Origin: an uncultured Candidatus Saccharibacteria bacterium
Lineage (GTDB): Bacteria > Patescibacteriota > Saccharimonadia > Saccharimonadales > UBA4665
Reading direction: 5' to 3'
NCBI GenBank assembly: GCA_903900685.1
Contig: CAIUOC010000044.1
Location: forward strand, 1 to 37,911
DNA: 37,911 bases
The translations under genes and the position numbers were made by a program. The notes below the pieces were generated by a model. The model did no database searches. It had not been told where the DNA came from and was given only the letters and a program-made list of their open reading frames with translations. Below are positions 1-37,911 of this stretch, one piece after another. The first letter of the stretch is position 1. Every line of letters starts with the position of its first letter.

Positions 1-2382
1 AGGACCACTTACAGTATTGGTATTAAATCCTATGATTCCAGCATTCTTAGCGTTAGCGCCTGTATTGAGTGCACTACAGTTATTTAGAGTATTAAGGTTA
101 CTTCCTGCAACTACGTCACCGCCGTTGACACTGAAGTAAGGAACAGTTAAAGCTGTACCTGTAGTTGTTGAAGAACAAGTAAGATTTGAATAAGTAAAAG
201 TTATATTAAAATCTCCCGCTGTCCAAGTAGGTGGAATATTAAATTTATATAATACAGAGATTCCAGGTGGGGACGCTAAAGTGCCGCTAGCAGTTAGAGT
301 ACCTTGAGTCAAAGTCATACCCGTAAAATTACCTGATGCAACTTTTGTACTGACGCTAGCTGGGGGTAGAAGTGGTGCACCATTTAAAGCACTAATACTT
401 ACTGAAGCTGTAATTGAAACCGTAGTATTTTGGCCAACTATAACACTTGGCGCAGAAGTTGGGCCACAGCCTATTGAGTAACAAGGAGGGTAAGTAATTG
501 TCGAGCTAATATTACCATATATCCCTGGAGAAGTTACATTACTATTATAATCTGTTACTTGCAAAGTTACTGTATGTGATACAGTTTGATCAAATGAAGA
601 CATATCAAAAGATGAATTATATGAGAAAGAAGTACCCTCCGAAACTCCGTCAACGATTAGACTGACATTTAAAGCACCGCCGAAAAATGTCCAATCCATA
701 TCCTTATCAAATCCCTTTATTGAGTTTATGTTAGTAGCACTACAACTGGCAGTACCTGAAACTGTTGGAGCAAAATTATCCACACTGGCAAGTACAACAG
801 GTATAGATAATGTACCGTTAGCTCCATTATCACCGCTATTTAATAGTACAGCTCTAGGTATTGTAGCTATTGTTTCAGAAGAAGGAAGTCCGTATGAAGT
901 AGTACCTGATACTTTAGAGTCTGTAGCTGTTATATTTTGAGTGGTGTCTAGTTTATAGCCTGAGGGCGGTGTAATAACAAGAACTTTTCCATCACCACCA
1001 ACCAAACAATTTACACCAAAAATTACCACAGTCCCATTGCCTCCACCTGTGAATGTAGATACGGCTGCTTCCGCAGTTGACCCATGAGGAGTAGCCCCGG
1101 AAATAGTTATAGACCCAATGCTATTATCGTTAGCAGGTGGTGTAATAGACTGTAAGGGCATATTAGTTCCGTCACTGTCGTAATCCCAACATCCAGGCAA
1201 ACTATTATAGCCTGCATAACTGAATGAATTTGTTCCGTTACCCTGATAATTTTGGGTAATGGTTGACCAGATTGGATTAACTGCATTACCGCTCTTTGAA
1301 TCAATGAATTGAGCTTTAACTATATAAAGATGCAGGCCATCATTAAAGCATGACTGACTACTCAGTGCAAGTGCAAAAACTTTTTTACCGAAAAGATATG
1401 CAAATGGTTTTGTGATAACAGATTTGAAGTTCTTAAATATGTCGGCATAAGAGGTAAAATAAACTGCTTTTTTAGAGTAGTTATTAATCATGGCTTGTTC
1501 ATTTGAATATTTTCCTGCGCTAGATTGCTCTAGTCTGAAAATTCCATAATATCCAGATGAGGCTTTATATACACCAGTATTTTGACCAGTATGTGTTAGG
1601 TTTTTTATTGCTTGATAATTCGATATTCCGCCACCGCCAACATCATTATATCTCTCATCGTTAGTCTGCTGATCTACGATATTTTTCATGTAAGAATAAG
1701 TAGATGGAGGACCAGATGGCTGCGTTTCAATCTTATTGGCTAGTTTATAGTAGTCTGTTTGTTGCTTTATAGTTTCATCCGATGCTCCACTATTAAATAA
1801 AGGCAAAAACTGATTAGTTAATACAGACTTTATTTTATTGTCGATACTTGTTGTATCTGGAATATATGGATCCCATCTTATTACGACACCAAATAGTAAA
1901 TTCTTAGCAAATAGCTTAGAATCCAGAGAACTATTAAGATAATTGGTCTGATTAATATAATCTGCCACTTGCTCTGTCATTCCGTATTGATGTAGGACAT
2001 ATATATAGTATTTTTGCTGACTACCATTCCTTACGTAATACTGTTTCATAAAATTATTGACTGCAGACTGGGAATAATCTACGTTTGAGATTTTAGCTTC
2101 ACTGACGTAGGCATTATTCTTAAGAATCGTATTTTTGGCGATATTGGCATATGCACTAAGTGGTTTATGGATTTTATTTTTACTATCTTGAAACTGATAA
2201 TAAGCCTCTAGATTGTGATATAGACTTTTAGTAGTGATAATTCCATTTATGTTTGAATAGTACTTATTGGCTTTATTGTTATATATAAGAGTAATAAACA
2301 AAAAAATCAAAATGAGTAAAGAAACTATCAAAAAAATATATTTGTAGCGTTTTAAGAAATCTTTAGCTTCAGTTTTACCCAT
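1..2382 (-). CDS. Large exported/surface protein, 3' truncated by window edge: N-terminal TM anchor, SurA/PrsA-like N-terminal region, then low-complexity Gly/Ser/Thr-rich ectodomain
   Basis: Reverse-strand translation from ATG at 2382 (MGKTEAKDFLKRYKYIFLIVSLLILIFLFITLIYNNKANKYYSNINGIITTKSLYHNLEAYYQFQ...) stays open for about 794 codons to position 1 (...TVPYFSVNGGDVVAGSN...). Absent from the ORF track because no stop lies in the window. Confidence 0.85.
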   Translation of the reverse strand, partial: MGKTEAKDFLKRYKYIFLIVSLLILIFLFITLIYNNKANKYYSNINGIITTKSLYHNLEAYYQFQDSKNKIHKPLSAYANIAKNTILKNNAYVSEAKISNVDYSQSAVNNFMKQYYVRNGSQQKYYIYVLHQYGMTEQVADYINQTNYLNSSLDSKLFAKNLLFGVVIRWDPYIPDTTSIDNKIKSVLTNQFLPLFNSGASDETIKQQTDYYKLANKIETQPSGPPSTYSYMKNIVDQQTNDERYNDVGGGGISNYQAIKNLTHTGQNTGVYKASSGYYGIFRLEQSSAGKYSNEQAMINNYSKKAVYFTSYADIFKNFKSVITKPFAYLFGKKVFALALSSQSCFNDGLHLYIVKAQFIDSKSGNAVNPIWSTITQNYQGNGTNSFSYAGYNSLPGCWDYDSDGTNMPLQSITPPANDNSIGSITISGATPHGSTAEAAVSTFTGGGNGTVVIFGVNCLVGGDGKVLVITPPSGYKLDTTQNITATDSKVSGTTSYGLPSSETIATIPRAVLLNSGDNGANGTLSIPVVLASVDNFAPTVSGTASCSATNINSIKGFDKDMDWTFFGGALNVSLIVDGVSEGTSFSYNSSFDMSSFDQTVSHTVTLQVTDYNSNVTSPGIYGNISSTITYPPCYSIGCGPTSAPSVIVGQNTTVSITASVSISALNGAPLLPPASVSTKVASGNFTGMTLTQGTLTASGTLASPPGISVLYKFNIPPTWTAGDFNITFTYSNLTCSSTTTGTALTVPYFSVNGGDVVAGSNLNTLNNCSALNTGANAKNAGIIGFNTNTVSGP

Positions 2383-2763
2383 ATTCACAAATATAATATC
2401 ACTTATGCTTGATAAAAAAAATAACGTATTTATAATTTAATTATATTTTCCAAGGTTTTTAATTATTATGGCAAAAAACTACATCCTTAAGCCTTATGTT
2501 TGGCTTATTAATAGTATATCGGCATAATAACTGAGAACAATTATCATATTGGGGTTGAATTCAGCTTAATTAACAGTAATATTTGAATATTTTAATGAAG
2601 ATTCAATAATAAAATTAACTGTTATTTTAGACCATTGAAAATACTTGTTCTTCTTTATTTGCCATCTAATAGTAGCAATCCATTTTAAAAAGTTTGAGAA
2701 GTTTGAAGTAGTAACGGGAATTGTGCTGATTTTTAGAATCATCAATCTGGCTTATGAAATAAA

Positions 2764-3102
2764 TTAGTTTTTCTCTTTCCATCCATCTATAGAATTCATT
2801 AGTAATGATGTAGGAAGATTATATTCCCCATCCCCTTCTCTATAAACAACACTTTTATTGTTCATAATTCTTAATGAACTAGCATTTTCAGCATCTTCTA
2901 TAATAATTCCATCCAGATTCAACTTAGGAAATAGAACGATTTTTATTTCCTCCTTAAGAATATCTAGTTGATCTAATTCATGATCTATAGAATTTAGTAT
3001 TATATTCTTAGCAATAGCTAGTGCTCTATCAAGATGTAACTTTTCGCTTACTATATTTATATGTTCATTAGGTTCTTGGTTTGAATTTATTGCCTCTGAC
3101 AT
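2764..3102 (-). CDS. Hypothetical 112-aa protein; candidate immunity protein for the upstream EndoU toxin
   Basis: ORF 11 bp downstream of the EndoU ORF, same strand; acidic, no recognised domain. Confidence 0.6.
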   Translation of the reverse strand: MSEAINSNQEPNEHINIVSEKLHLDRALAIAKNIILNSIDHELDQLDILKEEIKIVLFPKLNLDGIIIEDAENASSLRIMNNKSVVYREGDGEYNLPTSLLMNSIDGWKEKN

Positions 3103-3113
3103 AATTTAAATCC

Positions 3114-3737
3114 TTAAATTGGGAACGCAGTTAAAATGTTTCCACTACTGTTTGAAGTAATTACCTCTATATTAACACCATTAACCTGTGCCTTATGTAT
3201 AGACCTAGAATTATTTTCATCACCATTGTCGCTAATCGGTTCATTGGAAACAAGTAATATTGCCTCTAATACTTCTTGAGTTGACCATTCATCTGGAAAC
3301 ATATTAGAACCGCGGCGTTTTATAAATCTTTTATTTTTATTGCTCGAAATCACAATATCTCCTGCCCGATAAACTCCATTTTCATTCTTTTTTTGTGCAG
3401 CTTTATACTTCGAAACTTTTTTACTATTGGGTTTATTGCTTGCAATTGAGGATGCAACCTTTGTTTTGACATTGCCAACTTCTACTTGTGATGGTAAATG
3501 ATGAAGCCCTCCGCTTTCACTGCCAACAAGTATATGTTTAAGTGAGTCGTGACCGTTTTCTGGATTTAGTTCAAATTTTTTAAGGACCCCAGATTCATAA
3601 AACTCCGAGCTAATTAGACCTTTATCTACCATTTCAAGCTCGAATTGTTGTCTATTAAACTCAGAATCATTTATAGAGTCTGAATCATGCTCAGAATTAT
3701 AATGTTTATAGTTAAAGTTACTTATTTTTTCAGTCAT
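3114..3737 (-). CDS. EndoU-type bacterial ribonuclease toxin (CdiA-CT/EndoU superfamily)
   Basis: C-terminal about 140 aa match the bacterial EndoU pattern: KHILVG-SESGGLHH ... NGVYRAGDIVI ... KRFIKRRGSNMFPDEWSTQEVLEAI ... VNGVNIEVITSNSSGNILTAFPI. Confidence 0.8.
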   Translation of the reverse strand: MTEKISNFNYKHYNSEHDSDSINDSEFNRQQFELEMVDKGLISSEFYESGVLKKFELNPENGHDSLKHILVGSESGGLHHLPSQVEVGNVKTKVASSIASNKPNSKKVSKYKAAQKKNENGVYRAGDIVISSNKNKRFIKRRGSNMFPDEWSTQEVLEAILLVSNEPISDNGDENNSRSIHKAQVNGVNIEVITSNSSGNILTAFPI

Positions 3738-3930
3738 TTATTAGATTATTTATTTTAGTAATTTACTTATATATTAGCATATTTTTATTATTTTGTCTAT
3801 ATATTCTTCTTAGAATCTTATGTGCAATAAACCATTCAATCTTAAAAATATTACTAAGTTATTGTAAAAAATCGATATATTCAGCGTTATATTCAATAAA
3901 ATGAATATCTATGTCATACTTTAATAGATT

Positions 3931-4653
3931 ATGTCAAAAAAATCTGAGAGTAGGAACATATACAAAAAGAATAGCGATGTCGCAGTAATAGTTCCTGTTT
4001 ATAATGAAGGTTCGATTATAAAAACTACAATTCTAGAACTTGAGCAGTGCTTTAATTACATAATCTGTGTCAATGATGGAAGCAAAGATAACACTTTATC
4101 AGAGCTTAGAAAAACTAATTGTATTATAGTGAATCATCGTCTAAATCTTGGTCAAGGTGCATCCATACAAAGTGGTATAGAATACGCACTTTTAAACAGT
4201 AATAAAAAATATTTTATTACATTTGATGGAGATGGCCAGCATGTCGTAGATGAAGCAGTCAGCATGCTAAAACACCTTCAAAATAATCGTCTAGATATCG
4301 TACTAGGTTCACGCTTTCTTCACAAAAAGACTAATGTGCCTTTTTATAAAACAATAATCTTAAAGATCGCCCTATTACTTTCCAATAAAGTAATAGGTTT
4401 AAAACTATCAGACACACATAACGGATTGAGAGTATTTAATAGGCATGTTGCAGAAACTATAAATTTAGAAGTCTCAGGAATGGCACATGCGACAGAAATT
4501 ATATATAAAATACGCGACAATGTTTACAATTATTCAGAATTTCCAACAACAATTAATTATACCGATTATTCGGTTAAAAAAGGTCAACCTATTATGAATT
4601 CTATAAATATTGTCTTTGATATCCTAATGAATAGGTTTAGTAGAAAAAAATGA
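3931..4653 (+). CDS. Family 2 glycosyltransferase (dolichyl/undecaprenyl-phosphate sugar synthase-like)
   Basis: VIVPVYNEGSIIKTTILELEQCFNYIICVNDGSKDNT ... FDGDGQH ... GSRFL. Confidence 0.9.
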   Translation: MSKKSESRNIYKKNSDVAVIVPVYNEGSIIKTTILELEQCFNYIICVNDGSKDNTLSELRKTNCIIVNHRLNLGQGASIQSGIEYALLNSNKKYFITFDGDGQHVVDEAVSMLKHLQNNRLDIVLGSRFLHKKTNVPFYKTIILKIALLLSNKVIGLKLSDTHNGLRVFNRHVAETINLEVSGMAHATEIIYKIRDNVYNYSEFPTTINYTDYSVKKGQPIMNSINIVFDILMNRFSRKK

Positions 4654-5027
4654 TAATTAAGATTCTATTATTATTTTTAGTCATATTAATTTTTTTATAC
4701 TTTATTTCAAAATCAGAAACATATAGAATTAAAGCCTGGAAAAAATTGCTAGCATTATTTTTTACATTTTTTGCCACGATTGCAATAATTACACCAAATA
4801 TAGTTAGTGATTTAGCTCGTTTTGTAAATGTTGGCCGGGGAACTGATTTATTGCTTTATATGCTGACTATATCTTTCATATTTGTAAGTGCTAATACATA
4901 TATAAATAATCAGAAAGTTGAAAATCAATTGACTAAAATAATCCGATTGCTAGCACTCTATGAAGCTCAAAATGACAGTCATAATAAAAAAATCAGCAAG
5001 AATATCAATCATAAATTTAACGACTAA
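4650..5027 (+). CDS. DUF2304-like small membrane protein
   Basis: Three hydrophobic segments with a typical GT2-partner DUF2304 layout; ATGA overlap with upstream GT2. Confidence 0.75.
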   Translation: MIIKILLLFLVILIFLYFISKSETYRIKAWKKLLALFFTFFATIAIITPNIVSDLARFVNVGRGTDLLLYMLTISFIFVSANTYINNQKVENQLTKIIRLLALYEAQNDSHNKKISKNINHKFND

Positions 5028-5385
5028 TTACAAAACTGAGCCCAATTAATACTAAAAATATTCCCATTACATTGATATAGCTTAATTTTTCATGAAAAAA
5101 TAGTACCGCCAAAAGTGTTGAGAAGATAATAGCAGTTGTAGTCATCGCTATTTGAACAACATAAAATTTATTGTCAGACAGCAGGAAAAAGTAAACAACA
5201 ATTGCAAAAACATATAATAATCCACCCATCCATATTAAAGGACTTGTTATAATATTCTGAATAATGCGCATATTTGTACCATGCATTATTCCATGATGCT
5301 TTACTGCAGTTCCCCATAATGCTTGAGCACCTACAAGCATTATGGCCATAAGTGGTAGAAGAAGATATCTCCCAATCTGTAACAT
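5017..5385 (-). CDS. SMR/EamA-like small 4-TM transporter (candidate lipid-linked sugar flippase)
   Basis: MLQIGRYLLLPLMAIMLVGAQALWGTAVKHHG...FFHEKLSYINVMGIFLVLIGLSFVISR; start chosen at ATG 5385 (track ORF extends to 5493 inside the divergent gene). Confidence 0.7.
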   Translation of the reverse strand: MLQIGRYLLLPLMAIMLVGAQALWGTAVKHHGIMHGTNMRIIQNIITSPLIWMGGLLYVFAIVVYFFLLSDNKFYVVQIAMTTTAIIFSTLLAVLFFHEKLSYINVMGIFLVLIGLSFVISR

Positions 5386-5403
5386 GGTACAATTGTAGCA
5401 TAT
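5386..5403. promoter_or_regulatory. 18-bp bidirectional promoter with palindromic shared -10
   Basis: CAT-ggTACAATTGTAgcatat-ATG; TACAAT on both strands, each preceded by TGn (extended -10). Confidence 0.65.
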
Positions 5404-6471
5404 ATGTCTAAAGTAATTTTGAGTAGTTCTAAAAAATGGGCAGAACCAAAAAATATAGGCATAATAGTAGTTGCATTTGACAACCAAGAACATTTAAAAA
5501 AGCTTCTGAAGACAATTGCTCTTCAGAAGCAAAAAAATGACTTTCTTATTGTAATTGATAATCACCCGGAATACCGTTCAGCAATACTTGCAGATAAATA
5601 CGATACGGTAGACAAAGTTATTCGATCTCCAAAAAACTATGGTTTTGCTAAAGGCTGTAATGTGGCAGTTAAGCGATTACCGTCTAATATCGATACCATC
5701 TTAATGCTCAATCCTGATACTATCTTAGAGAAAAATACTTTAAATTTTCTCCGTAAAGAGTTGCCTGCTGAATGGGCTGGTGGTATGCCCTTATTGACAA
5801 TGGCTAATCAAAAAGTGAATAGCGCTGGCAACGTACTTCATATTAGTGGGCTTTCATGGTGTCAAGGTTTCGGTAAGAATGTTAAAGAATATAATGTACA
5901 CAAAGAGGTAGTGATAATTTCTGGTGCTTGTTTCTTGATTCGCAGAAATGTATGGGAAGAATTTGGTGGATTTGAAGAAAATTATTTTATGTATTATGAG
6001 GATACGGATCTTTCGCTTCGTATAAGACTAAAAGGCTACAAAATAGGTTTAATACCGAATGCTCACGTAAAACACGATTATGATTTTCAGAAAAGCCATC
6101 TTAAATGGTTTTATATAGAAAGAAATCGATATTTAATTATATTCGAATTATTTCCATTGCCAGTTATTATTCTACTTTTTCCTCTACTTTTTATGGTTGA
6201 ATTAGGATTATGGGGTTTGGCTATTATAGATGGTAGATTTTTAAATAAACTCAAAGCTAGTTTCTCTGTAATTAAAGTTATCCCATTAATATTCAGAAAA
6301 AGACATTTGAATAAAAAAAACCTACGACTTTCTCCCTTGGAGTTTTTTAATTTATTAAATGGTTCTATTGATACGCCTATACTTAGTCGAATACAAATTC
6401 TTAATCCTTTATTTAACTTTTACTATGAGATTGTAGTTATACTACTTAGATTATTCTACCCAACAAAATAA
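5404..6471 (+). CDS. Family 2 glycosyltransferase (rhamnosyltransferase/WbbL-like) with C-terminal membrane segments
   Basis: IGIIVVAFDNQEHLKKLLKTI ... VIDNHPEY ... LMLNPDTILEKNTL ... ISGACFLIRRNVWEEFGGFEENYFMYYEDTDLSLRIRLKGYKIGLIPNAHVKHDY. Confidence 0.92.
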   Translation: MSKVILSSSKKWAEPKNIGIIVVAFDNQEHLKKLLKTIALQKQKNDFLIVIDNHPEYRSAILADKYDTVDKVIRSPKNYGFAKGCNVAVKRLPSNIDTILMLNPDTILEKNTLNFLRKELPAEWAGGMPLLTMANQKVNSAGNVLHISGLSWCQGFGKNVKEYNVHKEVVIISGACFLIRRNVWEEFGGFEENYFMYYEDTDLSLRIRLKGYKIGLIPNAHVKHDYDFQKSHLKWFYIERNRYLIIFELFPLPVIILLFPLLFMVELGLWGLAIIDGRFLNKLKASFSVIKVIPLIFRKRHLNKKNLRLSPLEFFNLLNGSIDTPILSRIQILNPLFNFYYEIVVILLRLFYPTK

Positions 6472-6480
6472 TCTAGGGTT

Positions 6481-8502
6481 CTATTCGCCATAAGGAATCT
6501 TACAAATTGAAGATGACTGTAGTTTATTGTTGGATAAATTGGAATTAACATAATATATATTATACTCATGAATTGCCTTAACTAGTTTTAAGTAGCTTTT
6601 ACTTGATGCAAGTTTATTGAACTTATTATTTTCGCCTATTTTATAAGCTATTACAGTATTAACACCAGCCGCTTTCAGATCATATAATCTAAGATTTTGG
6701 TTTAAAGTTTCGGCGCATTTATCTCGGATAATATAATTAGCCATAGGGGCTGCCCCTGCTCCATAATTATTAATAATATGAATTCTTGAAACATCATCAA
6801 TTGTGACTGGCAAGAATGGATCATTTGTGAAGATAGTTCTATTGTTTAATCTTGCAATTTGATCGAGAGTTGTTAAATTTTCCGACCAGTTAGAGCTTAT
6901 ATTAAAAGGAGGGATTTGGATTAGAAATGTAGAATAACCATTACCAAAAGGCAAAGGTACAAATAAAACTAGAATGAATATCCCCATTGTTAGAGTGATT
7001 CTTTTATATCCCCAGCTTAACAATGGCGCAATTAGGATTAAAGTGAAGGAAAGAAGAGGCAGTGCGAAGGAAAAAATATTAATATCAATGAATCTATTAA
7101 CAGCCCACTGAGGAACAGATCTAACTAAAAATGGAACAACTATAGGATTATATACAATCATCGCATAATAGCCCATTGCTATTGAAAGCAAAAGTCTTAC
7201 TTTTAGATTTTTGTTTATATAAATTAAATAAAAAAATCCGACAAAAGTAATTGATGTTAAATTGAAGGATATTATTAAGCAAATAATAATGAAAAAATGA
7301 GTCATTAATCGCATTTTTTTTGTTTTAATTTTTTGGTAATTTAGAAGATAAATTAGAAAAAATACATTAACAGCAATTTGAAAACAAATGAGTGACAATT
7401 TAGGTATTGCCTCAATTATAAAAGGACCATAATGCACAACTTTTAGACTATAACCAGGGTTAAGATGGGTTGGATAAGAAAGTGCATAAATTATCGGAAT
7501 CATTAAAATTATAATCGCCAAAAATATTGGATAAAACAATTTTTTATTTAACAGTCCCAATAAACCATAAATCAATAATATTATTGAGAGAAAACCAGTT
7601 AATATAGTTGCATTAAAAGTATGCGTTGTGGCAGTAAGAATAACTGCCACAAAAAAAATAATTTTTATATCTTTTTCGATTAATAACTTGATACCTATAA
7701 AAAGTAAACTAAACCAAATCATATTAGTATATCTTGGCAATTCAGTAAAAAATATAGCATGATTACTCAAGTAGGGTAAATATGCCAGCATTAAATAGCA
7801 AAAATAATTAAAATATTTGCTATTTTTTAAATAGACCCAAAGAACAGAAAATATACTTACATCCAACATTAACTGCACAAACGAATATGAATATTTCCAA
7901 ACATCTACGGGATTTATATGAAATAAATATGAGACTAGAGATTCTATTGCAAATAAAAAATTAGTTGAATAGCCCGGCTGAACAACACCATTATAGCCAA
8001 AATATGGATCAGCTAAAGTGAAGCGACCGCCAGAAGCAATTTGATAAATTTTGGCAATATGCGTTGCAGCATCGCCATATGGATCTTCACCAGTTTTAAT
8101 AGATATTATATAGTTCAGTAAAACTAAACCACCAATAAATAATAAAATTATTAAACTAGATTTTTTTATGATTATTTGTTTTTTGAAGAGCATAATCCAA
8201 TTTTTTCGATCAATAAACAACAATACTATTGAACAAATTAAAATGAAAACATATATAAATGCTAAAAAAGAAATAGGCCACTCGAATATATAAGCTGGAA
8301 TGATGTAAATCAAGAAAGAGGAAGCCCCTATTGCCCAGAAAATTAATAACGAAACTAGCACATGGGTCGTGCGTAGAAAATCAATAAAGTTTTTTGAACT
8401 ATTAAAAAGTTTAAGTTTTAATAAAAATACAGTCTCAAAAAAACCAATTACAATAAATGACAGCCAAAATAACTGTACGATTAAAATATGCATTTTACCC
8501 AA
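6481..8502 (-). CDS. Polytopic membrane protein, GT-C/DUF6541-like glycosyltransferase candidate
   Basis: 673 aa with many TM helices, first large loop GEDPYGDAATHIAKIYQ; the 8502 start is TTG, an ATG lies at 8493. Confidence 0.7.
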   Translation of the reverse strand: MGKMHILIVQLFWLSFIVIGFFETVFLLKLKLFNSSKNFIDFLRTTHVLVSLLIFWAIGASSFLIYIIPAYIFEWPISFLAFIYVFILICSIVLLFIDRKNWIMLFKKQIIIKKSSLIILLFIGGLVLLNYIISIKTGEDPYGDAATHIAKIYQIASGGRFTLADPYFGYNGVVQPGYSTNFLFAIESLVSYLFHINPVDVWKYSYSFVQLMLDVSIFSVLWVYLKNSKYFNYFCYLMLAYLPYLSNHAIFFTELPRYTNMIWFSLLFIGIKLLIEKDIKIIFFVAVILTATTHTFNATILTGFLSIILLIYGLLGLLNKKLFYPIFLAIIILMIPIIYALSYPTHLNPGYSLKVVHYGPFIIEAIPKLSLICFQIAVNVFFLIYLLNYQKIKTKKMRLMTHFFIIICLIISFNLTSITFVGFFYLIYINKNLKVRLLLSIAMGYYAMIVYNPIVVPFLVRSVPQWAVNRFIDINIFSFALPLLSFTLILIAPLLSWGYKRITLTMGIFILVLFVPLPFGNGYSTFLIQIPPFNISSNWSENLTTLDQIARLNNRTIFTNDPFLPVTIDDVSRIHIINNYGAGAAPMANYIIRDKCAETLNQNLRLYDLKAAGVNTVIAYKIGENNKFNKLASSKSYLKLVKAIHEYNIYYVNSNLSNNKLQSSSICKIPYGE

Positions 8503-8936
8503 TCTTTTTTTGATTCATTTGTAATATAATATCTAATATAAACTGTAAAGTAAAAGCTTTATCTATAAATTTAACAATTCAGACTATATTAATTATTAAT
8601 GTAGCCCAAAATCTGTTAATGCTAAATTAATACGTCGAAGTAAAAATGAATACAAAACTAATTGAAATTTTAAAGACGTATTGATTCTGTTATCTTTAAT
8701 CAATTTTTAGTACATTAAAAGTAATTTATTTATAATATTTAAAGATATAATCTCCTAATTTCAAACATATCTGGCTTCCATGCAAGTCTCGAAATCGGCA
8801 TCGTCAGCTAGCTACCATACCATTCAGCCTCTCCTTTGAAATGTCTCCATTAGATAAAAGAACACGTGGTTACTTACCTAAATATATAAAAGAATTACAG
8901 ACTACAGTAGGTGGTGAGTGGTAGGATAATCTGGAC

Positions 8937-10199
8937 TTAATTACCAATATAGGCTTCTAATCCTGGTTGTATAGTCGTAACATGTGAACCACCATATACA
9001 ACAAAAGGACTTTTACCATCACGGTATGTTTCTAGGATACGATGAAAAATAGTTCTGTCACGCATTTCCATACTAAATTTAGCAACCTCATTAATTCTAT
9101 TGTCACCAGCCCAATTAAGTCTATCCATACAAATCTGACCTATTTCATCTATATTAAATTCTGGGTTTATGGTTATAGTATCTCCGTCAAAGACAAATAA
9201 GTCTTTATTGTCTAGTGCTGGTCGATATAATTCATTTAATGTTGGTAATATTGTTTCAACTTTTTTAGCTAGCTCAGTTTTAATATCATCTAGTCTACCT
9301 TCAGCAACTATTGCTTGCTTTTCGGCTTCTGTATAATCAGTAAACCCTTCAATACCCAATTCAGCAGCCTGGTGATTAATATATCCCGCGATAAAGTCAG
9401 GTTCACCACTAGACATTTGAGTCTCTAAGCCAACAGCAACTCTAAAAGCTAATAATTCTTCACGTTTAATACCTAGTCTTTCCATTACACTTATCATTTC
9501 TAGTGTAGATGGCTCGCCAGAAATAACTGGCACATTTTCCTTACTAGCTAAATTTTGAACTAAACCTGAATCTGCGGCTTTTTGGATAGCCTCATTACGG
9601 TCTTCTACTAACCTTTCGTCCCCTTCATATATGACTACTCGGTCTTCTGGTTTTGTTTTGGCTAAATATTCTTCAAAAGCTTTTTGAGTATCTGCTATAC
9701 TCTCAGCTTCTGGGTTATATTCATGTCCAGAGACGGCCTTGCCTGTTTCAGGATCAACTTTTACAGACGCGACCAATGTTATAGAGTGATCTGGTCTTCC
9801 AAGCTCTACTACTTTAATCTTTCCATCCTTGATTCGTTCTTGATTAGCTTGCTCATATTCGGCGCTACCAATAGGTGCATATTGCTCCCACGAATCTTCT
9901 TCTTTTTGAGCTTCAATCTTCATTGACACTTCTGTCTCCCCAACTCTCTGCAGTATTTTACTAGCCTCAACTTCAGGTTGTTTTGAGGTAACCTCTTCTT
10001 CATAGGCCGCATCAAACCTGTCTAAAATATCCTCAGTTGAACCATCATTACCAACATTTTTATTCCACCAAGGTTCATCAATCTCTGGGCCAGTAATTTG
10101 TTGCGCTCTGATAACAGCATCATTAATATCACCTCTATATAACTCAGCACTTTTGGCTACGTCTGGTTGTTTAAGCTGCGGCAATGTTTCTGTAATCAT
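8937..10199 (-). CDS. Hypothetical soluble protein, divergent TraB/ChaN-like candidate
   Basis: SITLVASVKVD ... RVVIYEGDERLVEDRNEAI ... VISGEPS ... FVVYGGSHVTTIQPGLEAYIGN resembles the spacing of TraB/TIKI-type motifs. Confidence 0.6.
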   Translation of the reverse strand: MITETLPQLKQPDVAKSAELYRGDINDAVIRAQQITGPEIDEPWWNKNVGNDGSTEDILDRFDAAYEEEVTSKQPEVEASKILQRVGETEVSMKIEAQKEEDSWEQYAPIGSAEYEQANQERIKDGKIKVVELGRPDHSITLVASVKVDPETGKAVSGHEYNPEAESIADTQKAFEEYLAKTKPEDRVVIYEGDERLVEDRNEAIQKAADSGLVQNLASKENVPVISGEPSTLEMISVMERLGIKREELLAFRVAVGLETQMSSGEPDFIAGYINHQAAELGIEGFTDYTEAEKQAIVAEGRLDDIKTELAKKVETILPTLNELYRPALDNKDLFVFDGDTITINPEFNIDEIGQICMDRLNWAGDNRINEVAKFSMEMRDRTIFHRILETYRDGKSPFVVYGGSHVTTIQPGLEAYIGN

Positions 10200-10296
10200 A
10201 TTTTTGTTTTATTTATACCTATTTACATTAGCATAATTTTACTGTTTTGTCGAGTTATATTTCCTTGCAACCTCTGTATCTGCTACAATCTAGTTT

Positions 10297-11379
10297 ATGT
10301 CAAAAAGTCTTGAGATAGGAATCGTCGGACTACCAAATGTTGGTAAGTCTACCCTGTTTAATATCCTAACCGATGGTAGCGCTTTAGCTGCTAATTACCC
10401 TTTTGCAACCATTGAGCCAAATACTGGAACAGTTGCTGTTCCCGATGAACGCTTACAAAAATTAGCGGAACTATATAAGACTAATAAGATTATTCCAGCA
10501 ATGATTACCTTTACAGATATAGCTGGACTTGTAGCTGGAGCTAGTAAGGGCGAAGGACTTGGCAACCAGTTCTTGGGGCATATTAGAGCAACTTCATTAA
10601 TAGTCCATGTAGTTAGAGCCTTTAGTGACTCTAACGTATTGCATGTAGATGCTGAGCCAAACCCTAAAAAGGATATTGAAACTATTAATACAGAACTTAT
10701 GCTTGCTGATCTTCAATCAATCGACAAAAGACTGTCCAAGCTCGAAAAAGAAGCCCGAGCCGATGGAACTCTAAAAGCTAAACTTGAACAAACCAAAAAA
10801 GCCAAGGAATATTTGGATCAAGGAATTATGCTTAACAGCCTAAAGACTGATAATTTTCCAGGCATAGATGATTTGAACTTATTATCTCTGAAGCCACAAA
10901 TATTTGTGTTCAATATTGATGACACCGATCTTAACAACGATTCAAAACAGACCGAGCTGAAAAAATTAGTACCTGGATATGAGGTTGTATTTATTAGTGC
11001 CAAGCTAGAAAATGAACTTAGAGAACTAGATAAATCTGATGCCATAGAATTACTTGAGAGTTATGGACAAACAGAAAATGGCCTATCAACCCTAATTAAA
11101 AGTGCATATAAGGCTCTTGGTCTTCAGAGCTATTTAACTGCCGGTGAAAAGGAAGTTAGAGCCTGGACAATACATTCAGGCTATACTGCACCACAAGCCG
11201 CTGGAGTGATTCATGGAGACTTTGAAAAGGGCTTTATTGCTGCTGAAGTAGTGGATTACAATTCACTAATCGATGCAGGATCAATACAAGCAGCTAAAGC
11301 GGTTGGTAAACTTAGAACTGAAGGAAAAACCTATATCATGCTACCTAATGATGTAGTTGAGTTTAGATTTAACGTTTAG
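10297..11379 (+). CDS. ychF: Redox-regulated ATPase/GTPase YchF (OLA1 family)
   Basis: GIVGLPNVGKSTLFNILT ... FTDIAGLVAGASKGEGLGNQFLGHIR ... C-terminal TGS domain. Confidence 0.97.
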   Translation: MSKSLEIGIVGLPNVGKSTLFNILTDGSALAANYPFATIEPNTGTVAVPDERLQKLAELYKTNKIIPAMITFTDIAGLVAGASKGEGLGNQFLGHIRATSLIVHVVRAFSDSNVLHVDAEPNPKKDIETINTELMLADLQSIDKRLSKLEKEARADGTLKAKLEQTKKAKEYLDQGIMLNSLKTDNFPGIDDLNLLSLKPQIFVFNIDDTDLNNDSKQTELKKLVPGYEVVFISAKLENELRELDKSDAIELLESYGQTENGLSTLIKSAYKALGLQSYLTAGEKEVRAWTIHSGYTAPQAAGVIHGDFEKGFIAAEVVDYNSLIDAGSIQAAKAVGKLRTEGKTYIMLPNDVVEFRFNV

Positions 11380-12115
11380 AAAAGATGCCTTTTTTAGGCC
11401 ATAATCTGTTTTGTGCCTTAAATGAAGACTTGACATAGGGATTTATCGGATAGTACGAAGAGTTAGCTGGATTTAAGGCATTAGCTGGATTTAAACTGTT
11501 AGCTATTGGTATTGGTGTACTTGGAAGTGTATGATCAATTGCAATTGAGGCTAGTGAGATATCCTCGTCGGGATAATTGGTTGAAGTCTGAATTATCTGC
11601 GGAGTGACATATTGAGGATTTGCAAATTGTGAAGCGGCTATATTAGGCATAGTTGTTGAAGAGAAGCCGGGCATTTGACCCATATTATAGTTTTGAGTAA
11701 ATGGCTGGGCATTAGCATTTTGATATTGTCTTATAGCAAATACGTGTTGCTGAGAATTGGTAGTAAGTCTTCTTAGTCTAGTAATATTCCAGCTAGTGAA
11801 CTCTAATGATTTTGTTGGAGTAAATACCTTAACTGTGGCATTTAGTAAGCCATGTGAGTAATCTATCTCTGATATCATGTCATAACGAATATCTTCAACT
11901 GTTAAGAACATTGGTTTAACGTCGACAAGAATTATCCTTTGATTAGTTGCACATATCATTGCAAAACCGTTAACATAATGACCATGGACACAGTCATTTA
12001 TATGCTCACCTGGTAGCAAGATATTACATAGTTCCCTTACTTCAGATCTTCCCCATAGCCCAATTTTATGACCAGTCCGTCTTAGCTGATCGTCTACGGT
12101 ATGAATACTAACCAT
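11369..12115 (-). CDS. PH-like (bPH/YokE-type) domain protein with disordered C-terminal tail
   Basis: GFAMICATNQRIILVDVKPMFLTVEDIRYDMISEIDYSHGLLNATVKVFTPTKSLEFTSW; start set at ATG 12115 because AAGGAGGATAAATC-ATG gives a strong SD (track start 12133). Confidence 0.8.
   Translation of the reverse strand: MVSIHTVDDQLRRTGHKIGLWGRSEVRELCNILLPGEHINDCVHGHYVNGFAMICATNQRIILVDVKPMFLTVEDIRYDMISEIDYSHGLLNATVKVFTPTKSLEFTSWNITRLRRLTTNSQQHVFAIRQYQNANAQPFTQNYNMGQMPGFSSTTMPNIAASQFANPQYVTPQIIQTSTNYPDEDISLASIAIDHTLPSTPIPIANSLNPANALNPANSSYYPINPYVKSSFKAQNRLWPKKGIFSKR
11463..11504. repeat. 18-bp tandem repeat (2.3 units) in the PH-domain gene tail
   Basis: TTAGCTGGATTTAAGGCA / TTAGCTGGATTTAAACTG / TTAGCT, coding NSLNPANALNPAN. 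Confidence 0.8.
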
Positions 12116-12213
12116 TGATTTATCCTCCTTCATTGGTAGTTATATAATATATCGATTAATATGAACGCGTATGTTAATTTATTCACTAAATTTATGAGAT
12201 AAAAGTCACACAT

Positions 12214-12242
12214 TTGTCAGCCCTTAGAAATTCTGTCATAAT
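12214..12242 (+). promoter_or_regulatory. Promoter of the Crp/Fnr gene, predicted leaderless
   Basis: TTGTCA (12214-12219), 17-bp spacer, CATAAT (12237-12242), ATG at 12249. Confidence 0.65.
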
Positions 12243-12248
12243 GTAAAT

Positions 12249-12902
12249 ATGTTAGCTTCTGAAACAGAGAAAGCTTCCTTGATAGAATTGTTTCATCAAG
12301 GAAAAAAAATGACTTATAAAAAAGGTGAATTTATTATAAGGCCTGGCGAAACTCCACCGGGAGTTTTATTATTAGAGGAAGGTTTAGTAAAAGCTTATGA
12401 TATTACAAAATATGGAGAAGAAAACCTACTTGTAATCCGTCAAAAGGGTGAAATTATTGCTCTCACATGGGCAATAACCGGCGAAGATCGTAATATTATA
12501 TACTCAGCTATGGAGCCGACAGTGACCTTCTGTATAAGCCGAGAAATGTTTCATAAAAGCATTCAATCTAATCCTAAAATAAGTTTACCTATTGTTGATA
12601 TGGTAACCGAAATGTATCGAATGCATTCTGAGCGTATTTTAAATTTGGAATATAGAACTGTCAGGGAAAGACTAATATCTTATCTATTAACCTGTGCTAA
12701 TAGATTCGGTCAAAAAGATGAAAAAACTGGAGAAATATTACTTGTAGCTCCTTTAAAACAGCAAGATATTGCAAGTTCAATTAATGCCACTCGAGAAACA
12801 ACAGGGAGACAACTTGCTTATTTAGAAAGACAGCAGTTAATCGCTAAAGAAAACGGCTTTATAAAACTACTTCAGCCAGAAAAAATGCAGAGTTATCTCT
12901 AG
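12249..12902 (+). CDS. Crp/Fnr-family transcriptional regulator
   Basis: Cyclic-nucleotide-binding fold plus HTH: LLVAPLKQQDIASSINATRETTGRQLAYLERQQLI. Confidence 0.93.
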   Translation: MLASETEKASLIELFHQGKKMTYKKGEFIIRPGETPPGVLLLEEGLVKAYDITKYGEENLLVIRQKGEIIALTWAITGEDRNIIYSAMEPTVTFCISREMFHKSIQSNPKISLPIVDMVTEMYRMHSERILNLEYRTVRERLISYLLTCANRFGQKDEKTGEILLVAPLKQQDIASSINATRETTGRQLAYLERQQLIAKENGFIKLLQPEKMQSYL

Positions 12903-13462
12903 TTTAGTTTTTTAAGCAGATAAAATCTCTCACTATTACCATATGATCCATGTAGCCCTGAATCGGCTTTATTCAGCGTAATAAAATAGCTTCTAGACCA
13001 ATTTTCAAAATCCTTAAAAATTTGTCGTCTTATTTTATCATTTTTTATAATTCCCCTTATCTTATCCTGATTTGAAGCTTCAAACTGGGGTTTAACTAAA
13101 GCTGCAATCTCAGCTTTGCGAGGAATAATTTTTACAATGTTCGGCAATATATCTCTTAAAGACACGAAAGAAACATCTATTAGGATAATATCTGGAATAG
13201 ATGATAATTCATTTATGTCTCGAATGTCGGTTTTTTCGTGTAATTCAACTCTTGGATCTCGTCTTAATCGTTCATGTAACTGCATTACACCAAGATCAAC
13301 TGCGATTACTTTAATAGCCCCATGTCTCAGCGCGAAGTCAGTAAAACCACCAGTTGAGCTTCCGATATCAAGAACTATTTTATCTTTAAAATTAAGTTTT
13401 AATTTTTTAGCAACGCTTTCTATTTTTAAGCCGCCCCTGCCGACATAATTTGAATCATTCAT
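12899..13462 (-). CDS. tlyA: TlyA-type rRNA methyltransferase lacking the S4 domain
   Basis: YVGRGGLKIESVAKKL ... KIVLDIGSSTGGFTDFALRHGAIKVIAVDLG ... ALVKPQFEA; begins where the methyltransferase domain begins. Confidence 0.88.
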   Translation of the reverse strand: MNDSNYVGRGGLKIESVAKKLKLNFKDKIVLDIGSSTGGFTDFALRHGAIKVIAVDLGVMQLHERLRRDPRVELHEKTDIRDINELSSIPDIILIDVSFVSLRDILPNIVKIIPRKAEIAALVKPQFEASNQDKIRGIIKNDKIRRQIFKDFENWSRSYFITLNKADSGLHGSYGNSERFYLLKKLN

Positions 13463-13476
13463 GATGATTCGCCTAA

Positions 13477-14040
13477 TTACTTAACTCTTTCTAAATAACT
13501 GCCAGTTTTAGTGTCCACTTTAACAATGTCGCCATTTTTGACGAATGCTGGTACTTTTATAATCATTCCTGTTTCAAGAGTAGCATCCTTTAAGACATTT
13601 GAAGTTGTATCGCCTTTAACGACATTTTCAGTATATGTGACTTCAAGTGGGATATTTTTAGGAAGCTCAACAGCAATTACTTGATCATTAAAAAATTGAG
13701 CAATGACCTTATCGCCTTCCTTTAAATATCCAGCTTGTTCTATAAGATCTTCAGCAATAATTTCAAATTGATCATAATTATCTAGGTTCATAAAATAGTA
13801 TTTAGTGCCGTCATTGTATAGATACTGAACTGTCATACTATTGACATCAGCGCTACTAATAGATTCGTTACCTTTGAAAGTTTTTTCCAATACTCTTCCG
13901 TCAATTAGACTTTTTATCCTGACATTAACTATTGAACCACCACGACCGACAACTTTTTGTGAATATTCAACTACTCGATAAGGTATGTTATCGAGTTGAA
14001 AGATTGTTCCTTTTTTGAGGTCAGTAATGCTTAGAGCCAT
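13477..14040 (-). CDS. efp: Elongation factor P
   Basis: Full-length EF-P: ITDLKKGTIFQLDNIPYRVVEY...GDTTSNVLKDATLETGMIIKVPAFVKNGDIVKVDTKTGSYLERVK. Confidence 0.97.
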   Translation of the reverse strand: MALSITDLKKGTIFQLDNIPYRVVEYSQKVVGRGGSIVNVRIKSLIDGRVLEKTFKGNESISSADVNSMTVQYLYNDGTKYYFMNLDNYDQFEIIAEDLIEQAGYLKEGDKVIAQFFNDQVIAVELPKNIPLEVTYTENVVKGDTTSNVLKDATLETGMIIKVPAFVKNGDIVKVDTKTGSYLERVK

Positions 14041-14066
14041 TATTTATCTTTTTTCTAATCTTGTAT

Positions 14067-14270
14067 TTAACTACTAGCCACGAATGGAAGTAGTCCTAAG
14101 TGACGAGCTCTCTTTATCGCCCGAGATAATTGTCTTTGTTGACTTTCAGTTAAGCCAGTCTTTTTTCTTGATTCAATCTGACAATAAATATCTAGGTATC
14201 TTTGTAAGTTTTTATAATCTTTGTATTCAAAATATGTTGAATCTACTTGTTGTTTAAATATCTTTGCCAT
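14067..14270 (-). CDS. rpsR: 30S ribosomal protein S18
   Basis: DYKNLQRYLDIYCQIESRKKTGLTESQQRQLSRAIKRARHLGLLPF; SD TTAAGGAGA. Confidence 0.97.
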   Translation of the reverse strand: MAKIFKQQVDSTYFEYKDYKNLQRYLDIYCQIESRKKTGLTESQQRQLSRAIKRARHLGLLPFVASS

Positions 14271-14281
14271 TAGTTGTCTCC

Positions 14282-14749
14282 TTAAAACGGTATATCATCT
14301 AAATTAATTGGTTCATCGCCGATATCATCGATAACGACGCTATCTTCTTTTGTGCTCTTCTTTACTGGTGGCTTTGATGATTCACGATTATCCTGTGGAC
14401 TATCGTTAGAATCTGAACCACGACCATCAAGGAAAGTTACTTCATTAGCTAGAACTTCGACTTTACTTCTTTTAGCTCCGTCCTGTTCCCAACTTCTACT
14501 TTGTAATCTTCCTTGAACTAAGACTCTTCTGCCTTTTGTGACATATTGAGCGACTCTTTCGCCAAGATTACTCCAAGCTATTACATCTACATAGTCAGTG
14601 ACTTCTTTCCATTCACCGCTAGCGTCTTTATAGCTTCTATTAAGTGCTAAGCTAAAACTACAAACTGATTGACCGTTAGGTGTTTGTTTAAGCTCTGGAT
14701 CCCTGGTTAGGTTACCCATTAGTGTTACTTGATTAAGACTTCTTGCCAT
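14282..14749 (-). CDS. ssb: Single-stranded DNA-binding protein
   Basis: LNQVTLMGNLTRDPELKQTPNGQSVCSFSLALNR ... acidic tip DDIPF. Confidence 0.97.
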   Translation of the reverse strand: MARSLNQVTLMGNLTRDPELKQTPNGQSVCSFSLALNRSYKDASGEWKEVTDYVDVIAWSNLGERVAQYVTKGRRVLVQGRLQSRSWEQDGAKRSKVEVLANEVTFLDGRGSDSNDSPQDNRESSKPPVKKSTKEDSVVIDDIGDEPINLDDIPF

Positions 14750-14773
14750 AGTTATATTCTCCTCTAAATCCTA

Positions 14774-15166
14774 TTATACATCCAAGTTAGAATCTTCTGG
14801 TTTTTTCTTGTCTCCAGGATTAATTCGAGCAGCTTGTTTTGCCTTTTGTTCAGCTTGAAGAGCTTCGGCTCTAGCAATCTTCTTAAGATCTGGACGAACA
14901 ATAATAAATCTTAAAACTTCTTCAGTAATGTTTAAAATCTTTTCAATCTTAATTACATTTAGTGGTGGAATTTCAAGTGTATAAAAAATATATATAGCAT
15001 GGTCATGTTTTTTAATAATGTAGGCTAACTTCTTTTTACCCCAGTTATCTACTTTAATAACCTTAGAGCCATTATCTTTAAATATTTTTTCTACTTTAGA
15101 CGTAGCTTTTTCTAAATCTACTTCTAGACCTGGATCAATTAATAATCCAATTTCATACTGATTCAT
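14774..15166 (-). CDS. rpsF: 30S ribosomal protein S6
   Basis: MNQYEIGLLIDPGLEVDLEKATSKVEKIF ... GKKKLAYIIKKHDHAIYIFYTLE; SD AAGGAG. Confidence 0.96.
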   Translation of the reverse strand: MNQYEIGLLIDPGLEVDLEKATSKVEKIFKDNGSKVIKVDNWGKKKLAYIIKKHDHAIYIFYTLEIPPLNVIKIEKILNITEEVLRFIIVRPDLKKIARAEALQAEQKAKQAARINPGDKKKPEDSNLDV

Positions 15167-15235
15167 ATGAGAAATCTCCTTCTGGTTATCTGCCTATGCA
15201 CATTACAGTCATAAGCCTGAGTTAATAATATGCTT

Positions 15236-15264
15236 ATTATATATTAGTCACCCCTGTTGGTCAA
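15236..15264 (-). promoter_or_regulatory. Sigma-70 promoter of rpsF-ssb-rpsR, overlapping the ftsK stop codon
   Basis: Minus strand TTGACC (15264-15259), 17-bp spacer, TATAAT (15241-15236); the -35 box covers the ftsK TGA (15261-15263). Confidence 0.75.
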
Positions 15265-17438
15265 GCTTCGTCTTCAACAGTATCAGTTTTGACATCTGAT
15301 TCTTCAGCACTAACTTCATTCCCAAAAACTTCATCCATGCTAGTTATCAGAACTTCTCTAGGTCGAGAACCATCTGCAGGACCAACAATTCCCTGTTCTT
15401 CCATTGTCTCAATCAGTCTAGCAGCTCTTCCATAGCCTATTCGTAGTCTTCTTTGTAATAAACTAGTGCTAGCCTTTTTCCCTTCAATAACCACTCTAAT
15501 GGCGTCCTTCCACATTTCATCATCGGCATTATTAGCGCCATAGTCAGCGACTATTCCACCCTTACCGTTGAGTTGAACGGGTTGACTAATAATTTCATCA
15601 TTATACTGAGGAGGTCTTTGTGAGCGAATAAAATCAGTTACTTTTGCAGTTTCATCTCCAGATATAAAGGCTGCCTGAACACGTTTTGGTTTTGGCATTT
15701 CAGATGTTAAAAATAGCATATCACCTTGGCCAAGCAATTTTTCAGCTCCCATCTGATCAATAATAGTTCGACTGTCTATTTGAGAAGCAACAGTAAAAGC
15801 CATTCTAGCTGGGACATTGGCCTTAATTAAACCAGTAATAACATCCACTGAAGGTCTCTGGGTAGCAAGAACCAAATGTATGCCTACAGCTCTAGCTTTT
15901 TGAGCTAATCTAACTATAAGAGACTCTACGTCTCTCGCAGCCATCATCATAAGATCAGCTAACTCATCAATCACTATAACAATGTATGGCATACCTTCTT
16001 CTTTTTTGAGGTCATTGTATTCACCGATATTTCTACGACCAACTTCAGCCAATGCCTTTAGTCTTCTTTCCATCTCTGCAACTGCCCATTTAAGCGCGCT
16101 TATGCATTTTTCAGGTTCATTAATAACTGGAGTTAGTAAATGAGGTATGTCATTATAGGGAGCTAGCTCAACTTGTTTCGGGTCAACTAAGATTAATTTC
16201 AAATCACTTGGGCTATTATGATAAAGTAAACTTGTTAAAATATCATTAATCATAACAGACTTACCTGAACCTGTTTGTCCAGCAACTAGTAGATGGGGCA
16301 TTTTAGCTAGATCATAGACAACTGGAGCGCCAGTTATATCACGACCTATAATAATTCCTAGTGGACTAGCTAATTCTTGCCACTCTCTTGCTTTAAGCAT
16401 AGAACTAACTCTAACTATAGATGCCTTAATATTTGGCACTTCTACACCAACCGCTTTCTTGCCCGGAATTGGTGCTTCAATACGAATTGAATGAGCTGCT
16501 AAATCTAAAGCTAAGTTTGTTTCTAAGTTGACTATTTTTGTTAACTTAACGCCAGTAGATGGCTTAAGCGTAAATTGAGTAACTCGTGGACCAACATTAG
16601 CTCCTTCCATTTCTACGCTAATATTAAAATTAGCTAAAGTATTTTGGATGGTCTGAGCATTACCGGCGACATCACCTGCGTCAGCTTTATCCTGTTTTTG
16701 GTCAAGTAAAGTTATTGGAGGAAATTTCCATTCTGGATCTCGAGAAGTTGTAAGTGCTTGCTGATTGTCGCTTGGATTAACTTTTTGGGCGGCATTCTTA
16801 AATGAAGATAACCTGGGCTTAGCAATATTATTTTCTAACGGAACACCTTCATTGAGCTTGAATCCTGGATTGGCTTTCAGTGCAGTTAAATCACTATCCG
16901 GTTCCTTTTCTTTTGTTTTTAGAAGATCTCCAAGTTTCAAAACTACCTTAGGTGAAATTCCAAACGAGAAGAATATTGCTAATATAGTAATTAATAGAAA
17001 GACCAAGGATGCAGGAGTTTTAGTGAGAGCAAGAAGACTGGCCTGTCCTATAACTTTACCTAGATTACCGCCGTGACCACCAACCCAAGCACCATTTATT
17101 TTACTGACTCCTAATATAAAAAACCAGGCCGATAAGGAAATAACTGAAATAATAATACTTACTAATTTAGCAAGTGGAACCTTATTATTGTCTGTCATAA
17201 ACTTAACTACACCACAATAAATTAGAGTAATTGGTAAATAATATGCCGCCCAACCAAGAGTCCAGTATGTGCCGTGAAATAATGCATCAGGTAGAGGTCC
17301 GCCATTGCCAAACCCTCCAAGGAGAATAAACAAAGCTATAATCATTAGAACTACTGCACCTGCTAGAGGCCAGAAAGATGAACCTTCTACATATTGGTTC
17401 TTTTTTTTGTTTTTACTTTGTTTTTTCTTTTTTGCCAT
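15261..17438 (-). CDS. ftsK: DNA translocase FtsK/SpoIIIE
   Basis: Four N-terminal TM helices, Walker A VAGQTGSGKSVMI, C-terminal winged-helix gamma domain TSLLQRRLRIGYGRAARLIETMEEQGIVGPADGSRPREVL. Confidence 0.97.
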   Translation of the reverse strand: MAKKKKQSKNKKKNQYVEGSSFWPLAGAVVLMIIALFILLGGFGNGGPLPDALFHGTYWTLGWAAYYLPITLIYCGVVKFMTDNNKVPLAKLVSIIISVISLSAWFFILGVSKINGAWVGGHGGNLGKVIGQASLLALTKTPASLVFLLITILAIFFSFGISPKVVLKLGDLLKTKEKEPDSDLTALKANPGFKLNEGVPLENNIAKPRLSSFKNAAQKVNPSDNQQALTTSRDPEWKFPPITLLDQKQDKADAGDVAGNAQTIQNTLANFNISVEMEGANVGPRVTQFTLKPSTGVKLTKIVNLETNLALDLAAHSIRIEAPIPGKKAVGVEVPNIKASIVRVSSMLKAREWQELASPLGIIIGRDITGAPVVYDLAKMPHLLVAGQTGSGKSVMINDILTSLLYHNSPSDLKLILVDPKQVELAPYNDIPHLLTPVINEPEKCISALKWAVAEMERRLKALAEVGRRNIGEYNDLKKEEGMPYIVIVIDELADLMMMAARDVESLIVRLAQKARAVGIHLVLATQRPSVDVITGLIKANVPARMAFTVASQIDSRTIIDQMGAEKLLGQGDMLFLTSEMPKPKRVQAAFISGDETAKVTDFIRSQRPPQYNDEIISQPVQLNGKGGIVADYGANNADDEMWKDAIRVVIEGKKASTSLLQRRLRIGYGRAARLIETMEEQGIVGPADGSRPREVLITSMDEVFGNEVSAEESDVKTDTVEDEA

Positions 17439-17501
17439 GCTCGATTATTATATCATTTATTTTATCTGTTAATTAAAATTTATTTAATTAATGCTTATGG
17501 T

Positions 17502-17530
17502 ATTATACAAACAAAATACGAACTTGTCAA
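17502..17530 (-). promoter_or_regulatory. Perfect-consensus sigma-70 promoter upstream of ftsK
   Basis: Minus strand TTGACA (17530-17525), 17-bp spacer, TATAAT (17507-17502). Confidence 0.75.
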
Positions 17531-17623
17531 TGCTAATGTTTTGGTGACTATACCATTACGTACTGTAACTATTGGTAATTATCCATTTACATCTTTCGAT
17601 TTTGCCTAATTTTGTTTTGTATA
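17504..17623. repeat. Inverted-repeat pair about 120 bp apart upstream of ftsK
   Basis: TATACAAACAAAAT (17504-17517) versus ATTTTGTTTTGTATA (17609-17623), identical on inversion apart from one inserted A. Confidence 0.6.
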
Positions 17624-17643
17624 CCGAACAATTTAAATCTAAA

Positions 17644-18354
17644 TTAATATGACATTGACTGTAACAAGAGTTTGAAGTCTAGATAGTTTTGGTTTGATGA
17701 TAATGCCGTCATTGGGTAAGATATTGTTTGACCTATTCCGTTTTCTGAATAAAACTGTAAATAAGCTTGGATATCCGAACTACTCCCCATTATATCGTTT
17801 TTAGCGGGAACGCAATGATAACCAGTCTGGTCAGCACTAACTCCTACGATAATAATTTCACCTTTATTACTAGCATTGGTTATGCCATTGTGATAAAAAG
17901 ATAAATACTCCGGCTGACCTGCAAAAGTGAAAGAAGTACTACTGTCAAGAACAGGAAAAACAGACTCTGAGCTCCCTGAGGGACTACAAATATTATTGCC
18001 TTCTTCCAAAATTTTGACTGAAAGATTAGGGCCCCTGAACCAAACATTATCATATTGACCAGTACCCTGATTTAAGTTAGTTACAGTCCACGTTGAGGGA
18101 TATTTGAATTTAAGCTTCTCATAAGTAAGTTCATAGGTTTTCCATCCATTCGTTGAAGAACTAGATATAGTATTGCTCGAAGATTTAGTTGAATTACCTT
18201 GTACTGAAACGATCTTATTAATATTTGAGGTGTGATGATTTCTATAAACTAAGTATCCTGCAGCCGCTATCAGTACCACCACCAAAACAACCAGAACTAA
18301 CTCCACGCCGCTGAAACCGTCTTGATTTGTTTTTATATTTCTAGTTGATTTCAC
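17644..18354 (-). CDS. Secreted/anchored protein with type IV pilin-like N-terminus
   Basis: QDGFSGVELVLVVLVVVLIAAAGYLVYRNHH (G|F...E5 plus hydrophobic helix); likely GTG start at 18354. Confidence 0.7.
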   Translation of the reverse strand: MKSTRNIKTNQDGFSGVELVLVVLVVVLIAAAGYLVYRNHHTSNINKIVSVQGNSTKSSSNTISSSSTNGWKTYELTYEKLKFKYPSTWTVTNLNQGTGQYDNVWFRGPNLSVKILEEGNNICSPSGSSESVFPVLDSSTSFTFAGQPEYLSFYHNGITNASNKGEIIIVGVSADQTGYHCVPAKNDIMGSSSDIQAYLQFYSENGIGQTISYPMTALSSNQNYLDFKLLLQSMSY

Positions 18355-18532
18355 TAAACTATATATCTCGTATTATGGTTATTATATTTAAAGCTTATGC
18401 TATTAGCATACTTTTTTATGTCTGTAATTGCAAGTTTATAGAGCCGTTCGTTTAAGTACAATATTGTCTCTATATGTATATATAGTAGGGGAAGAATAAA
18501 TAGAGTAATTCATATCTGTCAGTAGATGCAAC

Positions 18533-18558
18533 AAAGGCTAATATCGACATTAGCCTTT
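18533..18558 (-). terminator. Rho-independent-like hairpin downstream of the IS1595-like transposase
   Basis: AAAGGCTAAT-atcgac-ATTAGCCTTT, perfect 10-bp stem with 6-nt loop and T-run on either strand. Confidence 0.6.
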
Positions 18559-18606
18559 TATGATAAGTAACTTATAGGATTTACCAGGTTAATGTACACT
18601 AAATGT

Positions 18607-18849
18607 ATGCCTAAAAAGAAAGCTCTTACTGAAGAAGAACGTCAAGCCTTTATAGATAATCTACCGGAAGATCAGAAGTACTCAGATCCCAAGGTTAAAT
18701 TCGATGAGCTTATTTCACTTGCTTCAAAGATGCCAGTTCCAAAAGACTCGGGGCAATCGGTTGCTGACGCAGGTTATAGCGATAAGCGAACTCATTCACA
18801 TAAAGTTGAAGATACTTCGGACTCACACAATGATAAGTCCCATCAATAG
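18607..18849 (+). CDS. Small hypothetical ORF converging into and overlapping the transposase gene
   Basis: MPKKKALTEEERQAFIDNLPEDQKYSDPKVKFDELISLASKMPVPK...; TACACT -10-like box 6 nt before this ATG; track start 18592. Confidence 0.45.
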   Translation: MPKKKALTEEERQAFIDNLPEDQKYSDPKVKFDELISLASKMPVPKDSGQSVADAGYSDKRTHSHKVEDTSDSHNDKSHQ

Positions 18850-19579
18850 AACGTTTCATTTGTGACCAAAAGCCTTCAATAGTATTCGTACTTATTCCAT
18901 CTTTTGAGTATTCTTCCTTCGAGTGGTTAATGTATCGGTGGATATATTCGCGTTTTACTCTGTAATATATAGTTGACTCATCTGACTGTATTTCACTGCC
19001 ATGTTTAGCCATGGCCCTAATGAACGGTAAAGCAACAGTAGCATCAGCCCTTTTGGTAGCTATAGCCTTAACTTGACCACTACCTTTTTGTTTCTCCACC
19101 ATGCCAATGACGGCTGTCTTATTGTCGAACTTGCCTTCGTTACCCTTACGCCTACCACCAATGTAGGTTTCGTCGATTTCAACAATACCAGACAGTTGAT
19201 TACTCTTTTGTTGCATAAGTAGGCGTATTTGATTGCATATTCGCCAAGCACACTTGTAGGTAACACCTAGGTGTCGTTGTAGCTCCATGGCTGAGACACC
19301 GTTCTTAGATACTGAGAATAGATACAAGGCATAGAACCACTTAGTTAACGGTGTTGGAGAGTGATCAAAGATCATATTGGCTGTAGGAGATAATGTAAAG
19401 CCACAGTGCGGTTGTTTACAGCCATAAGCTTTCTTATTACGTAAACGATAGAACTTAGTTTCAGCTCCACAATGAGGACAAAACTTAAGATCCCCATAAC
19501 GAGCCTGAAAGATAGTCTCTAAACAGACGTCATCGTTAGGAAAATCTTTTTGTAAGTCTTGTAGTGTGTAGTTCTTCAT
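18710..19579 (-). CDS. IS1595-like (ISXO2-type) transposase
   Basis: Zn ribbon CPHCGAETKFYRLRNKKAYGCKQPHC, then MELQRHLGVTYKCAWRICNQIR and DDE domain GIVEIDETYIGGRRKGNEGK ... NTIEGFWSQMKRSIDGTYHCVSPKYLQLYVNEFAYRYN. Confidence 0.93.
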   Translation of the reverse strand: MKNYTLQDLQKDFPNDDVCLETIFQARYGDLKFCPHCGAETKFYRLRNKKAYGCKQPHCGFTLSPTANMIFDHSPTPLTKWFYALYLFSVSKNGVSAMELQRHLGVTYKCAWRICNQIRLLMQQKSNQLSGIVEIDETYIGGRRKGNEGKFDNKTAVIGMVEKQKGSGQVKAIATKRADATVALPFIRAMAKHGSEIQSDESTIYYRVKREYIHRYINHSKEEYSKDGISTNTIEGFWSQMKRSIDGTYHCVSPKYLQLYVNEFAYRYNLRQQPIAPSLLELASLKQVK

Positions 19580-19700
19580 ATTTTAAGTCTACACTTCTGT
19601 ATACAGTATGTCTAGGGATAGTTACCAATGTTTTTTTATATATCTAATGCTCTATTATTTAAGGTTGCACTAATATTAAATTACTCGAAAATATTTCTAT

Positions 19701-21671
19701 CTAACTTCTAGCATCTTGATTGAGAAGCTGTTCGCGAAGCTTTGCAAATCTCTTTTGTTGTTCGGTAGCAATCTCTTCAGATGATTTTGCTTGGCCATTA
19801 GTATGATTTTTTTGAATATCGCCCTTTGCGCCAATAACGTTAACGACTGGAATAACAATTGGACTTCTACCAGTATGCTCAAATAGGAAATGAGTAACGA
19901 AGTCCTTTAATTCGACTTTAAATCTGTCTAAATCTACACGCTTGAATCTTTGTGCTGATGCTCGTCTAAGTTCTTGTCTAAGATTATTCATTAAATCTTC
20001 ATTGTCTCGCATGTATATAAAACCGCGAGATATGATATCTGGGCTAGTTAGAAGATTGCCGTTCTTCTTATCGACTGTTAAGACAATTGCTACCAGTCCC
20101 TCTTCGGCGAGCATTAATCTGTCTTTTATGACGATACTTGAAACTAGTGATCCAGTTTGATCAACAAGCATAGTTCCGTGAGGTACATCACCAGCAGTAA
20201 TCATTTTATCCTTAGTTAAATTAATAGTCTTTCCATTAAAGATATGGGTTGTATTAGCTCTTGGATAGCCTCTTTCAATGGCTGCCTCGTTATGATATTT
20301 TTGGGCAGTATATGTACCATAAATAGGTATGAGGAATTTTGGCTTAGTCATTTCAACCATATCCATGTACTCATCTATTGAGCAGTGTCCACTAACGTGT
20401 AGTGGTCCACAGCCGTCAACTTCATGGGTTGCGTGACGTTTAACAAATACACCTTTAATATTTAATTCATCAACCATTTTTGCGATAAGCTTGTCATTAC
20501 CACTTTCTGGAATTGGAGTTGAGCTTAAAACAACTGTATCGTTAGCTTTTAGCTTTACATATTTATGGTCGCCAATACTCATTCTTTGAAGAGCTGAGTT
20601 AGGTTCTCCCTGACTTCCCGTGCAGACAACAATTACTTCATGATCTTTCATGCTGTTGACATTCGCAATTGGTACAAATGTGCCTTTTGGAATCTTAATC
20701 ATACCGAGCTTTACGGCTACCTCTAAAGTACCCATCATGCTTCTACCATCCATAGCAATCTTTCGGTTGTGACGAACGGCAGCATTAACAAGCATTTGAA
20801 TTCTGTTAATATTGCTCGAGAATACGGCCACGAAAACCCTTCCTGGAGCACTTCCAAATAGGTCATTGTATGTAGGCTCAATAGTACTCTCACTTGGAGT
20901 ACGACCGGGTCTATCGGCACATAGGCACTCGTTTAGAAGCGCAAGTACGCCTTCGTCGCCTAGTTGCTTTAGTCTATCGGTATCTGATCTTTCATGATCA
21001 AGTGGATTTGGATCTAGTCTATAGTCGCCTGTACAAATTATTCTACCTACCGGGGTATCAACTACAACACAGGTACTTCCTGGAATTGAGTGGGTTATTC
21101 TAACCAGCTCTAAGAAGAATGGACCAACCTTAAGTCTCTCATGGGTTTCTTCATTCATTACAACTGTACGTAATTCAAAACCTTCGGGCATTGGTTGACC
21201 AAAGTTTTCGAAATGCTTGGTTATCATACCGATCGTAAATTTAGATCCATAAATTGGGGCTGGTACCTTTGGAACAATGTGAGGTAACCCTCCAATATGA
21301 TCAAGATGACCGTGAGTTATCACATAAGCTCTTACTTTATTCTTAATAGATTCAAGATAGGCTATGTCGCAAATGGCATAATTAATTCCAGGAAGATCAA
21401 TTCCAAGTTCATTTCCACAGTCGATGACTATGGCATCATTAAGATATTCAAGAACTATCATGTTTTTTGATCCACCAGCGTCCATTCCACCTAGTGCAAT
21501 TATCTTAAGAGTTGGACTATCGTCAATTAGGTTAGCCCTTCCCTTGTCTTCATTATTTGACGATGCGTATTGATTCATAATCCTTTGGGCATCATCTTGG
21601 TTTCTCCGTTGAGCTCTAATTGCAGCTCCTCTAGAAGCACCTCTGCTATTATTTTTATTATCGTTTGGCAT
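19701..21671 (-). CDS. rnj: Ribonuclease J with Arg-rich N-terminal extension
   Basis: Metallo-beta-lactamase motif THGHLDHIGG, beta-CASP, CTGSQGEPNSALQRM, VSGHCSIDEYMDMVEMTKPKFLIPIYGT. Confidence 0.95.
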   Translation of the reverse strand: MPNDNKNNSRGASRGAAIRAQRRNQDDAQRIMNQYASSNNEDKGRANLIDDSPTLKIIALGGMDAGGSKNMIVLEYLNDAIVIDCGNELGIDLPGINYAICDIAYLESIKNKVRAYVITHGHLDHIGGLPHIVPKVPAPIYGSKFTIGMITKHFENFGQPMPEGFELRTVVMNEETHERLKVGPFFLELVRITHSIPGSTCVVVDTPVGRIICTGDYRLDPNPLDHERSDTDRLKQLGDEGVLALLNECLCADRPGRTPSESTIEPTYNDLFGSAPGRVFVAVFSSNINRIQMLVNAAVRHNRKIAMDGRSMMGTLEVAVKLGMIKIPKGTFVPIANVNSMKDHEVIVVCTGSQGEPNSALQRMSIGDHKYVKLKANDTVVLSSTPIPESGNDKLIAKMVDELNIKGVFVKRHATHEVDGCGPLHVSGHCSIDEYMDMVEMTKPKFLIPIYGTYTAQKYHNEAAIERGYPRANTTHIFNGKTINLTKDKMITAGDVPHGTMLVDQTGSLVSSIVIKDRLMLAEEGLVAIVLTVDKKNGNLLTSPDIISRGFIYMRDNEDLMNNLRQELRRASAQRFKRVDLDRFKVELKDFVTHFLFEHTGRSPIVIPVVNVIGAKGDIQKNHTNGQAKSSEEIATEQQKRFAKLREQLLNQDARS

Positions 21672-21717
21672 ATTTATCCTTTCTAAGATTTATACAATTT
21701 GATATATTTTTCATTAA

Positions 21718-22278
21718 CTAAATTAATTCTGGTATTTTCTGAAAATCATCTATTAACGTTTGTCGCATCGAGCCGTTATAAAGTGCTGCGGCTGGATGAT
21801 ACAAAGGTAAATAAGTTATTCCATCAACTACTTCGGGACTACCGTGAACTTCAGATATCTTTCTTTTTGGTAAGAAACAATTCATGCTATGTCTTCCAAG
21901 TGTCACTACAATTTTTGGAGAAATAATCTCTAACTGATTTCTCAAATATGGCAAGAATGCTTGTTTTTCTGATTCGCTTGGGTCTCTATTCTTGGGTGGT
22001 CGGTATTTGACGATATTAGTTATATAGATGTCTGACCTATTAAGTCCAATTTTACTAAGTAAATCGTCTAGCATTTTACCTGATGCGCCAACAAAAGGTT
22101 TACCAGTTTCATCCTCTTTTTTACCTGGAGCTTCACCAATAAAAACTAAGTCGGCATCAGGGTTACCATCACCAAAAACTAATTGAATTGCCGAGTTTTT
22201 GAGCTCAGGGCAAGGATTATTTATGGCAATAGTTTTTTTAAGATTATCCAAAAGTTCTTTCTTGGTTTGAGTAGTCAT
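21718..22278 (-). CDS. Family-4-like uracil-DNA glycosylase lacking most Fe-S cysteines
   Basis: VFIGEAPGKKEDETGKPFVGASGKMLDDLL ... NIVKYRPPKNRDPSESEKQAFLPYL ... LYHPAAAL. Confidence 0.92.
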   Translation of the reverse strand: MTTQTKKELLDNLKKTIAINNPCPELKNSAIQLVFGDGNPDADLVFIGEAPGKKEDETGKPFVGASGKMLDDLLSKIGLNRSDIYITNIVKYRPPKNRDPSESEKQAFLPYLRNQLEIISPKIVVTLGRHSMNCFLPKRKISEVHGSPEVVDGITYLPLYHPAAALYNGSMRQTLIDDFQKIPELI

Positions 22279-22286
22279 ATTTAAAG

Positions 22287-22481
22287 TTATTTTTTAATAG
22301 GAGCAAATATTCTAATAAATCTATTGATAGAAAATATTAGTAGTATTAAAGTGGCACTGTATTCCCACCAACTAGCAGTATCTAATGCTCGTGAAGCTAT
22401 AAAGAAAGTTAAGATAAAACCTATTAAGCTCCCACCCAAATTTGTTAATCTTAATTTTGTAAGATCTTTTTTCTGCTTCAC
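22287..22481 (-). CDS. Small two-TM membrane protein
   Basis: LGGSLIGFILTFFIASRALDTASWWEYSATLILLIFSINRFI; between pnp and the UDG gene, tight operon spacing. Confidence 0.65.
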   Translation of the reverse strand: MKQKKDLTKLRLTNLGGSLIGFILTFFIASRALDTASWWEYSATLILLIFSINRFIRIFAPIKK

Positions 22482-22493
22482 TTTTCTTACGCC

Positions 22494-24632
22494 TTATTTC
22501 CCTTCTTTTTTTACAGCTCTCATGCTTAATTGTAGTCTTCCTCTATCGTCAATGGAAACTAATTTAACGTCAACGTGATCACCTTCGCTAATAAAATCAC
22601 TTGTCTTATTGACTCGCTCATCGCTAAGTTCACTTATATGAACTAGCCCTTCCCGACCAGGCATTATTTCAACAAAAGCACCAAAATCTAGGACACTAAC
22701 TACTTTACAGTTAGTATATACTTTACCAACTTCAGGATCATCGGTAATGTTTTTTATCCAGGCAATTGCTCCATCTATAGATTTCTTGTCTGGACTAGCG
22801 ATGAATACAGTACCGTCATCCTTAATATCTATTTCAGCTCCAGTTTCACCAATAATCTTATTAATCATCTCGCCGCCCTTACCGATAACTTCACGAATCT
22901 TCTCAGGGTTAATTTTGATTGTTTCGACTTGAGGTGCGTATTGACTAAGTTCTTTTCGAGGTCTAGCAAGTGTCTTAAGCATAATTTCTAAAATATGTGC
23001 TCGTCCAGCTGTACCCTGTTTTATGGCTTTGGCAAGTAAATCAATACTTAGTCCGTGAACTTTCATATCCATTTGTAGTGCGTTTATTCCTTTTGCAGTT
23101 CCTGCAACCTTGAAGTCCATATCTCCAGCAAAATCTTCTGCATCAGCAATGTCACTTAAAACTGCAACATTGTCACCTTCCATCATAAGTCCCATAGCTA
23201 TTCCGCTAACTGGTGCCTTTAATGGAACTCCGGCATCCATAAGTGCTAAACAGCTTGAACACGTAGCAGCCATTGATGTGCTACCGTGTTGACTCATTAT
23301 TTCTGTTACTGATCGAATGACATATGGAAATACTTCTTCGGATGGGATTACTGGCAGTAGAGCTCTTTCAGCCAAAGCGCTATGACCAATTTCTCTTCGT
23401 CCAGGACTACCAAGTCTTCGCACTTCACCAACTGTATAGCCAGGTGCGTTGTAGTGGTGTAGATAGCGCTTTTCAGTACTCTTCTCCATAGTATCTATCA
23501 TTTGAGCATAGCTAAGTGGTGCAAGTGTTACTATATTTAATCCTTGGGTCATTCCTCTAGTAAATAAACTTGATCCATGAGCTCGAGGAAGTAATCCGAC
23601 TTCAGCACTAATTGGACGAATTTCAGTTAACTTTCTACCGTCAGGTCGTGATTTATCTTCTAGAATACCCTTTCGCACATCCTTATTGACTGCACTAGTA
23701 AAAGCTTCAGAATATGAACTTTTATTTTCAGCAAATAATTCATCACCATCAGCTTCCTTTAGGTGTTCCATCATAGAAGACTTAATTTCAGCTAATTTCT
23801 CAATTCTAACTGGATAATCCATTCTTACTTTAGAGCCTAGTTTACCGGTCAAAAACTTATCTACTTTGGATTGAATCTCGCTAGCAATACTAATTACCGA
23901 GTAGTCCATCGGAACTACTCCGACTTTCTTAATCAGCTCATCCTGTAGTTTAATCGCTGGTTGAAGAGCTTTATGGGCAAATTCTAGTGCTTCAATAACT
24001 TCATCCTCAGTAATTTCATTAGCACCAGCTTCAACCATAGTAATAGCCTTGCCAGTACCAGCAACTACTAGGTCTAAATCACCCTTTTCGAGCTGTTCTA
24101 GGCTTGGAAGCGCCATAAGTTTACCGTTTACTCTTCCAACTCTAACGCCTGCTATAGGGCCATCGAATGGCGCTCCTGTAAGACAAAGAGCAGTCGATAT
24201 GGCAATCATGGCAATCGAATCAGGTCTAAATTCCGGGTCAGTTGATAAAACTGTAGCAATTGCTTGAACTTCATTCCTATAACCTTTAGGCCAGAGTGGT
24301 CTAATTGGTCGGTCAATTAGTCTTCCAATTAAAATTGCATCATCGCTAGGACGACCTTCCCGTTTAATAAAACGACTACCGCTTATTTTGCCAGATGCAT
24401 ACATTTTCTCTTCATATTCAATACTTAGAGGAAAGTAATCCATGCCTGACATAGTTTCAGGGCTGACCATGGCTGTTCCTAGAACTACAGTATCGCCATA
24501 TCTAACAATAACCGAACTAGTGCTCCTAAAGCCTACTCGATTAACTTCCATACTAAGTGTTCTGCCACAAAACTCAGTTTCTACTTTTAATATATCTTTA
24601 TTAAATGGATTGATGGTTATTTGGCTCATCAT
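22494..24632 (-). CDS. pnp: Polyribonucleotide nucleotidyltransferase (PNPase) with KH and S1 domains
   Basis: RPLWPKGYRNEVQ, LPRAHGSSLFTRGMTQ, KH IREVIGKGGEMINKIIGETGAEIDI, S1 GKVYTNCKVVSVLDFGAFVEIMPGREGLVHISEL. Confidence 0.97.
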   Translation of the reverse strand: MMSQITINPFNKDILKVETEFCGRTLSMEVNRVGFRSTSSVIVRYGDTVVLGTAMVSPETMSGMDYFPLSIEYEEKMYASGKISGSRFIKREGRPSDDAILIGRLIDRPIRPLWPKGYRNEVQAIATVLSTDPEFRPDSIAMIAISTALCLTGAPFDGPIAGVRVGRVNGKLMALPSLEQLEKGDLDLVVAGTGKAITMVEAGANEITEDEVIEALEFAHKALQPAIKLQDELIKKVGVVPMDYSVISIASEIQSKVDKFLTGKLGSKVRMDYPVRIEKLAEIKSSMMEHLKEADGDELFAENKSSYSEAFTSAVNKDVRKGILEDKSRPDGRKLTEIRPISAEVGLLPRAHGSSLFTRGMTQGLNIVTLAPLSYAQMIDTMEKSTEKRYLHHYNAPGYTVGEVRRLGSPGRREIGHSALAERALLPVIPSEEVFPYVIRSVTEIMSQHGSTSMAATCSSCLALMDAGVPLKAPVSGIAMGLMMEGDNVAVLSDIADAEDFAGDMDFKVAGTAKGINALQMDMKVHGLSIDLLAKAIKQGTAGRAHILEIMLKTLARPRKELSQYAPQVETIKINPEKIREVIGKGGEMINKIIGETGAEIDIKDDGTVFIASPDKKSIDGAIAWIKNITDDPEVGKVYTNCKVVSVLDFGAFVEIMPGREGLVHISELSDERVNKTSDFISEGDHVDVKLVSIDDRGRLQLSMRAVKKEGK

Positions 24633-24760
24633 TACCTTTCTTGATTACTAGACAATGTAATTCTTTTTACGAATAAGGTGCAAATATATACTTAAAATTA
24701 ACTTGTGCTTAATATTTAGTTTTAGTAATATATCTGATCTCTACCCGTAAAAAGTGTTGT

Positions 24761-24815
24761 CATAGCTTAAGTTTATTAAAATGCACAAGCTATGTTTCTC
24801 TTAAGAAATTAAGAG
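24761..24815 (-). promoter_or_regulatory. Two adjacent hairpins in the rpsO-pnp intergenic region
   Basis: CATAGCTT(24761-24768)...AAGCTATG(24787-24794) and CTCTTAA-gaaa-TTAAGAG (24798-24815). Confidence 0.6.
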
Positions 24816-24831
24816 ACTCAAAGTTTAAGCA

Positions 24832-25098
24832 CTACTTGCGAAGTCCTACTTTTTTAATAAGGGCTAGGTATGCCTGACTATCTGTCTCTGCAAGATATTT
24901 AAGGAGTCTTCTTCTTCGTCCTACCATTTGGAGTAAAGCTCTTCGAGCTGAAAAATCTTTTTTAGAAACTTTAAGATGTTCTGTTAATTCTTTAATTCTT
25001 TCAGTTAAAATACCTACTTGAACCGCAGCTGATCCAGTATCTTTCTTATTTACTTGTAGGCTTTCCAAAACTGCCTGTTTCTTCTCACGAGTTATCAT
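24832..25098 (-). CDS. rpsO: 30S ribosomal protein S15
   Basis: [50 protein letters not shown]. Confidence 0.97.
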
Positions 25099-25160
25099 AG
25101 TTAATAGTTATTTTAACAAATTTAGAGAGATTAATCAAGACGAATAATCTTTTTTCTTTC

Positions 25161-25844
25161 TTACAAGTCTGTAATTAAGTAGTCTTGAATATTTTCTTTA
25201 TTCAAAACATCAATTTTTACTGCACTCGAAATAAAAAATTTATCTATTGACGTTCGCCTAATACTGGTCGCATATGCTCCTGTTCCTAAGTCACTTCCAA
25301 TATCGCTGACTAGTGATCTTATATAGGTTCCGCTACTAACATGAGTTGTGAGTTTAATGTCTGGATAGTCATAACTATCAATAATAATCAAATCAATCTT
25401 AATTTCTCGAGGCTTTAATTCAACCGCTCTTCCCTCTCTAGCCAGCTTATATGACCTTACACCATTTATCTTAACTGCTGAATAACTTGGAGGAATTTGA
25501 GAAATGGAACCTCTGAATTTATTAATAGATAATTCCAAACCCTCGAGTGATGGAATTTTATCTGAAAGTTTTGTTATATCACCTTCTAAATCACCAGTTG
25601 TCGAAGTAGAACCTAACTGCATGCCAACTTCATAAATTTTATCTTTTTTCGTTAAAACTTCAGCTTTTTTTGTATAACTACCAACTAAAATAATGAGTAA
25701 ACCAGTTGCTAATGGATCTAGTGTTCCTGCATGGCCAACCTTTACTTTTTTACCCTCAATTGATCTTATTATAGATCGAACTTTGGCAACACAATCAAAT
25801 GATGTCCAATCAATATCCTTATCAATTAATAAAATACCATTCAT
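25161..25844 (-). CDS. truB: tRNA pseudouridine(55) synthase TruB
   Basis: GILLIDKDIDWTSFDCVAKVR ... KVGHAGTLDPLATGLL ... YSAVKINGVRSYKLAREG. Confidence 0.96.
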   Translation of the reverse strand: MNGILLIDKDIDWTSFDCVAKVRSIIRSIEGKKVKVGHAGTLDPLATGLLIILVGSYTKKAEVLTKKDKIYEVGMQLGSTSTTGDLEGDITKLSDKIPSLEGLELSINKFRGSISQIPPSYSAVKINGVRSYKLAREGRAVELKPREIKIDLIIIDSYDYPDIKLTTHVSSGTYIRSLVSDIGSDLGTGAYATSIRRTSIDKFFISSAVKIDVLNKENIQDYLITDL

Positions 25845-25886
25845 TAGTGAAAATTTTACACTAAAATCTATTCATCTAACAATAAC

Positions 25887-27509
25887 TTATGAAACTGGGG
25901 GTGATGGGCTAATAATTGGTGGCGGTACTGGTGGAGGTGATGTTGCTCCGCTCATTGCCGGGACCGAACTTGTCGGCAAAGACATTGTTGGCTCAGGCAC
26001 AGGTACCTGATTATTAGGATGTAAGTCATCACCAAGTGGCAAAGCATTGAATGACGCAGGAACATGATAAGTATTATCGGCAGCGTTATCAACTGCTTTT
26101 CGAGCACTATCAAGATTGTTTGAGTTAGATGGACTGCCAGATCCAGAAACTCCACTAAACATAAATTTATTATGATCGTCTTGACCAGTTGAAGTCTTCT
26201 CTGAAAAATCAGAAGATTCAGATTCGCTACCCGACATTGATGATGGTGGAGTAGTCATGTAACCATTTGGTTGACTGGCAGGTGAGTCTAATGGATTCGC
26301 AACCACTGGAGTCGATGATGCTAGGGCTGATTGATTTTCAGAACTGTCACTTATAGCTCCTTCTTCAACTTTATGCAGTAAACCAGATTGATCAATTCTG
26401 ATTTTTTCAATTTTTTCGGCTTCTGTTAAAGCATCAGCTTCTTCTTCATTATGATCAATATCTAATTCACCTATATTTGCCTTTTCGGCTTCATTTTTTT
26501 TCTGGGCTTCACTTTTTATGAGTGAAGGCTGAGGGTTCAAAATTGGTGTTTCTTGAGGAGCTGGTACTGGAACTGGCTCGGGTGGTAAGGTGACCTGGAC
26601 TGGAACTGGCTCGTTGGGTATTGATGCTGGGGGTGACATTTTATCTGCAACTAACTGCTGATTAGCTCCAGCTGATAATAACTGTGCACTAACGCTAAGT
26701 GACGAAGGTGAAGTTTTATCATTTGCGAATCTGTTCGTGTTAGATACGATACCCGTTAGTAAGGCAGTTGCTATTTGAGAATCTATAAGATCTTTGGCGC
26801 CCATGTCATTTGCCATCAAAGTTACCATTTCAGATAGGCTACTAGCAGTTGTGTCTACCCAGTTCAAATTTCCGACCGTTTGGCGTTCAGGACTATTAGA
26901 TACAGATATTACTACTGCATCGTGAAGAATTTTTCCGTGAGCCATAATTGCTTGATCGACTTCCTCTTGCTTATTGACACCAAGAGCTACAATCACATCA
27001 ACATTAAGATCACCAAGACTAAAATTTAAATCTTTTTCGGTTATAGAAGTTCTATAAGGTGTAATAAAAATCCTGACTAGATTATCCTCAACCTTATATC
27101 TAAGTTTATCGGCCTTAGCCTTATCTATGGCAATGATGAAATCTCTTAGGCTATCTGTAGTTTTTTCGATTGTTTTTTCGGGCTCCAAAAATTCAATAAT
27201 TGAAGGTGTTTGTCCGCTGTAAACTGCACTGGAGTGTTTTTTCATTTTGCTCAAAGTTAAAGTTAGAGCAATCATGGCCGCTAATTGATCAATGGTTGGA
27301 TCATTGCTGACAGTCACAAGTATGTTGTAGGCTCCCTGAAGTTTTTTAGCAATGATTGGTCTATTTGTAGCTGTTGTGGATGCAGGTGTCGATACTGCTA
27401 CAGGTGCAGGTGTTGTGGATGCAGGTGTCGATGCATTATCTAATGGGGTGTTATTAACTGGTGGTAGTGGTGGTAAAATTGGTGTTAGTGGTGATTGTTG
27501 ATTATCCAT
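25887..27509 (-). CDS. Degenerate DHH-family phosphoesterase-like protein with long Pro/Ser-rich tail
   Basis: N-terminal half follows the DHH fold order (NDPTIDQLAAMIAL ... DFIIAIDKAK ... VVISVSNSPERQTVGNLNWVDTTASSLSEMV); C-terminal half low complexity. Confidence 0.72.
   Translation of the reverse strand: MDNQQSPLTPILPPLPPVNNTPLDNASTPASTTPAPVAVSTPASTTATNRPIIAKKLQGAYNILVTVSNDPTIDQLAAMIALTLTLSKMKKHSSAVYSGQTPSIIEFLEPEKTIEKTTDSLRDFIIAIDKAKADKLRYKVEDNLVRIFITPYRTSITEKDLNFSLGDLNVDVIVALGVNKQEEVDQAIMAHGKILHDAVVISVSNSPERQTVGNLNWVDTTASSLSEMVTLMANDMGAKDLIDSQIATALLTGIVSNTNRFANDKTSPSSLSVSAQLLSAGANQQLVADKMSPPASIPNEPVPVQVTLPPEPVPVPAPQETPILNPQPSLIKSEAQKKNEAEKANIGELDIDHNEEEADALTEAEKIEKIRIDQSGLLHKVEEGAISDSSENQSALASSTPVVANPLDSPASQPNGYMTTPPSSMSGSESESSDFSEKTSTGQDDHNKFMFSGVSGSGSPSNSNNLDSARKAVDNAADNTYHVPASFNALPLGDDLHPNNQVPVPEPTMSLPTSSVPAMSGATSPPPVPPPIISPSPPVS
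27372..27432. repeat. 22-bp direct repeat inside the DHH-like gene
   Basis: TGTTGTGGATGCAGGTGTCGAT at 27372-27393 and 27411-27432 (STPAST/TPAP-coding). Confidence 0.8.
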
Positions 27510-27592
27510 ATTATTATCCGTATTTTTGTTTAAGTATTTCTTAATTTAAATTATCATAAATTATTATGCTTGTCGAGTATTTTATGAATTTC

Positions 27593-27622
27593 TTTACAAA
27601 AGGTGTTATTTTTACTATAGTT
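27593..27622 (+). promoter_or_regulatory. Candidate rpsT promoter
   Basis: TTTACA (27593-27598), 18-bp spacer, TATAGT (27617-27622). Confidence 0.5.
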
Positions 27623-27664
27623 GTAATTTGAATTAGCTAATAACAAGGAAGTAAATTAAAGTCT

Positions 27665-28006
27665 ATGCCAATCATTAAATCAGCCAAAAAACGCGTTAAG
27701 GTATCTAAGAAAGCTGCTATAAGAAATTCTAAGACTAAAAGAATTCTAAAAGCCGCTATAAAGACCCTTCACAACAATCTTAGCTCTGGAAAAGATGTTA
27801 AGAAATCTCATTCTGCTGCTCAAAGTGCAGTTGCTAAGGCAGCTAAAAAGAATGTTATTCATAAAAATAGAGCTGCACGTATTCAAAAACAATTAGCGGC
27901 CAGTGCTAAAGCAGCCTCTAAAGTCACTCCTAAGAAAGCCACGGTCAAAAAGTCAGTTCCTAAAAAAACAGCTTCAAAAGCCAAGGCCAAAACTACTAAA
28001 AAATAA
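27665..28006 (+). CDS. rpsT: 30S ribosomal protein S20 with Lys/Ala-rich C-terminal extension
   Basis: MPIIKSAKKRVKVSKKAAIRNSKTKRILKAAIKTL ... tail KVTPKKATVKKSVPKKTASKAKAKTTKK. Confidence 0.93.
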   Translation: MPIIKSAKKRVKVSKKAAIRNSKTKRILKAAIKTLHNNLSSGKDVKKSHSAAQSAVAKAAKKNVIHKNRAARIQKQLAASAKAASKVTPKKATVKKSVPKKTASKAKAKTTKK

Positions 28007-28009
28007 GAC

Positions 28010-28930
28010 TTACTTTCTTATTGTAATCAAGAAGTAAAGAACAGCTTCATCTTGATCGATGCTAGTTGTTTTTAGTTGTATGTCTAATTTTTGAGCTTTG
28101 TTGATGATCTCTAGGAGCTCATTAGAATCTATCTGCGAGAGTAGTCTTAGTCCTTTTTCAACTATATTATATGAAATTTTTGAGCTTCTAGAAATTGAGC
28201 TACTATTCGTGCTACCTGAAGATTTTATGACAGCAAGAATATGTATTTGCCAGATTATAAGTGCCATAATTTGAGCTGCATCAACTTTTTGTTGTTTTTG
28301 TTGGTCATATAATTTTATGACTGATTTTTGGTCTCCTCGGAAAGCACTGTCTAATAATTGAAAGATTGTGCTATTTGGAATTGAATCAGTCATAGCCTCA
28401 ATAACTTTTTTATCTATATTGTTAGTATATAGAAGCATTTTATCCAACTCATTCATAATAGTAAGTTGATTACTACCAACTCTATCTATTAATAGGTTGG
28501 CATCAGAATAAGATATTTTAGAAGCTGAATCGCTGACATACTTCAAAATCCACGAAGTTAATTCATTTGGACCCAAAACTGGATATTCTTGATAATTTGG
28601 CATTTTTTTAAGAGTTTTGTAGTAGGTTGAGCGCTTATCTAAATTCGGCTCGTAGATTATAACGTCAATAGAATCACTAACTAGGTTATTAATCTCGGAT
28701 ATTTTTTCGACAAATTCTTTATTCTTACTAGGTTCAATCAATATAATAAGTTTTTTATTAACCAAAAACGGTAATGATGTGATTGAATTATAAATATCCT
28801 CGTATTCTGCCTCCTGAGCATCAAGTCTCTCGATAGATAAATCACCATATTCTAATGAAAATTCACTGATTGTCGACTGAAGTGCTAGACTTCTTTGAAA
28901 ATCATTTTGACCGGTAATAATTTTTATCAT
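28010..28930 (-). CDS. holA: DNA polymerase III subunit delta
   Basis: MIKIITGQNDFQRSLALQSTI ... PNSTIFQLLDSAFRGDQKSVIKLY; start at 28930 gives an ATGA-type overlap with mutM (track start 28957). Confidence 0.85.
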   Translation of the reverse strand: MIKIITGQNDFQRSLALQSTISEFSLEYGDLSIERLDAQEAEYEDIYNSITSLPFLVNKKLIILIEPSKNKEFVEKISEINNLVSDSIDVIIYEPNLDKRSTYYKTLKKMPNYQEYPVLGPNELTSWILKYVSDSASKISYSDANLLIDRVGSNQLTIMNELDKMLLYTNNIDKKVIEAMTDSIPNSTIFQLLDSAFRGDQKSVIKLYDQQKQQKVDAAQIMALIIWQIHILAVIKSSGSTNSSSISRSSKISYNIVEKGLRLLSQIDSNELLEIINKAQKLDIQLKTTSIDQDEAVLYFLITIRK

Positions 28931-29799
28931 TTTGTTTTCCTCTGGCACTTTGGACATAAATGAGTCCCACGGGAAGCCACTCTAGTCTTTATAATAATAG
29001 TATTACACCTAGGGCACGGTTGTCCTTCTTTTCTAAAAACATTAGCGAATTCTAGATAGCTGCCTTTTTTCCCTTCTGCATCTACATAATTTTTATCTGT
29101 TGATCCGCCTAACGAAATGCTCTTTGTAAATACCTCTTTTATGGATTTGATTAGTAGATTTAATTTATTATCCGACAGTGTTCCGCTCAATGATGAAGGA
29201 TGAATTTTAGCTATCCAGAGGCTTTCATCGGCATATATATTACCGACTCCGGCCAGTACTGTTTGATCTAGTATTGTTGCTTTAATTGAACTATTTTTTC
29301 TCCGACGAACTCGAGATCTAAATTCGGTATTTTTAAAACTAGAACTTAGTGGTTCGGGTCCTAATTTTTTCATAAAATTTAAATTTGCTACTTCAATTTC
29401 AGGCAAAAGTCTCATCCATCCAAACTTACGTTGATCGTTGAAAAATAATTTAGAATCATCATCAAAAGTTAATATCACTCTTGTTGATCTATCTGGCAAT
29501 GGACCAACTAGTGAGTCATTTGGATGACCGGCACCAAATTGTTCCTTACCTCTAAAAACCAACTGTCCCGTCATTTTAAGATGAATCACCAGGCAATACT
29601 TGCTTGATAGATTCACAATCAGAGACTTCCCTCTTCGTTTGACAGTTAAAATTGAAGCACCTATAAGAAAATTATTAACGTCAGCTTGAGAGTTTGGAAA
29701 ACCTTTTGGCCAATCATAAACAACAGATTGAACTTTTTTATTCTTTAATAATCTGTTCAATCCGTTCTTTACAGTCTCTACCTCTGGAAGCTCTGGCAT
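28927..29799 (-). CDS. mutM: Formamidopyrimidine-DNA glycosylase
   Basis: MPELPEVETVKNGL ... AGVGNIYADESLW ... Zn finger CPRCNTIIIKTRVASRGTHLCPKCQ intact. Confidence 0.97.
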   Translation of the reverse strand: MPELPEVETVKNGLNRLLKNKKVQSVVYDWPKGFPNSQADVNNFLIGASILTVKRRGKSLIVNLSSKYCLVIHLKMTGQLVFRGKEQFGAGHPNDSLVGPLPDRSTRVILTFDDDSKLFFNDQRKFGWMRLLPEIEVANLNFMKKLGPEPLSSSFKNTEFRSRVRRRKNSSIKATILDQTVLAGVGNIYADESLWIAKIHPSSLSGTLSDNKLNLLIKSIKEVFTKSISLGGSTDKNYVDAEGKKGSYLEFANVFRKEGQPCPRCNTIIIKTRVASRGTHLCPKCQRKTK

Positions 29800-29831
29800 G
29801 GTTTAAATATTGTATCAGTTATAATAAAGTT

Positions 29832-30071
29832 ATGGACGATATTGCGAATATTTTGAGAAGATCAAATATAAAACAACCCGATGAAATTGAAAGAGTTAAA
29901 AACTATATTTATGAAAAATATACTAAATCGGTAAATGTTACTGTAAAACAAGAAGCTTTAGTAGTTTCCGCAAATAGTGCTTCACTGGTTAATGATTTAA
30001 GGCTTAATGCCAATAATATAATTGAAGCATGTGGCTTAGAAGATAAGAAAATTATATTTAAAATTAGTTAG
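29832..30071 (+). CDS. DciA/DUF721-like small protein
   Basis: MDDIANILRRSNIKQPDEIERVKNYIYEKYTKSVNVTVKQEALVVSANSASLVNDLRLNANNIIEACG; TATAAT 6 nt before ATG 29832 supports this start over 29694. Confidence 0.65.
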   Translation: MDDIANILRRSNIKQPDEIERVKNYIYEKYTKSVNVTVKQEALVVSANSASLVNDLRLNANNIIEACGLEDKKIIFKIS

Positions 30072-30645
30072 TTGGGGGACTGGTTAGATTAAGATTAAAG
30101 TTAGTTACCAAATTGCTATAATTTGGGAATTGATTTTGGATTAGTTGTTGCATTGGACCAATCTGACCACCTTCACTTCCTTCACCGCAAGTCGTTGACC
30201 AGAGATTTTGATTAATATTGCTGGGTCCATTAATAATTTGCCATGTGCTTCTGTTGCCGAATGGACACAAACCCAGTGAAGATGAATATTTTGAATGTAG
30301 CTTTACTCTATAGCCTAATAAACTAATTGACGCTAAAAAGTTTTTAAATTCAGTGGGATTATTTTTAAAGTTATATGAATTTAAAACAACTCCATCATAC
30401 CCCCTATAGGTAGTTAGATTAATGTTATTTATATCGATTTTTATCGTCATTGATCGGTGGATAATATCGTTATTTATTATTCCGTCTGTAGTATTAACAA
30501 TACTTAGGCCAGATTGATATTTATCTGATAGACTAACAGGTCTTGAAACAATAGCCGCTTTTGTATTAGTCGTGCCACGTACTAATAAGACTATAATAGT
30601 TATAGCCAGGCCGATAAAAACAAATATAGCAATAATATATCTCAT
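30064..30645 (-). CDS. Hypothetical membrane-anchored exported protein
   Basis: N-terminal TM MRYIIAIFVFIGLAITIIVLLVRG followed by an Asn/Ser-rich soluble domain. Confidence 0.7.
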   Translation of the reverse strand: MRYIIAIFVFIGLAITIIVLLVRGTTNTKAAIVSRPVSLSDKYQSGLSIVNTTDGIINNDIIHRSMTIKIDINNINLTTYRGYDGVVLNSYNFKNNPTEFKNFLASISLLGYRVKLHSKYSSSLGLCPFGNRSTWQIINGPSNINQNLWSTTCGEGSEGGQIGPMQQLIQNQFPNYSNLVTNFNLNLTSPPTN

Positions 30646-30703
30646 AAAAAACTCTTTATTAAGGCTAGTATACCATATTTATTAATTTTGTGCAAGGGTT
30701 ATA

Positions 30704-33355
30704 TTAGAGACTGCCCCAATTGTTGGCTATTACGCTATCTACTGTTAGTTTAACGGAAAGCTTAACTGCATTTTCCATAGTTTTCTTAATTAGCTTACTC
30801 ATCTCCTCTGCTTCATTTTCCAGAACTTCAACGAGTACGGAGTCATGTATTTGGAGAAGCATTTTAGCATCTCGAGTGGCAAGTTGTTTATCCAGATCAA
30901 TCATTGCAACTTTCATGATATCGGCTGCACTTCCCTGAAATGGCATATTTACTGCTGCTCTAATGGCTGCTTCACGAACTGCAAAATTTGATGATTTTAT
31001 ATCTGGTGTAGGTCTTCGTCTACCGAAAATAGTTTCGACATAACCATCTTCAATTGCCTGATTTCTAACTTTATCAATGTACTGTCTTAATTTTGGTCTA
31101 ACTTCAAAAAACTTATCAATAAAATGCTTAGCTTCTGAATATGACATACCTGTTCCTGAGGCTAATCCATGAGGTCCTAATCCGTACATAACACCAAAAT
31201 TGACTACTTTAGCTTCTCGTCTCATGTTTTTGGTTACATCTTCTATGTTTCGATCATAAATTTGAGCAGCAGTCGTCGCATGAACATCAACATCGTTATT
31301 AAATTGCTCTATTATATCCATATCATCAGACAAATAAGCAGCTATTCTAAGTTCAAATTGTGAGTAATCGGCACTGATAAAAGTTTTACCCGGACCAGCC
31401 ACAAAAGCTGTTCTAATTCTTTTACCGAGATCAGTTCTGACTGGTATATTCTGCAGATTAGGATCTGTTGAACTAAGACGTCCAGTTTGAGCAACTGTTA
31501 GGTTGAAGGTGGTATGAAGTCTGGATTCTGAGTCAACCATTCTAGGTAAAGCATCGACGTATGTAGATTTTAACTTAGTGACTTCCCTGTAACTAGATAT
31601 AAGCTCAATAATAGGGTGGGCATCGCGTAATTTATCTAGCTCGCTAGCAGCGGTAGAATAGGCCGTTTTGCCTTTTTTAATTCCTGTTTTTGGTAGTTGA
31701 AGTTTATCAAATAAAACTTCAGATAATTGAGCAGGAGAACTAATATTGAATTCCATATCTGCATATTTATAAATTTTTAACTCTAGGTCTAAAATTAGAT
31801 CATTTATTTCTTTAGAGAAGTTTGCTAGATATTTAGTATCTAGCAAAATACCAGTTTCTTCCATTTTAGCTAGTACTGGTATGATTGGCCATTCAATATC
31901 TTTAGCTATTTTTTCAATTTTTGGTAATGGAACTAAGTCTTTTTTTTGTTTCTCATATAGCGCCCAAATAATACCAGAAATTTGATCTGACACATCAATT
32001 AGTTCATCTTCAGCTTTATTATCGAAGCTCATGGTCTCAAGACCAAGTTCATCTTTTGCTAAACCTTGAAGTGATTGATCTCGCCTTAGGCTATTTAATA
32101 GAAATGAACATACTAAGACATCGTGGTCTATCTTTTTTAGCTTTAGACCAAGGGAAGATAATGCCTCTATGGTAGCTTTGATGTCATAGCCTATTTTCTT
32201 AATAACCGTTGAATCAATAACTGGTTTTATTTTTCTAATTAGCTTAGAAGAATCTATTTTATTGAGGTTAAAAACAATTAAGTTGTCTGGTTTAGAGCTC
32301 ATAAATAATAAGCTAGTATTGACTCCATGTTTCCCTTTGGATCTACTGAATAATATAATTTCTTTAAGATTAGCTAAATCAAGTTTTTCAAGTTTTTCAT
32401 CACTATCGATGATTGTTTTTTCAACAATAAATTGCGCATAGTCTATTTTGGTTAATTTTGCATGGTCATCAATCTGCATTATTTCTGGCAACTGCCTAAC
32501 TAATGATTTAAATTCAAGATTATTTAATATTGATAGTATGGCTTCAGGTTTAGCTTTTTTGCCATCAACTTCAGCAAGATTTAACTTAATAGGAGCATCT
32601 AACCAGATTTCTGCTAATTTACGACTTAGATAAGCTAGCTCTTTGCCGTTTTTTAATTTATCGGCAATGTTATTTTTTATTAAATCAAGGTTATCGTAGA
32701 CTTCATCAAGTGTCTTATATGTTTTTAATAGCTCTATGGCTGTTTTTGGGCCAATTCCAGGCACTCCGGGTATATTATCACTACTGTCACCCATGAGAGA
32801 TTTTAAGTCCAGGAATTGGCTTGGATCTAGGCCATACTTAGCCTCGAAGCTTTCTGGATGATAAAGTTCAATCTTACTTAGGCCAGTTTTAAGTAAATAG
32901 GTATGGGTATGGGAGTTAATCAATTGCAACATGTCCATATCGCTAGTGACAAGCATGGTTTCAATATTCATATCCTTTGCCTGTTTAGCTAAAGTACCCA
33001 TAATATCATCGGCTTCATAATCATCAAGCTCATAAAGTGGCCACCCAAAAGCATCTAATAAATTATGAAGAATGGGTATCTGTTCATAAAAATCAGCAGG
33101 AGGTGATTTCCTGCCAGCTTTATAGTGTGGATAAATCTCTAATCTTTTTCTAATGTTGGTTTTTGGCTTATCCCAAGCAACTGCCACATAGTCTGGTTTT
33201 AATTTTCTAATAACCTCTAGTGCCATGACTGCAAAACCATAGACTCCACCTGTTGGAATACCATCTTTTGTCTTTAAATTAGGCATGGCATAATAGCCTC
33301 TATAGAAAACACTTTTTCCATCAATAATTACAAAACGTTTTCTAATATCTGCCAT
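30704..33355 (-). CDS. polA: DNA polymerase I
   Basis: 5'-3' exonuclease domain, degenerate 3'-5' exo region, Pol motifs ISADYSQFELRIAAYL, RREAKVVNFGVMYG, LLQIHDSVLVEV. Confidence 0.97.
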   Translation of the reverse strand: MADIRKRFVIIDGKSVFYRGYYAMPNLKTKDGIPTGGVYGFAVMALEVIRKLKPDYVAVAWDKPKTNIRKRLEIYPHYKAGRKSPPADFYEQIPILHNLLDAFGWPLYELDDYEADDIMGTLAKQAKDMNIETMLVTSDMDMLQLINSHTHTYLLKTGLSKIELYHPESFEAKYGLDPSQFLDLKSLMGDSSDNIPGVPGIGPKTAIELLKTYKTLDEVYDNLDLIKNNIADKLKNGKELAYLSRKLAEIWLDAPIKLNLAEVDGKKAKPEAILSILNNLEFKSLVRQLPEIMQIDDHAKLTKIDYAQFIVEKTIIDSDEKLEKLDLANLKEIILFSRSKGKHGVNTSLLFMSSKPDNLIVFNLNKIDSSKLIRKIKPVIDSTVIKKIGYDIKATIEALSSLGLKLKKIDHDVLVCSFLLNSLRRDQSLQGLAKDELGLETMSFDNKAEDELIDVSDQISGIIWALYEKQKKDLVPLPKIEKIAKDIEWPIIPVLAKMEETGILLDTKYLANFSKEINDLILDLELKIYKYADMEFNISSPAQLSEVLFDKLQLPKTGIKKGKTAYSTAASELDKLRDAHPIIELISSYREVTKLKSTYVDALPRMVDSESRLHTTFNLTVAQTGRLSSTDPNLQNIPVRTDLGKRIRTAFVAGPGKTFISADYSQFELRIAAYLSDDMDIIEQFNNDVDVHATTAAQIYDRNIEDVTKNMRREAKVVNFGVMYGLGPHGLASGTGMSYSEAKHFIDKFFEVRPKLRQYIDKVRNQAIEDGYVETIFGRRRPTPDIKSSNFAVREAAIRAAVNMPFQGSAADIMKVAMIDLDKQLATRDAKMLLQIHDSVLVEVLENEAEEMSKLIKKTMENAVKLSVKLTVDSVIANNWGSL

Positions 33356-33393
33356 TAATTATAATTATACTCTAATAACTATTTTAGCTGAGC

Positions 33394-34005
33394 TTAAGCG
33401 TTTAATATATTGTCTAATTTTTGAGAAGCGTAACTTAAAAACTGAGCTGTACTATTAAAATTATTATTGAGAATCAGATTTGCAACTTTTTTTACATAAT
33501 TCAAATTCATTTGAATTGATTCATCAATGCCGGGCTGAGGCTTAACTTGAGTTAGTTCTTGTCTCATATAGTTATCAAAATCTAATTTCGGTTCGCCAAG
33601 TCTAAGATTGTTCATTGCCCTTTCATATCTAGATTTTGGATCAGAATTTATCCAAATTAGAGTGCCCTCATTTTTTAAAATGAAATCAGCTTCAATTGGA
33701 GCTCTTATACTCCAAACTAGAAGTCCTTTATATGTCTTACTTATTGAAGCTGTTTTAAATTTTTCTAATGCGATCTTCATAAAAACATCAGCGCCTCTTT
33801 GTTGTCTAAGCCAGTTAGATGTTTCTGTAAGATTAATTCGAGATATCGGACTTTCGTCTTTTTTGTGGCGTTCTAAGGTATATTCTCTAGCAATGTCTCC
33901 TAAAGAAATGCCAAAATATCCACTTTTTAATAAAACATCGGCTAGAGTATCCTTACCAGATCGACTATATCCACTAATGCCAATTATTATATTTTTGTCT
34001 TGCAT
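33394..34005 (-). CDS. P-loop nucleotide kinase (dNMP kinase/dephospho-CoA kinase-like)
   Basis: IIIGISGYSRSGKDTLADVLLKSGYFGISLGDIAREYT ... LIWINSDPKSRYERA. Confidence 0.75.
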   Translation of the reverse strand: MQDKNIIIGISGYSRSGKDTLADVLLKSGYFGISLGDIAREYTLERHKKDESPISRINLTETSNWLRQQRGADVFMKIALEKFKTASISKTYKGLLVWSIRAPIEADFILKNEGTLIWINSDPKSRYERAMNNLRLGEPKLDFDNYMRQELTQVKPQPGIDESIQMNLNYVKKVANLILNNNFNSTAQFLSYASQKLDNILNA

Positions 34006-34008
34006 TGA

Positions 34009-35139
34009 TTAACTTATATAATCGTGGAGTTTTTTAGAATCCTTGTGTTTACGAAGCTTAGCTAGAGCTTTTGCTTCAATTTGTCGAATTCTTTCTCTAG
34101 TTACGCTAAATTCCTGCCCAACCTCTTCGAGTGTATGGTACTTGCCATCTTCAAGACCAAAACGTAATTTGAGTATTTTTTGCTCTCTCTCCGTTAGTGC
34201 TCCGAGTAAAGATTTTATTTGTTCTTTCATTAGCTGACCTGTTGCTGATTCTTCAGGACTAATAGTATCTTCATCTTCTATGAAGTCAGACAAAACAGAT
34301 TCTTCTTCATCATCCTTAATGCTTGCATCAAGGCTACTAATATCCTGTTTAATCTTCATTATGTGTTCAACTTTATCAACTTCTATTTCCATAGCTTTGG
34401 CAATTTCTTCATTAGTTGGCTCTCGGTTTAATTCCTGCGTTAATCGTCTTTGTGTTCGAAGTAGTTTATTAATAGTTTCAACCATATGAACTGGTATTCT
34501 AATCACTCTTGCTTGGTCGGCAATAGCTCTAGTTATGGCTTGCCTAATCCACCATGTTGCATAAGTTGAAAATTTAAAACCTTTATCTGGGTCAAATTTC
34601 TCAACAGCTCTAAGTAATCCTGTATTACCCTCTTGAATAAGATCGAGTAAATCTAAGCCTCTACCGACATATCGTTTAGCAATAGATACAACTAAACGCA
34701 TATTTGCTTCAGCCATTTCTGCCTTAGCTTCCTTGTCTCCAGCAACCACTCTTTTAGCAAGGGCTAATTCATTTTCAGATGATAGAAGAGGAATTTTACC
34801 AATCTCTCGCAGATAAAGTCTGACAGAATCATCAGCAATATCATCTATATAGCTAGTATCGTTAGTTACTATTATTTCTTCTTCGCCATTCTCAAGAACC
34901 CATTCTTCGCTAAAATCTTCAGTATTTGGCTCTTTAACAACATCAATACCAGCTTCTGCAAGGTCACTATATAACGAATCAAGTACCTCAACATTGTCTG
35001 GAGAGTCGGTAATTAATTTTTGGATTTCTTTCTGGTCAATTGTTCCTTCTTTTTTTGCTTTCTCGATAAGTTGATTTTTTATTGTCTCAAGATCATCTTG
35101 AACCACCTCCGGTTGTGGTTTTTTTGCTTTCTTAGTCAT
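34009..35139 (-). CDS. rpoD: RNA polymerase primary sigma factor
   Basis: [17 protein letters not shown] ... [62 protein letters not shown] ... region 4 HTH. Confidence 0.98.
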
Positions 35140-36892
35140 TTATTAGCCCCTTATTAATTCTTAATAGTTTATCTAGTTCTTTTGCTTGATTTAATAATAT
35201 TTTTGAATCGGGTGTAGTGGAATTTTTAAGTTTGTCAGAAATTACTTGTTTTTTATTTTTAACGTATTGTTGTATGATTTTGGCCTGAAGTAGGCTTGCT
35301 TCGTAATGAAGTTCAGTATTATCTTGAATTTTATATAATTCATCGTACTGTAATAACAATACTTTAATATAGTCTTCGATATTTTGCAAGTCGGAGGGTA
35401 CTATTTCATAACTAACTATTTCGGGGTTGAGTACTAGAAAATTAAATAAAGTTTTTGCTGAATCGCCTAAAAACATATCTACTAGCATAGGTTCAAGTAA
35501 AATTCTTAATTCACTGTTACTAATTAATAAACCTAAAAAGTGATTTTGATACCTATCAAGATCATAAGTACGACCATTATCATCGTTGCTTTTTTGTTTT
35601 TTTCTTAAAGTTGGTGTATCGGTCTTATTGTTTTCAAGCTTTTCAGATAAAGCACTTTTTGAAACATCAATTGTTTTAGCTAACTTACTAAGATAGTGAT
35701 CTTTCTCGACTGGATCATCAATATTTTTAATGACTCGAAGGATAATATCGCTAAATTGCCTTTTACCCTGTCCAGAATTCAAGTCAATAATGTTTTGGTA
35801 ATAATCGACTAGCCAATCAACGGCATAAATTGGTTGTTCGATGGTTTTTAGCCATGCATCCTTATTAACTTTTATCAACTCATCAGGATCCTTGCCTTCT
35901 GAAATATTTATCATAGATAGGCTAACTCCGACTTTAGATGCAATTGGAATTGCTCGCTCAGTAGCATTAATGCCAGCCTGATCTCGATCAAAACACAGTC
36001 TTATGTCTGAAGTAAATCGATTAAGCCCTTTCAAGTGATACTCAGTTAGAGCAGTTCCAGCGGTTGCAACTACCTGATTAATACCAGCTTGATAAGAACT
36101 AATGACATCCATATTTCCTTCAACAACAACTACATAATTTAATTTTCTAATCGCTTCTTTGGCCTTATCTAGCCCGAATATGTGTCGACTTTTATCGTAA
36201 AGCAATGTCTGCGGGGTATTTATGTATTTCGGGCCGTTACCACTGGATAATAACTCTCTAGCGGTAAATCCAATTGTTCTTCCTGTCTGATCAGCCAACG
36301 GAATCATGATACGGCCCCTAAACATATCTATCATCCGACCATCATATATAACCCCAAGTCCAGCCGATTTTATAAGGTTTTCTGGTGTGCCCTTCTTTTT
36401 TAGATAATCTGTTAGTGCAGATCTTGAATTTGGAGAATAACCGATCTTAAAAGCCAGGGCTGTAGGTTTGTCTATTGACCTTTTTTTGAATACATATTCT
36501 TGAGCAGATATATTTTTAGATAAGTGTATCTGATAGAACTTTGTAGCAATTTCTAAAATTTCATAAAGTTTGTCTTTAGTTTTAGAGTCATTTCTATATG
36601 TTTTAGAGTCATACTTAGTTAAATCAATTCCTGCCTGTCGAGCCAGTAATTCTAAGGCGCCCCTGAAATCTAATCCTTCCATCTCCATAATAAAGCTAAA
36701 AACATTGCCGCCCTTGCCACTACTAAAATCATGCCATATTTGTTTCTCAGGACTAACGATGAAACTTGGAGATTTTTCAGAATTAAAAGGACTTAGGCCT
36801 TTAAAGTTACGTCCGGCTCTTTTTAGTTGGACATACTGAGAAACAATATCCTCAATTGAAATTCTTTCTTTAATTTCATCTATAGCACTCAT
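35132..36892 (-). CDS. dnaG: DNA primase with a CHC2-like domain lacking zinc ligands
   Basis: [44 protein letters not shown] ... [43 protein letters not shown]. Confidence 0.96.
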
Positions 36893-36956
36893 ATATATAT
36901 TATTGTACGCTAAAGTTGCTTGAGCTCATGAAGTCAGTTATGCTTAAATGTAATAT

Positions 36957-37592
36957 ATGCAGCCAAACCAACCATCAAATCAGACTTCTAAAAGTAATCC
37001 TTATTTTTTTTTGAATGAAACTCCAGAATCAACAAAATCTAGTCCTGGCAAAAATTTAATTCCATCTAAGGGAAGTATGAAATCTCGGATTATATTAGTT
37101 GGCTTTGGCTTAATTTTTATTATTATCGTTGTTATTATTATTAACTCTATTATGTCAGGTGCAAAAAATGGCAATCAGTTAACCTTTGCTAACGTAGTTC
37201 AGGACCAATCTATACTATTAAGTATTGCCGATTCGGGAACAAAAAACTCAGCCACTATACCAATTTTAAATTTATCTGGAACAACTAAATTAGCAATAAC
37301 TCGTGATCAGGGTCAACTTCTAAGCGTTTTAAGCTCAAGTGGAGTGACTATATCAAGTAAAGATACTAAATTTCAGAACCCAATAGTAAACTCTAATTTA
37401 AGTAATGCATTATTAAATGGCGAATATAATGGCGCTTTTTTAACCAACTATCAAGATTCAGTTAATACTTATTTGCAAGATATTCAAAAAGCATATCCGG
37501 GCGCTAATCCAAGTGAGAAAAAAGTCCTCGACCAGATATATAATCAAGGTAAGTTACTACTTGAAGGCGTAAAAAATATTTCTTCTATTTAA
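36957..37592 (+). CDS. Hypothetical single-pass membrane protein with extracytoplasmic domain
   Basis: Cytosolic Asn/Ser-rich N-terminus, TM RIILVGFGLIFIIIVVIIINSIM, soluble C-terminal domain. Confidence 0.75.
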   Translation: MQPNQPSNQTSKSNPYFFLNETPESTKSSPGKNLIPSKGSMKSRIILVGFGLIFIIIVVIIINSIMSGAKNGNQLTFANVVQDQSILLSIADSGTKNSATIPILNLSGTTKLAITRDQGQLLSVLSSSGVTISSKDTKFQNPIVNSNLSNALLNGEYNGAFLTNYQDSVNTYLQDIQKAYPGANPSEKKVLDQIYNQGKLLLEGVKNISSI

Positions 37593-37911
37593 TTTGTTTA
37601 GTGATCTCATATGAATGTCTTATTAGATCTCTAATTTCATTGATAGATAATTGACCGCTAAGAATAACAGTTATCCATTTATTGGGATTTAAATCTTTAC
37701 CGTTAAGCACTGATTCATATTTATCTTTCAAATGCTTTGCTAGTAGTCGGTCACAGCGAAGGCTAATCTGTAATGGATTAAGATCCTTATACAAAAGCAC
37801 AAACATTTCCTCGTTCAAAGAATAGACTTCTATATCATCACCGTAAGGACTTGATTTCGTAATATCTGGATATACATTTAATAGTTTTTTAATTGATTTA
37901 ATATCTAACAT
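37585..37911 (-). CDS. MmcQ/YjbR-like (DUF419) protein
   Basis: LLNVYPDITKSSPYGDDIEVYSLNEEMFVLLYKDLNPLQISLRCDRLLAKHLKDKYESVLNGKDLNPNKWITVILSG; starts exactly at the window edge, so may extend. Confidence 0.7.
   Translation of the reverse strand: MLDIKSIKKLLNVYPDITKSSPYGDDIEVYSLNEEMFVLLYKDLNPLQISLRCDRLLAKHLKDKYESVLNGKDLNPNKWITVILSGQLSINEIRDLIRHSYEITKQIK

Follow-up and report, generated by a model that had tools for sequence, protein, structure and literature searches.

How can two genes be transcribed away from each other when 18 bp is all that separates their start codons? In the window—i.e., the whole 37,911-nt stretch of an uncultured Candidatus Saccharibacteria genome analysed here—this question is raised by a minus-strand gene for an EamA-like membrane protein and a plus-strand glycosyltransferase gene, whose divergent start codons, at 5385 and 5404, agree with the preliminary description of the locus and enclose ggTACAATTGTAgcatat. 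We propose that this gap is probably a bidirectional promoter of the sigma70 type with an extended -10 box in each direction, from which leaderless or near-leaderless mRNAs would be made both ways.

The gap and the two genes

Within the gap lies TACAATTGTA, a perfect palindrome found once in the window (chance expectation 0.08), which gives TACAAT on both strands, each copy preceded by the TGn of an extended -10 box as had been pointed out earlier (Table 1). The TG of the plus-strand box occupies 5385-5386 and that of the minus-strand box 5400-5399; with these flanking TG/CA letters included, the symmetry reaches 16 bp (TGGTACAATTGTAGCA). The two hexamers share 2 bp, i.e., the putative promoters overlap physically as proposed, and the spacers to ATG are indeed 10 nt (plus) and 6 nt (minus). 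Transcription starts are predicted at A5400 on the plus strand, 4 nt before the ATG (range 5400-5404), and at A5385 on the minus strand, the first base of the start codon; they are 15 bp apart, within the 7-25 bp criterion for bidirectional promoters. Specifically, T5385 of the plus TGn is at once the last letter of CAT, the opposite start codon as it reads on this strand, and the T of the minus TGn pairs with A5400, the predicted plus start. Both -35 regions fall inside the opposite coding region, again as expected from the first reading, and the best hexamers found there match a -35 element at 2/6 (plus) and 3/6 (minus) positions, neither resembling one. RNA structure at the 5' ends of the two transcripts gave no signal above shuffles.

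Table 1. Features of the divergent locus (window coordinates).
Feature	Coordinates	Strand	Basis or remark
Gene 1, 122-aa EamA/small-multidrug-resistance-like membrane protein, predicted leaderless	5017..5385	-	ORF, ATG at 5385
Start codon of gene 1 (CAT)	5383..5385	-	sequence
Extended -10 for glycosyltransferase, TGG-TACAAT	5385..5393	+	sequence, spacing statistics
Region between the two start codons	5386..5403		18 bp; sequence
Palindrome TACAATTGTA, comprising two -10 hexamers that share 2 bp	5388..5397		sequence
-10 hexamer, plus	5388..5393	+	sequence
-10 hexamer, minus	5392..5397	-	sequence
Extended -10 for EamA-like gene, TGC-TACAAT	5392..5400	-	sequence; spacer 6 = genome-wide mode
Start codon of gene 2 (ATG)	5404..5406	+	sequence
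Gene 2, 355-aa family-2 glycosyltransferase	5404..6471	+	Pfam Glyco_trans_2_3, E=7.7e-12

The minus-strand product matches Pfam EamA weakly (E=3.6e-4, below the curated cut-off) and has homologues in six relatives, the best at 29% identity (in genome G030). The nearest homologue of the glycosyltransferase shares 36% identity (in G015) and has a different divergent neighbour. The window's gene pair is not conserved in relatives. The possibility that the minus gene starts at 5493, raised at the outset as an alternative, is unlikely and was rejected: the additional 36 residues would be encoded antisense to the part of the GT2 gene that specifies its conserved N-terminus, and in the G030 homologue an in-frame stop lies only 9 codons upstream of the Met. 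Because this stop bars an N-terminal extension, 5385 is the likely start.

More glycosyltransferase and DUF2304 genes (Pfam) lie alongside, and the region looks like a surface-glycan cluster. Elsewhere in the window, the gene at 3114-3737 encodes a bacterial EndoU nuclease domain (PF14436, E=5e-16) of the kind familiar from secreted toxins. It adjoins a small ORF (2764-3102) with no Pfam match, which could, at a guess, be its immunity partner.

Leaderless extended -10 boxes in the genome

Spacing statistics covering 679 kb (69%) of the window's genome show that 35 genes have TGNTANNNT ending 6 nt ahead of their first ATG and that in 43 further genes this distance is 7-9 nt, with about 1-2 genes at each of the other positions; a whole-genome pattern scan returned 93 matches vs 23 for the reversed pattern. 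The aligned boxes are enriched for TG and have no -35 conservation, and Shine-Dalgarno motifs are present at the usual distance for other genes of the genome. This spacing pattern agrees with the TA-led leaderless signals of Zheng et al. (2011; PMC3160421), which the window site resembles in its TANNNT box, the first base of which lies about 12 bp ahead of the start codon, in the TG extension seen in low-GC genomes and in a dispensable -35. Given the genome-wide peak at 6 nt, leaderless expression from extended -10 boxes, with no -35, appears to be ordinary in this genome, which favours the two-way reading.

The minus spacer equals the genome-wide mode and thus has the genome-typical leaderless spacing. 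The earlier suggestion that both transcripts are leaderless or nearly so is strengthened by this peak for the minus gene and needs qualifying for the plus gene, whose spacer of 10 nt (three genes in the same 679 kb) lies off the 6-9 peak and for which a leader of about 4 nt is expected.

Under the bidirectional reading, RNA polymerase would engage the 16-bp symmetrical TGnTACAATTGTAnCA facing either way, a single enzyme at any moment and with no need of a -35 element. Leftward, the EamA-like mRNA would begin on the A of its AUG, i.e., it would be leaderless; rightward, the glycosyltransferase mRNA would begin about 4 nt before its AUG. In the resulting 15-bp register, each TGn would have its T facing the A at which transcription in the other direction begins, with the sharing between start codon and TGn exact on the minus side and the plus start codon 4 nt further on, hence the short leader. 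As leaderless genes are widespread in this genome, a ribosome-binding site would be unnecessary and such tight packing of two genes possible. The overlapping geometry of the two directions would also make occupancy exclusive, so that the mutually exclusive firing proposed in the preliminary description is upheld sterically, at a single moment. Strong mutual repression is not implied: at five E. coli bidirectional promoters basal firing is too weak for competition, which appears only on activation (PMC12825309).

Two further observations concern leaderless boxes in the window. A second divergent pair (29797-29834) has leaderless -10 boxes on both strands (CATGGTTTAAATATTGTATCAGTTATAATAAAGTTATG), with start codons 32 bp apart and no overlap between the boxes. 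In addition, a leaderless-type promoter, TGCTACAATCTAGTTTATG, is found at ychF (10281-11379), a gene whose own product reportedly promotes the translation of leaderless mRNAs (PMC12641178).

Recurrence of the layout in the order

The preliminary description overlooked a recurrent, conserved architecture across the order, of which the window site appears to be one case. The pattern CATNNTANAATTNTAN{2,6}ATG occurs in 64/295 genomes of the order and is rare in a reversed-pattern control, its matches concentrating in genus g91 of family f35, i.e., in another family than the window's (f1). Among 60 g91 genomes, the minimal form CATnnTAnnATnnTAnnATG / CATNNTANNATNNTANNATG, with start codons 14 bp apart, was counted 90 times vs 6 in the control and the E. 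coli-type 18-bp register was hardly enriched (63 vs 46)—though these counts, summed by hand, include orthologues and hence do not represent independent occurrences. ORFs of at least 80 aa flank about 47 sites on both sides; these sites form 22 gene-pair groups, the window's among them, and others include tdk/ung, lexA-like/LytR-type, mur-ligase/tsaE, dnaG and smpB pairs. The presence of core genes is confirmed by Pfam matches to thymidine kinase, uracil-DNA glycosylase, DnaG, SmpB, TsaE, Mur ligase, PP-loop (TilS-like) and the LexA DNA-binding domain. The third base of the motif varies freely in relatives, TATAATTATA being commonest. Within f1, the nine other matches that we read were mostly one-sided or chance, with no clear two-gene case, and the window site is nearly alone there.

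Conservation of the layout was examined in Ung and LexA-like orthologues collected by protein search, not by motif (seed proteins were taken from motif-bearing loci), the upstream DNA of which was then read. Where a divergent ORF starts within 24 bp, the TANAATTNTA core is present in 39/42 cases (ung 13/15, lexA-like 26/27); where there is no such neighbour, it is present in 1/18 (ung 1/15, lexA-like 0/3). The distance between start codons varies from 14 to 22 bp in these sets and the core is retained, and six conserved lexA-like loci have a plus spacer of 10, as in the window. As the core tracks the divergent neighbour, the palindrome appears to belong to the two-gene layout and not to either gene alone.

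We lean towards the view that the order has a distinct compact element, CAT-G-n-TANAATTNTA-n-C-ATG, in which two leaderless genes would stand back to back, with as little as 14 bp between them, on one bidirectional promoter of 15-bp register. Where the start codons are 14 bp apart, each of them (CAT on the other strand) would supply the T of the opposite TGn.

One of the recurrent pairs has an unusual member: in g91 (L243-L272), the LexA-type DNA-binding-domain protein is about 110 aa long, too short for the LexA peptidase domain, and across most species its gene is divergently paired with a LytR-CpsA-Psr-like gene of about 490 aa or more, the start codons being 16-22 bp apart.

Competing readings and the known bidirectional promoters

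Counting against the two-way reading are the off-peak plus spacer, the non-conserved gene pair and the fact that enrichment is strongest in another family. The box might drive the EamA-like gene only. The plus -10 would then be incidental, a result of AT-rich symmetry, and the glycosyltransferase would be expressed by transcripts reading through from the plus-strand genes upstream of the pair (3931-5027) and running antisense to the minus gene. That the minus spacer is the exact genomic mode and the plus spacer is not, that plus-strand genes do lie upstream, and that near-symmetry is inherent to -10 boxes (PMC10268837) all fit such a one-way promoter. However, the plus side has a TG extension too, and TGnTANAAT boxes on both sides, each 5-10 nt from its start codon, arise together in simulated 18-mers of the genome's intergenic composition with a probability of only ~2.5e-6 (an approximate value, from a handful of hits). 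Read-through would moreover have to traverse an opposing 369-bp gene and reach a plus ATG that lacks the preceding Shine-Dalgarno motif expected to be necessary on a read-through mRNA, and relatives conserve the use of the core by two genes, spacer 10 included. We consider a one-way promoter unlikely.

It is very improbable that the arrangement arose by chance in a short AT-rich gap, the two genes being driven from other sites or one ORF being no gene. While looser TANNWT matches at leaderless distance on both sides occur with a probability of 0.06 in the simulated 18-mers, such that bare hexamers alone are unconvincing, and while the EamA match is weak, the extended boxes on both strands make chance a poor explanation, both ORFs have homologues, and there is the genome-wide spacing signal. 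As a 10-mer, TACAATTGTA is no more frequent in this AT-rich genome than the Markov expectation, which its two copies in 0.68 Mb equal; it is the placement of the palindrome, not its frequency, that exceeds chance.

The consensus for CopY/BlaI operators is TACAnnTGTA, which TACAATTGTA fits. Least credible of all, nevertheless, is that the palindrome serves mainly as such a repressor operator and not as a double promoter, and we rejected this: the cognate repressor (Penicillinase_R, PF03965) has no match in the genome or in close relatives, where controls were detected, TACANNTGTA is not enriched (8 vs 12 for the reversed motif), and the third base varies freely in relatives, as a -10 box would allow.

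The preferred bidirectional reading has precedents, in that work on E. coli and Salmonella has established promoters with a shared symmetrical -10 (PMC12825309, PMC10268837). In the published class, divergent starts lie 7-25 bp apart, with 18 preferred and 10 and 23 also common, the 18-bp register being a preference and not a requirement (PMC10268837). Like those promoters (Warman/Grainger; Warman et al., 2021; PMC10268837, PMC12825309), the window site has overlapping -10 hexamers on opposite strands, would admit one polymerase at a time and lies, as they often do, between divergent genes. Unlike them, it has a predicted start distance of 15 bp instead of the preferred 18 (at which positions -7 and -11 coincide), it apparently relies on TGn on both sides with no -35, and both of its mRNAs are predicted to be leaderless or nearly so, hence start codons 14-18 bp apart. 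TA-led genes, on the other hand, were described as single genes (PMC3160421), whereas here two such promoters would be merged head to head. We thus regard the window site as a variant of the known bidirectional promoters, seemingly combined with leaderless expression; no description of the leaderless back-to-back form was found in the literature searched (most subscription papers were outside its reach).

The predictions that the layout yields for 5'-end mapping of cultivable relatives are clear, and the dozens of orthologous pairs with and without a divergent neighbour would constitute a natural test set for asking whether bidirectional promoters are under selection. If transcribed as predicted, these would be about the smallest promoter regions that two divergent protein genes can share, with promoter, start sites and start codons all within the same 20-24 bp. 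The compact element, if real, would allow housekeeping pairs to be expressed without additional regulatory DNA, its start codons and promoter letters being constrained together, and would explain how reduced genomes do without intergenic DNA.
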